A DNA stretch of 64,000 nucleotides, taken from NCBI RefSeq assembly GCF_024297145.1, contig NZ_JANCTC010000001.1, forward strand, positions 62,001-126,000. Reading direction: 5' to 3'. The notes beneath the pieces are model-generated. The model saw only the letters and a list, made by a program, of their open reading frames with translations, was not told the DNA's origin and did not search any database. Below, piece by piece: positions 1 to 64,000 of the stretch. Source of the stretch: Mesorhizobium sp. LMG 17147. GTDB lineage: Bacteria; Pseudomonadota; Alphaproteobacteria; Rhizobiales; Rhizobiaceae. Every line of letters starts with the position of its first letter. The stretch's first letter is position 1. The position numbers and the translations under genes were made by a program.

Positions 1-1148
1 CGCGGATCGAAATTGAAGGAACCGACAAACCCCAGCGTGTCGTCGACCGTGAAGGCCTTGGTGTGAAGGCTGGCTCCCTTTGAACCGAAAACGGAGATGT
101 TGGCCTGGCGGTCGAAGGGCTGCAATTCGAAAAGCTGGATACCTTTTTTAAGCAGCTTGCGGCGGTATTTGGCATAGGCGCCGTGCACGGCTGCGACGTC
201 CGTCGCGGCGAGCGAGTTGGTCAGGATTGCAACCTCCGCGCCACGGTCCACCAGCTTCGACAGGATGGCCAACCCGGTGCGGCTGGGGATGAAATAGGGC
301 GAGACGATTTCGAGGCGCTGCCTGGTCGCGGCGATAGCGGGAAGCAACTCCTTTGTCAGCCAGTTCCTGCGCCTCTTGCCGCGCACCTTTTCCGGCGGAT
401 CGGAAATGACGCGAACGCCTTTCGTCCAGCAGACGTCGCTGTGCGCTACAATGAACTCCGTGATCGTGCGCCAGGCACGGAGGCTGTTCAAAAGCTGGCC
501 GTCCGCGGTCGCATCGAGATTGTCGAGGAAATCGGCGCGCGAGCCGGCTGCAGCCGGGTTAAGCAGTTCGATCGGCTTTGCCGCCTCGCAACTCCAGAAC
601 GCCTCGAAGATCTGCATCGTCTGCCCTACGGCAGGACCTAGAAGCAACAGGTCGAGATCGCGAAAATTCGTCTCCGCAGCGTCGAAATAGGCATCGCCAA
701 TGTTTCTTCCTCCGACAATGGCCAGGCTCCCGTCGGCGATCCAGGCCTTGTTGTGCATGCGGCGGGTCATCGCAAACAGCCGGGCGACCATCTCCAGCGA
801 GCGAAAGATGCTGCCGTTCCTCATGCCGCTGGGGTTGAACAGCCTCAGCTCGATGTTCTTGTAGCTGTTGAGCGCCAGGTAAGCGGCGTCGCTGTTGCGC
901 GGATTTATATCGTCCAGCAGCAGGCGGACGCGGACACCGCGCTCCGCCGCCTTGACGACCTCCTGCATCAGCAGCCGGCCGCTATGGTCGTCGTGCCAGA
1001 GATAGTACATCAGGTCGAGGCTGCTTGTGGCACTGCGCGCAGCAAGGATTCGCGCGGCAAACGCGTCATAATTGTCGGCGATCAGCAGCAACCCGCTATT
1101 GCCGGCCGCGATCTTGTCCCGGGCAAACCGCGAAATGGCTGTATCCAT
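1..1148 (-). CDS. Phospholipase D-family protein, C-terminus beyond the left edge
   Basis: About 382 residues are visible; the C-terminus lies outside the window. Two HKD motifs of the phospholipase D superfamily can be read: HNKAWIAD (His132, Lys134, Asp139) followed by GGRN, and HTKAFTVD (His362, Lys364, Asp369) followed by GSFNFD. In relatives such as cardiolipin synthase the two motifs form one active site that moves a phosphatidyl group. No signal peptide or membrane segment is seen at the N-terminus, unlike classical Cls, so the substrate is open. The start is uncertain: the ATG at 1148 lacks a clear Shine-Dalgarno sequence, and GTG at 1157 is in frame upstream. It follows the nuclease-fold gene on the same strand by about 60 bases and probably shares its stress promoter. 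Confidence 0.88.
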   Translation of the reverse strand, partial: MDTAISRFARDKIAAGNSGLLLIADNYDAFAARILAARSATSSLDLMYYLWHDDHSGRLLMQEVVKAAERGVRVRLLLDDINPRNSDAAYLALNSYKNIELRLFNPSGMRNGSIFRSLEMVARLFAMTRRMHNKAWIADGSLAIVGGRNIGDAYFDAAETNFRDLDLLLLGPAVGQTMQIFEAFWSCEAAKPIELLNPAAAGSRADFLDNLDATADGQLLNSLRAWRTITEFIVAHSDVCWTKGVRVISDPPEKVRGKRRRNWLTKELLPAIAATRQRLEIVSPYFIPSRTGLAILSKLVDRGAEVAILTNSLAATDVAAVHGAYAKYRRKLLKKGIQLFELQPFDRQANISVFGSKGASLHTKAFTVDDTLGFVGSFNFDP

Positions 1149-1211
1149 CAAGTGCACCGGCAAACGTCAGCGAAGCAAACGGTCTGAAATCTGATTAACA
1201 ACCCTTCAGGT

Positions 1212-2036
1212 TCATTCTGGTTGCAGTCGCGGCTGCCGTATCGCGTCCAGGTTCAGCCGGGCCTTGATCGGCAGATGATCGGAAGCGCGCTGCGCCAGCG
1301 GCGTCTTGTGCACCTCGATGCTGGAAATCAGGTGGGGCGGCCTGGCCAGGATGCGGTCGAGCGCAAACAGTGGAAAGCGCGACGGAAAGCTCGGCAGAAC
1401 CGCATCGATCGGACCGAAATGCGGCAGCAAGGCCAGCAGCGAAGACCTGTTGCGGACGCGCCATTCGTTGAGGTCGCCGAGCAGGATGGTTGGCCGCAGA
1501 ACCGGGTGCGTGGCTTCGACCAGCGCGTTGGCCTGCTGCGAGCGCGACCGCCGCAGCAGGCCGAAATGTGCGGCTATGATCCTAAGCGAGACGCCCTTCA
1601 GCTCCAGATCCGCGATGACCGCACCGCGCGGCTCAAGGCCGGGCAGCCGGATCTGGTTCACGCTTTCGACCACGCCGCGGCGCGCCAGGATCAGATTTCC
1701 GTGCCAGCCATGGCTGCGGCGGTTTTCCGGGACATGTGTGGGGACGAGGTCGCTATCCCGCTCGAGCGCTGCGAGATCGAGCAAACCCTGCCTGCTTCCG
1801 GTTCTTTCGTCGGCCTCCTGCAAGGCAATGATATCGGCGTCGAGTTCCTTGACCACGGCCGCGACCCGCTCCGGATCGAACCTGCCGTCGGTGCCGACGC
1901 ATTTATGCACATTGTAGGATGCAACCGTGGTGCACGAAATTTCGTTGCCGGGCGCCGTAAACCGCGGCACTTCCCTTCGCAGCGCAGCGCCAAGCGACCT
2001 TGGAAGGGTAGGCGATCGATCCAGCATCTGATCCAT
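1212..2036 (-). CDS. Endonuclease/exonuclease/phosphatase-fold protein
   Basis: A 274-residue protein with the landmarks of the EEP (exonuclease III/DNase I/inositol phosphatase) fold. In order these are ASYNVHKCVG with the metal-site Asn, IIALQEAD with the metal-binding Glu near residue 74, GDLNEW, and a C-terminal SDHLPI with the catalytic Asp-His. Such proteins cleave phosphodiester bonds in nucleic acids or lipid head groups; the target here is not shown. The frame stays open to an ATG at 2123, but a stress promoter occupies 2097-2121, so a start at 2036 (or 2027) is preferred, giving a leader of about 50 bases. It probably heads a two-gene transcript with the phospholipase D-like gene, a pairing that could act on membrane phospholipids. 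Confidence 0.85.
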   Translation of the reverse strand: MDQMLDRSPTLPRSLGAALRREVPRFTAPGNEISCTTVASYNVHKCVGTDGRFDPERVAAVVKELDADIIALQEADERTGSRQGLLDLAALERDSDLVPTHVPENRRSHGWHGNLILARRGVVESVNQIRLPGLEPRGAVIADLELKGVSLRIIAAHFGLLRRSRSQQANALVEATHPVLRPTILLGDLNEWRVRNRSSLLALLPHFGPIDAVLPSFPSRFPLFALDRILARPPHLISSIEVHKTPLAQRASDHLPIKARLNLDAIRQPRLQPE

Positions 2037-2096
2037 TTGCTTTTGAGTCGGCGAGTGGCGGCCATTGCGATTATGGCGCGTGCGGAGGTCTGAAAC

Positions 2097-2121
2097 AACG
2101 ACGACCTTGTAAAACCGTTCC
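2097..2121 (-). promoter_or_regulatory. Candidate EcfG promoter for the nuclease-fold/PLD pair
   Basis: On the minus strand GGAAC (2121-2117) is followed by 16 bases and CGTT (2100-2097). This matches the GGAAC-N16/17-CGTT consensus of alphaproteobacterial EcfG sigma factors. Its position implies a translation start below 2090. Confidence 0.6.
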
Positions 2122-2149
2122 ACCGCCGGCGTCGGCGCGCCCGCGGTCT

Positions 2150-2175
2150 GGAACCCTGACGGGCAACAACACGTT
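2150..2175 (+). promoter_or_regulatory. Candidate EcfG promoter for the DUF427 gene
   Basis: GGAAC at 2150-2154, a 17-base spacer, then CGTT at 2172-2175, 33 bases before the start codon at 2209. With the site at 2097-2121 it makes a divergent pair of stress promoters. Confidence 0.6.
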
Positions 2176-2208
2176 TCGGGAGGGCAGCGCAGTCAACGGA
2201 GAAGTCGA

Positions 2209-2619
2209 ATGCAGCCCTTAGCCGCAAATTCCGCCCCCCGCTCAGGTCCGGTCAGGATTGTCCCGTTCGATGGAACCGTAACCGTTCGGTTCTCCGACGC
2301 CATTATTGCGTCGAGCGCGCGGGCAAAGCTGCTCTACGAAGACGGTCACGATCCTGTCTTCTACATACCCTTCGAGGACATCTATTTCGACCTTCTGGAG
2401 AAGACGAACACAACGAGCCACAGCCCGCTGAAGGGCACGGCAAGTTATTGGCGTGTTCATGCGGTCGGCTCGTCGGCAGAAGACTTCATGTGGGCCTACG
2501 AGACGCCCGACACCCCGGCACGGACGATCGCCCGCCACGGCGCGTTCGATCCCGGCCGGGCGCGGATTGAGGCCGATCCCGCGGAGGACAAGCGGCATAC
2601 GCCGCACGTCACCGAATAG
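2209..2619 (+). CDS. DUF427 domain protein
   Basis: A 136-residue cytosolic protein carrying the DUF427 fold from about residue 18 to 115. Recognisable segments are VTVRFSDAIIASSARAKLL near the N-terminus, DPVFYIPFEDI, the central SYWRVHAVG and a WAYETPD segment. The family is widespread and has no established reaction. The gene is monocistronic, divergent from the nuclease-fold gene, and has a stress promoter with a 17-base spacer just upstream, which suggests a role in stationary phase or stress. The last 20 residues are charged and look disordered. Confidence 0.85.
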   Translation: MQPLAANSAPRSGPVRIVPFDGTVTVRFSDAIIASSARAKLLYEDGHDPVFYIPFEDIYFDLLEKTNTTSHSPLKGTASYWRVHAVGSSAEDFMWAYETPDTPARTIARHGAFDPGRARIEADPAEDKRHTPHVTE

Positions 2620-2650
2620 ACCCACATCGGCGACAGCCGTCAGCTTTCCG

Positions 2651-3067
2651 TCAGCTCGCGAACTCTTCTCTGAGAATGCGCAAGCCGGCTTCGTATTTCG
2701 CTGTCGAGGCACCGATCTGCCGTGCCTGCCATAGATTGTCGGCGAGATCGGCGCGCTTGACCGGCAACGCCAGCGGGTTGGCCGCAGCCCTGCGAACGAA
2801 CACAGCATCGTCCTCGTTCGGCCGCCGTGTCAGTGCGTCGACGGCCGATACGATGGACGGCCCGAACCCGGCCGCCTCAAGCCGGTCGCGATTCCAGCCG
2901 TCGCCTTTTTCGATGACGTCGTGAAGATAGGCGATGGCTTTCTGATCGAGCGTTTCGACAGCATCGACGACCCGGCGGCAATGTTCGATATAAGGCCGCC
3001 CGGTCTTGTCCGTCTGCCCGGCATGGGCCTGTTCGGCGATTTTCGCTGCGCGATAAAGCACGCTCAT
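2651..3067 (-). CDS. Small HD-domain hydrolase, SpoT-hydrolase-like
   Basis: A 138-residue stand-alone HD domain. The N-terminal HAGQTDKTGRPYIEH and the later YLHDVIEKG (the His-Asp doublet) resemble the (p)ppGpp hydrolase half of RelA/SpoT and the MESH-type small alarmone hydrolases; PVKRADLADNLW supplies the second conserved Asp region. It may hydrolyse a nucleotide, but alarmone specificity is an inference. No synthetase, TGS or ACT domain follows. The ATG at 3067 is chosen over an upstream in-frame ATG at 3118 because a stress promoter sits at 3109-3134 and GGGA precedes 3067 at a suitable distance. Confidence 0.82.
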   Translation of the reverse strand: MSVLYRAAKIAEQAHAGQTDKTGRPYIEHCRRVVDAVETLDQKAIAYLHDVIEKGDGWNRDRLEAAGFGPSIVSAVDALTRRPNEDDAVFVRRAAANPLALPVKRADLADNLWQARQIGASTAKYEAGLRILREEFAS

Positions 3068-3108
3068 TGGGTCGATCCCGTAACGAACGGCGCATCTCCT
3101 GGCGCACC

Positions 3109-3134
3109 AACGCGCCATTGTCAGTGCGAGTTCC
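3109..3134 (-). promoter_or_regulatory. Candidate EcfG promoter for the HD hydrolase
   Basis: Minus-strand GGAAC (3134-3130), a 17-base spacer and CGTT (3112-3109), about 40 bases before the ATG at 3067. Confidence 0.6.
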
Positions 3135-3197
3135 TACGCGCCGCCGGACCCTGCTGCCTCGCTTGCGAGCTGAATGCCGCGGTGGCGGGCGCGATAA

Positions 3198-3569
3198 TCA
3201 GGAGACGCGTTCAAAACTGTCGAGGCTGGTTCCAAAGGCACGCCAGGCGGGGAGTTTCCTGGCTCGGGCCGGCGCCCCTTCCTTTTCCGCCGACAAAGCG
3301 GCATCCGCAACGGTGTGCCATAGCATCTCCAGCTTCCCGTTCCTGAGGATGCCGGTATAGCTCACCGCCGCGGCTCCGACCCGCCCTTCAGCTGCGCAGG
3401 TGAATCCGATGACATCTCCATGGCAGGCTCCGAACAGCGGCACCGTCGTGCCGAAGAAGGCGCTGTCCTCTAGCGCCGTCCTGAAGGTTCCGCTGATCCG
3501 TCCGCCCTCTTCGCTGGTCAGTTCGACGACCGACCCGTACTGGTTCCGCCAGGTGCCCAGCCAACTCAT
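3198..3569 (-). CDS. Avidin/streptavidin-family protein, no signal peptide
   Basis: A 123-residue protein matching the avidin barrel from its first residues. WLGTWRNQYGSVVEL aligns with the GTWYNQLGS strand of streptavidin, keeping the biotin-contacting Asn and Ser. It is followed by GRISGTFRTAL and by a C-terminal FGTSLDSFERV resembling the last strand. Later strands diverge: only one plausible biotin-pocket Trp (MLWHTV) is evident in the middle region, and the segment around FGACHGDVIGFTC holds two Cys. Known avidins bind biotin; binding here is not assured. There is no signal peptide, so it should be cytosolic, unlike streptavidin. The start at 3569 is fixed by AGGAGGAGC just upstream. It lies downstream of ku and the HWE kinase on the same strand. 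Confidence 0.75.
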   Translation of the reverse strand: MSWLGTWRNQYGSVVELTSEEGGRISGTFRTALEDSAFFGTTVPLFGACHGDVIGFTCAAEGRVGAAAVSYTGILRNGKLEMLWHTVADAALSAEKEGAPARARKLPAWRAFGTSLDSFERVS

Positions 3570-3644
3570 CGCTGCTCCTCCTGATTGCTGCCATAGCGAT
3601 TGCGTTGCCACACGGCATCCAAGCCGCGGCCGAGATAGCGGCTT

Positions 3645-5138
3645 TCAATCAGCCGCAATGCCAGCCATCGACATCTGAACGAAGCGCAGCGGCGCTTCCA
3701 GCGTCCAGGTGATGCCGTGCCTCTCAAATTCCAGGCGGCCGGTGCCGCTGAGCGCCTGCGGGGTGACGCGTTTGAGCACGACCGTTCCGAAACCGCGTCG
3801 CGTGTTTTCATCGACCAATGGTCCGTCCAGTTCCCGCCAGACAAGGCGGAAGCCGTCGCTGCCATCGGCGGCTGGCGTCACGGTCCATTCGACCTCGACC
3901 CGCCCGTCGAGGCGCGACAGCGCTCCGTGCTTTACCGAATTGGTGGCCAGCTCGTGAAAGGCAATGCCGAGATATTGCACCGCATTCGGCTGCAGCATGA
4001 TCATCGGCCCGCTCATCGACAGCCTGGCCTGTGTCGCGAAGGCCTTGGTCTGGGCATGGATTAGTTCGCCGATGGTCGCGCCACGCCATTCGGCATCGAC
4101 CAGCAGATCGTGTGATTCCGAAAGTGCCATGATGCGTTCCCGGACCTGGGAAAGGAAAGCCTCTGGCGTACCCGCCAGCTTGCTGGTCTCGCGGATCATC
4201 GAGACGATCACCGAATACTGGTTTTTAACGCGATGGTTGACTTCGCGCATGAGTGTGCGGATACGCCGTTCGCTGTCCTTGTGCGGGCTGATGTCGCGCG
4301 CGATCTTGGAGGCCCCGACGATACGCCCGATGCCGTCGCGTATCGGCGAAATGGTGAGCGAAACCGGTACCAGGGTGCCGTCCTTGCGCTGCCGGATAGT
4401 CTCGTATGAAGGGATCCGTTCGCCGGCGCGAATGCGGCTGATGATCATGGCTTCCTCATCCAGATGGTCGGGCGGGATGAGCATCGTCACCGGGCGACCG
4501 ATCGCCTCCGCCGGCGTGTAGCCGAACAGGCGTTGTGCCGCGTCGTTCCAGCTGGTGATAATGCCGTTCAGGTCTTTCGACACGATCGCGTCCATCGAAG
4601 ATTCGACGATGGCAGCGAGCCTTATGCTGGCGTCGTCAGCCAGCGCCTGAGTGCGCAGGTCGAGCAAGGTGTTGATGGCGCCGACGACCTCGCCGTTCGC
4701 ATCGCGAAGCAGGACCGGATGCGCGCTGAACGGGATGAACTGGCCGTCCGGCCGCTCGGCGATCGCCCGGCCCCCAGGAACGTCCCGCTCCTCCAGCAAG
4801 GCAACGGCCATCGGACATTCGTCGTGCGCCATCGGCCGTCCGTCGAGGTGGCGAAGCTTCCATGATCCGCACCAGCGGTCCTGGCCGATAACCGGACGAT
4901 ATCCCCAGAGATCGGCAGCGGCTTCATTGAAGAACGAGATGTAGCCTTGTCTGTCGGTGGTGTAGACAGCCACAGGCAACGCCTGCATCAGATCGGCGGA
5001 GGAAACTTGCGGGATTCCGCCAGTCTTTAGTTCAACGACGTCCACCAGTCCCCCGCTCCGCTTGGCTTGCCGACGGATTGCTACGTCATCTAAATGCGCG
5101 CGAGCGTTTTCGGTTCCGTTCGATCCGCTTTCGGACAT
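3645..5138 (-). CDS. PAS-PAS HWE-family sensor histidine kinase
   Basis: A 497-residue soluble kinase with two PAS domains (about 50-160 and 170-285) and a C-terminal HWE histidine kinase module. The phosphoacceptor is His302 in EVNHRVKNQ, the N box is HELATNSVKHG (395-405), the family's W-x-E is in VWRELDG, and the G box is RRGFGTVVLKR. HWE kinases often feed single-domain or PhyR-type receivers in alphaproteobacteria; the partner here is unknown and no receiver lies nearby. There is no membrane segment, so the signal should be intracellular, perhaps redox, light or a small ligand sensed by PAS. The ATG directly follows the TGA of ku (TGAATG), so the two are probably translationally coupled and co-transcribed from the stress promoter upstream of ku. 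Confidence 0.92.
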   Translation of the reverse strand: MSESGSNGTENARAHLDDVAIRRQAKRSGGLVDVVELKTGGIPQVSSADLMQALPVAVYTTDRQGYISFFNEAAADLWGYRPVIGQDRWCGSWKLRHLDGRPMAHDECPMAVALLEERDVPGGRAIAERPDGQFIPFSAHPVLLRDANGEVVGAINTLLDLRTQALADDASIRLAAIVESSMDAIVSKDLNGIITSWNDAAQRLFGYTPAEAIGRPVTMLIPPDHLDEEAMIISRIRAGERIPSYETIRQRKDGTLVPVSLTISPIRDGIGRIVGASKIARDISPHKDSERRIRTLMREVNHRVKNQYSVIVSMIRETSKLAGTPEAFLSQVRERIMALSESHDLLVDAEWRGATIGELIHAQTKAFATQARLSMSGPMIMLQPNAVQYLGIAFHELATNSVKHGALSRLDGRVEVEWTVTPAADGSDGFRLVWRELDGPLVDENTRRGFGTVVLKRVTPQALSGTGRLEFERHGITWTLEAPLRFVQMSMAGIAAD

Positions 5139-5972
5139 TCAGGCCGATCTGCGTTTCGCGGCCGTTCCCCGACCTTTGTTAGGAGCCTTGCCGCCTTCCT
5201 GCGCCAGGCTTCTGCGCAGAATATCGGCGAGGTTGACGACATTCGTCCTCGGCGCAGGTGCCGGCTTGGGCGGTTTCTTGCCCTTGCGTTTGGCTTCGAT
5301 CATCGCAACCAGCGCCTGTTCATAAGTGTCTTCGAACTTCGACGGGTCGAATTTGGCGGGCTTCTTGTCGATCAGCAATTGCGCGATTTCCAGCATCTCG
5401 GGATCGGACTTGCGAGCCTTCAGTCCTTCGAACACCGCGTCGGTTGCGACCACTTCATTGTGGTTGCGTAATTCCGTCATCACCATGCCCTTGCCCAGCG
5501 GCTGGATCAGCACCTCTCGGCCTCGCTGGTACAGCACGACGCAGGAGCGGGCTGCCACTTTCTTCCTGGCCATGGCGTCCCGGATCACCGCGAAGGCCTC
5601 AGTGGAGGGCGCGTCGGCCGGGACCAGATAATAGGGCTTTTCGAGGTAGCGTGCGTCGATTTCGGCGGTGGGCACAAACTCGCCGATCTCGAGCGTGTGC
5701 TGCGATACCATCTTTAGTTTCTTGATTTCGTCCGGTTCTATGCGGATGAATTCGCCCTTCTCGACTTCATAGCCCTTTACCTGGTCGGCAGCCTCCACCG
5801 TATCGCCGGTCTCCTCGTCGATATAAGCGCTCTTGACCGGGAGACCGTCCTTGCGGTTCAGGATCCTGAAATGCACTTTCTCGGCCTCGCTGACGGCGCC
5901 GATGATCTTGACGCCACAGGAAACCGATCCGACTTTCATAAAGCCCTTCCAGGCAGCTCGCGGCGTCGCCAT
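5139..5972 (-). CDS. ku: Ku, DNA-end-binding protein of bacterial NHEJ
   Basis: A 277-residue bacterial Ku with the usual opening AAWKGFMKVGSVSCGVK, the central Ku core (for example EIGEFVPTAEIDARY and KPYYLVPA) and a basic C-terminal tail (KRKGKKPPKPAPAPR, then KGRGTAAKRRSA) typical of tail-bearing rhizobial Ku. It binds double-strand breaks as a homodimer and recruits ligase LigD; no ligD is seen in the window. ATG at 5972 is chosen, with an in-frame ATG at 5981 as alternative. It is divergent from the NUDIX gene, sharing a palindromic stress promoter, and the HWE kinase gene follows without a gap. Confidence 0.95.
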   Translation of the reverse strand: MATPRAAWKGFMKVGSVSCGVKIIGAVSEAEKVHFRILNRKDGLPVKSAYIDEETGDTVEAADQVKGYEVEKGEFIRIEPDEIKKLKMVSQHTLEIGEFVPTAEIDARYLEKPYYLVPADAPSTEAFAVIRDAMARKKVAARSCVVLYQRGREVLIQPLGKGMVMTELRNHNEVVATDAVFEGLKARKSDPEMLEIAQLLIDKKPAKFDPSKFEDTYEQALVAMIEAKRKGKKPPKPAPAPRTNVVNLADILRRSLAQEGGKAPNKGRGTAAKRRSA

Positions 5973-5998
5973 GTCAATCACTCATTTGCCGAACGGAC

Positions 5999-6025
5999 GG
6001 AACGGCTGCGAGCCGAAATCGTTCC
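5999..6025. promoter_or_regulatory. Palindromic bidirectional EcfG promoter between ku and nudix
   Basis: On the plus strand GGAAC (5999-6003), 16 bases, CGTT (6020-6023). On the minus strand GGAAC (6025-6021), 16 bases, CGTT (6004-6001). Both match the full consensus, so one 27-base element can serve ku (start 5972) and the NUDIX gene (start 6098). Confidence 0.65.
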
Positions 6026-6097
6026 GCCGTGGCAGGCTGGTCCATACGCCGGCCCGGACGAGAACATTCGGTTCATTTTCGTCAGGGGAATAGCGGA

Positions 6098-6562
6098 ATG
6101 GCCAAACGCAGCGCAGGGTTGCTCATTTATCGCCAAAGCCGAGGTTCACTTCAGGTGCTGCTGGTGCATCCCGGCGGCCCATTCTGGGCGAAGAAGGACG
6201 ACGGCGCATGGTCGATCCCGAAGGGCCTGGTCGACGAGAACGAGGACGAACTGGCGGCGGCAAAACGCGAAGCCGAAGAGGAGCTCGGGGTCGCCATCGA
6301 TGGAGTTTTCGAACACCTTGGCAGCTACCGGCAGCCGGGCGGCAAGCTCGTCGTCGCATGGTGCGTCGAAGCGGATTTCGACAGCGACGCCATAAGCAGC
6401 AACACCTTCGTCATGGAATGGCCGCCAAGGTCCGGCTCGATGAAGGAATTTGCCGAAGTCGACAGAGCGGGCTGGTTCTCCCTGCCTGACGCCAACCTCA
6501 AGATACTGAAAGGCCAGCGCGCCATGCTGGCGGATTTGGCCGGTCGGCATGGCGACCCATGA
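6098..6562 (+). CDS. NUDIX hydrolase
   Basis: A 154-residue NUDIX protein. The Nudix box GLVDENEDELAAAKREAEEE with following LGV matches GX5EX7REUXEEXGU, supplying the metal-binding glutamates. An upstream WAKKDDGAWSIPKG segment is typical of the group annotated as diadenosine polyphosphate or nucleotide hydrolases. The exact nucleotide substrate cannot be told. The start at 6098 is supported by AGGGGA; an in-frame upstream ATG at 6029 would start in the middle of the promoter leader. It belongs with ku and alkB as a probable nucleotide-pool or DNA-maintenance gene and is divergent from ku. Confidence 0.92.
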   Translation: MAKRSAGLLIYRQSRGSLQVLLVHPGGPFWAKKDDGAWSIPKGLVDENEDELAAAKREAEEELGVAIDGVFEHLGSYRQPGGKLVVAWCVEADFDSDAISSNTFVMEWPPRSGSMKEFAEVDRAGWFSLPDANLKILKGQRAMLADLAGRHGDP

Positions 6563-6604
6563 AATCGGATCGGCTCAGTACTTCAGGGCGGCGCCTGGCT
6601 TGCC

Positions 6605-7222
6605 TTACGGCGCTATCCCAAGCGAATTTTGAGCGCGCAACGTGCGCAATGTGATCGAATAGCGGTGCTCGGCGACCGGCGGAATGCTGTGCTCCCATTC
6701 GTTGCGCGCAGCACCCGTCATCAAATAGGCTGATCTTGGCTCGACGGTGACCGTCTTGCGATCCCATCGCGTGCCGTTTTTCCGGCGCAGGCGGAAGCTG
6801 CAGGCGGCCAGCAGCGAAACGCCGGCGATCACCTCGAAATGAGGCTTGTCGCGGTGCCAGCCGATACCGGCGCCCGGACGGTATTCGTTGATCAGCACCT
6901 GCACGAAGGTTTCGGCCGGCAGGCGGGCCAAGGCTGCAACTTTGTCCCTGAGCGGCAGCAGAAAGCCGGGTATCGGCGGTGCTTCGACGACTTCGCGCCG
7001 GTCGTAGTCGTAACGCAGCCCGAAGCCGACCACCCGCCGGTTTGCCAGATGGCCGTGAAAGTCGAAGGGCTGAAAAGGCAGGCCTGCGAGCTGGCTTGCC
7101 AACGCTGCTTCCTCGTCCGGCGTGATCAGTTCGGGCCGGTAGCGGAATCCTTCCGGCAGGTCGTCGGAGGCGGCAAAGAGATCGCCCTGACGGGCTGCAG
7201 CCGATGTCTTGAGTGGTAGCAT
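6605..7222 (-). CDS. alkB: AlkB-family 2-oxoglutarate/Fe(II) dioxygenase
   Basis: A 205-residue AlkB-type dioxygenase that in the family oxidatively removes alkyl groups from damaged bases. Iron ligands are His and Asp of GWHRDKPHF and His of EWEHSIPP. The 2-oxoglutarate-binding arginines lie in HRYSITLRTL, and the substrate-side motif NEYRPGAGIGWH is intact. Size and motif order fit the ALKBH2/AlkB-like bacterial group. The start is the ATG at 7222; the preceding TTG in frame is less likely. It converges on the NUDIX gene and diverges from the KTSC gene. No classical ada promoter was recognised upstream. Confidence 0.9.
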   Translation of the reverse strand: MLPLKTSAAARQGDLFAASDDLPEGFRYRPELITPDEEAALASQLAGLPFQPFDFHGHLANRRVVGFGLRYDYDRREVVEAPPIPGFLLPLRDKVAALARLPAETFVQVLINEYRPGAGIGWHRDKPHFEVIAGVSLLAACSFRLRRKNGTRWDRKTVTVEPRSAYLMTGAARNEWEHSIPPVAEHRYSITLRTLRAQNSLGIAP

Positions 7223-7274
7223 CAACTGTACTTGGTGAAGCCGGCCCGTAGCGGCAAGACTGCTTCGGCAGCAA

Positions 7275-7299
7275 GGAACCTCGCTCTCCGTGCAGGGTT
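7275..7299 (+). promoter_or_regulatory. Candidate EcfG promoter (GGTT variant) for the KTSC gene
   Basis: GGAAC at 7275-7279, a 16-base spacer, then GGTT at 7296-7299, 52 bases before the ATG at 7351. The first base of the -10 box differs from the CGTT consensus. Confidence 0.4.
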
Positions 7300-7350
7300 A
7301 CTCACACGATGGCGTGGATTGGAGCACTGCCGAGCATTGGATCTGTCGAG

Positions 7351-7566
7351 ATGCCTTCAACTGCGATCAGAAACATCGACTACCGGCCGGCGACGAGGGT
7401 ACTCTCGGTGTGGTTCGTCCCGAGCGGAAACCGCTATGATTACGAGGACGTTCCGCCGCAGGTCCACGCTGCGTTCCGCAAGGCTTCGTCGAAGGGCCGG
7501 TTCTTCAACGAACATATTCGCGACCGGTATAAATACCATCTGGTCGAGCAGAGCCATTCGAGCTGA
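7351..7566 (+). CDS. KTSC domain protein
   Basis: A 71-residue protein that is almost entirely a KTSC domain, with STAIRNIDYRPATRVLSVWF, a YDYEDVPPQVHAAFRKA segment and SKGRFFNEHIRDRYKY. The domain is small, often stand-alone, sometimes fused to nucleic-acid enzymes, and has no settled function. The ATG at 7351 begins the domain; an earlier in-frame ATG at 7309 would add 14 residues of no family character. A GGTT-type stress promoter lies upstream. It is divergent from alkB. Confidence 0.85.
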   Translation: MPSTAIRNIDYRPATRVLSVWFVPSGNRYDYEDVPPQVHAAFRKASSKGRFFNEHIRDRYKYHLVEQSHSS

Positions 7567-7696
7567 GTCTTCCGACGCTTCTCAACCATGATCTCGGCTC
7601 TCCGCCATTCGTAGCCGCGCGGCAATGAGCGGACTTCGCAGTTGGTGAGCGACCTGATATTGATCATGGCTTCACCAGAAACATCGAAAGCCTGGA

Positions 7697-7798
7697 ATGC
7701 CCGCCGAAGTCGAAAAAACCGAGCAGCTCCAGCAATTGCTCGATACCCCGCATCTGGCGGGCGTGCTGGATAGCGAACAATTCAAGAGATTTTTCGAC
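7697..7798 (+). pseudogene. Probable remnant of a PAS/HWE kinase N-terminus
   Basis: A short open stretch starts MPAEVEKTEQLQQLLDTPHL and continues to FKRFFDHQ. This style (LLDTP-L-AGVLDSEQFKRFFD) is typical of the extreme N-terminus of rhizobial PAS/HWE histidine kinases. Codon use resembles genuine genes here. The similarity stops just before the end of ackA on the opposite strand, where the frame becomes antisense to ackA. This suggests that a kinase gene was cut off when the ackA-xfp segment became its neighbour. The assignment rests on resemblance only. Confidence 0.35.
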
Positions 7799-7800
7799 CA

Positions 7801-8982
7801 TCAGCAAGGCCCGTCGATCACCTTGCGCGTGTGGCGGGCGATGACACCTTCTTCGTCGGTCGCGATGACGCGGACTTCGACCTTGCTGTCCGCCTGGCTT
7901 ATGAGCGCTTCATGGGAGTTGTTGTCGGCTTCGTCGATCGCCACGCCGAGCCAGCCAAGCCTGCCGCAAATCGCTTTGCGGGCCGCGGCAGAGTGCTCGC
8001 CGATGCCGCCGGTGAACACCAGGCATTCCAGCCCGCCCAGCGTATTGGCGAGGGCGGCAACTTCCCTGGCGGCGCGGAAGGCGAAAAGCTCCACCGCTTC
8101 GCGCGCCCGGCGGTCGTCGCTGGCCTCCAGCGTGCGCATGTCGCCGGAAATGCCGGACACGCCGAGCAGGCCGGATTCCTCGTAGAGCATGTCTTGCAGC
8201 GCCTCTCCCGAAACACCTCTTTCCAGCAGCAGGTACAAAAGCACGCCCGGATCGATGGCGCCGCAGCGCGTGCCCATGACCAGGCCGTCAAGCGCCGAAA
8301 AGCCCATCGTCGTATCGACGCTTCTCCCGTCGCGCATGGCGCACAGGCTCGCCCCGTTGCCGAGATGGGCGACGATGGTTCTTTTCGCCGCCAGATCGGG
8401 CGATATCTGCTTGAGCCGGCCCGCGACATATTCGTAGGAAAGCCCGTGAAAGCCGTAGCGGTGGATGCCGTCTGCCTCATAGCGGCGCGGCAGCGCGAAA
8501 CGGCTGACCAGAGGCTCGATGGTCCGATGGAAGGCCGTGTCGAAACATCCGACCTGCGGCAAGTCGGGCCGCAACGCGGCAAGCGACCGGATCGGCGCGA
8601 GGCTGCGCGGCTGGTGCAGTGGCGCAAGCGGCGTCAGCCTGTCGAGAGCCTCGATAACTGTCGGTGTCAGGCGGACAGGTTCGACGAACTCGCGTCCGCC
8701 ATGGACGATGCGATGGCCGCCGGCGATCAGTTTCCTTCCGCCAAGTTCGTTCTCGATCCATTGCAGCATCTGGCCGAGGCCCATGTCGCGTGATGCGTCC
8801 GCGGCAAGCGGCCGATCGCACTGCAGCTCCCCATCGGCGGCTTTCGCGGTCAGCCTTGGCACATCGCCCAGATCCAGCGAACCGCGAGAGGCAAGATCCA
8901 GCTCGGCGGATGCTGCAAGGTCGTAAAGTCTAAACTTGATGCTCGACGAGCCGGCATTCAACGCAAGGATCGATCGTCGCAT
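7801..8982 (-). CDS. ackA: Acetate kinase
   Basis: A 393-residue acetate kinase, interconverting acetyl phosphate plus ADP with acetate plus ATP. Signature segments are LNAGSSSIKF at the N-terminus, GHRIVHGG, AHLGNGASLCAM (phosphate-binding) and VFTGGIGEHSA near the C-terminus. Length is normal for the family. The ATG at 8982 overlaps the TGA of the phosphoketolase gene by one base (TGATG), so the two are translationally coupled. Together they turn xylulose or fructose phosphate into acetate and ATP without phosphotransacetylase. No pta is next to it. Confidence 0.95.
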   Translation of the reverse strand: MRRSILALNAGSSSIKFRLYDLAASAELDLASRGSLDLGDVPRLTAKAADGELQCDRPLAADASRDMGLGQMLQWIENELGGRKLIAGGHRIVHGGREFVEPVRLTPTVIEALDRLTPLAPLHQPRSLAPIRSLAALRPDLPQVGCFDTAFHRTIEPLVSRFALPRRYEADGIHRYGFHGLSYEYVAGRLKQISPDLAAKRTIVAHLGNGASLCAMRDGRSVDTTMGFSALDGLVMGTRCGAIDPGVLLYLLLERGVSGEALQDMLYEESGLLGVSGISGDMRTLEASDDRRAREAVELFAFRAAREVAALANTLGGLECLVFTGGIGEHSAAARKAICGRLGWLGVAIDEADNNSHEALISQADSKVEVRVIATDEEGVIARHTRKVIDGPC

Positions 8983-11393
8983 CAATCGCCGGCCCTTGTC
9001 GCGCCGTCCTGCGGCCAGGACCATTTCTGGATCTCGGGCATGTCCTCGCCATGTTCGCGGACATAGGCTTTGTGCTCAGCCAATTTCCCATGCAGCGCCG
9101 CGGCAAGCTCCTTCGCCCGCTCGGCCAGCCCCGGCACACGCGCGATCGCGGCGAGCGCCAGATGATAGCGGTCGAGCTGGTTGAGCACGACCATATCGAA
9201 CGGCGTCGTCGTCGTGCCTTCCTCGCGAAAGCCATGCACATGCATGTTGTCGTGGTTGGCGCGCCGGTAGGTCAGACGGTGAATGAGATAGGGGTAGCCG
9301 TGATAGGCGAAGATGACCGGCTTGGCCTTGGTGAACAGCGCGTCGAATCTGTCGTCGGTAAAGCCATGCGGATGTTCGGAATTCGACTGCAAAATCATCA
9401 GGTCCACGACATTGACGACGCGGATCTTCAGGTCCGGAATGCCCGAGCGCAGGATGTCGGCTGCGGCAAGCGTCTCCAGCGTCGGCACGTCGCCGGCGCA
9501 AGCCAGGACCACATCCGGATCTTCGCCCTTGGCAACCGTCCCGGCCCATTCCCAGATGCCCGCGCCGGCCTTGCAGTGCGCTTCCGCGTCTTCGGCGGAC
9601 AGCCATTGCGGCGCCGGCTGCTTGCCGGCGACGATGACGTTGATGCGGTTGTAGGTTTTCAGGCAATGGTCGGTGATCCACAGCAGCGTGTTTGCATCCG
9701 GCGGGAAATAGAGCCTTACCGTGTCGGCCTTCTTGTTGGCGACGAAATCGGCAAAGCCCGGATCCTGGTGGCTGAAGCCGTTGTGATCTTGCCGCCAAAC
9801 ATGCGAGGTCAGCAGGTAGTTTAGCGAGGCGATCGGCTTGCGCCAGGCAAGTTCGCCGGAGGTCTTCAGCCATTTGGCATGCTGGTTGACCATGGAATCG
9901 ACGATGTGGACGAACGCCTCGTAGCACGAGAACAGGCCGTGGCGGCCGGTCAGTAGATAGCCCTCCAGCCAGCCCTGGCAAAGGTGTTCGCTGAGCACTT
10001 CCATGACGCGACCGCCGCGGGAAAGATGAACGTCGTAAGGCTCGATCCGCTCCATCCAGACCCGGTCCGTAACCTCGAACACGTCGTCGAGACGGTTGGA
10101 GGACGTCTCGTCGGGCCCCATCAGGCGGAAATTCCCGGCCTCGGCGTTCAAGCGGATCACGTCGCGAAGATAGCTCCCCACGGTCCGCGTTGCCTCCCCA
10201 ACAGTGCCGCCCGGACGCGGTACGTCGAGTGCCAGGCCTTTCCAGTCGGGAAGCACGAGGTCTTGCTTCAGCAGGCCGCCATTGGCGTAGGGGATTGCGC
10301 CCATGCGTCTTGGCCCTGTGGGCGCCAGCGCCGCGAGCTCCGCCAGGAGATGCCCGCCTTCATCGAACAGCGTCTTCGGTTCGTAGCTGCGCATCCAGTC
10401 TTCGAGGATCTGGCGGTGCGCCGCATCGCCGCGTGCGTTCGACACCGGGACCTGGTGCGAGCGCCAGAAATCCTCGACTCGTCTGCCGTCGACCTCTTTC
10501 GGCCCGGTCCAGCCCTTTGGGCTGCGCAGCACGATCATCGGCCACAGCGGCCGCTCTCCCTTCCAGCCCGCGGCTCGTGCAGGCTCCTGGATGGAGTGGA
10601 TCCGGTCGAGCACGGTATCGAGCGTGCGGGCCATCTCCCGATGCATCGGGGCAGGCTCGTGGCCTTCCACGAAAAAGGTTTCGTAGCCATAGCCGAGGAA
10701 CAGGCTGCGCAACGCCTCGTCTTCCATGCGGCCGAGGATCGTCGGGCTGGCGATCTTGTAGCCGTTGAGATGCAGGATCGGCAGGACGGCACCGTCGGAT
10801 GCAGGGTTCAGGAACTTGTTGGAATGCCAGGCCGCGGCGAGCGGGCCGGTCTCGGCTTCGCCGTCGCCGACGACGCAGGCAACCACAAGGTTCGGATTGT
10901 CGAAGGCGGCGCCGAAGGCATGGACCAGCGCATAGCCGAGCTCTCCGCCTTCGTGGATCGAGCCGGGTGTCTCCGGGGCAGCGTGGCTCGGCACACCACC
11001 GGGGAACGAGAACTGCCGGAACAGCTTTCGCAGGCCGTCTTCATCCCTGCCGATCTCGGGATAAATTTCGCTGTAGGTGCCCTCGAGCCAGGTGTTCGCG
11101 ACCATTGCCGGGCCGCCGTGACCCGGCCCGCAGATGAACAGAACCTCGAGACCACGTTCACGGATGATCCGGTTCAGATGCACATAGATGAAATTGAGGC
11201 CGGGCGTCGTGCCCCAATGGCCGAGCAGCCGCGGCTTGATGTGCTCGGGCCGCAAAGGCTCGCGCAAGAGCGGATTGTCGAGCAGATAGATCTGGCCAAC
11301 CGAAATGTAGTTCGCGGCGCGCCAGTAGCGGTCCATCAGATCCATCTGGTCAAGGCCGGTTGTTTGCGCAGTGGTGCGGGCCTCGTCGTTCAT
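8982..11393 (-). CDS. xfp: Phosphoketolase (xylulose-5-phosphate/fructose-6-phosphate)
   Basis: An 803-residue thiamine-diphosphate enzyme of the phosphoketolase family, splitting xylulose 5-phosphate (and often fructose 6-phosphate) with phosphate to acetyl phosphate. Seen are [19 protein letters not shown], the GPGHGGPA active-site loop, the cofactor motif [20 protein letters not shown] in the second domain and a C-terminal LDRYHLA segment. Length fits the family. The start at 11393 is supported by GGAGG nine bases upstream; the frame stays open further upstream without meaning. First gene of a two-gene operon with ackA, giving the cell a carbon-saving bypass. Confidence 0.95.
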
Positions 11394-11696
11394 GGAAATG
11401 CCTCCGGAATACCCTCGTCCGTCGTTATCTGGAGTGGCGTCGCCTCGGAGAAAGGATTTGCCTCGAAATAAGTTTGGGCGGGCGCGGCCAGCTCCCGCTC
11501 GCCGATCCTGCAATCCGCCTCGCCCGACAAAAAGCGGGTCGGTCTTTGAGGAACCTCGGGGCTTGCCAACGGTTAGGAAGATGCACCGCATTGCATGAAT
11601 CCAAGGGGACTGCCGAGGCCCCCGGGACATCGACTGGCCAAAGTGCCGTTGAGCAGCTTGGGCGATTGTGGCGGAGGCCCGTAGGAGGAGCAAAAA
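11394..11696. other. Intergenic region between xfp and the pcm fusion
   Basis: About 300 bases separating divergent genes. Apart from the GGAAC-N16-GGTT site on the plus strand (11550-11574) and the ribosome binding sites of both genes, no gene or repeat was recognised. Confidence 0.6.
11550..11574 (+). promoter_or_regulatory. Candidate EcfG promoter (GGTT variant) for the pcm fusion gene
   Basis: GGAAC at 11550-11554, 16 bases, GGTT at 11571-11574, leaving a leader of roughly 115 bases before the ATG at 11697. Confidence 0.4.
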
Positions 11697-13697
11697 ATGC
11701 TCGATCTCTCCCATGCCCGCAACCAAATGGTCGACATTCACCTAAGCCGCCGTGGCATTCGCGACCGCAATGTCCTTCAGGCGATGCGCGAGGTCCCGCG
11801 CGAGGCTTTCGTCGAGCCCGGTTTTGAAGAATTTGCCTATGAAGACGGGCCGCTGCCGATCGCCGAAGGTCAGACGATATCGCAGCCCTATATCGTTGCG
11901 TTGATGATCGAAATGGCCGAGGTCGGAGCCGGTGACCATGTTCTCGAGGTCGGCACCGGCTCGGGCTATGCGGCTGCCGTAATGAGCCGGATCGTCGAAC
12001 GTGTCTACACCATCGAGCGCCACGCCGCGTTGGCTGAAGCGGCAAGGCAGCGGTTTAAAAAGCTTGGCTACGACAATATTGAAGTCCGCACTGGCGACGG
12101 CACCAAGGGTTGGCCAGAGGCTGCACCCTTCGATGCTATCCTGGTTGCCGCCGCTGGACCCGGCGCACCGCTCGCGCTGCAGGAACAGCTCGACGTCGCC
12201 GGCCGGCTTATCATCCCGGTCGGCGACGAATTCGACGCGCAGCGCCTGCTCAAGGTCACCCGGACCGGCGCAGCAACTTACACCGAGGAGGATTTCGGCG
12301 GCGTGCGGTTTGTTCCGCTGATCGGCGAGCAAGGCTGGGGCGAGCCAGGCAGCGACAGCCAGATAGCGGCCGATCTTCCGCACCGGCATCAGCGCAGGAG
12401 CAGCCTGCCGCAGATGATAGCGGCCGCCGCCGAACCGCTTCCGGATTTCGACGATCCGGCCTTCGGTGCGCTGTTCGACCGGTTTGCCGACCGCCGCGTC
12501 GTCTTGCTCGGCGAAGCCAGCCACGGCACGTCGGAGTTCTACCGTGCGCGCGCGGCGATCACTCGCAGGCTGATCGAGAAGCATGGCTTCACCATCGTCG
12601 CGGTCGAGGCCGACTGGCCCGATGCCGCGGCGATCGACCGTTACGTCCGCCACCGGCCACCACGGCCGGGCGCCGATCCGCCGTTCCAGCGCTTTCCCAC
12701 CTGGATGTGGCGCAACACCGACGTCGCTGCGTTCGTCGACTGGATGCGAGAGCATAATGAGCGGATCAGGATATCCTCCCGGCGGGCCGGGTTCTATGGC
12801 CTCGACATCTACAATATGGGCGGGTCGATCGCGGCGGTCCTGCAATATCTCGACCGGGTCGATCCGCAGGCGGCGAGGATCGCACGCGAACGCTACGGCT
12901 GCCTGACGCCGTGGCAGAACGACCCGGCCACCTATGGCCGTGTCGCACTCACTTCCGGCTACCAGAAATGCGAGAAGGCCGTGCTCGAGCAATGCCGGGA
13001 ACTGCTTGCCAGAGAGCTCGACTATGCGCAGCAGGACGGGTTCGATTTCCTCGACGCCACCCAGAACGCCCGCCTGGTCGCCTCCGCCGAGCGCTATTAC
13101 CGCACCATGTATTATGGCGGCGCGCAATCCTGGAACCTGCGCGACACCCACATGTTCGAAACGCTGGAGCACCTGCTGCAGGCCCGCGGCCCGAACGCCA
13201 AGGCGGTGGTGTGGGCACATAATTCCCATATTGGCGATGCCCGCTATACCGAGATGGGGATCGTCAGGGACGAATTGAACATCGGCCAGCTCTGCCGCCA
13301 GCGTTTTGGCGACGAGGTTGCCTTGATTGGGCTCAGTACGCATTCCGGGACGGTGGCCGCTGCCACCGACTGGGACGGCGACATGGAAGTGAAACCGGTT
13401 CGGCCTTCCCACAACGACAGCTATGAGCGGCTTTGCCACGACAGCGGCGTCTCGCCTTTCCTGCTCGATTTCGAGCGCGACGACACGCTGCGCCAACGGC
13501 TTCTGGAGCGCCGGCTGGAACGCTTTATCGGCGTCATCTACCGGCCCGAGACCGAGCTGCACAGCCACTATGCCGACGCCTCGCTCGCCCGCCAGTTCGA
13601 TGGTTTCGTCTGGTTCGATGAGACCAATGCCGTGACGCCGCTTGGGCCGGAGCATGCGGGGACAGGCCTTCCCGAGACTTATCCTTTCGGGCTGTAG
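11697..13697 (+). CDS. Protein-L-isoaspartate O-methyltransferase fused to an erythromycin-esterase-like domain
   Basis: A 666-residue two-domain protein. Residues 1-215 are a PCMT: the SAM-binding motif is [18 protein letters not shown], preceded by [13 protein letters not shown] and followed by [24 protein letters not shown] repairs isoaspartyl residues in aged proteins. Residues about 240-650 form an erythromycin-esterase-like (EreA/TIKI superfamily) domain with [18 protein letters not shown] (Glu-His) and later [13 protein letters not shown] (His), the usual active-site elements. Resistance to macrolides should not be assumed. A linker of about 25 charged residues joins the halves. AGGAGGAGC precedes the ATG. 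The frame is uninterrupted, so the fusion is real rather than a read-through. Confidence 0.92.
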
Positions 13698-13746
13698 CGA
13701 ATCTGGAACTTGGGGAAGCGGAAAATCGAAAGGAAGGAGGTCACCA

Positions 13747-13992
13747 ATGGCCGGAAAGAAGACTCATGAGCAGCAATTGCGCATCATCGAAGAGCGCGAG
13801 AACACGAAAAACGCCGGCAAGGATTTCGACGCGGAAGCGGATTTGAAAAAGACCAGGCAAGAGCGCGAGGCGTTCCGGCGCGGTGCCGAGCTCAGATCGG
13901 ACCCGAAGGAGATTGCCGATCCCGACGATCGCAACATCATCCGCGGCGAGCACCAGGAAAGCGCCCACAACAAGCATCGCGCCGACCGCTGA
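13747..13992 (+). CDS. Small highly charged conserved-type protein
   Basis: An 81-residue hydrophilic protein beginning MAGKKTHEQQLRIIEERENT, rich in Glu, Lys, Arg and Asp, with no membrane segment and probably a largely helical or disordered structure. The family is not recognised. The start is fixed by a near-perfect AAGGAGGT six bases upstream. Its 3' part lies opposite the apparent read-through tail of the membrane protein gene on the other strand, which argues that this frame, not the tail, is the real one. It resembles the small stress-induced proteins common in rhizobia, although no good EcfG box was found upstream. Confidence 0.7.
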   Translation: MAGKKTHEQQLRIIEERENTKNAGKDFDAEADLKKTRQEREAFRRGAELRSDPKEIADPDDRNIIRGEHQESAHNKHRADR

Positions 13993-14552
13993 ACGGCCGG
14001 ATCGCTTGACGTTAAGACAATACGATGCCGGGTCCGTCCCTTGACCTTAATCCCTGGGGCTATTCGGCAAAAAAATGTCGCGGCGACAGAAATTGAGACG
14101 AGGCTCAGCATTGCCAGGCCTGCCCTGACCACATGCGAAGCCTCCCAGACGTTGCGCAAATCTCTCCAGTCGCCGGTCTGCTTTCGAGAGAACATTGAAA
14201 AAAACGTCGCGGCGGATTTCGGCAGGGCAGTGTCTTGCACCCAGAAATTATTGACGGGGTGGGTGACCAACCAATAGGTCGCGTGCTCCACCAGCAAGGA
14301 GACAAGCGCCGCCAAGGTCCACCAGAATCGGGCGCTTGGATAGGGCGTCAGGTAAAGCAGGACGGCGAGTGCAATGATGCCGCCGATCTCGGCGAACCCG
14401 CCGATCGTGAAGCCGGGATAGTAGATCGCCTGCACTGATCTGTAGGTGGCCTCCTTGAGGCGCAACTTGCCGGGCAATTCCAAAGCGTGCGCGAGCGAGA
14501 GCGCCATCGAGACGGCGACCAACAGAAGCGTGGCGATCGTCAATGCGCGCAT
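13764..14552 (-). CDS. DUF1772-like membrane protein, apparent frameshift near its 3' end
   Basis: The first 161 residues form a four-helix membrane protein (helices near 3-22, 48-68, 76-97 and 145-160) with HALELPGKLRL, VQAIYYPGF, ATYWLVTHPVN and WEASHVVRAG, resembling the DUF1772 family. After TFF the written frame continues for about 100 residues of non-membrane, Arg/Ser-rich sequence antisense to the small gene at 13747-13992. At 14069-14075 the plus strand has seven A; with six, the reading would be TFFAE and then TAG at 14060, giving 163 residues, the normal size. The tail is therefore taken as an artefact of a frameshift or sequencing error. GGAGCAGGAG supports the start at 14552. Confidence 0.6.
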   Translation of the reverse strand: MRALTIATLLLVAVSMALSLAHALELPGKLRLKEATYRSVQAIYYPGFTIGGFAEIGGIIALAVLLYLTPYPSARFWWTLAALVSLLVEHATYWLVTHPVNNFWVQDTALPKSAATFFSMFSRKQTGDWRDLRNVWEASHVVRAGLAMLSLVSISVAATFFCRIAPGIKVKGRTRHRIVLTSSDPAVQRSARCLLWALSWCSPRMMLRSSGSAISFGSDLSSAPRRNASRSCLVFFKSASASKSLPAFFVFSRSSMMRNCCS

Positions 14553-14647
14553 GTCTCCTGCTCCCGACCATGCCCTCGTGGTGCGCGCGTAGATAGGGTG
14601 GTTGGTGATCCTGAAAAGGCGCCCGACTTCGCCGGCAGGCTGTTCGG

Positions 14648-16186
14648 TCATTCCCCGATCTGGCTGGTCGAGCGTTCGTGGAGCCTGGCGCCGGTCTGCG
14701 CGTCGACCGCGACCATGCTGACCTCGTAGCCCCAGAGCTTGCGGATGTGGCGCAGCGTGGCGTCGCGGCTGCCGCCTTCCAGCACGATGCCGTCCTTGAC
14801 CTTGTGCTGCAGGCGCAGATGCCGGTCGCCGAGCAGGTCCACATCCACCACCTGGATGTCCGGCCGGCTGGCGCCGATGTCGTAGCTGTGGGCGAGTGCG
14901 CTGCGGATACTCTCGTAGCCGCGCTCATTGTGTATCGAGGCGACTTCGTAATGGGGGTCGTTGGCAGCGTCGGCAAGCACAAAGAACCGCCATTTCCGTA
15001 TCAGGGTAGGGCTCAGATATTGGCGGATGAAGGACTCGTCGCGATGGTTGGCCCAGGCGTCCAGCAAGGTCTGGCGCCAGTCGCCGTTGCCGGCGATATC
15101 GGGGAACCAGTCGCGGTCCTCGGCCGTCGGCGCGGTCGAGATGCGCTGGATGTCCTGCATCATGTCGAGACCCAGCGCGTAAGGGTTGATACCGGAAAAG
15201 CGCGGATCGTCGAAGCCCGGCTGGAAGATCACGTTCGAATGGTTGCGCAGGATCTCCAGCATGGCACCTTCGCCGATCAGCCCGCGGTCGAACAAAAGGT
15301 TCATCAGCGTGTAATGCACGAAGGTGGCGCAACCCTCGTTCATCACCTGCGTTTGGCGCTGTGGATAGAAATACTGCGCGATAACGCGGACAATCCGGAT
15401 AACCTCACGCTGCCACGGTTCCAGGATCAGGCTGTTCTTCTCCAGGAAATAAAGCAGGTTCTCCTCGGGCAGCTTGAGCGATTTCTTGCGCTCCGCCATG
15501 GTGTCCGTCTCGCGGACCTTGGTGCCGTCCTTGGACGGCGGCAGCGTGCGCCACAGATCGTTGTAGGAGCGCTCCTCGTATTCCAGGCGCTCGCGAAGGC
15601 CCTCGCGCTGCTTTTCCGACGACAGCTTCGGCGGCCGGTGATATCTGAACACGCCCTGTTCCATCAGCGCGTGTGCGGCATCGAGGATCTCTTCCACCGC
15701 ATCGACGCCATGCCGCTCCTCGCAGCGGGCAATGTAGCCCTTGGCAAAGTCGAGATAGCTGAGGATGGCGCCGGCGTCCGTCCACTGCCGGAAAAGATAA
15801 TTGTTCTTGAAGAAATGGTTGTGGCCGAGTGCCGCGTGCGCCGTCACCAGGGCCTGGAGGGCCATGGTGTTTTCCTCCATCAGATAGACGATGCAGGGAT
15901 TCGAATTGATGACGAGTTCATAGGCGAGCCCTCGCCCGCCTTTGCGATAGAGCAGTTCCTGGTAGAGGTAGTGCTTGCCGAAGGACCAGTGCCGGTACAT
16001 CAGCGGCATGCCGACCGAGGAATAGGCGTCGAGCATCTGTTCGGACGAGATGATCTCCATCTGTACCGGATAGGTGTCGAGGTGGAGCTCTTCGGTGGCG
16101 ATCGCCTCGATGGTCTCGTAGGCGCGCGACAGCGTCCTGAAATCCCAGTCGGAACCGGAAAACAGCAGCCCGGATCTGCTCGCCAT
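14648..16186 (-). CDS. spoVR: SpoVR family protein (YcgB)
   Basis: A 512-residue SpoVR/YcgB protein. Typical segments are DWDFRTLSRAYETIEAIA at the N-terminus, MPLMYRHWSFGKHYLYQE, the central GHNHFFKNNYLF and the MNEGCATFVHYTLMNLLFD region with its conserved His and Glu. The biochemical role is unknown; in enterobacteria it is co-expressed with yeaG (prkA) and yeaH under RpoS. The start codon overlaps the stop of the yeaH gene (TGATG), so it is the coupled last member of prkA-yeaH-spoVR. Confidence 0.95.
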   Translation of the reverse strand: MASRSGLLFSGSDWDFRTLSRAYETIEAIATEELHLDTYPVQMEIISSEQMLDAYSSVGMPLMYRHWSFGKHYLYQELLYRKGGRGLAYELVINSNPCIVYLMEENTMALQALVTAHAALGHNHFFKNNYLFRQWTDAGAILSYLDFAKGYIARCEERHGVDAVEEILDAAHALMEQGVFRYHRPPKLSSEKQREGLRERLEYEERSYNDLWRTLPPSKDGTKVRETDTMAERKKSLKLPEENLLYFLEKNSLILEPWQREVIRIVRVIAQYFYPQRQTQVMNEGCATFVHYTLMNLLFDRGLIGEGAMLEILRNHSNVIFQPGFDDPRFSGINPYALGLDMMQDIQRISTAPTAEDRDWFPDIAGNGDWRQTLLDAWANHRDESFIRQYLSPTLIRKWRFFVLADAANDPHYEVASIHNERGYESIRSALAHSYDIGASRPDIQVVDVDLLGDRHLRLQHKVKDGIVLEGGSRDATLRHIRKLWGYEVSMVAVDAQTGARLHERSTSQIGE

Positions 16187-17508
16187 CAGCCCCCTCTTTC
16201 ACCGCTCTTTTGATAGCCCGGCTGTCTGGCGAAGAGCTGGCGGAAAACCGGGTAGATGTCGGCCGCGGTGGCGATGCGGCTCATCTGGAAATTCGACCAT
16301 CTCAGCTTGACCGCACTGTAGGCACGCCACAGCGACGTGCCGTTGTCGGTAGCGCCGAAAATATGGCTCTCACGCTCGTCGAGGATCTCGACATAGGCGA
16401 AATACTGGCACAGCCGCATGATCTGTTCGTCGAGCAGGGCGATGCAGCGCTCGGAATCGGTGACGAAATTGTCGCCGTCCGAGGCCTGGGCGACATAGAT
16501 GTTCCATTCGCGGCTGGGATAGCGTTGCTCGACGATGCGGTGCATCTCCTCGAGCGCGGTGGAAACGACCGTGCCGCCGCTCTGGGTGTTGTAGAAGAAG
16601 GTTTCCTCGTCGACCTCCTGCGCCTCGTGGGTGTGGCGGATGAAGACCACCTCGGTCCGGTCGTAGCGCCGCTTCAGGAACAGGTGCAGCAGCACGAAGA
16701 AGCGCTTGGCCAGATCCTTCTCGCGTTCGCCCATCGAACCGGACACGTCCATGAGGCAGAACATCACCGCGTTGGCGTTCGGCACCGGCTGGGCGTCGAA
16801 GCGGTTGAAGCGGATATCGACCGGGTCGACATAGGCGATCCGCTTGCGGCGACGCTCCAGTCGATCGAACTCTTCCTGCAGCGCCACGATGCGCTGGCGC
16901 ATCTCGGCGTTTTGCGGTTTCGCCTCCAGCGACGCGATCTCCTGCGCGATCGCGTCGAGGTCCTCCTGCTTGGGGCGCCTGAGCGCTATGCGGCGGCCAT
17001 GGCTGTTGCGCATCGTGCGCCCGACATTGATGTTGGTCGGCGAGCCGGTGGCGGCGAAGCCGGCCCGGCGCGGCTTGAAGGCGAGGATTTCCTTGAGGTT
17101 GAGCTTGACCATGTCAGGCAGTTCGAGGTCTTCGAAAAAGAGGTCGAGCACCTCTTCGCGCGACAGCACGAAACGGAAATCGTCCTCCGATTCGGTTCTC
17201 CCCGGTGCGGACCCCATGCCGCCGCCCTGGCCGGGCTTGGGCAGCCGGTCGCCTGGGGAGAAATGCTTGTTGCCGGGCAGGACGTGCTGGCGGCTGCCGC
17301 TGTTCCTGGCATCGTTGAAGCTCGGCTCGCCGGTGCCCCGCGCCGGCATCGAAACGGCATGCTCGGCGTCCACATCGGCGATCTTGCCGGTGCGGATCTG
17401 ATCGCGGATGGTGCGCTTCAACTCTTCGCGCGCCCGCCGCAGGAAACGCTGCCGATTGCCGAGGCTTTTGTCCTTCGGGTTCAGTCGGCGATCGATGAAG
17501 ATCGGCAT
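16186..17508 (-). CDS. yeaH: YeaH/YhbH family VWA-containing protein (DUF444)
   Basis: A 440-residue DUF444 protein that starts MPIFIDRRLNPKDKSLGNRQ. The C-terminal half is a von Willebrand A-like domain with the metal-site MDVSGSMG at 253-260 and a later QASDGDNF. A Gly-rich linker (GQGGGMGS) lies near residue 97. The partner of PrkA in the operon; it is thought to be a target or assembly partner of that kinase, which is inference. It ends in a one-base stop/start overlap with spoVR and begins 20 bases after prkA. Confidence 0.95.
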   Translation of the reverse strand: MPIFIDRRLNPKDKSLGNRQRFLRRAREELKRTIRDQIRTGKIADVDAEHAVSMPARGTGEPSFNDARNSGSRQHVLPGNKHFSPGDRLPKPGQGGGMGSAPGRTESEDDFRFVLSREEVLDLFFEDLELPDMVKLNLKEILAFKPRRAGFAATGSPTNINVGRTMRNSHGRRIALRRPKQEDLDAIAQEIASLEAKPQNAEMRQRIVALQEEFDRLERRRKRIAYVDPVDIRFNRFDAQPVPNANAVMFCLMDVSGSMGEREKDLAKRFFVLLHLFLKRRYDRTEVVFIRHTHEAQEVDEETFFYNTQSGGTVVSTALEEMHRIVEQRYPSREWNIYVAQASDGDNFVTDSERCIALLDEQIMRLCQYFAYVEILDERESHIFGATDNGTSLWRAYSAVKLRWSNFQMSRIATAADIYPVFRQLFARQPGYQKSGERGG

Positions 17509-17527
17509 ATGTTACCCCGGGCTGGCT

Positions 17528-19477
17528 TCAACCCGCCTTGTTCACCCGCATGTACCAGTCCACCAGCCGGCGAACCTGGCGTTCGGTGTAACCGCGCTGG
17601 ATCATCCGCTGCACGAATTCGGTATGCCGCTTCTCTGTCACGCTGTCCTGCTTGGAGCCGAAGCTGATCACCGGCAGCAGATCCTCGACCTGCCCGAACA
17701 TCCGCTTCTCGATGACTTCGCGCAGCTTTTCATAGCTTGTCCATGACGGGTTGCGGCCATGGTTTCTGGCCCGCGCGCGCAGCGTGAACTTCACCACTTC
17801 GTTGCGGAAGTCCTTGGGATTGGCGATGCCGGCCGGCTTTTCGACCTGCGACAGTTCGTTGTCCAAGACCTCGCGATTGAGGATCTGGCCGGTATCGGTA
17901 TCCTTGTAGTCCTGATCCTCGATCCAGGCATCGGCATAGGCGATGTAGCGGTCGAACAGGTTCTGGCCGTATTCGCTGTAGGATTCCAGATAGGCCTTCT
18001 GGATCTCGTGGCCGATGAACTCGGCATAACGGGTGGCCAGCTCCGACTTTATGAAATCGAGATAGTCCGCCTCTGTTTCCTTCGGGAACTGCTCGCGTTT
18101 GATCGCCTCTTCCAGGATGTACATCAGATGCACCGGATCGGCGGCCACCTCTTCGGTGTCGTAGTTGAAGGTCTGCGACAGGATTTTGAAGGCGAAGCGG
18201 GTGCTGACGCCGGTCATGCCTTCATCGACACCGGCGGCGTTTCGGTACTCCTGGACCGACTTCGCCTTGGGATCGGTTTCCTTGAGGTTCTCGCCGTCAT
18301 AGACGCGCATCTTGGTGTAGAGCGGCGAATTGTCGTGTTCGGCCAGGCGGGTCGAGACGGTGAACCGGCTGAGGATGTCGAGCACTTCCGGAGCGCAGGG
18401 GCTGTTGGCCAGTTCGCTTTCGCGCAACAGCTTCTCGTAGATCTGCCGCTCTTCGGTGACGCGCAGGCAATACGGCACCTTGACCACCAGGATGCGGTCG
18501 AGGAACGCCTCGTTGTTCTTGTTGTTCTTGAACTGCAGCCATTCCGATTCGTTGGAATGGGCAACGATGATGCCCTGATAGGGGAAAGCGCCGAAATTCT
18601 CGGTGCCGTTGTAGCTGCCTTCCTGGGTGGCGGTCAGCAGCGGATGCAGCACCTTGATCGGCGCCTTGAACATCTCGACGAATTCGAGCAGTCCTTGCGT
18701 CGTCCGGTTCAGCCCGCCGCTATAGGAATAGGCGTCCGGATCGGACTGGCTGAAGTTTTCCAGCTGCCTGATGTCGACCTTGCCGACCAGGGCCGAAACG
18801 TCCTGGTTGTTCTCGTCGCCCGGCTCGGTCTTGGCGATGCCGATCTGGCGAAGCCTGGACGGCATCAGCTTGACGACGCTGAATTTGGAAATGTCGCCGG
18901 ACAATTCGTCGAGACGCTTGGCCGCCCAGGGCGAGATCAGGCCGGTCAGCCGCCGCCGGGCGATGCCGTATTTGTCCTCCAAAAGGTCGCCCATGCGGTC
19001 GGGATCGAACAGCCCGAGCGGCGATTCGAAGACCGGGCTGACCTGGCCGCCGACCTTCAGCGTATAGATCGGACGCTGCTCCATCAGCCTTTTCAGCTGC
19101 TCCGCAAGCGAGGACTTGCCGCCGCCGACCGGGCCGAGGAGATAGAGGATCTGCTTGCGTTCCTCGAGCCCTTGCGAGGCATAGCGGAAATAACCGGCGA
19201 TACGCTCGATCGTATCCTCCATGCCGTAAAAGTCGGCGAAGGTCGGATAGATCTTGATCGTCCGGTTCGAAAAAATACGGCCGAGCCGCTCGTCCTTGCT
19301 GGTATCGACAAAGGTCGGCTCGCCGATCGCCTCGACCATCCGTTCGGGTGCCGAGGCGTACATCGACTTGTCCTCGCGGCAGGCAAGCAGATATTGCTGG
19401 AGGCTTATCTCCTCCTGCGCCGCATTCTTGTAAACCTCGGAAAACAGATCGAAGACGTCGGATTGATTCTCACGCAT
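17528..19477 (-). CDS. prkA: PrkA family serine protein kinase (YeaG)
   Basis: A 649-residue PrkA: an AAA-type P-loop domain (LLGPVGGGKSSLAEQ, residues about 114-128) followed by the PrkA C-terminal domain. Typical segments include FADFYGMEDTIERIAGYFRY, GGLNRTTQGLLEFVEMFKAP and NNKNNEAFLDRI. The family has protein kinase, and in some reports ATP-dependent protease, activity and acts in starvation and stress adaptation. The start at 19477 has AGGA upstream; an in-frame ATG at 19528 is rejected as too early. It heads the prkA-yeaH-spoVR operon, with a weak EcfG-like site about 55 bases upstream. Confidence 0.95.
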   Translation of the reverse strand: MRENQSDVFDLFSEVYKNAAQEEISLQQYLLACREDKSMYASAPERMVEAIGEPTFVDTSKDERLGRIFSNRTIKIYPTFADFYGMEDTIERIAGYFRYASQGLEERKQILYLLGPVGGGKSSLAEQLKRLMEQRPIYTLKVGGQVSPVFESPLGLFDPDRMGDLLEDKYGIARRRLTGLISPWAAKRLDELSGDISKFSVVKLMPSRLRQIGIAKTEPGDENNQDVSALVGKVDIRQLENFSQSDPDAYSYSGGLNRTTQGLLEFVEMFKAPIKVLHPLLTATQEGSYNGTENFGAFPYQGIIVAHSNESEWLQFKNNKNNEAFLDRILVVKVPYCLRVTEERQIYEKLLRESELANSPCAPEVLDILSRFTVSTRLAEHDNSPLYTKMRVYDGENLKETDPKAKSVQEYRNAAGVDEGMTGVSTRFAFKILSQTFNYDTEEVAADPVHLMYILEEAIKREQFPKETEADYLDFIKSELATRYAEFIGHEIQKAYLESYSEYGQNLFDRYIAYADAWIEDQDYKDTDTGQILNREVLDNELSQVEKPAGIANPKDFRNEVVKFTLRARARNHGRNPSWTSYEKLREVIEKRMFGQVEDLLPVISFGSKQDSVTEKRHTEFVQRMIQRGYTERQVRRLVDWYMRVNKAG

Positions 19478-19531
19478 GGTATTCCTAGCCCCGGAGCCGA
19501 TGTGGCTGCATGTTTGTCTCTTGAACAACCA

Positions 19532-19556
19532 AATGTTGGAAAGCCCTTGTGGTTCC
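19532..19556 (-). promoter_or_regulatory. Weak EcfG-like promoter upstream of prkA
   Basis: Minus-strand GGAAC (19556-19552), 16 bases, then CATT (19535-19532) instead of CGTT. Spacing fits but the -10 box is off consensus. Confidence 0.25.
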
Positions 19557-19701
19557 CTTCACTTCGCAGAGAGTGCATGTGACCGAACGATAAGAGTCTA
19601 GATAAGGGCATCCTGGGTGCAGACAAGGCGTGGAACGTCCTGCTCGCGGCACAAAATCCTGAATCGCACCACGTCCTGCGGGCGACATCCAACAAGACGG
19701 A

Positions 19702-19726
19702 GGAACGGTTCGGGTCCTTTCCGGTT
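19702..19726 (+). promoter_or_regulatory. Candidate EcfG promoter (GGTT variant) for the 53-residue membrane protein
   Basis: GGAAC at 19702-19706, 16 bases, GGTT at 19723-19726, 21 bases before the ATG at 19748. Confidence 0.45.
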
Positions 19727-19747
19727 GTGAGGGAAAGGAGACGGTCG

Positions 19748-19909
19748 ATGTCTGGGAATAGTTTGTGGTTGCTCGTTGTTGCAGGCGGTCCACTGCTGCT
19801 GGCAGTCCTGATCGCCTACGCCCTGCTCACGCAGCGCCGTCGCGGCCCGGCGGAGCGCAGGGAAAGCGAGCGTGCGACCGAGCGCCTGTATCAGGAAAAG
19901 AAGGACTGA
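19748..19909 (+). CDS. Small single-pass membrane protein, 53 residues
   Basis: It begins MSGNSLWLLVVAGGPLLLAV and has one hydrophobic helix (about residues 5-27), then a charged cytoplasmic-type tail with RRRGPAERRESERATERLYQ. The family is not recognised; such short membrane proteins are frequent members of rhizobial stress regulons. The start is supported by AAGGAGA eight bases upstream and by a GGAAC-N16-GGTT site just before it. It is divergent from prkA and converges on the ornithine cyclodeaminase gene. Confidence 0.65.
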   Translation: MSGNSLWLLVVAGGPLLLAVLIAYALLTQRRRGPAERRESERATERLYQEKKD

Positions 19910-19925
19910 CCGACGGGATCGCAGC

Positions 19926-20993
19926 TCAGCTGCCGGCAACCGCCAGCCCGGTCGCTTTTTCGGCGCGCAGCAGCATGCCAAACAGGTCGCGCGGCTCATC
20001 GGGATCGGCCAGAAGGTCTAGTTCCTCGTAAAGGCCGGTCCGCTGCAGCTGATCGCGGACGTAGCGCAGCGCGGAAAAATCCTCGATCGCAAAGCCGACG
20101 GAGTCAAACAATGTGATCTGTCGGGCGTCCGTCCGGCCTACTGCCTTTCCTGTCATCACCTGCCACAATTCGGTGAGCGGGTGATCCGCATCGAGCTGCT
20201 GGCTCTCGCCTTCGATGCGCGTCTGCGGCGGATATTCGACGAAAATGTCCGAGCGCAGCAGTATGTCGCGATGCAGCTCGGTCTTGCCCGGGCAGTCCCC
20301 GCCCACCGCGTTGATGTGCACGCCGGATCCAACCATGTTGTCGGTCAGGATTGTTGCCGACCGCTTGTCGGCGGTGACCGTGGTGATGATCTCTGCACCT
20401 TCGACGGCTTCCTGCGCCGACGCGCAGAGCTTGATGTCGAAACCCATGCCGGCAAGGTTCTTCATACATTTCGCCGAGGCCGCCGGGTCGATATCGTAGA
20501 GACGCAGCCTGTCGACGCCAAGCAGCGCCTTGAACGCAATCGCCTGGAATTCCGATTGCGCGCCATTGCCGATGATCGCCATGCACCTGGCAGCCTCGGG
20601 AGCGAGGTATTTCGCTGCGACAGCCGAGCTTGCGGCGGTTCTGAGCGCCGTCAGGATGGTCATTTCCGAAAGCAGCATCGGATAGCCGTTGCCGACATCG
20701 GCAAGCACGCCGAAAGCGGTCACGGTCTGGCGGCCGTCACGCGTGTTCTTCGGATGCCCGTTGACGTATTTGAACCCGTAGAGCTGCCCGTCGCTGGTCG
20801 GCATCAGCTCGATCACGCCGTCAACGCTGTGCGAGGCGATGCGCGGCGTCTTGTCGAACAGCTCCCAGCGCCTGAAATCCTCTTCGATATAGGTGGCAAG
20901 CTCGAGCACGAAGCGCTCGGTGCCGATGGCAAGCACGAGCTTCATCATGCGGTCGACGCTGACGAACGGGACGATGTTCAAATTGACGGTCAT
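19926..20993 (-). CDS. ocd: Ornithine cyclodeaminase
   Basis: A 355-residue member of the ornithine cyclodeaminase/mu-crystallin family, converting ornithine to proline and ammonia with NAD. Seen are FKYVNGHPKNTRDG, the substrate-side DVGNGYPMLLSEMTILTALR, the NAD-binding IIGNGAQSEFQAIAF and HINAVGGDCPGKTELH with the catalytic Asp region. It follows arginase by only three bases on the same strand, so the pair makes a pathway from arginine to ornithine and then proline. Expression is probably governed by the divergent Lrp-type regulator, as in other alphaproteobacterial arginase loci. Confidence 0.95.
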   Translation of the reverse strand: MTVNLNIVPFVSVDRMMKLVLAIGTERFVLELATYIEEDFRRWELFDKTPRIASHSVDGVIELMPTSDGQLYGFKYVNGHPKNTRDGRQTVTAFGVLADVGNGYPMLLSEMTILTALRTAASSAVAAKYLAPEAARCMAIIGNGAQSEFQAIAFKALLGVDRLRLYDIDPAASAKCMKNLAGMGFDIKLCASAQEAVEGAEIITTVTADKRSATILTDNMVGSGVHINAVGGDCPGKTELHRDILLRSDIFVEYPPQTRIEGESQQLDADHPLTELWQVMTGKAVGRTDARQITLFDSVGFAIEDFSALRYVRDQLQRTGLYEELDLLADPDEPRDLFGMLLRAEKATGLAVAGS

Positions 20994-20996
20994 GGC

Positions 20997-21923
20997 TCAG
21001 AACCCCCTCGTCGGGCGATCCATGATCCGCCGGCCCATCAGGCTCGCGGTCAGGTCGACCAGAAGCGTGGCGGTGCGGCCGCGTTCGTCGAGAAAAGGGT
21101 TGAGCTCGACCAGGTCGAGACTGGTGACGAGACCGCTGTCATGCAGCATTTCCATCGCCAGATGCGCCTCGCGGAAGGTGGCGCCGCCGGGAACGGTGGT
21201 GCCGACCGCCGGGGCGATCGACGGGTCGAGAAAATCGACGTCGAGGCTGACGTGCAGCATGCCGTTGGCGGCGCTCACCCGTTCGAGAAAGGCGCGAAGC
21301 AGTTGCGCAATGCCGTGCTCGTCGATCGAACGCATGTCATGGACCGTCACGCCGGCTCTGCGCAACGCTTCCCTTTCCGCCAGGTCCACGCTGCGGATCC
21401 CCAGCGCGCATATGCGAGCCGGGTCCACCTGCGCTGCAAGGCGGGGGAAATAGCCCTCGAAGCCGGGCTGCCCGCTGGCATAGGCCAGCGGCACACCATG
21501 CAAATTGCCGCTGGTGGTAGTGTCGAGCGTATGAAAATCGGGGTGCGCATCGAGCCACAGCACGAAGAGCGGCCGGCCGGCATTCGCCGCCCGGCGGGCA
21601 ATGCCGGCGAGCGTACCGGCCGAAATGCTGTGGTCGCCGCCGAGAAAGATCGGCATCGCATCGGCGCTCGCGGCATAGGCCGTTTCGCTGATTGCTGCCG
21701 TCCAGGCGGCTATTTCCGGCAGCGCCTTCACCGCCGCGTTGCCGTGTACGACGGGACGCATATCGGCAGGGACGATCGTTCCGAGGTCGGTCAGCGTATG
21801 GCCGAGCTCGGCCAGTGCGGTGGCCAGGCCGGCCGTGCGCAGCGCACTCGGCCCCATCTCGCAGCCCATGCGGCCTGAGCCGGCCTGGATCGGTGCGCCC
21901 ACGATCGTGCAATGCATTCTCAT
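20997..21923 (-). CDS. rocF: Arginase
   Basis: A 308-residue arginase hydrolysing arginine to ornithine and urea. The two-manganese site is complete: GGDHSISAGT, DAHPDFHT and SLDVDFLDPS. The substrate loop SGNLHGVPLA and the C-terminal DLVELNPFLDERGRTA are typical of true arginases rather than agmatinases. Urea made here could feed the urease encoded at the right end of the window. It is first in a two-gene operon with ornithine cyclodeaminase and divergent from the Lrp regulator, with a dyad-rich intergenic region. Confidence 0.95.
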   Translation of the reverse strand: MRMHCTIVGAPIQAGSGRMGCEMGPSALRTAGLATALAELGHTLTDLGTIVPADMRPVVHGNAAVKALPEIAAWTAAISETAYAASADAMPIFLGGDHSISAGTLAGIARRAANAGRPLFVLWLDAHPDFHTLDTTTSGNLHGVPLAYASGQPGFEGYFPRLAAQVDPARICALGIRSVDLAEREALRRAGVTVHDMRSIDEHGIAQLLRAFLERVSAANGMLHVSLDVDFLDPSIAPAVGTTVPGGATFREAHLAMEMLHDSGLVTSLDLVELNPFLDERGRTATLLVDLTASLMGRRIMDRPTRGF

Positions 21924-21978
21924 ACCCCGCCAATTACGATGCCTTTATTGAAGCCCGCATCGCTGGCAGAATGAACAT

Positions 21979-22021
21979 GTCAAATTGGCAAATTTGTCGA
22001 AATGCCTTACCATAGTGGCAT
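21979..22021. promoter_or_regulatory. Dyad-rich operator candidate between arginase and Lrp-type genes
   Basis: Two imperfect inverted repeats lie side by side: GTCAAATT, four bases, AATTTGTC (21979-21998), and ATGCC, ten bases, GGCAT (22002-22021). The region is AT-rich relative to its surroundings and sits between divergent starts, as expected of an Lrp/AsnC binding region. Confidence 0.45.
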
Positions 22022-22045
22022 CATCTACTTCCGTTGTGAGCAATC

Positions 22046-22483
22046 ATGGGCCAGCTCGACGAGCAGATCATCACCTCTCTGCGGCACGACGCCCGGCGCA
22101 GCATTTCCGATCTTGCCGTCGGCCTGGGTGTCTCCCGGGCAACGGTAAGGTCCCGGATCGAGCGACTTGAAAGGGACGGCGTCATCGTCGGCTACACCGT
22201 CATTCTGCGCGCCGACGCGGTCGATCAGCGCGTGCGTGGCATCATGATGATCGAGATCGAAGGCCACGCCGCCGATCGCGTCATTCGGGCGCTGGGTGGC
22301 TTCTCCGAGGTCTCGACCATCCACACCACCAATGGCCGCTGGGATCTGGTGATAGAACTCGGAACCCAGACCCTGAGCGAGTTCGACGCGGTGCTGAGAC
22401 GTATCCGCCTGATCCCCGGAATTACCGGCAGCGAAACAAGCCTGCTCCTGGCAACGCCACGCACCACCAAGGCTCGGCTGTGA
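22046..22483 (+). CDS. Lrp/AsnC family transcriptional regulator
   Basis: A 145-residue regulator with an N-terminal winged HTH (LDEQIITSLRHDARRSISDL, then LGVSRATVRSRIERLERDGV) and a C-terminal RAM/AsnC ligand domain from about residue 65. It is divergent from arginase/ornithine cyclodeaminase and is most likely their arginine- or ornithine-responsive regulator, as is common in rhizobia; the ligand is an inference. Confidence 0.9.
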   Translation: MGQLDEQIITSLRHDARRSISDLAVGLGVSRATVRSRIERLERDGVIVGYTVILRADAVDQRVRGIMMIEIEGHAADRVIRALGGFSEVSTIHTTNGRWDLVIELGTQTLSEFDAVLRRIRLIPGITGSETSLLLATPRTTKARL

Positions 22484-22553
22484 CTTCGAGGAACTGCGCT
22501 TGACCTGCAGCGGTAACGAAATCCGCCAAGGAATCTTCAATTGCCGCCGCGGT

Positions 22554-22652
22554 TAGAGCAGTTCCAGTCAAAGTGTGGAACGGTTTTCCGTTCGGAATTG
22601 CGTCAGAGCAAAAGGATAGAGCAGTTCAGCGTTTCCAGGAACAGACGAACCG
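22554..22652. repeat. Dispersed intergenic repeat, copy 1
   Basis: About 100 bases beginning AGAGCAGTTCCAG, with GGTTTTCCGTTCGGAATTGC in the middle and a GTTTCCAGGAAC end. It can be aligned with copy 2 at 45299-45392 over most of its length. The inverted GGAAC/GTTCC and GGTTTTCC arms suggest it can fold. It lies between genes and no coding function is visible. Confidence 0.7.
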
Positions 22653-22691
22653 TTCTAGGCCCGGACAGGCCTCCTTCGAGGGAGAACAATC

Positions 22692-23015
22692 ATGGCTCAC
22701 GCCCAGCAGGAACTGGTCGAATTCGTTATCAGCAAAGCCTTCAACCCGGTCATGCGGGCCAAACCGGGCGGAAAATCCGATGCCGAGCGCAAGACGCTCG
22801 AACACGTCCAGCAGGCCACGAAGACCGAGATTGAGCGCTATCGCCGTTACGGCTCGGCCGAGGAGGTCGCGACCAACTTCAGGCGCGACCTGAATTCCGA
22901 CGCTGCCAAAAAGTTGCACGCCCAGCTGCGGCGACTGCATCTGCCGACGATCGAGGACATTCGTGACGACTTCGAGGACAAGGCCCGCAAGCTCGGGGTC
23001 AAGGCCTCGTCGTAG
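22692..23015 (+). CDS. Small hydrophilic protein of unknown function
   Basis: A 107-residue, mostly helical, charged cytosolic protein beginning MAHAQQELVEFVISKAFNPV, with KTEIERYRRYGSAEEV in the middle and IEDIRDDFEDKARKLGV near the end. The family is not recognised; composition and size are those of a soluble alpha-helical protein. GAGGGAGAA precedes the ATG. The dispersed intergenic repeat lies directly upstream and a small minus-strand gene converges on it. Confidence 0.7.
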   Translation: MAHAQQELVEFVISKAFNPVMRAKPGGKSDAERKTLEHVQQATKTEIERYRRYGSAEEVATNFRRDLNSDAAKKLHAQLRRLHLPTIEDIRDDFEDKARKLGVKASS

Positions 23016-23056
23016 ATCCGCGACAGATCGCCTCGGTGACGTCCGTCAGGCCGTCA

Positions 23057-23284
23057 TCACAATCCATCCTTGGTCGGAGGCCACCCTGACCGAGCTGTCT
23101 CGGGGATGTTGTCCGACGTCAGCTCGCCGCGATTGAGCTTTTCAATCGCTTCATCGGCTTCGCTTTCGTCGAGACCGGAAAGCGGCAAGCCATCGACCAC
23201 GACGGCTTCGTCGCTCTCGCTGTCATAGACCTCCCAGAGGCCTTCCGGATCCTGTCGTTTGTCGTAAACGGTTGGCATGGCCAT
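23057..23284 (-). CDS. Small acidic protein of unknown function
   Basis: A 75-residue acidic protein with MPTVYDKRQDPEGLWEVYD at its start and LDESEADEAIEKLNRGEL near its end. No family is recognised and there is no membrane segment. Two in-frame ATGs, 23284 and 23278, are equally plausible; the frame also runs open further upstream with low-quality sequence. It converges with the preceding small gene and diverges from nothing close. Confidence 0.55.
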   Translation of the reverse strand: MAMPTVYDKRQDPEGLWEVYDSESDEAVVVDGLPLSGLDESEADEAIEKLNRGELTSDNIPETARSGWPPTKDGL

Positions 23285-23432
23285 TTCCGTAACCACTCCG
23301 GCAGGCAAGGCCGCTATTGCACGCCCGCCACCCAGGGCCCGGGCCTTTTCTGACTTGCTGCCTGCCCGAAACAAACTCGGGCCATTGGTGGATGTTCCCT
23401 GCCGGAGGCGTGCTTGACTTCAACCTGCATGG

Positions 23433-24590
23433 CTAGAATCGGCCGGCTTCTCCGATCGGCCCTCGGATCGCCTGGGTGACGACGGTATAACGCGTGATTT
23501 GACCCTCCTCCGGGTCCTCCCCGTGGAAATGAATTGCCGCGTTCGGCGGCAGCCGCGCAGTGCTGCCGAACTGCTTGACGGCGGAGACATGCACGATCTG
23601 GATGTCGGGATCGCGCGTCATGGCGTCCATCGCTGCCAGCTCGGCGCTGCTGCTGCCACCGATCCGCCAGCTGGCTTCCAGCACACCCGATCGCCAGATG
23701 CCCGAGGAATCGACACCTTGGCCGATGTCGTAGTTGCGTCGCGAGGCGAAGAATCCGGGATAACCATCCATCGCTGCGTCATAGGTTCTCGCCTGCGCCA
23801 CGGCCAAACCCAGCGCCGGAGATAATCGCAGCTCACCCAGCGCCTCCCATCCGCCGCGCACGACAACCAGATCGGATCCGCCGTAAACGGGCCGTCCGTC
23901 GTTGTCGGTCGTCGTCCGCTGGGTGCCGTAATAGCTGATCGACAATTCGTCGATCATGGTTCTGCCAACGCTCAGCGTAACGATGTCGCGAAGCTGCGTT
24001 TCAAGAACAAGGCCGTATTCGCTTAGGTCAGACGACGGATATTGGTCCAGCAGCCTTTCGACATCGCCGACCGTCGTGGCGGTGTGCTGGTCGCGGCCCC
24101 GCGAAGCGCGCGGTGGCTTGAACCGGACCAGCCCGAGCTCCAGCAGACGTTGCGCTGCGCGCAGCGCGTCGTGGCGTGAAAATGCGGTGTAGCCGGGCAG
24201 TACGGCCGCGGCGACGGCGCTGCCGAAGCCGGCGTGCCATTCTTTTGGCCGTGCCGCCGATCCGTCCACCAGCTCGTGGGTTATGGCCTTGGTGGTTGCG
24301 AAGCGCCAGGGCACCACCCCGCCGAAGAGATCGTCGGGCCCGTTTATGCCCAGTTGAACCGCACCGGCAGCAAGCAGGCTGTCGTCCGGCACGAAATACA
24401 ACCCGCCGCTGTCACCGCCACCTTCACGCAGGCCCTCGCGGAAGGAAAATCCCTTCAACGCTGCAATCGTGCGCGCGACGGCAGCGACGGTTTCCCGTTC
24501 GTGGGCATAGATGGTCTCGCCACCCGGCGCGGAGAATGCGACCACAACACCTTTCGCCCCGCTTGGTTGCCTACCGCTTAGCCCGGTCAT
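23433..24590 (-). CDS. DUF3182 family protein
   Basis: A 385-residue cytosolic protein with the opening VVVAFSAPGGETIYAHERET of the DUF3182 family and several ATP-grasp-like features, such as TKAITHELVDG and later SEYGLVLETQL and DLVVVRGGWEAL. The family is proposed to be related to ATP-grasp ligases; its substrate is unknown. ATG 24590 is chosen because GAAGG lies seven bases upstream and a stress promoter sits at 24654-24678; in-frame ATGs at 24608 and 24620 are alternatives. Confidence 0.82.
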   Translation of the reverse strand: MTGLSGRQPSGAKGVVVAFSAPGGETIYAHERETVAAVARTIAALKGFSFREGLREGGGDSGGLYFVPDDSLLAAGAVQLGINGPDDLFGGVVPWRFATTKAITHELVDGSAARPKEWHAGFGSAVAAAVLPGYTAFSRHDALRAAQRLLELGLVRFKPPRASRGRDQHTATTVGDVERLLDQYPSSDLSEYGLVLETQLRDIVTLSVGRTMIDELSISYYGTQRTTTDNDGRPVYGGSDLVVVRGGWEALGELRLSPALGLAVAQARTYDAAMDGYPGFFASRRNYDIGQGVDSSGIWRSGVLEASWRIGGSSSAELAAMDAMTRDPDIQIVHVSAVKQFGSTARLPPNAAIHFHGEDPEEGQITRYTVVTQAIRGPIGEAGRF

Positions 24591-24653
24591 GTCGCGCCCT
24601 TCGTCCATTGCCGAGCCCATTGCCGTTTCCGCGGCAATGCGTCCGAACCAAAA

Positions 24654-24678
24654 AACCCGTTGGCGCGGCGAATGTTCC
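24654..24678 (-). promoter_or_regulatory. Candidate EcfG promoter (GGTT variant) for the DUF3182 gene
   Basis: Minus-strand GGAAC (24678-24674), 16 bases, GGTT (24657-24654), about 60 bases before the start at 24590. Confidence 0.4.
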
Positions 24679-24703
24679 GGCCAACGGCCGGCTGCGGGTT
24701 TGA

Positions 24704-24847
24704 CCGGGTGGCTGCCCGGAGCTTCTTGCGGTCGACGTCGAGACGCTGCGTCCCGGCGAGAAGGCTGCGGTGGACAACGTGCTGAAGGAGGCCGCCCCAC
24801 ACGTCCTGGGAGACGCCGACCTCGTCGGCACATTCGAACGGGCTTGA
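24704..24847 (+). pseudogene. Coding-like fragment, possible C-terminal gene remnant
   Basis: Between the DUF3182 gene and cyoD a plus-strand frame opens after a stop at 24701 and ends at TGA 24845. It reads ELLAVDVETLRPGEKAAVDN and then VLKEAAPHVLGDADLVGTF, with strong G/C preference at third positions like real genes here. It has no plausible start codon and no partner upstream. It may be the tail of a lost gene; the protein is not recognised. Confidence 0.3.
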
Positions 24848-24901
24848 GACCGGAGTTCGCTGTCGCATGAACTGCGGCCGATGGCCGGAATAATCGCTAA
24901 A

Positions 24902-25330
24902 TCAGCGGTTCATGTTCATGATCGCGTTCATCGGCATCAAATTTTTGTCGAGATTGGCCATGATCCAGATCGAGCCGCCGATCACCAGAACTACGATCAG
25001 CACGCCGAAGGCAAGCGCCAGGGCGTTGTTGGTGTTGTCCGGTCCCGTCGTGATGTGCAGGAAGAAGACGAGATGCACGCCCATCTGGGCGATCGCCAGC
25101 ACGACCAGCGCCACCGGAACGCCGGGTGCCCATACCAGGTCGGTTCCGGGCAACCAGAACGAGGCGATCGTCAGCAGCGTTGCCAGCCCGAGGCCGATCA
25201 CATAGCCACGTAGCCCGGATCCGACGTCGGTGTCGCCGAGGTATTCGTCACCCGGCGCCGTATCGATGTCGTAGCGCTCCAGGTCATGGGTGTCGCGCCG
25301 TTGCGCGTGGCGATCATCCGCATTGCTCAT
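24902..25330 (-). CDS. cyoD: Cytochrome o ubiquinol oxidase subunit IV
   Basis: A 142-residue protein with three membrane helices after a hydrophilic N-terminal stretch of about 40 residues. LRGYVIGLGLATLLTIASFW, AQMGVHLVFFLHI and GVLIVVLVIGGSIWIM are typical of CyoD. It helps assemble the bo3-type quinol oxidase. The ATG overlaps the stop of cyoC (ATGA). Last gene of cyoABCD; no cyoE (heme O synthase) follows, so that enzyme must be encoded elsewhere. Confidence 0.93.
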   Translation of the reverse strand: MSNADDRHAQRRDTHDLERYDIDTAPGDEYLGDTDVGSGLRGYVIGLGLATLLTIASFWLPGTDLVWAPGVPVALVVLAIAQMGVHLVFFLHITTGPDNTNNALALAFGVLIVVLVIGGSIWIMANLDKNLMPMNAIMNMNR

Positions 25331-25965
25331 CGACTTGCTCCCAGGAGATAGACCACGGTGAACAGCGCGACCCAGATGATGTCGAGGGCGTGCCAGAACA
25401 GGCTGAAGCACATGAAACGCCGAAGAATATCGTCGCGGAATCCCTTGGCGAAGATCTGCGCCATCATCGTGAGCAGCCACAGCAGCCCCGCCGTGACGTG
25501 AAGGCCATGGCATCCCACCAGCGTGAAGAACGCCGACAGGAAAGCGCTGCGCGTCGGTCCGGCACCACTGGCAACCATATGCACGAACTCGCGCAACTCG
25601 AGCAGGATGAAGCTGGCGCCGAGCACGAAGGTGACAGTCATCGCGACATAGAACCAGGAGCTTCGCCGCGCTGTCACGGCAAGGCCGGCGAGACCGCAGG
25701 TAAAGCTCGACAACAGCAAAGCGGCCGTCTCGATCGCGACGTTGCGCAAGTTGAACAGCTCGGCCCCGCTTGGTCCGCCCGCCGTCTTGCCCGCCAGCAC
25801 GGCATAGGCCGCGAAGAAGGCGGAGAACATCACGATGTCGCTCAGAAGGAAGATCCAGAAGCCATAGCCGACGACGATCCGGATCGGGGCCGGGCCGCCG
25901 AGTGCATGGCCGTGCCCGCCATGGATACGGTAAGGGTCACGCTCTCGAACGTCCATCGCGGTCAT
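25327..25965 (-). CDS. cyoC: Cytochrome o ubiquinol oxidase subunit III
   Basis: A 212-residue five-helix subunit III. Seen are VVGYGFWIFLLSDIVMFSAF, FILLELREFVHM and the CHGLHVTAGLLWLL segment of heme-copper oxidases. The ATG at 25965 overlaps the cyoB stop by ATGA, and its own stop overlaps the cyoD start, giving a tightly coupled cluster. The extended frame upstream of 25965 lies inside cyoB and is not used. Confidence 0.94.
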   Translation of the reverse strand: MTAMDVRERDPYRIHGGHGHALGGPAPIRIVVGYGFWIFLLSDIVMFSAFFAAYAVLAGKTAGGPSGAELFNLRNVAIETAALLLSSFTCGLAGLAVTARRSSWFYVAMTVTFVLGASFILLELREFVHMVASGAGPTRSAFLSAFFTLVGCHGLHVTAGLLWLLTMMAQIFAKGFRDDILRRFMCFSLFWHALDIIWVALFTVVYLLGASR

Positions 25966-27968
25966 GGCCTTGGCCCCGTGTAGGTAGCCAGTGCCTCGCG
26001 GCGCGCGCTTCGGTTGGCGCGGTCGATCCGGGCGACTTCGGCGGCAGAAATGACGTATTCGGGTTTGTCGCGCCATGCGAATACGACGAAGGTAGCGAAA
26101 GCACCGAGCGCGCCGAGTGCCACCATCCACCAGATGTGCCAGATGAGAGCGAAACCCATCACGGTCGCAAAGAAGGCGCAGATGAACCCGGTGGGACTGT
26201 TGCGCGGCATCTCGATCGGCTCGTATTCAGGCTCGTCGCGCAGGCGGTTTTGCTCGCGTGCCCGCTGCTTGATGCTCCAGTAGGGCTCTTCGCCCTCGAC
26301 GTGCGGAAGCGCGGCGAAGTTGAAGACCGGCGGCGGCGAGGGCGTGGCCCATTCCAGCGAGCGCCCGTCCCAGGGATCCCCTGTGGAATCTCGAAGCGCC
26401 GCACGCTGCCGGATGCTGACGACGAGCTGTATGATCTGCGCGACCACGCCGGCGGTGGTGATGATCATGCCGGCGCCGGCAACCAGCACCCAGGGATACC
26501 AGGCCGGCACGTCGAAATGCTGCATGCGGCGGGTCATGCCGAGCAGGCCGACGGCGTAGAGCGGCACGAAGGTAGCATAGAACCCGATCAGCGTCAGCCA
26601 GAAGGCCAGCTTGCCCCAGCCCTCGTGCAGCCGGAAACCGAATGCCTTGGGAAACCAGTAGGTATATCCCGCGAAGGCGCCGAACAGCACGCCGCCGATG
26701 ATGACGTTATGGAAATGCGCCACCAGGAACAGGCTGTTGTGGAGCAGGAAATCGGCCGGCGGCACCGCCAGCAACACGCCCGTCATGCCGCCGATGACGA
26801 ACGTCACCATGAAGCCCAGCGACCACAGCATTGGGGTCGCGAAGCGGATGCGGCCGCCATACATGGTGAACATCCAGTTGTAGATCTTCACGCCGGTACC
26901 GACAGCGATGATGCTGGTGGCGATGCCGAACGCAGCGTTGACGTCGGCGCCGGCGCCCATGGTGAAGAAGTGGTGCAGCCACACCATGAAGGAAACGATG
27001 CAGATGAACAGTGTCGCGGCCACCATCGAGCGGTAGCCGAACAGCGGCTTGCTGGAGAAGGTGGAGATGACCTCCGAGAAGATGCCGAACGCCGGCAGGA
27101 CGAGGATGTAAACCTCGGGATGGCCCCAGGCCCAGATCAGGTTCACGAACATCAGCATGTTGCCGCCGGCTTCGTTGGTGAAGAAATGAAAGCCGAAATA
27201 GCGGTCGAGCGTCAGCATCGCGAGCGTGGCTGTGAGGATCGGGAACGCGGCGACGATGAGCAGGCTGGCGGCGAGTGAAGTCCAGCAGAACATCGACATC
27301 CTGAGGTAACTCATGCCGGGCGCCCGCATCTTCAGGATCGTGGTGACGAAATTGATGCCGGTGAGCAGCGTTCCGACACCCGCTATCTGCACCGCCCACA
27401 GATAGTAATCGACACCGACGCCCGGCGAGTAGGCGGTCTCGCTGAGCGGCGGATAGGGCAGCCATCCGGTGCGCGCGAACTCGCCGATCACCAGCGAGAT
27501 GTTGACCAGCAGCGCGCCGGTGGCGGTGAGCCACAAACTCACCGAGTTGAGCGTTGGAAAGGCAACGTCGCGGACGCCGAGCTGCAGCGGCACGACCAGG
27601 TTCATCAGGCCGATGACGAACGGCATCGCCCCGAAAAAGATCATGATGGTGCCGTGGGCAGAAAAGACCTGATTGAAGTGGTCGGGCGGCAGATAGCCGG
27701 GCGCCTGGAAGGCGAGGGCCTGCTGGGACCGCATCATGACGGCGTCGCTGAAGCCGCGCAGCAGCATCAGCAGCGCCAGCAGCGTGTACATCACGCCAAT
27801 CCGCTTGTGATCGACGCTGGTGATCCATTCGCGCCACAGATAGGGAAAATGGCCGGCCAGGAAGACCCAGGCCAGCACGCCGAGGATTGTCAGGGCGACG
27901 ACCGCCGAGGCGATCATCGGCAGAGGCTGATCGAACGGAATGACGTCCCAGCTCAATTTTCCGAGCAT
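25962..27968 (-). CDS. cyoB: Cytochrome o ubiquinol oxidase subunit I
   Basis: A 668-residue heme-copper oxidase subunit I of the quinol-oxidising bo3 type. WAWGHPEVYILVLPAFGIFS carries the CuB-site His and proton-channel Glu, WLHHFFTMG the paired CuB histidines, and VAHFHNVIIGGV the heme-ligand histidines. A leading extra helix (MIASAVVALTILGVLAWVFL) and long C-terminal part are CyoB traits. It reduces oxygen to water while pumping protons. Confidence 0.97.
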   Translation of the reverse strand: MLGKLSWDVIPFDQPLPMIASAVVALTILGVLAWVFLAGHFPYLWREWITSVDHKRIGVMYTLLALLMLLRGFSDAVMMRSQQALAFQAPGYLPPDHFNQVFSAHGTIMIFFGAMPFVIGLMNLVVPLQLGVRDVAFPTLNSVSLWLTATGALLVNISLVIGEFARTGWLPYPPLSETAYSPGVGVDYYLWAVQIAGVGTLLTGINFVTTILKMRAPGMSYLRMSMFCWTSLAASLLIVAAFPILTATLAMLTLDRYFGFHFFTNEAGGNMLMFVNLIWAWGHPEVYILVLPAFGIFSEVISTFSSKPLFGYRSMVAATLFICIVSFMVWLHHFFTMGAGADVNAAFGIATSIIAVGTGVKIYNWMFTMYGGRIRFATPMLWSLGFMVTFVIGGMTGVLLAVPPADFLLHNSLFLVAHFHNVIIGGVLFGAFAGYTYWFPKAFGFRLHEGWGKLAFWLTLIGFYATFVPLYAVGLLGMTRRMQHFDVPAWYPWVLVAGAGMIITTAGVVAQIIQLVVSIRQRAALRDSTGDPWDGRSLEWATPSPPPVFNFAALPHVEGEEPYWSIKQRAREQNRLRDEPEYEPIEMPRNSPTGFICAFFATVMGFALIWHIWWMVALGALGAFATFVVFAWRDKPEYVISAAEVARIDRANRSARREALATYTGPRP

Positions 27969-27970
27969 TG

Positions 27971-28894
27971 TCAGCCTCCTGTCTTGGGCGATACGCCCGG
28001 CTCGGGGCGATCGGCCTGGGGACCGGGCGCGGGCGGAACGCCCTGCGTCGCGATTTCATGGAAAAGGTCCGGCTCGACCGAGCGATAGGTTGAAGGTGGC
28101 ACGTCGATGCTCTGTCTGGCTAGTTCGTGGTAGCTGGCCTTGTCGAGTGCCTGTCCCCGGCTTCGCGCCGAATTGACGAACGCGTCGAAGGCATCCGCTG
28201 CGACGGCATGCAGCACGAATTGCATACCTGGAAAACCGTCGCCGCTGAAATGGGCCGACCGCCCATAGAATTCGCCGGGCTGATCCGCCTGCAGGTGAAG
28301 CTGCGTCGTCATGCCGTTCATCGTGTAGATCATGCCGCCGAGCTGAGGCACGAAGAACGCATTCATCACGCTTGCCGAGGTGAGCGAGAAATGCACCGGC
28401 CTGCCCGCCGGCACCACAAGCTGGTTGATGCTCGCGACATTCTGCTCGGGGTAGATGAACAGCCATTTCCAGTCGAGCGACACGACCTGCACCTCGAGCG
28501 GCTTTTGCTGGGAATCCAGCGGCTTCATTGGATCGAGGTCATGCGACCCGATCCAGATGATGCCGCTCAGAAACAGGATGACGAGGATGGGGATCGACCA
28601 GACCACCAGTTCGATGCGCCCGGAATAGGCCCATTCCGGCAGATACCGCGCCCTTGTGTTGGTTTCCCGGAACCACCAGGCAAAACCGAGCGTCGCCAGG
28701 ATCGTCGGGATGACGATGGCCAGCATGATGGCGACCGAATTGAGCAGGATCGTCCGCTGCGCGGCGCCGACTGGTCCTTGCGGGTCGAGTACGCCGCCCT
28801 GGCAGCCGGCAAGCAGAGCGGCAAGCAGCATCGTCGCGCCGATGCGGCCAACACGGATGGCCGCACAATTTCGAACGATCGCCCTCAGCAACAT
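27971..28894 (-). CDS. cyoA: Cytochrome o ubiquinol oxidase subunit II, lipoprotein
   Basis: A 307-residue CyoA with a lipoprotein signal: LLAALLAGCQGG places the lipidated Cys near residue 30. Two membrane helices follow (about 45-67 and 93-112), then the periplasmic cupredoxin domain with VVSLDWKWLFIYPEQNVASI. The CuA ligands of cytochrome c oxidases are absent (GGMIYTMNGM in their place), showing quinol as donor. ATG at 28894; the upstream frame to 29071 is unlikely. First gene of cyoABCD, with its promoter probably just before the 21-base tandem repeats. Confidence 0.94.
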   Translation of the reverse strand: MLLRAIVRNCAAIRVGRIGATMLLAALLAGCQGGVLDPQGPVGAAQRTILLNSVAIMLAIVIPTILATLGFAWWFRETNTRARYLPEWAYSGRIELVVWSIPILVILFLSGIIWIGSHDLDPMKPLDSQQKPLEVQVVSLDWKWLFIYPEQNVASINQLVVPAGRPVHFSLTSASVMNAFFVPQLGGMIYTMNGMTTQLHLQADQPGEFYGRSAHFSGDGFPGMQFVLHAVAADAFDAFVNSARSRGQALDKASYHELARQSIDVPPSTYRSVEPDLFHEIATQGVPPAPGPQADRPEPGVSPKTGG

Positions 28895-29069
28895 GAGATC
28901 TCGCCGTGTCCTGAAAACCGATTGGAACGTTGCAGGCAGCGTGGCTGCCAACCCCGAATGTGCGCGCCGGTATGCTCCTGGCGACAGTTTCTTCACGCAC
29001 GGGGCTCCGGCGGCAGAACCACATGCGGCGGATGTCATCGTTAAGCGGTCGACCTGTCGAGAACCCTCC

Positions 29070-29153
29070 AAATCCTAAAAACCGGCGGCAAATCCCAAGC
29101 AACCAGAGCCAAATCCTAAGAAACCAGAACCAAATCCCTAAGAAACCAGAAAC
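29070..29153. repeat. Tandem repeat, about 21 bases, four imperfect units
   Basis: Units begin at 29070, 29090, 29111 and 29132 with the core AAATCCTAAGAAACCAGAAC; the first is the most diverged and the last is one base longer. Nothing in it codes convincingly. It lies upstream of cyoA on the opposite-strand side. Confidence 0.75.
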
Positions 29154-29227
29154 AGTACCCAGATCGAAGTTATCGCCAGAAACGTGGCGAATGCCAAGGC
29201 GGCAAACCGGTTCATGGCCGCGCCCAT
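29138..29227 (-). CDS. Possible 29-residue hydrophobic peptide
   Basis: A short frame, MGAAMNRFAALAFATFLAIT and then SIWVLFLVS, encodes a single membrane helix. An internal ATG at 29215 is an alternative start. No good ribosome binding site is seen. Its stop sits at the edge of the tandem repeat. It could be a small membrane protein of the kind that accompanies oxidases, but the support is weak. Confidence 0.2.
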   Translation of the reverse strand: MGAAMNRFAALAFATFLAITSIWVLFLVS

Positions 29228-29440
29228 AGTTGGTCCATTTAGTCCGCTCCCTGCGACGTGGCTGCTGATTTCAGTGATGCTGCTCTGGAGGGCTGCGCCA
29301 ACCGAACGAATGTTCGTCGCGAAAGTTCCCAAAAACCCACATCCACCGCAGCCTTTGGTTGCAGCGCAGGGCGGCAACGCGATGCGAACCAGGGGCGGCT
29401 GGGCGGCTTTCTGCCAAACCGGAAACGAGTTCGGCTTTGC

Positions 29441-29455
29441 GTATGTAAAAAATAC
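29441..29455. promoter_or_regulatory. AT-rich dyad upstream of the catabolic cluster
   Basis: GTAT and ATAC are separated by seven mostly A bases, about 75 bases before the first gene. It is the only obvious dyad in the likely promoter and a candidate site for the IclR regulator. Confidence 0.25.
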
Positions 29456-29526
29456 TTGTGTAGGTGAAAATAGTTGCTACTAATCGGCTGGGCCGGCGCA
29501 TGGCCGGCTCTGGGAGGAATTTCGGC

Positions 29527-30669
29527 ATGAGAAGACTGCGCGGCCTCGCGTGGGATCACCGACGCTGCTGGGGTCCGCTCGAGGCCAGCATCGGGCCGTA
29601 TTGCGCCGCCAATCCCGGTCTTGAGATCGAATGGGACCGCCGCAGCCTCTATGAGTTCGGCGAGGGCGCGCTTGGTCCCGTGCTCGGCGCCTATGATCTT
29701 GTCGTGTTCGATCATCCGTTCATCGGCGATATTGCCGAAGGCGGGCTGATGGTGCCGTTCGATTTGTCGGCTGAGCAGCGCCGCGGCTTCGAACGGGATT
29801 CGGTCGGCGCATCCTGGCAATCCTACGCGAGGGACGGGCGCCAATGGGCGTTGCCAATCGATGCTGCCTGCCAGGTTGCCTCGTATCGCCCTGATCTCCT
29901 GGAGCGCTACGGACCGCTGCCGCGCAGCCATGATGAGGTGCTGGAGCTCGGCCGGCGCGCCTTGAAGGACGGCAAATGGCTTGGGCTGCCGTTGGTGCCG
30001 ACTGACGCCATGTGCCTGCTTTTGACGCTCGGTGAGCCCCGCGAAGACGGCGACGAGTTCATTGCTGGGGAAAAAATCGAGCAGGCCGTCGGCCAGTTGC
30101 GCCAGCTTGCGGCGCTGTCGCACCCGAACTCGCCGAAATGGAACCCGATCCGCTGCTACGATCATATGATCGCGCATGACGACGTGGTCTACGTGCCGTT
30201 CGCCTTCGGCTATGTGAACTACGCCTCCAGGGCAGACAGGCCGTATCTGCGCTTCGCCGACGTGCCGACGCCGCGATCCGCCGGCGCCTTGCTCGGCGGC
30301 GCCGGCATCGGCGTCAGCGCTCAATCGAAACACAAGCAGGCAGCCGTCGATTACGCGCTGTTTCTGTGCTCGCCCGGCTATCAGCGCGGCGACTACGTGA
30401 AATCCGGCGGACAGCCGGGATCGCTGGCGGCGTGGCAGGATGCCGAGGTCAACGCTCTCTCAGGCGGCTTCTTCGCCTCGACGCTGGCGACGATCGAAGC
30501 TTCCTATCTGCGCCCGACCCATCCGGGCTTCATCAGCTTCTTCCGCCAATGCGCCCCTCACGCCGCGGCCGCCATCACCGGCGAATTGCCGGCGGCGGAG
30601 CTCGCGGACCGGCTGAACCGGCTCTATCGCGAGACCAGGCATGGCCAGCCGCAACGGAGCGTCGCGTAA
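29527..30669 (+). CDS. Extracellular-solute-binding-like protein without signal peptide
   Basis: A 380-residue protein with the layout of family 1 solute-binding proteins: an N-terminal lobe with YDLVVFDHPFIGDIAEGGL, a hinge region RQWALPIDAACQVASYRPDL, and C-terminal AVDYALFLCSPGYQRGDYV and SGGQPGSLAAWQ. It starts MRRLRGLAWDHRR, with no signal peptide or lipobox, so it should stay in the cytosol. GGGAGGAA supports the start at 29527, and the upstream in-frame ATG at 29464 would not add a signal peptide either. Its stop overlaps the start of the IclR regulator (TAATG). It may act as an intracellular ligand-binding partner of the regulator; that is inference. Confidence 0.75.
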   Translation: MRRLRGLAWDHRRCWGPLEASIGPYCAANPGLEIEWDRRSLYEFGEGALGPVLGAYDLVVFDHPFIGDIAEGGLMVPFDLSAEQRRGFERDSVGASWQSYARDGRQWALPIDAACQVASYRPDLLERYGPLPRSHDEVLELGRRALKDGKWLGLPLVPTDAMCLLLTLGEPREDGDEFIAGEKIEQAVGQLRQLAALSHPNSPKWNPIRCYDHMIAHDDVVYVPFAFGYVNYASRADRPYLRFADVPTPRSAGALLGGAGIGVSAQSKHKQAAVDYALFLCSPGYQRGDYVKSGGQPGSLAAWQDAEVNALSGGFFASTLATIEASYLRPTHPGFISFFRQCAPHAAAAITGELPAAELADRLNRLYRETRHGQPQRSVA

Positions 30670-31520
30670 TGGCCACCGATATTGCCCAGATCGTCGACGA
30701 AGGCGAAAGCGGCCGCAACGGCTACCGCGTGCCCGCTGTGGAGAAGGCGCTCGACATACTGGAATTCATGGCTGCCAGCGGCGAGCCGCTGACCCAGACC
30801 GAGATCGCCACCGGAATGGGGCGCTCCATTCACGAGATCTACCGCATCCTGCTGCTGCTGGAGAAGCGCGGCTACATTTTCCGGACGCAATCGGACCGCT
30901 TCCGCCTGTCGCTGAAGCTGTTCGAACTGGCGCATATGCATCCCCCGGTGAACCGCCTGGTCGAATGCGCGCTGCCGGTGATGCGCGGCTTGGCCGCCAA
31001 TGCCGACCAGAGCTGCCATCTCGTCGTCCGCGAAGGCGAGAGCGCACTGGTCGTGCTGCAGATCGATTCGCCTTTGCCGATGCGTTATTCGGTTGCCCTT
31101 GGCTCGCATTTCCCGATCCTCGAAACGAGTTCCGGCGCGGTGCTGCTGGCGCATTCTAGCCGCGCCGAGCGCGACCGCATCGTCGAGCGGATCGTCGCTG
31201 CAGGCGAAGGCCAAGGCAGCCGGGCGGAAATCGAAGCGCGGCTGAACGAAGTCGCAAGGCTCGGCTATGAAATGCGCGCCTCGCTGGCTGTCGAGGGCTG
31301 CATCAACATCTCGACGCCGGTGCGCGACCATACCGGCGCGGTCATTGCCGCGCTCACCGTCCCGTTCCTGCCGCAGAAGGCCGCGCGCTTCGATCGCAGC
31401 ACCGTCTTTGAGCGGACTAAGGCGGCGGCCGAGACGATATCGGCGGCGCTGGGCGCGGGCGAAGCTGCCGCCTCTTCACGTGCCGACCCGGAACGGCGGG
31501 ACTATCCGTTCAGCAACTGA
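30669..31520 (+). CDS. IclR family transcriptional regulator
   Basis: A 283-residue IclR regulator with an N-terminal winged HTH (VPAVEKALDILEFMAASGEP, TQTEIATGMG, EIYRILLLLEKRGYI) and an IclR ligand domain from about residue 100 with SCHLVVREGESALVVLQ and EGCINISTPVRDHTGAVIAA. It is expected to control the transporter and CoA genes that follow, responding to a catabolic intermediate. It is translationally coupled to the preceding binding-protein-like gene through a one-base overlap. Confidence 0.93.
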   Translation: MATDIAQIVDEGESGRNGYRVPAVEKALDILEFMAASGEPLTQTEIATGMGRSIHEIYRILLLLEKRGYIFRTQSDRFRLSLKLFELAHMHPPVNRLVECALPVMRGLAANADQSCHLVVREGESALVVLQIDSPLPMRYSVALGSHFPILETSSGAVLLAHSSRAERDRIVERIVAAGEGQGSRAEIEARLNEVARLGYEMRASLAVEGCINISTPVRDHTGAVIAALTVPFLPQKAARFDRSTVFERTKAAAETISAALGAGEAAASSRADPERRDYPFSN

Positions 31521-31543
31521 CAAGAAATACAGGGAGAAGAAAC

Positions 31544-32575
31544 ATGAACTGGTCCAAATCGATGCTGTTTGCCTCGGCGGCCGTGCTGGCTCTGAGCGCC
31601 GCCGCGGCACAGGCCGAAAACATGCCGAAGCGCATCGGCTACGTCACCAACTACGCCACGCATGAGTGGTATCAGAACGTCATCAAGGGTATGCAGGCCC
31701 GCGCCAAGGAACTCGGTATCGAGCTCGAGGTGCAGGACGCCAATCTGGACGTCGCCAAGGAGGTCTCCGCCGCCGAAGATTTCATGGCCAAGGGCGTCGA
31801 CGTCCTGATCATCACGCCCGTCAACGAGGAAGGCGTCGTGCCGCTGCTGCGCCAGGCGAAATCCAACAACGTTCCGGTCGTGCTCGAAGGCAATCCGGTC
31901 AAGGGCATGAGCACAATGGTCGCGATCTGCGACTACGACACCGGCTACACCGCCGGCGTCGAAGCCGGCAAATACGCCAAGGAAAAGCTCGAAGGCAAAG
32001 CCAAGGTGATGAATGTCGGCCTGCCGCTGCTGTCCGCCACCGTGCTGCGGTCGCAGGGTTTCATGGACGGCCTGAAGACCATCATCCCCGACGCGGTCAT
32101 GGTCCACGACCTCGACGGCGGCGGCAATCCCGATCGCGCACTCGAAGTCTCTTCGGCGGCTCTTGCCAAGAACGCCGACATCAACATCATCTACGGCATC
32201 AACGATTCCTCCTCGCTCGGCGGCCTTCAGGCCTGGAAAGCGGCCGGCAAGCCGCAGGATAGCCTGTTGACTGTCGGCACCGGCGGCGAAGGCCTCGCCT
32301 TCATCAATGCGATGCAGAACGAGCCGTCCTACCGGATCGAGGCCGCGATGTTCCCGGAAAAGGAAGGCTACACCGCCATCGATGCAGCGGTTAAGCTCTT
32401 CAACGGCGAAGAGGTGCCGGAACACATCGTCAGCCCGACCGCGCCGATGAACGGTGACGACTGGAAGAAGTTCTACGACTACGATGGCACCACACGCAAA
32501 ATCAAATGGGATGCCGTCAATGCGCTTCAGCCACCGGAAAAATGCATGAAAACTTCCGCCGATCTGAAGAAGTAA
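31544..32575 (+). CDS. Sugar ABC transporter substrate-binding protein, ribose type
   Basis: A 343-residue periplasmic binding protein of the RbsB-like family 2 group. A classical signal peptide (MNWSKSMLFASAAVLALSAA, cleavage after AQA) is followed by the first lobe with YVTNYATHEWYQNVIKGMQA, DVLIITPVNEEGVVPLL and hinge segments. The ligand is likely a sugar, polyol or sugar acid but cannot be told. It is the true exported receptor of the importer encoded after it. A strong hairpin follows the gene, a common way to raise binding-protein mRNA above that of the membrane parts. Confidence 0.93.
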   Translation: MNWSKSMLFASAAVLALSAAAAQAENMPKRIGYVTNYATHEWYQNVIKGMQARAKELGIELEVQDANLDVAKEVSAAEDFMAKGVDVLIITPVNEEGVVPLLRQAKSNNVPVVLEGNPVKGMSTMVAICDYDTGYTAGVEAGKYAKEKLEGKAKVMNVGLPLLSATVLRSQGFMDGLKTIIPDAVMVHDLDGGGNPDRALEVSSAALAKNADINIIYGINDSSSLGGLQAWKAAGKPQDSLLTVGTGGEGLAFINAMQNEPSYRIEAAMFPEKEGYTAIDAAVKLFNGEEVPEHIVSPTAPMNGDDWKKFYDYDGTTRKIKWDAVNALQPPEKCMKTSADLKK

Positions 32576-32587
32576 GGATTCCGGGTA

Positions 32588-32612
32588 GCCCTTCCCGCAC
32601 GGCGGGAAGGGC
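32588..32612 (+). terminator. Hairpin after the binding-protein gene
   Basis: GCCCTTCCCGC and GCGGGAAGGGC form a perfect 11-base-pair stem with a three-base loop, 12 bases after the stop. No T-run follows, so it is more likely an mRNA-stabilising or partially terminating element inside the operon than a full terminator. Confidence 0.6.
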
Positions 32613-32709
32613 AGCGGATCAGATATGCCGACGGCAAAACAGGGCAACCGTCCTGTTTTGGCCGGCAGGCTTCGAAACGGCGACGGCACCGATACGGGCT
32701 CGGAGTGAA

Positions 32710-33699
32710 ATGGACATGAGCGAGCTTACGCAATCCTCTGCGCCAAGGCGTTTCATCGGCGGCCAGCTGCTGGGCAGCAGCCAGCTGGTGCTCGGCGTGA
32801 TCCTGGCCGTGCTCTGCATCGCCATTTCGATTGCGGCGCCGCAATTCTATTCCGAGGCCAACATCATCGCCATCCTGCGCCAATGCGCGCTGGTGCTGAT
32901 CGTTGCCTCCGGCATGACGATGCTGATCATCACCGCGGAAGTCGACCTGTCGGTCGGTGCATCGCTAGCTTTTGTCGGCTGTATCGGCATGGCCGTGCTC
33001 AATTCAACACACAGCCTGACGCTCGGCCTGCTGGCGGCACTCGCCTTTTCAGGCGCGGTCGGTCTGTTCAACGGGCTGGTCGTCACCATGCTCAAGGTGA
33101 ACTCGCTGATCGCCACCATCGGCACCATGATGATGCTGCAGGGCGGCGTCTATCTGTTCACCCGCGAGGCGGTGCAGAACCACCACCGACTTGCCGGCTT
33201 CACCGATCTCGGCGCCGGTTACATCGGCGCGATCCCGCTGCCCGTGGTCGTTGCCGCGGTGATTTTCGCGCTGGCCGCGGCAACGCTGCGCTTCACCACG
33301 CTCGGCCGTTATCTCTACGCTGTCGGCGCCAACGAGCGCGCGGTTCGTCTCTCCGGCGTGCGCTCGCAACGCTTGAAACTCTTCGCCTTCGTCGTCACCG
33401 GCCTCTGCGTCGGCATTGCCGGCATGATCCTGTCGTCGCTGATGAATGCCGGCCAGCCGACCGCCGGCCGTGGCTTCGAGCTGACGGTTATTGCCGCGGT
33501 CATCCTCGGCGGCACCAGCCTGCTGGGCGGCCGCGGCTCGCTGCTTGGCACGTTGCTGGGCGTGCTGGTGCTGAAGGTCATCGACAACGGCATCATCATC
33601 CTCGGCTGGAACCAGGATCTGCAGATGGTGGTGCCCGGCATCGTCATCATCCTGGCGACCTATCTCGACATCGTGCGGAACAGAGCCAATGTCGGTTGA
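32710..33699 (+). CDS. Sugar ABC transporter permease, first copy
   Basis: A 329-residue RbsC-type permease with about eight to ten membrane helices. The family motifs MLIITAEVDLSVGASLAF and, near the C-terminus, GGTSLLGGRGSLLGTLLGV are present. CGGAG precedes ATG 32710; a second ATG at 32716 is possible. The gene overlaps the ATPase start by 11 bases. The cluster encodes two different permeases, suggesting a heterodimeric channel. Confidence 0.93.
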   Translation: MDMSELTQSSAPRRFIGGQLLGSSQLVLGVILAVLCIAISIAAPQFYSEANIIAILRQCALVLIVASGMTMLIITAEVDLSVGASLAFVGCIGMAVLNSTHSLTLGLLAALAFSGAVGLFNGLVVTMLKVNSLIATIGTMMMLQGGVYLFTREAVQNHHRLAGFTDLGAGYIGAIPLPVVVAAVIFALAAATLRFTTLGRYLYAVGANERAVRLSGVRSQRLKLFAFVVTGLCVGIAGMILSSLMNAGQPTAGRGFELTVIAAVILGGTSLLGGRGSLLGTLLGVLVLKVIDNGIIILGWNQDLQMVVPGIVIILATYLDIVRNRANVG

Positions 33700-35221
33700 T
33701 TTCCTTCACCCCGACGAAACCGTGGCTGTCGACAAAAGCGTGCCGGCGCTGGAGATGCGCGGCATCGGCAAGCGTTTTCCGGGCGTGGTGGCGCTGGACA
33801 ATGTCGACCTGACCCTGGAACCCGGCAAGATCCATGCACTGATGGGCGAGAACGGCGCCGGCAAGTCGACGCTGATCAAGATCATGGCCGGGGTATACGG
33901 CAAGGATGCCGGCAACATCCGGCTGCGCGGCCGCGAGGCCGACATCAAGTCGCCGCGCGACAGCCTGAAAGAGGGTATCAAGGTGGTGTTCCAGGAGATC
34001 GCGCTGATCGCCGAATTCAGCGTCGCCGAGAACATCTTCCTCGAAGGCTATCCGACCGGCAAAGGCGGCTCGATCGACTGGAAGAAGATCCGTGCCGATG
34101 CGGCCGCTCTGTTCAGGCGTATCGGCTTCAACGTCGACCCGGCAGCGCGCACGGGATCGCTGCCGGTCAGCCAGCAGCAGATGGTCGAGATCGCCCGCGC
34201 ACTCGTCCATGAAGCACGCGTCGTGGTGATGGACGAGCCGACCTCCTCGCTGACGCCGAACGAGGTCTCGCTGCTGTTCACCGTCATCCGCCGGCTGGCC
34301 GCGCTCGGCATCGCCGTGCTCTATGTCAGCCACAAGCTCGACGAGGTCTTCGAGATCGCCGACACCGTGACCGTACTGCGCGACGGCCGTCACGTCTCGA
34401 CCAGGCCGATCAGCGAGCACACCAACGATACGCTGATCCAGGACATGATCGGCCGGCGCATCGAAAACCTGTTCCCGCGCAAGCGCGGTGCACCAGGCAG
34501 CAAGGTCGCCCTTTCCGTGCAAGGACTTAGCACGGCGAAAAAGCTGAAGGACGTGTCGTTCGAAGCGCATGCCGGCGAAGTCCTCGGCTTCTTCGGCTTG
34601 ATGGGGGCGGGCCGGACCGAGCTCGCCAAGGCGATTGTCGGCTTCGATCCGATCACCTCCGGCACGATTTCGGTCGATGGCAGCCCGCTGCTGCCGCACG
34701 ACACGCACACCGGCGTCCGGCTCGGCATCGGCCTGCTCACCGAAGACCGCAAGAGCGAAGGGCTGATGGGCGAACTGCCGGTCTACCAGAATGCCAGCCT
34801 CGCCTCGCTCGGCGCCTTCGCCAGGATGGGCTTCGTCGATAAGGCAAGCGAACGCAAAGCGGTGCAGGACTATGTCGACCGCTTCCGCATCAGGACGCCG
34901 AGCTTGTTCCAGCAGGTCAAGAACCTGTCGGGCGGCAATCAGCAGAAAGTGCTGATCTCGCGCTGGCTGATGCGCGGTCTCAAGGTGATCGTCGTCGACG
35001 AACCGACCCGCGGCATCGACGTCGGCGCCAAGTCGGAAATTTTTGCGCTCATCGACCGGCTCGCCGGCGAAGGCCTGGCGGTCGTCATGATGACGTCCGA
35101 AATGCCCGAGCTGCTGGGGCTTGCCGACCGCATCGCGGTGATGTGCGAAGGCCGCCTCACCGCTATCATGTCCCGCGACGAGGCCACGCAGGAGAATATC
35201 CTCAATGCGGCGATCGGCTAA
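33689..35221 (+). CDS. Sugar ABC transporter ATP-binding protein, two nucleotide-binding domains
   Basis: A 510-residue RbsA/MglA-type double ATPase. The first domain has GENGAGKST and VVMDEPTSSL, but its signature reads LPVSQQQMVEIARAL rather than the usual LSxGxQQ. The second has the degenerate P-loop GLMGAGRTELAKAI typical of the family, a good signature LSGGNQQKVL and VVDEPTRGIDV. It energises uptake through the two permeases. It overlaps the preceding permease gene by 11 bases. Confidence 0.95.
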   Translation: MSVDFLHPDETVAVDKSVPALEMRGIGKRFPGVVALDNVDLTLEPGKIHALMGENGAGKSTLIKIMAGVYGKDAGNIRLRGREADIKSPRDSLKEGIKVVFQEIALIAEFSVAENIFLEGYPTGKGGSIDWKKIRADAAALFRRIGFNVDPAARTGSLPVSQQQMVEIARALVHEARVVVMDEPTSSLTPNEVSLLFTVIRRLAALGIAVLYVSHKLDEVFEIADTVTVLRDGRHVSTRPISEHTNDTLIQDMIGRRIENLFPRKRGAPGSKVALSVQGLSTAKKLKDVSFEAHAGEVLGFFGLMGAGRTELAKAIVGFDPITSGTISVDGSPLLPHDTHTGVRLGIGLLTEDRKSEGLMGELPVYQNASLASLGAFARMGFVDKASERKAVQDYVDRFRIRTPSLFQQVKNLSGGNQQKVLISRWLMRGLKVIVVDEPTRGIDVGAKSEIFALIDRLAGEGLAVVMMTSEMPELLGLADRIAVMCEGRLTAIMSRDEATQENILNAAIG

Positions 35222-35251
35222 GACGATGACGCTTCGCAAAGGGACCAAGTG

Positions 35252-36247
35252 ATGAGCCTGGCAAGCACCGACACCACGAAATCTGGGCCGTCCATGCTGG
35301 CGCGGCTCGTCGCACGGCAGGAAGTGGCATTGCTCCTCTGCCTCATCCTGGTGATCGCGTTCTTTTCCTTCACCGCTGAGAATTTCTTCTCCGTGCGCAA
35401 CATCACCAATGTGCTCGGTCAAGCTTCGCTAGCGCTGACGGCCGGCATCGGCTGCGCCATCGTCTTCATCTCCGGCGAGGTCGACATCTCGATCGGCTCG
35501 CTGCTGGCGACCATCGCGCTGCCGCTGATCATCATCATGAACGACACCAACTCGCTTGTGCTCGGCATCAGCGGCGCGTTGCTGTTCGGGCTGATCATCG
35601 GCGTTGTGAATGGTTATCTGACGGCCTATGCCGGCATCAACTCGCTGATCGTGACCCTGGGCACGATGTTCATCATGCGCGGCGGTGTCTACCTCTACAC
35701 CGGCCAGCGCGCCATCCCCGACGATGCAGCGCTCGACAGCTTCATCGCGCTGTCGGACGGTCGCCTGTTCAACGTCGTTCCCTATTCGGCTATCATTGCC
35801 ATCGTTCTGCTCGCCGTCTTCGCCTACGTGATGCAGCACCGGCCGTTCGGGCGGCAGATCTATGCCGTCGGCGGCAATCCCGAAGTGGCACGGCTGGCCG
35901 GCTACGACGTGCGCCGCGTCAAATTCATCTGCTTCATCATCAGCGCGCTGCTGGCAACGGTAGCCGGCATTATCCTGGGCGCCCGCGTCGGCTCGGCGCA
36001 GCATACGGCCGGGCTGAATTTCGAGTTCCAGGTCGTCGCCGCCACCGTGCTCGGCGGGGTGAGCCTTGCCGGCGGCATCGGCAGCCTGACCGGCATGGCG
36101 CTCGGCGTGCTGATCCTGCAGTTCCTGTCCAACGGGCTGCGCGGGCTCGGCCTGCCGACCGAGTGGCAATTGGTCATCACCGGCATGATCATCATAGCCG
36201 CTGTCGCTTTCGACGAAGCGAAGCGCCGGCGCGCCATTGGAGTCTGA
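35252..36247 (+). CDS. Sugar ABC transporter permease, second copy
   Basis: A 331-residue RbsC-type permease, distinct in sequence from the first. IVFISGEVDISIGSLLATIA and GGVSLAGGIGSLTGMALGV mark the family. The ATG at 35252 is used, although GTG at 35249 is in frame immediately before; AAAGGGA precedes both. It is followed one base after its stop by the SDR gene, whose ribosome binding site lies inside it. Confidence 0.93.
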   Translation: MSLASTDTTKSGPSMLARLVARQEVALLLCLILVIAFFSFTAENFFSVRNITNVLGQASLALTAGIGCAIVFISGEVDISIGSLLATIALPLIIIMNDTNSLVLGISGALLFGLIIGVVNGYLTAYAGINSLIVTLGTMFIMRGGVYLYTGQRAIPDDAALDSFIALSDGRLFNVVPYSAIIAIVLLAVFAYVMQHRPFGRQIYAVGGNPEVARLAGYDVRRVKFICFIISALLATVAGIILGARVGSAQHTAGLNFEFQVVAATVLGGVSLAGGIGSLTGMALGVLILQFLSNGLRGLGLPTEWQLVITGMIIIAAVAFDEAKRRRAIGV

Positions 36248-36248
36248 C

Positions 36249-37034
36249 ATGGATCGTCTCAAAGGGAAAACCGCAATCGTCACCGGCGCCGCCGACGGCA
36301 TCGGTCATGCGATCAGCGAGGCAATGGCGCGTGAGGGCGCGCACGTCTTCCTCGGCGACATCGATGATGAGAAGGGCGAAAAATTCGCAGCCGAGCTGCG
36401 CGCCGCCGGCCACCGCGCCGACTACATCCATTGCGACGTGGCAGAGGAGGCCGACATCGCCGCCCTGATAGACGGCGCCGTCGGCAAGACCGGCCATCTC
36501 GACATTCTGGTCAACAATGCCGCCATCGCCATCGGCGGCATGCCGGTCCATGAGATGACCGACGAGCAGTGGCACCGGCTGATCGCAGTCAACCTGACCA
36601 GCGTGTTCCGCGGCTGCAAATATGCGCTGCCGCACATGATCGCGCAGAAATCCGGCTCGATCATCAACATGGCCTCGGCGCAAGGGCATATCGGGCTCGA
36701 CGGCTGGACCGCCTATGCCGGCGCCAAGGGCGCGGTGATGGCGATGACGCGTCAGATGGCGGTCGAGTTCGGCCCGCTCAACATCCGCGTCAACTCGATC
36801 TCGCCCGGAACCATCAACACGCCGATGAACGACAAACTGATCAAGGAGATCGGCGGCAATCTCGCCAAGGCCTGGGTGAAAATGCATCCGCTCGGTCGCA
36901 TCGGCAAACCGTCCGAAGTGGCAGAAGCCGCCGTCTATCTCGCCTCCGACGCCGCCGGCTTCACCACCGGTACCGACCTGCGCGTCGACGGCGGCCTCAC
37001 CGCGGCACCCCGCTACGTACCCGACCTGCTTTGA
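36249..37034 (+). CDS. SDR family NAD(P)-dependent dehydrogenase
   Basis: A 261-residue classical short-chain dehydrogenase. The cofactor motif is TGAADGIG, NNAAI follows, the catalytic Ser is in NMASAQG and the Tyr-Lys pair is in YAGAKGAV, with a C-terminal TGTDLRVDGG. An Asp after the second strand (LGDID) favours NAD. In this cluster it probably oxidises the imported sugar or a later hydroxy intermediate. GGAG eight bases before ATG 36249 supports the start. Confidence 0.93.
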   Translation: MDRLKGKTAIVTGAADGIGHAISEAMAREGAHVFLGDIDDEKGEKFAAELRAAGHRADYIHCDVAEEADIAALIDGAVGKTGHLDILVNNAAIAIGGMPVHEMTDEQWHRLIAVNLTSVFRGCKYALPHMIAQKSGSIINMASAQGHIGLDGWTAYAGAKGAVMAMTRQMAVEFGPLNIRVNSISPGTINTPMNDKLIKEIGGNLAKAWVKMHPLGRIGKPSEVAEAAVYLASDAAGFTTGTDLRVDGGLTAAPRYVPDLL

Positions 37035-37051
37035 CAACCAATGAGACAAAA

Positions 37052-38257
37052 ATGAACAAGGCCCTCGAAGGCGTCCGCATCCTCGATTTCAGCCATCTGC
37101 TGCAGGGGCCGTTCGCCACGCAGCTGCTCGGCGACATGGGCGCCGACGTAATCAAGATCGAGCGTTCAGGCGCCGGCGACATGTTCCGCGGCATGACCTT
37201 CTTCGCCAAATGGGTCGGCGGCTGCGAAAGCCCGAATTTCCTCGCCTGGAACCGCAACAAGCGCTCCATCGCGCTCAACCTGAAAAGCCGCAAGGTGCAT
37301 GCCATCATCATGGACATGGCCAAGAAGGCGGATGTGGTGGTGCAGAATTTCCGCCCCGGCGTGCTCGCCAGGCTCGGCTATGGCTACGAGGATTTCAAGG
37401 CGGTCAACCCCGCCATCATCTATTGCTCTGGCTCCGGCTATGGCGAGGAAGGCCCCTATGTCGAGCGTCCCGGTCAGGACATGCTGATCCAGGGGCTGTC
37501 CGGGCTGATCTCCAACACCGGCCGCGGCGATCAGGCTCCTGTTCCGGCCGGTGCCGGCCTCGCCGACCAGATCGGCGCCATGAACATGGTCTACGGCATA
37601 TTGTCGGCGCTCTACTATCGCGAGAAGACCGGCAAGGGCCAGAAGATCGAGGTCAATCTGCTGGCCGGGATGCTGGCGCACCTCAATCAGGAATATGTCG
37701 CCGTGCTCAATCTCGGCGAGGATTTCGTGCGCCCGAATTCAGGCATCGGCCACCCCGGCATGCAGGCGCCGTTCGGTATCTACGAAGCGAAGGACGGTGG
37801 CTATGTGTCGATCGCCATGAGCCCGTTCAAGACGCTGTATGAAGTGCTGGAGGCGCCGCAGCTTGCTGTCTATGACGATCTCAAGACGCTGTTCGACAAG
37901 CGCGACGAGGTGTTCGACAAGGTCAACGCCGAAACCAGGAAGTTTGCCACGCAGGACCTGCTGGCGCGGCTGCTGGCAGCCGACATCTGGTGTGCCGAGG
38001 TGAAGGACATAAGGCGCGCAGCCGAGGACCCGCAGGTCAAGCACTTGGGCATGATCACCAGTTACGATCATCCGCGCGGCGGTAAGGTCAGGGTGGTCGC
38101 ACCGGCGGTCAAGATGAGCGAGACGCCGCCTACCATAGAGCGGCCGGCGCCGCTGGTCGGCCAGCATGGCCGCGAGATACTGGCCGAGTTCGGTCTCTCC
38201 AGCGGCGAGATTGCAGCACTTGAGGCGTCCGGCGACATGACCGTGGATGCTGTCTGA
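37052..38257 (+). CDS. CaiB/BaiF (class III) CoA-transferase
   Basis: A 401-residue class III CoA-transferase. ILDFSHLLQGPFATQLLGDM carries the conserved N-terminal segment, with NRNKRSIALNLKS and later YGEEGPYVERPGQD, where Glu/Asp residues are expected near the catalytic carboxylate. The family moves CoA between carboxylic acids, for example carnitine, formyl or mesaconyl groups. Here it would activate an acid made from the imported compound. It lies between SDR and enoyl-CoA hydratase genes with only short gaps. Confidence 0.93.
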   Translation: MNKALEGVRILDFSHLLQGPFATQLLGDMGADVIKIERSGAGDMFRGMTFFAKWVGGCESPNFLAWNRNKRSIALNLKSRKVHAIIMDMAKKADVVVQNFRPGVLARLGYGYEDFKAVNPAIIYCSGSGYGEEGPYVERPGQDMLIQGLSGLISNTGRGDQAPVPAGAGLADQIGAMNMVYGILSALYYREKTGKGQKIEVNLLAGMLAHLNQEYVAVLNLGEDFVRPNSGIGHPGMQAPFGIYEAKDGGYVSIAMSPFKTLYEVLEAPQLAVYDDLKTLFDKRDEVFDKVNAETRKFATQDLLARLLAADIWCAEVKDIRRAAEDPQVKHLGMITSYDHPRGGKVRVVAPAVKMSETPPTIERPAPLVGQHGREILAEFGLSSGEIAALEASGDMTVDAV

Positions 38258-38259
38258 CG

Positions 38260-39045
38260 ATGAGCGTGTACCAGACACTCAGCATGGAAATATCCGGGCG
38301 CGTCGCAGTCGTCACCTTCCGGCGCGCCGATCAGCTCAACGCAATGAACCGGCTGATGCAAAGCGAGATCACCGATGTTTTCGAGGCGCTGTCAAGGGAT
38401 GACGGGATCGGCGCGACCGTGGTGACCGGCGAGGGGCGCGGCTTCATGGCCGGCGCCGACATCAAGGAATACGCCGCCCAGACAGCTGCCGAGTTCGACG
38501 TCTTCCAGACCGCCGGCACGCGCATGTATGCGGCGATCGAGCAGAACCGCAAGCCGGTCATCGCCGCGGTCAATGGTTTTGCGCTCGGCGGCGGCATGGA
38601 GCTGGTGCTGTGTTGCGACATCGTCATCGCCAACCAGTTCGCAAAGCTCGGCCTGCCCGAGATCAAGCTAGGGCTGGTCCCAGGCGGCGGCGGCACGCAG
38701 CGCAGCGTCCAAAAGCTCGGCCGCAACCGCGCCAACCTTTTGCTGATGACCGGCGCCATCGTGCCGGCCTCCGAGTTCGTCGCCGCCGGGCTGGTCAACG
38801 AGATCGTCGACGCCGAAAAGCTGATGCCGCGGGCGCTGGAACTCGCCGGCATGATAGCCGCCGAACCGGCTGCCGCGATCGCGGCATTGAAGGCGCTGAC
38901 AGCGCACGCCGTGTCGGGCGACTTGGCGGAAGGCCTTGCCCTGGAGCGCGACGTACTGGGCCGGCTTTATCGTAGCGAGATCGGCCAGCAGCGGGTGAAG
39001 GCGTTCGCCAAAAAAAGTGCCGCGCGGGCGAAGGCTGGGCAATGA
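38260..39045 (+). CDS. Enoyl-CoA hydratase/isomerase
   Basis: A 261-residue crotonase-family enzyme. The oxyanion-hole region GRGFMAGADIKEYA, AAVNGFALGGGMEL and LPEIKLGLVPGGGGTQR with its Glu are intact, so hydratase activity is expected. It begins two bases after the CoA-transferase stop and ends with an ATGA overlap to the next gene. It probably hydrates or dehydrates the CoA ester produced by the neighbour. Confidence 0.93.
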   Translation: MSVYQTLSMEISGRVAVVTFRRADQLNAMNRLMQSEITDVFEALSRDDGIGATVVTGEGRGFMAGADIKEYAAQTAAEFDVFQTAGTRMYAAIEQNRKPVIAAVNGFALGGGMELVLCCDIVIANQFAKLGLPEIKLGLVPGGGGTQRSVQKLGRNRANLLLMTGAIVPASEFVAAGLVNEIVDAEKLMPRALELAGMIAAEPAAAIAALKALTAHAVSGDLAEGLALERDVLGRLYRSEIGQQRVKAFAKKSAARAKAGQ

Positions 39046-40817
39046 CATCCCTGGTCAAGCCGAACCGGCCGCGCTTCACCGATGTCGAGAGCCTGGCGGC
39101 GATGGTCGGCGGCGGCGATGTCTTCGGCGTCGGCGGGCATCATTTTGCCCGGCTGCCGATCGCCCTGCTGCGCGCCATCGCCCGCTCGGGCGTCAAGGGC
39201 CTACGCTATGTCTGCTGGGCCGGCGGCCTGCCGCTCGAACTGCTCCTCGAAGCGGATGCCGTGGCGGAGATCGACATCTGCTTTTCCAGCCTCGACATTT
39301 TTGGCTTGCCGCCGCGCTTCCGCGCGGCCGCCGAGACCAATGCCGTGCCGGTCCGCGACTGGACGGCGCTGGCCATGATCCAGGCGCTGCGGGCGGCGCA
39401 GCAGAACCTGCCGTCGATGCTGTTTCAGCTTCCCGAGGGCTCGGACATGCTGGCGCGCGTGCCGGGCGCGATCGCCGTGCCAGATCCCATTGCCAGAACC
39501 GAGATCGGATTCATCCCGGCCTTGCGGCTCGACACGTTCGTCGTCCATGCCCAGCGCGCCGACGAGAGCGGCAATGTCCAGATCATCGGGCCGCGGGCGC
39601 TGGATTTCGCCATGGCCGGCGCGGCGCGCCAGGTGCTGGTCACGGTTGAGGAAATTGTCCCGGTCGGGGCGCTGCGGCATGACGGCCGGCAGAGCATTTT
39701 GACCCGCAATCAGGTGTCGGCCATAGCGCTGGCGCCGGGCGGCGCCTATCCCGCCTCCTGCCTGCCTTTCTATGTGACGGATTATCAAGCGTTGGCGGGG
39801 GCGTTCGCGGCCAAGGAAATACCTTTGTCGGACAGCCTGAGCATGCCTTCGGAAGGCGTGCCGGAACGGGTTCAAGACGCTGCAAAAGTTCGGGCTGAGA
39901 CAGTCCTCGCCATGCCCGGGCTCGTGCACGGCGAAAAGCAGGCGTCCATCGACGAGATCATCGCCGCCCGCATCGCCGCCGAACTCGACAACGACAGCTT
40001 TGCCAGTGCCGGCGCGGTGTCGCCGCTGGCCAATGTCGCCTATCGGTTGGCCAAAGCGACGCACGCGCCGGACATGATCATCGCCACCATGAGTTGCGGC
40101 CATCTCGACATCGCGCCGAGCCCGATGATCCTGTCGCTGATCGAAAGCCTCGATTGCGAAACGGCGGTGGCGCATGCCGGCGGCGACGACACCTATTCGA
40201 CCTACTATCAGGCCGGCGCAGTGACGCATGAGATCGTCGGTGCCGCACAGGTCGATCGACGCAGCCGCGTCAACACCATAGCCTTGCGCAAACGCGATGG
40301 CAGCGCCATCCGGCTGCCCGGGCAAGGCGGCATGGCCGATGTCGCCAACATGCACCGCGATTATCTGCTCTACGTCCCCCGCCATTCCGTGCAGTCGCTG
40401 GTCGATGCCGTCGAGATCGCCAGCTCGGCGCGCGGACTGTTGACGCAGGCCGAACGCGAGCCGATGGGCTACCGGACCGGCGCGGCGCTAGTGTTCACCG
40501 ACCTTTGCGTGTTTCGGCTCGACCGGGAGAGCCGGCAATTGGTCGTCGTCGAGACGATGCCGGGCGTGACCCGCCGGCAGATCCAGGATGCCACCGGATT
40601 TGCTGTGATATTCGCTGCCGATTGCCGCAACGTTCCGCTGCCCGCGAACGAAACGCTCGATGTCCTGCGAAACCGCATCGACCCGCTCGGCCTGCGGCGA
40701 CTGGAATTCGTCAGCGCCAAGGAGCGCGGCGCGCTGATCGCCGAGATACTCGCGGCCGACCGGCTGATGGTCGAGCGCTGTATTGCCGCGCAGCAATCGC
40801 ATACCGAAACAGGCTGA
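39042..40817 (+). CDS. Fused two-domain CoA-transferase, glutaconate/3-oxoacid type
   Basis: A 591-residue class I-type CoA-transferase carrying an A-like half (about 1-300, with GDVFGVGGHHFARLPIALL and GNVQIIGPRALDFAMAG) and a B-like half (from about 300, IAAELDNDSFASAGAVSPLA, then GGHLDIAPSP-like and GQGGMADVANMHRDY segments). In relatives such as glutaconate CoA-transferase the two are separate subunits. The acyl donor is unknown. Its start overlaps the hydratase stop (ATGA). Two unrelated CoA-transferases in one operon suggest a pathway with both an activation and a release step. Confidence 0.88.
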   Translation: MTSLVKPNRPRFTDVESLAAMVGGGDVFGVGGHHFARLPIALLRAIARSGVKGLRYVCWAGGLPLELLLEADAVAEIDICFSSLDIFGLPPRFRAAAETNAVPVRDWTALAMIQALRAAQQNLPSMLFQLPEGSDMLARVPGAIAVPDPIARTEIGFIPALRLDTFVVHAQRADESGNVQIIGPRALDFAMAGAARQVLVTVEEIVPVGALRHDGRQSILTRNQVSAIALAPGGAYPASCLPFYVTDYQALAGAFAAKEIPLSDSLSMPSEGVPERVQDAAKVRAETVLAMPGLVHGEKQASIDEIIAARIAAELDNDSFASAGAVSPLANVAYRLAKATHAPDMIIATMSCGHLDIAPSPMILSLIESLDCETAVAHAGGDDTYSTYYQAGAVTHEIVGAAQVDRRSRVNTIALRKRDGSAIRLPGQGGMADVANMHRDYLLYVPRHSVQSLVDAVEIASSARGLLTQAEREPMGYRTGAALVFTDLCVFRLDRESRQLVVVETMPGVTRRQIQDATGFAVIFAADCRNVPLPANETLDVLRNRIDPLGLRRLEFVSAKERGALIAEILAADRLMVERCIAAQQSHTETG

Positions 40818-40831
40818 AGAGGGGGCGGCGC

Positions 40832-41665
40832 ATGGCAAAGCCGTTGCTCGAAATGTCAGCGGCGAAGGTCTTCTTCGACGGCATCTTCACCAACCCGCGC
40901 GTCGCGCATCCTGAAGGCGTGGCCATCCATCGCGACGGCTCGATCTGGTGCGGCACCGAAACCGGCGACCTGTTGCGGCTGGCCGCCGATGGCAGCTCGG
41001 TCGAACTAATGGGTGGCACGGAAGGCTTTCTGCTTGGCATCGCCTTCGATAGCACAGGCAACTGCTTTGCTTGCGATCTCAGACATGCGGCGGTCTTTCG
41101 CTGGGATGCCGCGGTGGCCGAGATGCAACGCTTCGCTTCGGCCGGCATCCGCGTGCCGAACTATCCGATCGTCGACGAGGCGCGCGGCTGGCTCTATGTC
41201 TCCGATAGCCTCGGCGAAGACAACCGCTCCGGTATCTACCGCTATGATCTGAAGACCGGCGAAGGCGGCCTGTGGTGCCGCGAGGCCATGGCCTTCGCCA
41301 ACGGCATGGCATTGGCGCCGGATGGCAATGGGCTTTACGTCGTGGAAAGCCATGCAGCCTGCGTCAGCTATGTGCCGATCCGTGCCGACGGCACGGCAGG
41401 ACCTCGCCAGCTCGTCGTGGACGGCGTGAACAACGTCCCCGATGGCGTCGCCGTGGCCCCGGGCGGTTCGCTGTTCATCTCGTGCTACGAGCCGAGCCGC
41501 ATCTATCGCTGGCGACAGAATAGCGGGCTCGAGGTGCTGATCGAGGATCCGGCGGCAACCACGCTCGCCCATCCCACCAACATCGCCTTCAAGGGCGACA
41601 AGCTCTACACCGCAAATCTCGGCCGCTGGCACATTACCGAAATCGACTTGACGGCGATTCCATAG
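40832..41665 (+). CDS. SMP-30/gluconolactonase-like protein
   Basis: A 277-residue six-bladed propeller of the SMP-30/gluconolaconase/LRE family: HPEGVAIHRDGSIWCGTETG at the N-terminus with the metal-binding Glu, NYPIVDEARGWLYVSDS, FANGMALAPDGNGLYVVES with Asn, and NNVPDGVAVAPGGSLFIS with Asp. It should hydrolyse a sugar lactone, consistent with an SDR making a lactone upstream in the operon. GAAGAGGGGG precedes ATG 40832. Last gene of the catabolic cluster. Confidence 0.9.
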   Translation: MAKPLLEMSAAKVFFDGIFTNPRVAHPEGVAIHRDGSIWCGTETGDLLRLAADGSSVELMGGTEGFLLGIAFDSTGNCFACDLRHAAVFRWDAAVAEMQRFASAGIRVPNYPIVDEARGWLYVSDSLGEDNRSGIYRYDLKTGEGGLWCREAMAFANGMALAPDGNGLYVVESHAACVSYVPIRADGTAGPRQLVVDGVNNVPDGVAVAPGGSLFISCYEPSRIYRWRQNSGLEVLIEDPAATTLAHPTNIAFKGDKLYTANLGRWHITEIDLTAIP

Positions 41666-41685
41666 ATCTGGGCAGCGGCGGCGCC

Positions 41686-42027
41686 CTATGCCAGCCGACC
41701 GTGACTGGAGCGGATGCGCAGCACCTGCACCCGCGACGGCAGCTCGATCAGGAACTCTTCGTCCCGCGCCAGATGGTGGATTTTTGTCGGATCGCCACCG
41801 GTGAATGCCGCCATCGCCTCGACGTTTTCCCAATAGGAGATCGTCACGAATTCCGAATGGGTGGGCGTGTCCTCGCGAAAGGTCTGCACGCCCAGGGCCT
41901 TCTCGATCAGCGGCTTGATGCCGGCTTCGTAATTGTAACTCTCGTAGGCATCCGCCTTTTCAGGCCTTGTTCTGCCGCGCCAGATACGGGCGATGGTCGG
42001 AGTTTTCTCCGTAATTTTCTCTGTCAT
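41686..42027 (-). CDS. Antibiotic biosynthesis monooxygenase (ABM) superfamily protein
   Basis: A 113-residue small alpha/beta protein of the dimeric ferredoxin-like ABM type: ARIWRGRTRPEKADAYESYN, then FVTISYWENVEAMAAFTG. Members include quinol monooxygenases and many uncharacterised proteins. The substrate is unknown. ATG 42027 is used; a TTG two codons upstream is the only other start nearby. It converges on the SMP-30 gene and is not part of that operon. Confidence 0.85.
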   Translation of the reverse strand: MTEKITEKTPTIARIWRGRTRPEKADAYESYNYEAGIKPLIEKALGVQTFREDTPTHSEFVTISYWENVEAMAAFTGGDPTKIHHLARDEEFLIELPSRVQVLRIRSSHGRLA

Positions 42028-42196
42028 GGCCAACGAATCCCTGCTGGTCTGATTGGTCCGCCGGCGTTCGAATGCCAGCCAAGGAACGGATCTCCCCGGC
42101 TGGCAGCCTGGTATCCCGTTGCCAGCGACGTTTCATCTTCCCGGCCGACGTAGGTGGCGCTGCCAGGATAGGCCTCCTTGCCGACCGGTGGGAGAC

Positions 42197-42691
42197 TTAC
42201 TCCTGATCCTCGACGCCGCCTCCGTGGAAGAAGGACCGGATTTCCTGCATGTCGACGCTGCCGTCACCGTCCTCATCGACGGCGTTGAATATCCGCCCGA
42301 CGAAATCCTGGACTTCGCTCTGGGAAAGCGCGCCGTCGCCATCGGCATCGACTATGGCGAACATCATTCGCATCCTCGCGCCATGCATCCCGCGTCCCAT
42401 GCCACCGCGGCCTCCCGTCTCCCAATCTCGGTCAGGCGGGCCCATCCTGTAGTCGTGATGCCAGCGGTCGCGACCACGCCGTTCCGCCCGGGGCGCGCGA
42501 TCCTCTTGCATTCTCTCCTCCAGCATCTCGGTCATCATCTGGCGCATCATATCGCGCATGGCATCCTGGCTCTGCCCGCTCATTCCGGGCGCCGGAGCTG
42601 CGGACGCGGGCGGGCTCGTCTGGCCGAATGCCGGCGCGGCCAACATAGCCAGCGCCGCGGCAACTGCAGTGGTTTTGCTTGCGAGCGTCAT
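42197..42691 (-). CDS. Exported EF-hand calcium-binding protein
   Basis: A 164-residue protein with a signal peptide ([16 protein letters not shown], cleavage after AFG or AQ-like site), a Met/Arg-rich middle ([20 protein letters not shown]) and two EF-hand loops near the C-terminus, [12 protein letters not shown] and [12 protein letters not shown], both with the usual Asp ligands. It probably binds calcium in the periplasm. ATG 42691 is chosen because GGAG is well placed; ATG 42703 is alternative. A GGTT-type stress promoter lies about 50 bases upstream. Confidence 0.88.
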
Positions 42692-42736
42692 CGTAATCTC
42701 CATCGGTATGAATTGGTGGCTGCTGCATCCAAGCCA

Positions 42737-42761
42737 AACCGGCTGCTCGCCTCATGGTTCC
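42737..42761 (-). promoter_or_regulatory. Candidate EcfG promoter (GGTT variant) for the EF-hand gene
   Basis: Minus-strand GGAAC (42761-42757), 16 bases, GGTT (42740-42737), 46 bases before the start at 42691. Confidence 0.4.
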
Positions 42762-42860
42762 TGGTCAGTCGGCTCGGCGGCGCAAAAGTCCGCCCGGTCG
42801 CGGCAACGAAAGCGGCTTGCCCACGTTGCCGTTGATGCAAGGCTCCACCAGGAGGAAAAA

Positions 42861-43127
42861 ATGGCCGACGATAAGAGCAAGCGGGATTTCCGCGACCGCG
42901 ATCGCGTTGCTGCGGAAGACGACCGTGAAGTCGAGTATTTTGCCCAACAGAACGGCATCACCGCCGACCAGGTCCGTCAGCTGATCAAGAGCTTCGGCAA
43001 TGATCGTGGGCGCCTGGTCGAAGCCGCGAAGGCGTTGCGAGGGATTTCACCTGCCGGAGCTGACGAGGTGACCAGGGAAGCCCGCCAGCAGGCGACACCC
43101 ATGCATCTCGGCAAACCCGACGAGTGA
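42861..43127 (+). CDS. DUF3606 domain protein
   Basis: An 88-residue charged protein, MADDKSKRDFRDRDRVAAED, then EVEYFAQQNGITADQVRQLI with the helix pattern of DUF3606. The function is unknown; many rhizobial copies are stress-induced. AGGAGGAAAAA precedes the ATG, a strong site. It lies divergent from the EF-hand gene; no EcfG box was found on its own side. Confidence 0.8.
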   Translation: MADDKSKRDFRDRDRVAAEDDREVEYFAQQNGITADQVRQLIKSFGNDRGRLVEAAKALRGISPAGADEVTREARQQATPMHLGKPDE

Positions 43128-43160
43128 TGCCAGGCAGCTGCTCTGCCGCTGCCGCAGGCG

Positions 43161-43709
43161 TCAGAACTTGCGGCTCAGATAATCCGAGCCGCGCAGCCCG
43201 AACCGCCACTCGGCATCGATAGCCTTGGAAATGCCGATCCGGCGGCCTGTAAGAATGGCGCTGGCGTCGCCCGGCTGCCTGAATTCGAATGGCGGCACGT
43301 CCAGTGGCAGCCCGTCATGGAATTTGTCGATTGCCAGCGCCTGGCAAAGACGACCGGGTCCCGAGCAAAGCAGCCGGGGGTCGTCAACGCCGCGATTGGC
43401 CCGCATAACCTCCAGCCCGGATTGCGGTTCGATTGCGCGGATGAGCACGGCACTGCCGGGCAGGCACACGGCATTGAGGCACCAGTGCAGGCCATAGGAG
43501 CGATAGACATACGCGCTGCCCGGGGTGCCGAACATGGCGCCATTGCGCACCGTCCTGCCACCGAAAGCATGCGAAGCCGGGTCATCGGGGCGATAGGCCT
43601 CGGTCTCGACGATGATGCCGCCAACGCCGTGCAAAAGCAGCGTCGCGCCAATCATGTCGCGCGCCACGGTGGTGGCGTCTCGGGCAAAGAATTGGTGGTT
43701 CGTGGTCAA
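43161..43709 (-). CDS. mpg: 3-methyladenine DNA glycosylase, AAG/MPG type
   Basis: A 182-residue alkyladenine glycosylase that excises alkylated purines. IVETEAYRPDDPASHAF contains the catalytic Glu, followed by RNGAMFGTPGSAYVYRSYGL, LCSGPGRLCQALAI and a C-terminal RIGISKAIDAEWRFGL. No ATG is available near the expected N-terminus; TTG at 43709 gives a normal size and the first family residues (HQFFARDATTVARDMIGA). The frame is open to ATG 43862 but that would overlap the upstream gene. It probably follows the small membrane protein gene in one transcript. Confidence 0.85.
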   Translation of the reverse strand: MTTNHQFFARDATTVARDMIGATLLLHGVGGIIVETEAYRPDDPASHAFGGRTVRNGAMFGTPGSAYVYRSYGLHWCLNAVCLPGSAVLIRAIEPQSGLEVMRANRGVDDPRLLCSGPGRLCQALAIDKFHDGLPLDVPPFEFRQPGDASAILTGRRIGISKAIDAEWRFGLRGSDYLSRKF

Positions 43710-43803
43710 CGTGCACCGGACTGATCGCGCCTCAACCTGGCGCGTCAGCAAATTCTCGGACCGGAAGCAAAATGTCCAGCCACTGCTCTCGGATCTGCGA
43801 TAT

Positions 43804-44133
43804 TCAGCGCAGCATGGCTGCGCCGATGAAAACCGCCGCGGCCAGCACGACGATGGCGGCAATCACCAGCACTGGCCCATATCTGCTCGGTTGGACGTCG
43901 GGCTCATCCTTCAGCGGACGCATCGCATTGGCGTAGCTCGCCTGGTTGGTGAACTCCGGCTTTTCATGAGGCGCAGACCGATCCTTTGCCGGAACGCTGC
44001 CGCCCGATTCCGCGTCCGTTTCCATGGGAGCCGCGGCTGGGTCGATTCCCGGTGTCTTATCCCCTCCGCGCCCGGCGTCGATATCGCCCCGCGCTTGAGC
44101 CGGGCTTCGCCCAACGGGTGCTGCGTCGGTCAT
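43804..44133 (-). CDS. Single-pass membrane protein, unknown function
   Basis: A 109-residue protein with a long hydrophilic N-terminal region (Asp/Pro/Ala-rich, likely disordered) and one C-terminal helix PVLVIAAIVVLAAAVFIGAA. No family is recognised. AAGGA supports ATG 44133. A GGTT-type stress promoter lies at 44172-44196 and extra GGAAC copies beyond it. It probably heads a transcript with the DNA glycosylase gene. Confidence 0.7.
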   Translation of the reverse strand: MTDAAPVGRSPAQARGDIDAGRGGDKTPGIDPAAAPMETDAESGGSVPAKDRSAPHEKPEFTNQASYANAMRPLKDEPDVQPSRYGPVLVIAAIVVLAAAVFIGAAMLR

Positions 44134-44171
44134 CGTCGAGGTCCTTTCAGAGCATCGGCCTCAAGCATTCT

Positions 44172-44196
44172 AACCTGCGTCTCATTTCAAAGTTCC
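44172..44196 (-). promoter_or_regulatory. Candidate EcfG promoter (GGTT variant) for the membrane protein/mpg pair
   Basis: Minus-strand GGAAC (44196-44192), 16 bases, GGTT (44175-44172), about 40 bases before the ATG at 44133. It forms the proximal end of a tandem repeat that carries further GGAAC copies. Confidence 0.45.
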
Positions 44197-44259
44197 CCCG
44201 TTTCACAGTTCCCCTTCTTAAAGTTCTCCCTTCTTAAAGTTCCCCCTTCTTAAAGTTCC
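44184..44259. repeat. Tandem repeat of about 16 bases carrying GGAAC -35-like boxes
   Basis: On the minus strand units read GGAACTTTAAGAAGGG with small changes (TTTGAAATG and TGTGAAACG in the outer copies); about five units are present. Each unit holds a GGAAC or GAGAAC element, the -35 box of EcfG promoters. The innermost unit is part of the promoter at 44172-44196. Confidence 0.75.
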
Positions 44260-44290
44260 AACAAGCGGAAGCCGCCTAGGCCTGTTTACA

Positions 44291-44315
44291 GGAACAACCG
44301 AAGATCGAGCGGGTT
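44291..44315 (+). promoter_or_regulatory. Candidate EcfG promoter (GGTT variant) for the metallophosphoesterase
   Basis: GGAAC at 44291-44295, 16 bases, GGTT at 44312-44315, 23 bases before the ATG at 44339. Divergent from the site at 44172-44196 across the tandem repeat. Confidence 0.45.
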
Positions 44316-44338
44316 GAGCAAGCATTGGGGAGAGCAAC

Positions 44339-44911
44339 ATGGACTTGGTGCGCCACGCGCCCAGATCGGCAGTTCGAAACAGGCTCCAGCGCATGATCTA
44401 CTTCACCGCCGACACGCATTTCAGCGACCCGCGCATTTTGCGCATCGACCGCCGCCCGTTCGGCTCGCTGGCGGAGCATGATCGGGCGCTCATTGCGTTC
44501 TGGAACGAGACTGTCGGGCCGGACGACGAGGTCTGGCACCTCGGCGATTTTGCCAAGGGCTCGGCGTCCTTCGTGTCGTCGCTGCTGTCGTCTCTTCATG
44601 GCAGCAAGCACTTGATCATCGGCAACAACGATGCTGCGGCCACCATTGACGCGACGGGTTGGACCAGCACGCAACACTACAAGGAGCTGACGCTCGGCGG
44701 CAGCCTGCTGATCCTTTGCCACTATCCTTTTCGCACCTGGAACCAGATCGGCCGGAGGTCGATCGACCTGCATGGCCATTCGCACGGCCGGCTCACCCCG
44801 GTCACGTGCCAGTATGACGTCGGCGTCGACAGCTGGGATTTTCGTCCGGTCACGCTTCCCACTATCCTCGCCAGCCGCGGCCGCCGGCCGGCAGGGGCAA
44901 AACCCGGCTGA
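44339..44911 (+). CDS. Calcineurin-like metallophosphoesterase
   Basis: A 190-residue metallophosphoesterase with all signature blocks in order: TADTHFSD, DEVWHLGDFAKGS, IIGNNDA, LCHYPF and LHGHSHG. It resembles the compact YfcE/phage-type phosphoesterases; the substrate (nucleotide, or protein phosphate) cannot be told. ATG 44339 has GGGGAGA upstream; ATG 44393, where the family homology begins, is an alternative. A stress promoter lies immediately upstream. Confidence 0.9.
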   Translation: MDLVRHAPRSAVRNRLQRMIYFTADTHFSDPRILRIDRRPFGSLAEHDRALIAFWNETVGPDDEVWHLGDFAKGSASFVSSLLSSLHGSKHLIIGNNDAAATIDATGWTSTQHYKELTLGGSLLILCHYPFRTWNQIGRRSIDLHGHSHGRLTPVTCQYDVGVDSWDFRPVTLPTILASRGRRPAGAKPG

Positions 44912-44929
44912 AGGCGGCTGGCCGCAACC

Positions 44930-44954
44930 GGAACCTCCGCGGAGCTGAGGCGTT
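44930..44954 (+). promoter_or_regulatory. Candidate EcfG promoter for the zinc-ribbon-type gene
   Basis: GGAAC at 44930-44934, exactly 16 bases, CGTT at 44951-44954, 31 bases before the ATG at 44986. A full consensus match. Confidence 0.6.
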
Positions 44955-44985
44955 CGAAAAATTGCAAGGCGTAAAGGCAACGGCA

Positions 44986-45300
44986 ATGGCTCAGAAGATC
45001 ACGACAGGCATGAATGACCGGCCGCGCAATGAAACCATCGGCCAATCCGGCGAAGGCCTGCCGGACGACAGCAGCAAGCCGCTCGAGGTCGACGAAGGCT
45101 TGGTCGCCCGGTTGAGAAACAAGCTGCAGGGCAAGCCCCGGCAAGCCGCTCAAACCAACATGGACGAGGTTCCGGCAGGCGTCCCCGGCGCTGGCGAGAA
45201 CATTTGCCGCCGCTGTGCAGGGTCAGGCATGATCGACGGCCGGACCTGCCCCGAATGCGGCGGAACCGGCAAGGTGACGACGCCGATAGGCGGCGGCTAA
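44986..45300 (+). CDS. Small protein with a DnaJ-like CxxCxGxG zinc motif
   Basis: A 104-residue protein beginning MAQKITTGMNDRP, hydrophilic until a C-terminal CRRCAGSGMIDGRTCPECGG, two CxxC pairs that resemble half of the DnaJ zinc-binding repeat (CxxCxGxG twice). It may bind zinc and act as a chaperone accessory or a nucleic-acid contact; function unknown. ATG 44986 follows AAAGGCAAC; a TTG at 44962 is in frame. A full-consensus EcfG site lies upstream. Confidence 0.75.
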   Translation: MAQKITTGMNDRPRNETIGQSGEGLPDDSSKPLEVDEGLVARLRNKLQGKPRQAAQTNMDEVPAGVPGAGENICRRCAGSGMIDGRTCPECGGTGKVTTPIGGG

Positions 45301-45392
45301 AGCAATTCCAGGAAAAGTGTGAAACGGTTTTCCGTCCGGAGTTGCGTCAAAAAGATAGACCGGTTCTGCGTTTCCGTAAAACGATGAGCCGT
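45299..45392. repeat. Dispersed intergenic repeat, copy 2
   Basis: Begins at the stop codon of the preceding gene with AAAGCAATTCCAG and contains GAAACGGTTTTCCGTCCGGA, then GCGTTTCCGTAAAACG. It aligns with copy 1 at 22554-22652 with scattered differences and a short deletion after TTGCGTCAAA. No coding function is visible. Confidence 0.7.
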
Positions 45393-45401
45393 CCAGCACG
45401 G

Positions 45402-45617
45402 TCAGATCGCCGGCACCCACTTCCAGAACACGCCCTCCTTTCGGTCGGGGTAGTGCTTGAAGTCGCATTCGAAGCGCCAACCGTAATTCTTGGCGGCCGC
45501 AAGCGCCTCCTTGCTGACCGGGTTCATGCCCGTTCCCGGCGCAAACCAGTCCTCCAGCAGGTCGTCAGGTATGTAGGCGCCGATCCTCAACGGCAGCTTT
45601 TCGAGAACGACATCCAT
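45402..45617 (-). CDS. Small protein of unknown function, start uncertain
   Basis: A protein of 71 residues from ATG 45617, or 93 residues from a TTG at 45683 which would overlap the stop of the upstream gene. It contains LRIGAYIPDDLLEDWFAPGT and WRFECDFKHYPDRKEGVFWK, aromatic-rich sequence that looks like a folded domain. No family is recognised. The neighbouring gene upstream is on the same strand and may be co-transcribed from the EcfG-type site at 45958-45983. Confidence 0.6.
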   Translation of the reverse strand: MDVVLEKLPLRIGAYIPDDLLEDWFAPGTGMNPVSKEALAAAKNYGWRFECDFKHYPDRKEGVFWKWVPAI

Positions 45618-45673
45618 TTCGGGCGGTGCGGGCACAGGGCGATCCCTTCGAGGTCTACTCACGAAGAAGTCGT

Positions 45674-45883
45674 TCAACGCCAAGCGGGTTCATTCTTTTG
45701 TTCATAGTCCTGGAACGCTTTCTGGAGACCGCCGATCACCTCGGCGGACGTCTCGGACATCGCCTTCAGCTGCGGCTCATCGACCTTCTCGATGTCCTCG
45801 CGAAGGTGCTGTTTCACCTCCTCCAATTTCTTCTGCATCTTCTGCGTGTGGTGGCGCGGATCGCGGTCGGCAGCGCTTGTCAT
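45674..45883 (-). CDS. Small charged helical protein
   Basis: A 69-residue protein MTSAADRDPRHHTQKMQKKL followed by EEVKQHLREDIEKVDEPQLK, amphipathic and probably helical or coiled. The family is not recognised; similar short charged proteins are typical of alphaproteobacterial stress regulons. GGAG seven bases before the ATG supports the start. A full CGTT-type promoter lies about 75 bases upstream. Confidence 0.7.
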   Translation of the reverse strand: MTSAADRDPRHHTQKMQKKLEEVKQHLREDIEKVDEPQLKAMSETSAEVIGGLQKAFQDYEQKNEPAWR

Positions 45884-45957
45884 GATCAATCTCCAATTTT
45901 CGGATCTCGGAGAACTCGGCCCGGCCTCTGAGGATCGCCAGGTGGGTTTGCAGTGTA

Positions 45958-45983
45958 AACGGCTGGCCGATAGCTGTGGTTCC
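45958..45983 (-). promoter_or_regulatory. Candidate EcfG promoter for the small charged protein
   Basis: Minus-strand GGAAC (45983-45979), a 17-base spacer, CGTT (45961-45958), about 75 bases before the start at 45883. Confidence 0.6.
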
Positions 45984-46173
45984 CGATTGCGGAGACGGTC
46001 TGCGCGGGCCTCGGCTCGCCATTCTCGTTCTCGGCCGACCGGTAGAGGCGGTGACAAGACAAGTCGGAGAGGTCGCTTCCAATGAATTCGAGACGCAGCA
46101 GTCGAAACGAGTATAGATGAAGCTGGGAACTGATGGCGCCTCTGGCCAAAGACGGTAATCCGCCACCAATATC

Positions 46174-47163
46174 CTACGCCTCGTTCGCGATCCATTCGAG
46201 CGAGGCGCCATGCGGGTCAGTCCAGGCTACAGGGGAGCCATTCGCAGATAGGAGGAAGCGGCCGGGCGGCCAGCTTGTTCCGGCGCGTGTGGCGATGGAC
46301 GGGAAGACACGAGGGAACTCGTTCGATACCCAATAAGGCGAGAGACGCATCGCCTGCTCGGCGAAAGCTTCTCTGTCACCAGGGTCGGAGACATAGTCGA
46401 GGACGGCGGTGTGAAAGATGACGAGTGTAGCGTCGTTTGGCGCTTCGTTGCAGAGTTGCACGAGGTCGCTCCCGCGCAGGTCGCCCTTCACCACCCGAGG
46501 CTTGACTGTGGCAGCGATCTTCAGGGCCGCCCGCAGATTGGCGAGCCGTGCTGTCTGTTCCGGCCAGACCAGTGTCTCAAGCCATGCGACTTGCGAGTCG
46601 TCCGAAGCATCTATCGGGCTCAGGTCCAATCCCGCCCGCCAGACGACTTGCGGCAAGGCCGTCGGCAATGGCGTTGTTTCGCTGGCGAGGCATCGGAAGA
46701 CAGGCTGCTCCAAGGCCATCGCGGGTGCGCGGATCACCGTGCGTCCATAGTCATAGCCGTAGAGGTCCGGCATGAGGCAGAGCCCTGCGGATGTCCCGAC
46801 CTCGATGAGCGCCAGCGGCTGCGGCAACCGCGCCAGGACGGGGAGCAGGGTGGCGCATCTTCCCGGCTCGTTGGTTTGCGTTGAGCGCTCGAGCATAAGC
46901 GAGCGGATAGCGTCTGGATTAGCCTGAAGCGCCTGGCGAAACTCGGTCCACCCTGTCGGCGTACCGAACAGGTGACGCACCGCGGCAAGTAGAAGATTCG
47001 GTTGCCGCTTTACGTCCGGGAGGGTCCACAGGAAACCGAGCGCCTCCCGATCCCCAGCGACTGCCCGAGCCAACTCCTCGTAGAGCGGCGAGCGACCGCG
47101 AGCTTCCGTATCGGCGAAGCGAATATATCGGGCTGAGATCTCGGCCAAGCCCTCCTCGTCCAT
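46174..47163 (-). CDS. DUF2332 family protein
   Basis: A 329-residue cytosolic protein with LGFLWTLPDVKRQPNLLLAA near the N-terminus and LIEVGTSAGLCLMPDLYGYD in the middle, the latter resembling a nucleotide- or SAM-binding loop. These features fit the DUF2332 family; no reaction is known. ATG 47163 is preferred because GAGG is well placed; ATG 47193 is in frame. It is the first gene reached from the 3' end of the tRNA-Arg gene, a position often used by integrating elements, but no integrase is seen. Confidence 0.78.
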   Translation of the reverse strand: MDEEGLAEISARYIRFADTEARGRSPLYEELARAVAGDREALGFLWTLPDVKRQPNLLLAAVRHLFGTPTGWTEFRQALQANPDAIRSLMLERSTQTNEPGRCATLLPVLARLPQPLALIEVGTSAGLCLMPDLYGYDYGRTVIRAPAMALEQPVFRCLASETTPLPTALPQVVWRAGLDLSPIDASDDSQVAWLETLVWPEQTARLANLRAALKIAATVKPRVVKGDLRGSDLVQLCNEAPNDATLVIFHTAVLDYVSDPGDREAFAEQAMRLSPYWVSNEFPRVFPSIATRAGTSWPPGRFLLSANGSPVAWTDPHGASLEWIANEA

Positions 47164-47422
47164 ATCCGCTGATCCTCGGTCCCGACGTCTCATCACAGTA
47201 CATGATCCACGGATCTTATTGGAGCCAGGCCCGGCGTTTTTGCACAAGCTTGACCCTCCGCGGACTTCCCGCGGTCGCCTACTTAACCGTTGCGCTAGGA
47301 GGCTCTGCGCAATCCAAAATTTGGGGAACAGTCCGTAATTAGTGGCTCATCCAAGGGGTGCAGTCCACCATGTCTCCGGTATAAACCGCAACCCATGTCT
47401 CCGGGCCGTACCCTTTGAGATT

Positions 47423-47499
<77 letters not shown>

Positions 47500-47531
47500 T
47501 TTCAGGATCGGCGATCCGGAAAACGAACCAG

Positions 47532-47573
47532 CCGGTAAACCGGCCAGCCCCGGCTTCTTAGCGGAAGCCGGGC
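47532..47573 (-). terminator. Paired hairpins after the oxidoreductase gene, before tRNA-Arg
   Basis: CCCGGCTTC and GAAGCCGGG (47550-47573) form a nine-base-pair stem with a six-base loop, followed toward the tRNA by GCCGG-TAAA-CCGGC (47532-47545) and a T-rich GTTCGTTTTC on the minus strand. A probable terminator for the oxidoreductase gene that ends at 47662. Confidence 0.55.
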
Positions 47574-47661
47574 CGGGCTTCAACGGGCAATCGCGGACGG
47601 ACTCACGTTGCCGTAGCAGCCCATGGGATAGATACCTGTCCCGTCCGGTGGCCGCGGCTGC

Positions 47662-48582
47662 TCATGCGGTCACGGTAAGCACCGCCTTGCCACTGATGCT
47701 GCGCTGCCGCAGCGCGTCGAGGGCTTGGCCGACGTCTCGCCACGGCACGGTCAGGACCACGCGCGTTTCGAGCTGGCCGGCTGCGATCAGCGCGAGCAGC
47801 GAGGCGATGTCGGCGCCGACCTCCGGACCGGACGTGTAGTAGGCGAAGGTCTGAAGCCGCGCGCCCTCGTGACCCGGCACGAATTGGCGGAAGCCGATGG
47901 GCGTGAGTTCGCCGCTGCTCGAGCCGAACATGACGACGGTCCCGCCAGGCGCCACCCGTTCGATCGCGTGGGCGAGGCTATCGCCGCCGACCGATTCAGT
48001 AATCAGCGAGAACAGTCCTTCGGCCAGCTCGATCGTTTCGACGACCCGCTCGGCTCCGAGGTTGCGGAGATCCGCGGCATGCCGGGAGGCGGCGACCGCC
48101 GTCACCGACGCGCCCTGCCGGCTGGCGAGCTGGACCTGGAAACGGCCGACCGCGCCGCTTGCGCCGGTAATCAGGACCCGCTGGCCGGCCAGCTCGCCGC
48201 CAAGGCGCAGGGTCCGCAGCGCGGTCGTGCCTGCGACCGGAACAGTGGCGGCGGCAACGAAGCTGACGTCGTCCGGCAGGATGGCAAGGTGGTCGGTTGG
48301 AACGGCAACATTTTCGGCCCACCCCGCCTCGTCGACCAGAGCCGCAACGCGGGCGCCGACGGCCGGCCCGGAGCCATCGGCCGCGGCGCGCTCGACAATT
48401 CCGGCGACGTCCTGGCCAGGCACCCAGCCGTTCGGGCGGATGTTGAGCAGGCGCAGTTCGCCGCGGTTCAGCGAGACAGCCCGGACCGAGACCAGCGCCT
48501 CGTGCGGGGCGGGCTCGGGTTCGTCAAGCTCGGCGAGCTTCAGCCCTGTGGCGCTGTCGAGAGAGGTGATTAAAGCGAGCAT
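47662..48582 (-). CDS. Zinc-independent MDR-family NADPH oxidoreductase
   Basis: A 306-residue quinone-oxidoreductase-like MDR protein. VSLNRGELRLLN and GWVPGQDVAGIVE lie in the catalytic domain and the nucleotide motif is TGASGAVGRFQVQLA, the AxxGxxG type for NADPH. Zinc-ligand Cys residues are missing. It should reduce an enone or quinone. It is divergent from the AraC-type regulator, which likely controls it. Confidence 0.92.
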   Translation of the reverse strand: MLALITSLDSATGLKLAELDEPEPAPHEALVSVRAVSLNRGELRLLNIRPNGWVPGQDVAGIVERAAADGSGPAVGARVAALVDEAGWAENVAVPTDHLAILPDDVSFVAAATVPVAGTTALRTLRLGGELAGQRVLITGASGAVGRFQVQLASRQGASVTAVAASRHAADLRNLGAERVVETIELAEGLFSLITESVGGDSLAHAIERVAPGGTVVMFGSSSGELTPIGFRQFVPGHEGARLQTFAYYTSGPEVGADIASLLALIAAGQLETRVVLTVPWRDVGQALDALRQRSISGKAVLTVTA

Positions 48583-48894
48583 GGCGTCATGCGTCCTTGC
48601 TGCGGCGTGCCATGCCTCGGACGTGCCCGGCTTGGCGGGGCAGGCGCGGGGCGGAGGATCTCGGAGCCCAGCCGCACGTCGATGCAGCGGGCCGAACAGG
48701 CCAAGCCGTCGCCGTCTCCGATGGCCGCCGACGATGCGATCCACCGCCCGGTCTTTCAGCGCGGCCACCGGGCGTCTGAACAATCTTTGTCATCGTATTT
48801 GCAGGCTCCTGACCCGTTCGCAACTCGGAGCCTATCGACTTTGCTGATGGAAGAATTTAGCTATTATGCCAGTTGATCGCTAAAATCAGTCAAA
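48583..48894. other. Intergenic region between oxidoreductase and AraC-type genes
   Basis: 312 bases between divergent genes. Apart from the TTTAGC/GCTAAA dyad near its right end, no gene or repeat was recognised; frames here are G+C-rich but have no recognisable product. Confidence 0.5.
48856..48884. promoter_or_regulatory. Dyad operator candidate upstream of the AraC-type gene
   Basis: TTTAGC (48856-48861) and its perfect inverse GCTAAA (48879-48884), separated by 17 bases, inside an AT-rich stretch ten bases before the regulator start. Suited to binding by a dimeric regulator, possibly autoregulation. Confidence 0.35.
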
Positions 48895-49704
48895 ATGAGA
48901 CAGCCGCTTCGCTACCCCTGGCCGAATTTCGATCCCGATGACGTCCTTGCCCCGGCAATTGCCGTGCGCGTCGACGTTCCCGAGACCAGGGCGGAGGTGC
49001 CGGACCATCGCCACCGCAAGGCGCAACTCGTCTTCGCGCTGGGAGGTGGCGTCACATGTCGCGTTCCCAGCGGCCTGTGGATGGTGCCGCCTCATCGCGG
49101 GGTGTGGATTCCGGGTGGCATGCAGCACAGCAACGTCGCGACCGCCAATGCCCGGATTTTTTTCGTCTATGTCGAGCCTGGAGCCACCGACCTGCCGGAC
49201 CGGTGCTGCACGCTTTCGATCTCGGCGTTGCTGCGCGAGCTCATCATCGAGCTGGCGGATCGCGGTGAGGATGATAACGCGAGGGGCGAACTCCTGACCA
49301 GGGTACTGCTATCCGAACTGCCGCGCATGCCTGTCCAGCAGCTACATTTGCCGATCTCGTCCGAGCCGCGCTTGAGGCGCATCGCCGCGGCGCTGGCGGA
49401 AGATGCTGCCGACCGCAGCACCCTGGCGGAATGGGCCAATCGCGTTGCGCTCAGCGAGAGCAGTCTCGCACGTCTCGTGGTCAAGGAGACAGGGCTGACC
49501 TTCGGGCGCTGGCGCCAGCAATTGCACTTGATCGTCGCGATGCGCGAGCTGGCCTCCGGCGCCAGCGTGCAGCAGGTTTCGGCCGATCTCGGCTATGAAT
49601 CGGTCACCGCCTTCATCACCATGTTCAAGAAAGCGCTTGGCAAGCCGCCGGCAAAGTATCTTAGCAGTGTCGCGCAAAATGGCGGCTCTGCGTTTGTCGC
49701 CTGA
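48895..49704 (+). CDS. AraC family transcriptional regulator
   Basis: A 269-residue AraC-type activator. The N-terminal cupin-like domain has the HRHRKAQLVFALGGGVTCRV and HRGVWIPGGMQHSN segments; the C-terminal DNA-binding half has two helix-turn-helix motifs, LAEWANRVALSESSLARLVV and VSADLGYESVTAFITMFKKA. It is divergent from the oxidoreductase gene, the likely target. The effector is unknown. Confidence 0.93.
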   Translation: MRQPLRYPWPNFDPDDVLAPAIAVRVDVPETRAEVPDHRHRKAQLVFALGGGVTCRVPSGLWMVPPHRGVWIPGGMQHSNVATANARIFFVYVEPGATDLPDRCCTLSISALLRELIIELADRGEDDNARGELLTRVLLSELPRMPVQQLHLPISSEPRLRRIAAALAEDAADRSTLAEWANRVALSESSLARLVVKETGLTFGRWRQQLHLIVAMRELASGASVQQVSADLGYESVTAFITMFKKALGKPPAKYLSSVAQNGGSAFVA

Positions 49705-49741
49705 TGAGCGCCCCGATCCGCCGCCCCCCGGACGTCAACCC

Positions 49742-50635
49742 TCACTGCTGCTCGGCATACAGCAGCCGCGTCGTCGCATTCGCCGTCGCCGTCGACAGGC
49801 TGCGCTGGATCAGCGCCTCGACGTGGTCGTTGCGCTGGCGCGCGCTGTCGGCGCCCATCACCACGATGATCAGCCTGTGCCCGTCTGCATTATAGGAGGT
49901 AACGATGTTGAAACCCGAAGCTCTGATGTAGCCGGTCTTGATGCCGTCGACGCCGCGCACCCGGCCGAGCATGTCGTTGTGGCCGTGCACCAGCCTGCCG
50001 CGGAACATGAAGTCGCTGTCGGAGAAATAGTGGAAATGCTGCGGGAAGCGGGTGTGCAGCGCCATACCGAGCACCGCCATGTCACGCGCCGTCGTGTGCT
50101 GGTCGCCATCCGGCAGGCCCGAGGCGTTGCGGAAGACGGTGCTGCTCATGCCGATCTGGCGCGCCTTGGCGGTCATCATGCCGGCGAACGCCTCTTCGCT
50201 GCCGCCGAGATATTCGGCAACGGCGACCGCCACATCATTGGCCGATTTGACGACGATGGCGCGGATCGCCGAATCGACGTCGATCGTCTCGCCGCGCCTG
50301 AACCGCAGCTTGGTCGGCGGCTGCCGCGCGGCGTTGTCCGATACCGGAATTTGCGTCTCCTTGCTGATCCGCCCCGACTCCAGCGCCTCGAAAAGAAGGT
50401 AGAGCGTCATCATCTTGGTCAGTGACGCCGGATAGCGTGGCGCCGTGGAATTGACCTCGAACAGCGTCTTGCCGGTGCCGGCGTCGATGACCATCGCGGC
50501 ATATTTCTGCGGCGGCGCCGGCACGGCCAGCACGCTGTCGGGCGGCGTCACCGTCGTGCAGCCGGCGGCAAACAGCAGCAGCGCCAGCACCGCGACGTAA
50601 TTGTGGATGAGCGAAAAGAAGCGCAAGGCGGACAA
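49742..50635 (-). CDS. D-alanyl-D-alanine carboxypeptidase, penicillin-binding lipoprotein
   Basis: A 297-residue DD-carboxypeptidase (peptidase S11). Its N-terminal LALLLFAAGCTTV is a lipoprotein signal. The catalytic triad motifs are SLTK (Ser-Lys), SAN and KTG in IKTGYIR. It trims pentapeptides of peptidoglycan from the periplasmic side. No ATG lies before the catalytic domain: TTG at 50635 with GGAA upstream, or TTG 50626, are the only options. Monocistronic. Confidence 0.9.
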   Translation of the reverse strand: MSALRFFSLIHNYVAVLALLLFAAGCTTVTPPDSVLAVPAPPQKYAAMVIDAGTGKTLFEVNSTAPRYPASLTKMMTLYLLFEALESGRISKETQIPVSDNAARQPPTKLRFRRGETIDVDSAIRAIVVKSANDVAVAVAEYLGGSEEAFAGMMTAKARQIGMSSTVFRNASGLPDGDQHTTARDMAVLGMALHTRFPQHFHYFSDSDFMFRGRLVHGHNDMLGRVRGVDGIKTGYIRASGFNIVTSYNADGHRLIIVVMGADSARQRNDHVEALIQRSLSTATANATTRLLYAEQQ

Positions 50636-50855
50636 GTCGGTTCCGAAGGCAGGCTGTTTCCGAGACGAGGCGAAGCTATCTTACCGCAAAGGCACAGTCC
50701 ATTTGGTTAATATCGGTCGGGGCCTGGATTGGTGCCCTGTCCACAGGCCGACATGGCCGCTGTGCCGAGCCGTCTGATGAGAATTGCCGGCCACCACGCT
50801 TGCGCAACCGGCGGCGAGTGGGCTTTGTTGGCGCCGGCAGAATCGGTAGGTGCAC

Positions 50856-51962
50856 ATGGATACGGTCACGATCACGGCAAAAGGCATTTCGGTATCGGTC
50901 GATCTTGCCGTCGGCCATCTCGCCGACATGGCGGTCGATATCGATGGCCTTCGGCTGAACCCTTTGCATCGCGCACCCTGGGTCGGCGAGCCGCGCGAGA
51001 CGCTGCCGAAAGATCTGCCTGAAGGTACGGTCCACCTGTCCGGCGATTTCCTCTGCGCGCCGTTCTCGATCAGCGACGTCGAAGCGGCACCTTTGCATGG
51101 CTGGCCGGCCAATAGTCGCTGGGACGTCGTCGACAGCGCGGCAACGGCCGATGGCTGGCGCGCTGTCTTGCGGCTGCAGCGCCTGGTCATGGGCGCAACC
51201 GTCGACAAGATCCTGATCGTGCGCGACGATCATCCCTTTCTCTATCAGGAACACGTCTTTTCCGGCGGGGCCGGCGCCATTCCGGTCGCCCACCATCCGA
51301 TGACGGTGATGAAGGCCGGCGGCAGGCTGGCCTTCTCGCCGAAGCGCCTTGCCGCGACGCCGAACGAGCCGCCGGAGCCCGATCCGGCCCGCGGCCGCTC
51401 TTTGCTCGCCTACCCGGCGCGCAGCACCGACCTGACGCGCTTTCCCGCCGCCGACGGCGGCACGATCGACCTGACCGGCTATCGCATGGACCAGCTGCGT
51501 GAGGACTTCGTCACATTGGTCGAGGCCGACCATGGCGGACCGGGCTGGACCGCGCTGGCGCGCCAGGCGGAAGCCGACCTCGTGCTGGTGCTGAAGAACC
51601 CGGCCGAACTGCCGGTCACCATGCTGTGGGTCAGCAATGGCGGGCGCGATTACGCGCCATGGAGCGGCCGCCACCGCGGCGTGCTCGGCATCGAGGACGG
51701 CCGCACGGCCGTCGGCCATGCCGCCTCGCTCGGCGACAACTGGCTGAAGCATGAAGGCGTGGCGACCGCCTTTGCCCTTGCTGAAGGGCGCCGCTTTTCG
51801 TTCCGCCATGTCATCGGCGCACTGCCATGGCCATCCGGCGAGCCGCCGCGCGACGTCACGACCTCGCCGGGCCGCATGCGCATCCTGGCGGCTGACGGTG
51901 CCGAGCGCGACATCGGCTTCGACAGCGATTTCCTGCGGATCAGCCAGTCCAGGCCCGATTGA
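50856..51962 (+). CDS. Galactose-mutarotase-fold protein (aldose 1-epimerase-like)
   Basis: A 368-residue protein with beta-rich sequence and segments such as LRLNPLHRAPWVGEPRETLP, LSGDFLCAPFS and FLYQEHVFSGG that resemble the galactose mutarotase superfamily; the match is weaker than for true epimerases, so the label is tentative. No signal peptide. ATG 50856 is used; GTG 50850 is in frame. It precedes a P-loop kinase gene, consistent with sugar metabolism. Confidence 0.6.
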   Translation: MDTVTITAKGISVSVDLAVGHLADMAVDIDGLRLNPLHRAPWVGEPRETLPKDLPEGTVHLSGDFLCAPFSISDVEAAPLHGWPANSRWDVVDSAATADGWRAVLRLQRLVMGATVDKILIVRDDHPFLYQEHVFSGGAGAIPVAHHPMTVMKAGGRLAFSPKRLAATPNEPPEPDPARGRSLLAYPARSTDLTRFPAADGGTIDLTGYRMDQLREDFVTLVEADHGGPGWTALARQAEADLVLVLKNPAELPVTMLWVSNGGRDYAPWSGRHRGVLGIEDGRTAVGHAASLGDNWLKHEGVATAFALAEGRRFSFRHVIGALPWPSGEPPRDVTTSPGRMRILAADGAERDIGFDSDFLRISQSRPD

Positions 51963-51970
51963 AGGCCTGG
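51949..51970 (+). terminator. Hairpin at the end of the mutarotase-like gene
   Basis: CCAGGCC and GGCCTGG form a seven-base-pair stem with an eight-base loop that includes the stop codon; a weak T-rich stretch follows. It may be a terminator or attenuator before the P-loop kinase gene. Confidence 0.35.
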
Positions 51971-52032
51971 CACAAGCCGCGTTTGAAATTTTCGAAAACT
52001 GCCGCCAAAATGCGCCAGAACCATCTTAACGG

Positions 52033-52659
52033 ATGCCAATGTCTGAGATCGCACATCTCGCCGCTACCATTTTCAAGCGCGCCGGCAAGGCGCCGCGCTT
52101 CATTGTTGCCATTGCGGGTCCGCCCGGCGCCGGCAAGTCGACATTGTCGGCAGGCTTGCATGACCTGCTGCCGGAAGGCACGGCGGAAGTCGTGCCGATG
52201 GACGGGTTCCACTACGATGACGTCGTGCTCGAGCGGCGCGGCCTTCGCCAGCGAAAAGGTGCCCCGGAAACCTTTGATTTTGCCGGCTTCGAAGCGCTGC
52301 TGAAGCGCATCCGCGCTGGCGAGCCGGATATCGCCATCCCGGTGTTCGACCGCAGCATGGAGCTGTCGCGCGCTGCCGCTGCGATCATCGCCGCCGAGAC
52401 CAAATTCATCCTGGTCGAAGGCAATTACCTGCTGCTCGACGAAGAGCCATGGACGCGGCTGGCGCCGCTGTTCGACTACTCGATCTTCGTCGACGTGCCG
52501 CGCGCCGAGCTCGAGCGCCGACTGCTCGAGCGATGGCACGAGCACGGCCGGTCCGACCAGGACGCGCGCGCCTGGATTGCTTCCAACGACATGCCGAACA
52601 TCGATCGCGTGCTTGCCCGTCGGCGGCCCGCCGACCTGGTGGTCGGTGGACAGGCCTGA
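52033..52659 (+). CDS. P-loop nucleoside/sugar kinase, uridine-kinase/FrcK-like
   Basis: A 208-residue P-loop protein. Walker A is AGPPGAGKST, followed by VPMDGFHYDDVVLERRGL, FDRSMELSR and VEGNYLLLDEEPWTRL, the layout of the uridine/pantothenate kinase-like group that includes rhizobial FrcK. It probably phosphorylates a nucleoside, sugar or cofactor precursor; no fructose transporter lies here. Two ATGs six bases apart (52033, 52039) are possible starts. Confidence 0.85.
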   Translation: MPMSEIAHLAATIFKRAGKAPRFIVAIAGPPGAGKSTLSAGLHDLLPEGTAEVVPMDGFHYDDVVLERRGLRQRKGAPETFDFAGFEALLKRIRAGEPDIAIPVFDRSMELSRAAAAIIAAETKFILVEGNYLLLDEEPWTRLAPLFDYSIFVDVPRAELERRLLERWHEHGRSDQDARAWIASNDMPNIDRVLARRRPADLVVGGQA

Positions 52660-52676
52660 TCTGGTAAGGACGGGCC

Positions 52677-52701
52677 GGAACCTTAACACTTTCAGGCCGT
52701 T
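52677..52701 (+). promoter_or_regulatory. Candidate EcfG promoter for the histone-like gene
   Basis: GGAAC at 52677-52681, 16 bases, CGTT at 52698-52701, 41 bases before the ATG at 52743. A full consensus match. Confidence 0.6.
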
Positions 52702-52742
52702 ATCCCGGACACGGCAATTGTGCCGCATGAGGGAACGGTTCG

Positions 52743-53102
52743 ATGGAAACCATGGCAAGAAAGCCTGCGCCCGCCAAGGGCAAGGTAACACGATCAAAAA
52801 TCACTCGAGCGAAAACCAGCGCCGGCCCGGCAGGGGCGGCCCACTCCAAGGATGCGGCAAAGCCCAGCTTTGGCAAGGCGGCGCCGAAAAAGGTGATGCC
52901 TGCCGCGGCCAAAGCCGCTGCACCCAAGGCCAAAAGGTCGGCAAGCAGCAGAGGATCGATCGCCGGCAGCGCAATGCGCACCGTTAAGGCAACGGCCAAT
53001 GTCGCCGCCGGTGCCGTGCTTGCGACCGCCAAAGGTGCGGCGTCGCTTGCCGCTTCCGTAGTCGGCAAGGGCGGCTCGAAACCCCGGACCAAGGCAAAAT
53101 AG
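52743..53102 (+). CDS. Histone H1-like Lys/Ala-rich basic protein
   Basis: A 119-residue basic protein rich in Lys and Ala with many AKAA, APK and KAK segments (METMARKPAPAKGKVTRSK at the start, GSKPRTKAK at the end) and a more hydrophobic stretch VAAGAVLATAKGAASLAASV near the C-terminus. Composition resembles bacterial H1-like DNA-binding proteins, so it may compact or protect DNA. GAGGGAA supports ATG 52743. A full EcfG site lies upstream, and a glutathione transferase gene converges. Confidence 0.75.
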   Translation: METMARKPAPAKGKVTRSKITRAKTSAGPAGAAHSKDAAKPSFGKAAPKKVMPAAAKAAAPKAKRSASSRGSIAGSAMRTVKATANVAAGAVLATAKGAASLAASVVGKGGSKPRTKAK

Positions 53103-53123
53103 CCGGGGCAGTCAGGGTTCTGA

Positions 53124-53828
53124 TCAGGCTCTGGCCGGAATGGTGAGGCCCCTCTGCACCGCCGGCCGGGCAAGGCCACGCTCCAGCCATGCGCCCACGC
53201 CGGGGAAATCGTCGAAACCGACGAGGTCCCGCGCCTCGTAAAAGCCGATCAGATTGCGCACCCATCCAAGCATCGAAATGTCGGCGATGGTGTAATCGTC
53301 GCCCATGATCCAACTGCGGCCCTTGAGCCTCGTTTCGAGGACGCCGATCAGCCGTCGCGACTCGTCGCGATAACGCTCCAGCGGGCGCTTGTCGGCGATT
53401 TCGCGCCCGGCGAATTTGTGGAAGAAACCGACTTGGCCGAATATCGGCCCGATGGAAGCCATCTGGAAGAACACCCACTGGATCGTCTCGTAACGCAGCG
53501 TTGCGTCTGCCGGGACCAGCTTGCCGGTCTTGTCGCTGAGATAAAGCAGAATGGCGCCGGATTCGAACAGGCCGATCGGCTTGCCGCCCGGGCCGTCCGG
53601 ATCGATCATCGCCGGGATCTTGCCGTTCGGGTTCAAAGACAGGAATTCCGGCGTCCAGCTCTCGTTCTTGCCGATGTCGACGGCATGCGGCTCGTAAGGC
53701 AGGCCAAGTTCCTCCAGCGCGATCGATATCTTCACCCCGTTCGGCGTCGGAAACGAATAAAGCTGGATGCGGTCGGGGTGGCTCGCCGGCCAGCGCCTGG
53801 CGATCGGAAACGCGGACAGATCGGTCAT
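53124..53828 (-). CDS. Glutathione S-transferase
   Basis: A 234-residue GST of the YghU/Ure2-like group. The N-terminal thioredoxin fold has RIQLYSFPTPNGVKISIALE, LNPNGKIPAMID and FESGAILLYLSDKTG, and the C-terminal helical domain includes RSWIMGDDYTIADISMLGWV. It conjugates or reduces with glutathione; the substrate is unknown. Monocistronic and convergent with the histone-like gene. Confidence 0.93.
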   Translation of the reverse strand: MTDLSAFPIARRWPASHPDRIQLYSFPTPNGVKISIALEELGLPYEPHAVDIGKNESWTPEFLSLNPNGKIPAMIDPDGPGGKPIGLFESGAILLYLSDKTGKLVPADATLRYETIQWVFFQMASIGPIFGQVGFFHKFAGREIADKRPLERYRDESRRLIGVLETRLKGRSWIMGDDYTIADISMLGWVRNLIGFYEARDLVGFDDFPGVGAWLERGLARPAVQRGLTIPARA

Positions 53829-53964
53829 CGAAACTCCTGGTCGGGGACCGCGCCGAGCGGCATGGTCATGGCGGGTCGCAGAGAGTTAGGCGCGACGCCT
53901 GGCGCGATCAATATGCGCATGGAAAGTTTCACCGGCCCCGGTGAAAGGCCCGCAAGGGGTGTGG

Positions 53965-55173
53965 TCACACGGCCTTGACCGCCAGCACCGCATTGGTGCC
54001 GCCGAAGGCGAAGCTGTTGCTCATCGCGGTGCGCACCGCGCGCTCGCGTGCCACGTTCGGCGTGATGTCGAGATCGCAGTCGGTGTCGGCTTCCCGATAA
54101 TTGGCGGTCGGCGGCACGATGCCTTCGCGGATCGCCATCACGCAGGCGATCATTTCCAGCGCGCCGGATGCGCCGAGGCAGTGGGCATGCATCGATTTGG
54201 TCGAGGAGACAGAAAGCTTGTAGGCATGGTCGCCGAACACGCGTTTGATCGCCGCCGTCTCGATCTGGTCGTTGGCCTTGGTGCCGGTGCCATGCGCGTT
54301 GAGATAGTCGACGTCCTCCGGATTGAGCCCGGCATCGACGAGGCAGAAGCGCATCGCCGCCTCCGGCCCTTCGATTGTTGGCGCGACGATATCGGAAGCG
54401 TCGGCGGAAAGGCCCACACCGGCGATTTCGGCAAGGATGGCGGCGCCGCGCGCCATGGCATGCTCATAGGTTTCCAGCACCACCATGCCGGCGCCTTCGC
54501 CGAGCACGAGCCCCTGGCGGTCGGCCGAAAACGGCCGGCAGGTGTCCGGCGACAATACCCGCAGGGCCTCCCAGCCCTTGAGGATGCCCCAGACCAGCGG
54601 CGCATCGGTGCCGCCGGCGACCATGACGTCGGCCCGGCCGAGCCTGATCTGATCGACCGCCGAGGCAATGGCGTGGTTGGATGACGAGCAGGCAGAGGTG
54701 ATGCCGAACACCGGTCCACGCAGACCAAGATTCATGCTGACATGGCCGGCGGCTGCGCCCGGCATTACTTTCGGTACGGTGAAGATGCCGGCGCGGTTCT
54801 TGCCTTCGAGCAGGATGGCGCGATAGTTCTCTTCGATTGCCTCCCAGCCGCAGACGCCGACGCCGACGATGGTGCCCATCCGGTAGGTGTTGGCCGCGTG
54901 CGGGTTCAATCCCGCCTGCTGTGCCGCCTCCCGCGCGGCGATCGTCGCCAGAAGGCTGAAGCGGTCCATCGACACGACCTGTTTGCGGTCGATGCCGTGC
55001 TCGGGAAGCGCCTTGATTTCGCAGCCGACCTTGACCTTCAGATCATGCAGCAGCGGATTGTCGATCGCGCCGATTGCCGAACGGCCGGCGCGCATCTCAT
55101 TCCAGATTGCCGGTGCATTGGTGCCGAGGCCGCATAACCCGCCGATGCCCGTGATGACGATGCGCTTGTGCAT
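53965..55173 (-). CDS. Beta-ketoacyl-ACP synthase, NodE/FabF-like
   Basis: A 402-residue ketosynthase with the triad complete: Cys162 in [11 protein letters not shown], His294 in [11 protein letters not shown] and His331 in [14 protein letters not shown], ending with [18 protein letters not shown]. Sequence style (SACSSSNHA) is close to NodE and FabF. The partner acyl carrier protein gene lies five bases upstream on the same strand. Together they would extend an unusual fatty acyl chain, such as one destined for a lipid A, phospholipid or signal molecule; no acyltransferase is in the window. Confidence 0.9.
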
Positions 55174-55177
55174 TCAG

Positions 55178-55432
55178 TCAGGCTTTTTTCGCGATCAGCG
55201 CGCGAACCGCCTCGACCATGTCGCCGACATTCTTCAGATTGCTCCAGGCATCGACCGTGTTCATCTCGATTTCGATGCCATACTCTTCCTCGAGATCGAA
55301 GATGATCTCCGTCAGTTCCAGCGAATGGATGCCAAGCGCGGTCAGTTCGGTACTGGTGGTGATTTCCTCGCCGCCCGGCTCGGCATGAGCCTTGATCTTG
55401 GCGATGATATCGTTTGCCAGCTGGTCAGCCAT
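55178..55432 (-). CDS. Specialised acyl carrier protein, NodF/AcpXL-like
   Basis: An 84-residue acyl carrier protein with the phosphopantetheine Ser37 in LGIHSLELTEI, where His replaces the usual Asp (GxDSL), as in other specialised ACPs such as NodF. The second helix DLEEEYGIEIEMNTVDAW is acidic. It precedes the NodE-like ketosynthase by five bases. The pair diverges from ureD. Confidence 0.88.
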   Translation of the reverse strand: MADQLANDIIAKIKAHAEPGGEEITTSTELTALGIHSLELTEIIFDLEEEYGIEIEMNTVDAWSNLKNVGDMVEAVRALIAKKA

Positions 55433-55634
55433 TCGGTTTCTTCCCCAACTCTGTCGTTTCCCGACGCCAACTGATCAGCGCCCCTTTTGTCCTCGATTAC
55501 GTCGCCATCGTCGCCTTTTACCCCCGCCAGGCGCCGGTGACCGTACCAAGGTGGCTCCCTCTATAGAAACCGAAACGCTGTCAAGCAACAAGCTATATAT
55601 CGACAAAGCCGCCGCAGTGCTTAACGTTGGTGTC

Positions 55635-56477
55635 GTGGACACGATCGCATATAGCTTGACCTCAGTGCCGCCGGCCCAGCGCGTTGCCGGCGTTGCACGG
55701 CTTGGCTGCGACTGGAACGGAGGCCGCACGCGTCTTCGGCGCCTGTACCAGGACGGCTCGGCCAAGATCCGCATGCCGGCAGTCTCGGCCGATCCGCTCG
55801 AAGCCGTCCTGATCAACACCGCCGGCGGGCTGACCGGTGGCGACCGTCTCGCCTGGGAGGTCGATGTCGGTGCCGGCGCGTCCGCAACGATAACGACGCA
55901 GGCCTGCGAGAAAATCTACCGCGCCGCATCCGACCGCGCCGAAGTGCGGGTGCAATTGAGCGCCGGCGAAGGCGGCCACATTGCCTGGCTGCCGCAGGAA
56001 ACCATCGTCTTCGACCGCTCGGCCTTTGCCCGCACGCTTGACGTGGAGCTTGCCGCCGGAGCCGAGGCGCTGATCCTGGAAGCTACCGTCTTCGGCCGCC
56101 TGGCCATGGGTGAACGGGCTTCGCAAGGCCAATTCCATGACCGCTGGCGCGTCCGCCAGGACGGGGCGCTGATTCACGCCGAGGAGTTTCGCATCGGCCC
56201 GGACATTGCCGGTACCTTGAATCGTACGGCGGTTGCCGGCGGCGGCATCGCGGTGGCGACGCTGCTGATGGTGTCGACGCGGGCAGAAGCTTTGCTCGAG
56301 CCGGCCCGAGCCATGGTCGGCGGCCAGGGCGGCGTCAGTTTCTGGAGCGTGCGGAAATCTGGCAAGCTTCTTGCTCGGCTGTTCGCCGAGGACGGCTACC
56401 AGCTCCGCAAGCGGCTGGTGCCGCTTGTCGAATTGCTCAACGGACGGGCGGGCCTGCCCAAATTATGGTCACTCTGA
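55635..56477 (+). CDS. ureD: Urease accessory protein UreD
   Basis: A 280-residue UreD, the scaffold that together with UreF and UreG loads nickel into urease. Recognised are [23 protein letters not shown] and [13 protein letters not shown], all typical. No ATG is available; GTG 55635 gives the usual family length, with GTG 55617 and GTG 55551 as upstream alternatives in an open frame. First gene of the urease operon, divergent from the acyl carrier protein gene. Confidence 0.9.
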
Positions 56478-56505
56478 TTTCGATTGTACCACTGCAGGAA
56501 GACGC

Positions 56506-56808
56506 ATGAATCTGACGCCGAGGGAGAAAGACAAGCTGCTGATCGCCATGGCGGCGATCGTGGCCCGCAAGCGGCTCGAACGCGGCGTCAAGCTCAACCA
56601 TCCGGAAGCGATCGCGCTGATAACCGATTTCGTCGTCGAGGGTGCCCGCGACGGCCGCGCCGTCGCCGAGCTGATGGAGGCCGGCGCCCACGTCGTCACC
56701 CGGGCCCAGGTGATGGAAGGCATTGCCGAAATGATCCACGATGTGCAGGTCGAGGCGACGTTTCCAGACGGCACCAAGCTGGTGACCGTGCACGAGCCGA
56801 TCAGATAA
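56506..56808 (+). CDS. ureA: Urease gamma subunit
   Basis: A 100-residue gamma subunit: [41 protein letters not shown] and [20 protein letters not shown] are family hallmarks. It forms the trimer core of urease with UreB and UreC. AGGAAGACGC precedes ATG 56506. Confidence 0.97.
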
Positions 56809-56827
56809 CGCTGCCAAGGAGAGGAAA

Positions 56828-57085
56828 ATGCTTCAGCTGCGTCCAAACTGCGAATGTTGCGACAAGGATCTGCCGCCCGATGCGACGGACGCGGTGATCT
56901 GCACCTTCGAATGCACCTTCTGCGCCGACTGCGCACAAAACGTGCTCGGCGGCGCCTGCCCGAATTGCGGCGGCAACTTCTCGGCTCGCCCGATCCGTCC
57001 GGCAGCGCTGCTGACGAAATATCCGGCCTCTACCAAGCGCGTCCTCAAGGCAGAAGGCTGCGGTCCGGCCCGCAAGGCGGCGTGA
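56828..57085 (+). CDS. DUF1272 cysteine-rich protein
   Basis: An 85-residue protein with four Cys pairs: CECCDKDLPP, CTFECTFCADCA and ACPNCGGNF, typical of DUF1272, a probable small zinc-binding family. It lies inside the urease operon between ureA and ureJ, 19 bases after ureA. A metal-related role, perhaps linked to nickel handling, is inference. Confidence 0.88.
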   Translation: MLQLRPNCECCDKDLPPDATDAVICTFECTFCADCAQNVLGGACPNCGGNFSARPIRPAALLTKYPASTKRVLKAEGCGPARKAA

Positions 57086-57090
57086 GAGGC

Positions 57091-57714
57091 ATGATGATCT
57101 CGAAGATGGAAGCTACGCCGATGATCTCCGCTACGATGAAATGCACGACGCTGTCGGCGGTCCTGCTGCTGGCGGCAGCTATGCCAGCCTATGCCCATGT
57201 CGGCGTCGGCACGGTTTCGTCCTTCACCGCCGGCTTCTCCCACCCGCTCTCCGGCCTCGATCATATGACGGTGATGATTGTCGTCGGCCTGTGGGCGGCG
57301 CTCAGGGGCGGCAAGGCGATCTGGGCATGGCCGCTGGCTTTCGTCGGCGTCATGCTGGCCGGCGGCGGGCTCGGTATGCTGCATGTGCCGATGCCTTTCG
57401 TCGAGCCGGCCATATTGGCGTCCGTCGTGGCACTCGGGCTGTTGGTAGCGCTCGCCGTCGATCTTCCCGTCTCGGCCGGCGTCGCCGTCATCGGCCTGTT
57501 TGCGCTGTTCCATGGCTACGCCCACGGCACCGAGGTGCCTGAAAATGCCGCTGGGCTCGGCTATGCCGCAGGCTTTGCCGTTGCCACCGCGTTGCTCCAT
57601 GCCGTCGGCATCACGGCTGGTCTCGGCCTCGGCCGGCGCTTCAGTGGGCTTGCCCGCGCCGCTGGCGCCGCCTGTGCCGCGATTGGCGCCGGCCTCGCCT
57701 TCGGCATCCTGTGA
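57091..57714 (+). CDS. ureJ: HupE/UreJ family nickel permease-like membrane protein
   Basis: A 207-residue membrane protein with a signal-like start and about six helices. [37 protein letters not shown] and [16 protein letters not shown] carry the conserved His/Asp residues of the HupE/UreJ family, proposed nickel or cobalt permeases. Five bases after the DUF1272 gene. It would supply nickel to urease. Confidence 0.92.
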
Positions 57715-57721
57715 GGCCGCG

Positions 57722-58027
57722 ATGATCCCCGGCGAAATCATCACGGCAAGCGGCGAGATCGAACTGAACAAGGGACTGCCGACGGTCACCATGAAGGTGG
57801 CCAACAGCGGCGACCGGCCGATCCAGGTCGGCAGCCACTATCATTTCTTCGAGACCAATGAAGGGCTGAGATTCGATCGCGACAAGGCCCGCGGCATGCG
57901 CCTCGACATCGCCGCCGGCACCGCGATGCGCTTCGAGCCCGGCCAGGAGCGCGACGTTACCCTGGTGCCGCTCGGCGGCAAGCGTGAGGTCTACGGATTT
58001 CAGCAGAAGATCATGGGCAAGCTGTGA
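57722..58027 (+). CDS. ureB: Urease beta subunit
   Basis: A 101-residue beta subunit: [39 protein letters not shown] and [20 protein letters not shown] are conserved. It starts seven bases after ureJ. The next plus-strand gene is ureC 1.2 kb away; two minus-strand genes lie between, so ureC must depend on read-through or its own promoter. Confidence 0.97.
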
Positions 58028-58053
58028 GATCGAAGGCGTCGAGCAGTTTCGGC

Positions 58054-58548
58054 TCAGCCGGGCGGCTTGGCCGCCGCATAGATGACGACCTTTCCCGAAT
58101 CGTCGAATTCAACCGCCAGAACGTCCTCGGTCTGCACTCGCCGCGAGTCGATAGCGTTGAACAGCAATGCGTTCGCCTCGATCTCCTTGCGCAGCTCGGC
58201 AATGTCGTCCCGATGTTGCCTGACCTTGCTTTCGATCGCCGGCGGCGGGCCGCCTTCGGTGCGCGCGGCGTCGGTAAGAAACACGATATCGACCTTGTCG
58301 AGCTTGGATGTCTTTCGCACGGCAGCGATGTTCTCACGCGTGCGGTCGATCGCCGAGCTGACCCTGCCGGCTTCCGCATTTGTCTTGGTCTCCTCCTGGC
58401 CGACCTCCGAGCCGACGATCCGGTTGACGGTCTCGGTGCTGTCGAGGCTCTGCGCGTTCAGCGCGGCGTGCGGAATGCTGGCTGCCAGAAACGCGGTCGC
58501 GGCAATGCCATTCAGCCATCTGGTGTCAGAGAAGGTGGTGATCGCCAT
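58054..58548 (-). CDS. Exported protein of unknown function
   Basis: A 164-residue protein with a signal peptide (GIAATAFLAASIPHAALNAQ, cleavage after NAQ). The mature part is helical and charged (NRIVGSEVGQEETKTNAEAG, IAELRKEIEANALLFNAIDS) and lacks a recognised domain. It is convergent with ureB. A full CGTT-type EcfG site upstream marks it as a stress gene placed inside the urease locus. Confidence 0.75.
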   Translation of the reverse strand: MAITTFSDTRWLNGIAATAFLAASIPHAALNAQSLDSTETVNRIVGSEVGQEETKTNAEAGRVSSAIDRTRENIAAVRKTSKLDKVDIVFLTDAARTEGGPPPAIESKVRQHRDDIAELRKEIEANALLFNAIDSRRVQTEDVLAVEFDDSGKVVIYAAAKPPG

Positions 58549-58599
58549 CGCTCGTTCTCAGGGTCCTTTTCGAGGCTTGTGTCAGGGCGACAGGACCGA

Positions 58600-58625
58600 A
58601 ACGTAACGTCCCCCGTGAAGGTTCC
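58600..58625 (-). promoter_or_regulatory. Candidate EcfG promoter for the exported protein in the urease locus
   Basis: Minus-strand GGAAC (58625-58621), a 17-base spacer, CGTT (58603-58600), 51 bases before the ATG at 58548. Confidence 0.6.
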
Positions 58626-58674
58626 CTTTGCGATGCGGCGGGCTGACCGGGCGCCGGCCCGCCGCCTCGTCTCG

Positions 58675-59058
58675 TCAGCTCGCTTTCTTGGTGATCAGCG
58701 TCAGCGCGCCATTGGTGCTCATGCTGGCGGCGATCACCTGCGCCGAGGTGAGCCCCTTGGCTTCGAGTGCGGACTTGACCTGCGGTGTCGCATCGATCGA
58801 GCCGCGCAGTTTCTGCAGATCGGCGTCGCTGCGCTTGGCGATCACCTCGTTGACCTTGGCTTGAGTGTCCGCCGGCAGATCCTTGATGTCGACGACGTTG
58901 ATCGCCTGGATGGTGGGCGCCTGTGGCTGCGCTCCGGGCGCGGCAGGAGCAGGCGCGGCCGGCGCCGGACTGGGCTGCTGCGCAGGCTGTTGCTGGGCGC
59001 TGGCGGCGGTTGCGAGCACCAGCGTGGCGGCGGCTGCCAGAAGGGTCGTTTTGCGCAT
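58675..59058 (-). CDS. Exported Pro/Ala/Gln-rich protein of unknown function
   Basis: A 127-residue protein with a signal peptide (MRKTTLLAAAATLVLATAA, cleavage after ASA), a low-complexity QPSPAPAAPAPAAPG segment and a C-terminal soluble part with KRSDADLQKLRGSIDATPQV and ALEAKGLTSAQVIAASM. No family is recognised. It precedes the other minus-strand exported gene and may be transcribed separately. Confidence 0.75.
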   Translation of the reverse strand: MRKTTLLAAAATLVLATAASAQQQPAQQPSPAPAAPAPAAPGAQPQAPTIQAINVVDIKDLPADTQAKVNEVIAKRSDADLQKLRGSIDATPQVKSALEAKGLTSAQVIAASMSTNGALTLITKKAS

Positions 59059-59237
59059 GGATGTTCCTTTCCATCGATTGGCAAATGGTCGTTTTGGGGT
59101 GACCCGGCCACCTCAAACGCCAAATGGGATCGGAAAGTGTCGCTCAGCGGGTCATTGCGTGATCATAGGATGGCGGCAATGTGGGGCCCGCCTTCGACAA
59201 GCGGTATTTTCGGGCTGTATTTCGGGAGCAATTGCTG

Positions 59238-60950
<1,713 letters not shown>

Positions 60951-60997
60951 ACCATAGGCGTTAGAACGACCGATGTAGAACATGCCGCGCCAGGCCT

Positions 60998-61591
60998 ATG
61001 GACCAGCAACTCCCCTACGCCCACGACATCTTCCCGCATATCCGCATTGTCCTGGGCATGGTGATCGGGCTTGGCGTCACCCGCCTGCTGTCGGGGCTCG
61101 CCCGCATCGTCCAGCATCCCGGCCAGTACCGGCTCTATCCCGTGCACCTCGCCTGGGTTGCGTCGGTGCTTTTGATGCTGGTGCATTTCTGGTGGTGGGA
61201 GTTCGGTCTGTTCCAGATCGAGGATTGGACCTTCGGCAAATACCTGTTCATCATCTTCTACGCCGTCACGCTGTTCCTGCTCTGCGCGCTGCTGTTTCCG
61301 GACGCGATGCTGGACTACACCAGCTATGAGGATTTCTTTTATTCGCGCCGGGCCTGGTTCTTCGGCCTGCTGGCGGCGACCTATCTGCTCGACGTGGTCG
61401 ACACGCTGCTGAAAGGGCCGGCGCATTTCGCCCATTTCGGCGTTGAATATCTGATCCGCACGCCGGTTTTCGTCGCGCTTTGCGTCATTGCGATCCTGCT
61501 GCGCGACCGCCGCTTTCACATCGCCTTTGTCGCCGGCGCGCTCGTCTATCAGATATCGTTTATCCTGCGGCTCTTCGACACGATTGTTTGA
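60998..61591 (+). CDS. Multi-pass membrane protein of unknown function
   Basis: A 197-residue membrane protein with five or six helices, for example IRIVLGMVIGLGVTRLLSGL, ASVLLMLVHFWWWEFGLF and FFGLLAATYLLDVVDTLL. No family is recognised. It sits between ureC and ureE on the same strand, so it may be co-transcribed with the urease genes. The ATG has AGG close upstream. Confidence 0.75.
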   Translation: MDQQLPYAHDIFPHIRIVLGMVIGLGVTRLLSGLARIVQHPGQYRLYPVHLAWVASVLLMLVHFWWWEFGLFQIEDWTFGKYLFIIFYAVTLFLLCALLFPDAMLDYTSYEDFFYSRRAWFFGLLAATYLLDVVDTLLKGPAHFAHFGVEYLIRTPVFVALCVIAILLRDRRFHIAFVAGALVYQISFILRLFDTIV

Positions 61592-61647
61592 GCGCCATTG
61601 GGGCGGCGGACGCGATAGGCTAGGCTTTTGGGAGAGGCAGTTTTTAC

Positions 61648-62259
61648 ATGAAGCTCGATATTCGCACCGACTTCACCAAATTCCCGCGCGCCGTCGCCGT
61701 CCTGGCCGCAGGCGAAGCCGGAACCACCACGCCATACGACCGGGCGGTGCTTGCCCATGACGAGCGGCATCTGCGCCGTCGTGCCATCGAAACGGCCGGT
61801 AGCGACAAGGTGCTGGTCGACCTGCCCGAACCGGTGACGTTGAACCATGGTGACCGGCTGGTGCTGGAGGATGGCCGCCACATCGAGATCATCGCGGCCG
61901 AAGAGCCGCTCTACGATATCAGGGGCAGCGACCCGATCCATCTCGCCGAGCTCGCCTGGCACATCGGCAACCGCCATCTCGCCGCCGCCATCGAGGCTAA
62001 CCGCATCCTCATCCTGCGCGATCATGTCATCAAGGCGATGCTGGAGGGATTGGGCGCCATTGTGAGCGACGTCTCCGAACCGTTCAAGCCGGTGCGCGGC
62101 GCCTATTCCGCGCATGGCGGGCACGGCCATGCCCATGCCGAGGCACATGCGCACAGCCACGCCGAAGCGCATTCCCATAGCCATAGCGACGAAGCGCATT
62201 CCCATAGCCATAGCGATTCGCATTCCCACAGCCATTCGCACGACCATGACCATGACTGA
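61648..62259 (+). CDS. ureE: Urease accessory protein UreE, nickel metallochaperone
   Basis: A 203-residue UreE with the peptide-binding N-terminal domain ([20 protein letters not shown]) and C-terminal domain ([18 protein letters not shown], containing the conserved surface His). The last about 50 residues are extremely His-rich, with repeated AHSHSHSDE- and SHSHSH-like segments ending HDHDHD. It delivers nickel. It overlaps ureF by 14 bases. Confidence 0.95.
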
Positions 62260-62941
62260 CCGGCCTTCCAGCGTTGCCCAGCCTTCCAATATTGCTTTGT
62301 TGCGGCTGATGGCGTGGCTGTCGCCTTCCTTCCCGGTCGGCGGCTTTTCCTACAGCCATGGCCTGGAACAAACCGTGCATGCCGGGCTTGTTGCCGACAG
62401 CAAAGATCTCGCCGCGTGGCTGGAAACGCTCGTCGAGATGGGTTCGGGCTGGAATGATGCGGTGCTGTTTGCCCAAAGCTGGCGCAGGGCGCGCGAAACC
62501 GGCGATCTCGATGAAATCGTCGCCCTTGCCGAAGCTCTGGCAGGCTCGCGCGAGCGTCATACCGAGACGATGCTGCAGGGCGCCGCTTTCCTGAAAGCAG
62601 CCTGCGCCTGGCCGTGCCAGGTGCTGGATCGCCTGCCGACCGAATGTGCCTATTGCGTTGCCGTCGGCGCTGTTGCCGGCGATCACGGCATTTCGCTGCG
62701 GGACGCCCTGGCCGCCTTCCTGCAGGCCTTCTTCTCCAACCTTCTTCAGGCCGCGATCCGGCTCGGCGCCGTCGGCCAGACCGGCGCCACGGCGCTGCTC
62801 GCCGGCTTCGAGCCGCTTGCCCTGGCTACGGCCGACCGGGCTGCCGGCTCGACGCTCGACGATCTCGGCGGCTGCGCGTTCGCCTCGGATATCGTGGCGA
62901 TGAAGCACGAGGCCCAGTATTCGCGGTTGTTCCGCTCATGA
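62246..62941 (+). CDS. ureF: Urease accessory protein UreF
   Basis: A 231-residue UreF with [20 protein letters not shown] at the N-terminus, [15 protein letters not shown] and a C-terminal [20 protein letters not shown] as in the family. It works with UreD and UreG in nickel insertion. The start lies inside the His-rich end of ureE; ATG 62246 or 62252. Its stop overlaps the next gene (ATGA). Confidence 0.95.
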
Positions 62942-63378
62942 TCGTCCTCGCTTTCGCCCTCTCGCTCGTCCTGCTGTCGATCACAGCACTGCATGTCTAT
63001 TGGGGCATTGGCGGCATCTGGCCGGGCAGGGACGCCGCTTCCTGCGCTCGTGCGGTCATCGGCTTTCATGGCGTCGACGAGATGCCGGCACCCTTTGCCA
63101 GCTTCGCCGTTGCCGCATGCCTTGGCCTGGCGACACTGTGGCCGATGGCGCTCGAGGGCATCTTTGCCACGCCGTTTCCCAAAGCCGGGCTTGCCGCCAC
63201 GTCGCTGCTCATCGCGCTGGTTTTCCTGGCGCGCGGCATTGCCGGCTTCACGCCGTGGTGGCGTCGGCTGACGCCCGAACAGCCTTTCGCGCGGCTCGAT
63301 CTGCGTTATTATTCGCCGCTGTGCCTGCTGATCGGGCTTGGCTTCGCCATTCTTGCCGTCACGGAGTTCCCCGCATGA
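62938..63378 (+). CDS. DUF3995 family membrane protein
   Basis: A 146-residue four-helix membrane protein with [19 protein letters not shown] and [20 protein letters not shown], typical of DUF3995. The function is unknown. It is coupled at both ends by ATGA overlaps, to ureF before and ureG after, so it is translated together with the urease accessory genes. Confidence 0.88.
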
Positions 63379-64000
63379 TATCGCCCAACGGGCCTCTTCG
63401 CATCGGCATTGGCGGCCCGGTCGGCTCGGGCAAGACGACGCTTACCGAAAAGCTCTGCAAGGCACTGCGTGACGAGTTTTCGATCGCCGTCGTCACCAAC
63501 GACATCTACACCAAGGAAGACGCCATGATGCTGGCCAGGTTGCAGGCCCTGCCCGAGGATCGCATCGTCGGCGTCGAGACCGGCGGCTGTCCGCACACCG
63601 CCATTCGCGAGGACGCCTCGATCAATCTGCAGGCGATCGCCGAGATGACCAGAAAATTCCCCGATCTCGACATCGTCTTCATCGAATCGGGCGGCGACAA
63701 TCTCGCCGCCACCTTCTCGCCGGACCTTGCCGACCTGACGCTCTACGTCATCTCGGTTTGCCAGGGCGAGGAGATCCCGCGCAAGGGCGGGCCGGCGATC
63801 ACCCGGTCCGATTTCCTGGTCATCAACAAGAGCGACCTTGCGCCCTATGTGAACGTCAATCTCGACATCATGGAACGCGACGCTGCCCGCATGCGCGGCA
63901 AGCGGCCGTTCGGCTTCACCGACCTGTCGCGCGGCAAGGGGCTGCAGGAGGTGATCGATTTCATCGTCGAGCATGGCGGGCTTCGGGTCGGCGCGGCCAC
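63375..64000 (+). CDS. ureG: Urease accessory protein UreG, cut by the right edge
   Basis: A GTPase of which 208 residues are visible; the stop lies just outside. The P-loop is GGPVGSGKT, with the metal-binding CPHTAIRED, the [14 protein letters not shown] segment and NKSDLAPYV guanine-binding motif. It couples GTP hydrolysis to nickel delivery into urease with UreD and UreF. ATG 63375 overlaps the DUF3995 stop. Confidence 0.97.

Follow-up and report, generated by a model that had tools for sequence, protein, structure and literature searches.

A candidate two-way EcfG promoter between divergent ku and NUDIX hydrolase genes in a small Mesorhizobium lineage

A Symmetric Element Between ku and a NUDIX Gene

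The divergent genes for the end-joining protein Ku and a NUDIX hydrolase in Mesorhizobium sp. LMG 17147 have between them a 27-base element that reads as an exact EcfG-type promoter on both strands. We propose that the EcfG promoter of ku also drives the NUDIX gene, which would make the element a shared on-signal that co-induces both genes and not a switch between them. From the sequence evidence we place the probability of this reading at roughly 0.56. The relevant features of the window (the whole 64-kb stretch of DNA that was analysed) are the following.

3645–5138 with stop (3648–5138 without), minus strand: PAS-PAS HWE histidine kinase (PF07536 HWE_HK, E 1.5e-21; PAS families)
5139–5972 with stop (Ku 5142–5972), minus strand: ku, non-homologous end-joining protein (PF02735, E 2.6e-35; TIGR02772, 252.7 bits at a cut-off of 150)
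5999–6025, no strand: symmetric element GGAACG-N15-CGTTCC, 27 bases, exact on both strands
6001–6025, minus strand: EcfG-type promoter of ku, with GGAAC (-35) at 6025–6021, 16 bases and CGTT (-10) at 6004–6001; 28 bp to the ku ATG
5999–6023, plus strand: candidate EcfG-type promoter toward the NUDIX gene, putative in function, with GGAAC (-35) at 5999–6003, 16 bases and CGTT (-10) at 6020–6023; 74 bp to the ATG
6026–6097, plus strand: NUDIX leader, variable and with indels in an alignment of relatives
6098–6562 with stop (6098–6559 without), plus strand: NUDIX hydrolase (PF00293, E 1.2e-14; dN/dS 0.05–0.29 in the clade)

The element, read directly from positions 5999–6025, is GGAACGGCTGCGAGCCGAAATCGTTCC. 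A pattern scan found GGAAC-N16-CGTT exactly on each strand, in the full form GGAACG-N15-CGTTCC, which confirms the full-consensus reading in both directions described in the initial annotation. The palindrome consists of two 6-base arms around an asymmetric 15-base centre. The -35 box of each direction overlies the -10 box of the other; GG at 5999–6000 belongs to the -35 box of the NUDIX direction alone and lies outside both ku boxes, and CC at 6024–6025 belongs to the -35 box of ku alone, outside the NUDIX boxes. This overlap agrees with the earlier suggestion that two polymerases would exclude each other at the element, as judged from geometry. For bidirectional promoters of E. coli, binding of one polymerase at a time is stated in PMC12825309.

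The motif GGAAC-N16-CGTT has been published as the EcfG motif of Rhizobium etli (PMC3892343) and also of Sphingopyxis granuli (PMC7083833). The window contains six exact readings of it where 0.44 are expected, and none of 100 shuffles reached six; two of the six are the element itself. The reverse complement of GGAACG, which is the -35 box with the next base, is CGTTCC, the -10 box with the next two. Because the boxes are thus nearly complementary, a one-way promoter with a 16-base spacer needs only three more bases to be read both ways: G after GGAAC, and CC after CGTT.

In the mechanism that we propose, the element would be the ku promoter of EcfG, the general stress response sigma factor, and in one small Mesorhizobium lineage a NUDIX gene would have come to lie divergent beside this older promoter. 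With the three extra bases the opposite strand would be an equally perfect EcfG promoter. Upon stress, a single EcfG-RNA polymerase at a time would load, in one orientation or the other, and binding in one orientation would cover both boxes of the other. One stress signal would then co-induce ku, together with the kinase gene, and the NUDIX hydrolase. Since the consensus is the same in both directions, co-induction is expected under stress, with at most some mutual hindrance. We infer EcfG use, the start sites, transcription of the NUDIX gene, co-induction and the arrival of that gene at an older promoter from the sequence.

The Host Stress System and Other EcfG-Type Sites

In the genome (5.98 Mb) there are genes for PhyR, NepR and, adjoining nepR, an ECF-type sigma factor. 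We call this sigma factor EcfG, a name that it receives from its position beside nepR and its sigma-70 domains. The element matches known EcfG promoters exactly in consensus and spacing, and its alphaproteobacterial host has phyR and nepR with an ECF sigma gene beside the latter. Two more divergent pairs with EcfG-type sites were noticed in the genome; both have separate, back-to-back sites, whereas ku and the NUDIX gene have one overlapping element. The divergent phyR and nepR genes (locus L169) have back-to-back sites at positions 198066–198090 (minus) and 198099–198123 (plus) of contig C22. The second pair lies inside the window at 2097–2175, with sites at 2121–2097 (minus) and 2150–2175 (plus, 17-base spacer) between an endonuclease/exonuclease/phosphatase-family gene (minus) and a DUF427 gene (plus). 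The true start of the former gene is probably internal, as its listed ORF start is upstream of the site. Two further sites were noted on the side. An EcfG-type site with a 17-base spacer at 3109–3134 (minus) lies where an HD_4-domain gene begins and has a counterpart in three relatives (L003–L005). Elsewhere in the genome, a gene that by eye resembles a second Ku has an exact EcfG-type site 51 bp upstream (L194, G000 C54:318160–318184).

The ku Side

The ATG of the HWE histidine kinase gene directly follows the ku stop, and the kinase gene also follows ku in L003–L005. The nearest named relatives of Ku are from Mesorhizobium. We compared 70 ku loci (69 relatives and the window), in a few of which the match starts several codons into the gene. 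In 38 of the 70, a GGAAC-N16/17-CGTT site precedes the matched ku start by 26–49 bp. Furthermore, ku-ligD is listed in the general stress regulon of Sphingopyxis granuli (PMC7083833). Together with the exact consensus, these observations bear out the earlier assignment of a stress promoter to ku, and we consider it very likely that the EcfG-type ku promoter, a prediction from sequence, is real. The arrangement differs from that in Sphingopyxis granuli, where the GSR-controlled ku is listed with ligD (PMC7083833); in the window ku has a histidine kinase gene behind it and faces a NUDIX gene.

Among the 38 ku loci with the site, CC follows the -10 box in the four members of the clade (the window, L003, L004 and L005) and in 0 of the 34 others. 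The ku relatives at 79–81% identity (L006, L007, L008 and L054) have GGAACG...CGTTCG and are one base short of symmetry. In these four loci and in L018 and L028 a DUF763 gene is divergent beside ku, a possible repair association. Another 15 ku loci carry GGAAC-N17-GTTCC, with TGTT at the -10 position, 52–59 bp before ku (L012, L015, L019, L020, L021, L026, L042, L045, L050, L051, L059, L062, L063, L069 and L070). This inverted repeat is 27 bases long, as is the ku/NUDIX element; no conserved divergent gene was seen at these 15 loci, where one candidate was tried by tblastn. The Ku tree was built from 62 loci and the window, and seven of the 69 loci were left out as too short; it singles out no sister group of the clade. 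Among plasmid records, 263 matched window positions 5000–7200, none of them over 80% of the query at a single place.

The NUDIX Side

A relative of the NUDIX gene is present in 55 of the 61 genomes searched, and from these 55 genomes 30 loci were inspected: the window's own, one other clade member and 28 outside the clade. None of the latter 28 has GGAAC-N16/17-CGTT, with up to one mismatch, in the 160 bp upstream, so that in this sample the link between the NUDIX gene and an EcfG-type site is confined to the clade. In the NUDIX tree, which includes 28 other proteins from the genus, the four clade proteins group together (91/83), a placement compatible with relocation as well as with replacement. 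Only distant relatives were found among known structures (six distinct sequences, best E 2.9e-6), and matches to NCBIfam families were below the cut-off.

Several observations bear on whether the NUDIX gene is transcribed from the element. A scan of 5900–6200 gave two terminator-like matches, one of which, a weak match at 6054–6071 (plus) with a 5-pair stem and an 8-base loop, is in the NUDIX leader and is mildly against transcription from the element. When the bases outside the boxes were scored with a matrix of 31 other sites, which separates poorly, the NUDIX direction scored -2.28 and the ku direction 0.39, with medians of -1.24 for other intergenic sites and -1.65 for coding sites. On this poorly separating matrix the NUDIX direction thus resembles a chance site. 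A sigma-70 scan of 5900–6200 gave no match, with about zero expected in such a stretch. No second NUDIX copy was found in the genome at E <= 0.001, so the gene at 6098 needs some promoter. Overall, we regard NUDIX transcription from the element as somewhat more probable than not.

How Often Symmetry Arises

Exact GGAAC-N16-CGTT is not enriched genome-wide, with 83 readings vs 104 for a reversed-pattern control. The symmetric form GGAACG-N15-CGTTCC occurs twice in the 5.98-Mb genome (three times for the reversed-pattern control), and its second occurrence is inside an ORF of 231 amino acids. For the 33 exact sites outside called ORFs, 0.44 symmetric readings are expected from letter frequencies that include the element's own letters, and two are seen, both of them the element. 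For the 24 of these sites that have an ORF start no more than 250 bp away, 0.5 are expected. The ORF calls used here are rough, being made from length and third-position G+C and not with a gene finder.

Across the genus, the symmetric pattern was found in 81 of 146 genomes with N15, in 60 of 146 with N14 and in 50 of 146 with N13. This excess of N15 (Fisher p 0.019 and 0.0004, respectively, among genomes that are related) was considered as a sign of selection for two-way promoters and rejected, since this relatedness weighs on it and several of the families in which the pattern recurs lie in or near coding sequence. Thirty symmetric contexts from the 81 genomes were inspected, and 28 of them are not between divergent starts according to the rough ORF call. 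The two that are comprise ku/NUDIX itself (L130) and an isochorismatase/GFA-like pair (L118). The description of the element as unusual stands insofar as only four of the 146 genus genomes have it before ku, but not as regards the symmetry, because symmetric EcfG-like sites recur before other genes. We also rejected CC after the -10 box as a general extension of the consensus, as it is present in 0 of 31 other sites outside called ORFs in this genome and in none of the 34 ku sites from beyond the clade; in contrast, eight of 25 isochorismatase sites, which are related sequences, carry it.

Conservation in the Clade and at a Sister Locus

The symmetric form is present in all four genomes found with the ku/NUDIX pair (G000, G043, G093 and G120), and the ku element is absent from the other 142 of the 146 genus genomes, 15 of which were covered by a separate search. 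G043 corresponds to L003 (via L073) and G093 to L005 (via L130), with identity over 600 bp, and L004 was equated with G120 by the sequence of the element alone. The EcfG-type site toward the NUDIX gene is kept in L003–L005. Within the clade, fourfold sites differ by 8–16% in ku and by 5–15% in the NUDIX gene, and both genes are under purifying selection (dN/dS 0.09–0.19 for ku and 0.05–0.29 for NUDIX). Variable alignment columns number 0 of 12 in the arms, 2 of 15 in the centre, 2 of 26 in the ku leader and 9 of 72 in the NUDIX leader, which has 15 gapped columns. The difference between the arms and the remaining spacer columns (13 of 113 variable) has a Fisher p of 0.61, from four close genomes that give little power. 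Conservation as a proof of two-way function was therefore rejected, the divergence of the clade being too small.

A sister locus offers a comparison. The isochorismatase gene (PF00857) has an EcfG-type site upstream in 25 of 30 loci (L206–L235), which were taken from 102 genomes with a match. Eight of the 25 sites are fully symmetric. In the 17 asymmetric sites the bases after the -10 box are GC (11), TG (4), TC (1) and CT (1). A divergent gene that we call GFA-like by the look of its sequence was matched beside seven symmetric sites (three of them partial matches) and eight asymmetric ones. At this locus the divergent neighbour is thus found whether or not the site is symmetric, which weakens the case for symmetry being preserved for two-way use. 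The initial annotation had proposed an alignment in relatives as a check, looking for symmetry that is kept wherever the genes are kept. At ku/NUDIX this is what we see, in four of four genomes that are all close relatives, but at the isochorismatase locus symmetry is not kept despite the conserved divergent neighbour. In L108–L110 and L112 a DUF763 gene follows the isochorismatase gene.

Alternative Explanations

The element could be a one-way ku promoter with incidental symmetry, the NUDIX gene being driven by another promoter or not usefully from here. We regard this explanation as tentative, though it has to be taken seriously. Three extra bases suffice for symmetry, letter frequencies predict 0.4–0.5 symmetric readings among the intergenic sites of one genome, and the symmetric pattern found in 81 genus genomes lies away from divergent starts in 28 of the 30 contexts inspected. 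The isochorismatase sites, with a GFA-like neighbour beside symmetric and asymmetric forms alike, point the same way, as do the poor NUDIX-side score and the terminator-like match in the NUDIX leader. Incidental symmetry accounts less well for the position of the element, which is flanked by two divergent starts at fitting distances, and it leaves the single NUDIX gene (at E <= 0.001) in need of some other promoter. The co-induction of both genes from one element remains our preferred reading.

A true switch or balance, as put forward in the initial annotation, would have the polymerase bound one way repress the other direction, so that end-joining and nucleotide cleaning alternate. The full overlap should indeed bar simultaneous binding as far as geometry goes, and in E. 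coli bidirectional promoters compete when one direction is strongly activated (PMC12825309). However, as both directions carry the same consensus, a switch requires a factor that biases orientation, and we noticed no such feature. The two directions would also depend on a single sigma factor, and for five E. coli bidirectional promoters little competition is described at basal activity (PMC12825309). The switch is thus not upheld, and we consider it quite improbable. Less credit still is due to the inverted repeat as an operator for a dimeric regulator instead of a promoter pair. Its 6-base arms would be about two helix turns apart, and the GGAAC-N17-GTTCC repeat of the same length precedes 15 further ku genes. 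However, the CC that completes the symmetry is missing from every one of the 34 ku loci with both EcfG boxes beyond the clade, contrary to what an operator would lead one to expect, and on this ground the operator was discarded.

Comparison to Known Bidirectional Promoters

Two-way promoters are known for the housekeeping sigma factor, with a -10 box that is itself symmetric. Like the bidirectional promoters of E. coli, the element studied here is short and symmetric, would be bound by polymerase in two orientations singly, and lies between divergent genes, as those often do (PMC12825309). In the E. coli type the -10 element is shared and divergent starts are 10–23 bp apart in the five tested, and strong activation of such pseudo-symmetric sigma-70 promoters in one direction can repress the other (PMC12825309). 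In the ku/NUDIX element, the -10 boxes are not shared and are at opposite ends (6001–6004 and 6020–6023), the -35 and -10 boxes are exchanged, the sigma factor would be EcfG and the predicted starts, near 5994 (minus) and near 6030 (plus), are about 37 bp apart. It may nevertheless work like an E. coli bidirectional promoter despite this other geometry. A different kind of bidirectional arrangement is that of HrpL/hrpJ, which is described with adjacent sigma-54 and HrpL elements, and a Zur-like repeat is the subject of PMC3247240. No description of a two-way ECF promoter with exchanged boxes was found in the open literature searched, mostly at the level of listings. The ku/NUDIX element may represent a new geometry for a bidirectional promoter, in which the two directions exchange the -35 and -10 boxes used by an ECF sigma factor.

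If the element fires both ways, bidirectional promoters would have a second route of origin, through the near-complementarity between the -35 and -10 boxes that an alternative sigma factor recognizes. A gene could then join the general stress response simply by landing beside an existing promoter, and end-joining repair and nucleotide-pool cleaning would come under one stress signal. If the element fires one way only, it cautions against inferring function from symmetry. The wider proposal, in which ECF promoters with exchanged boxes fire both ways, the regulon grows by promoter capture and one-sided symmetric sites give antisense stress RNAs, appears doubtful to us at present. Candidate places for such antisense transcripts are three loci (L103, L104 and L131), where a symmetric EcfG-like site with no divergent start found near it lies shortly before a glucose/sorbosone dehydrogenase-family gene (PF07995 in L104).
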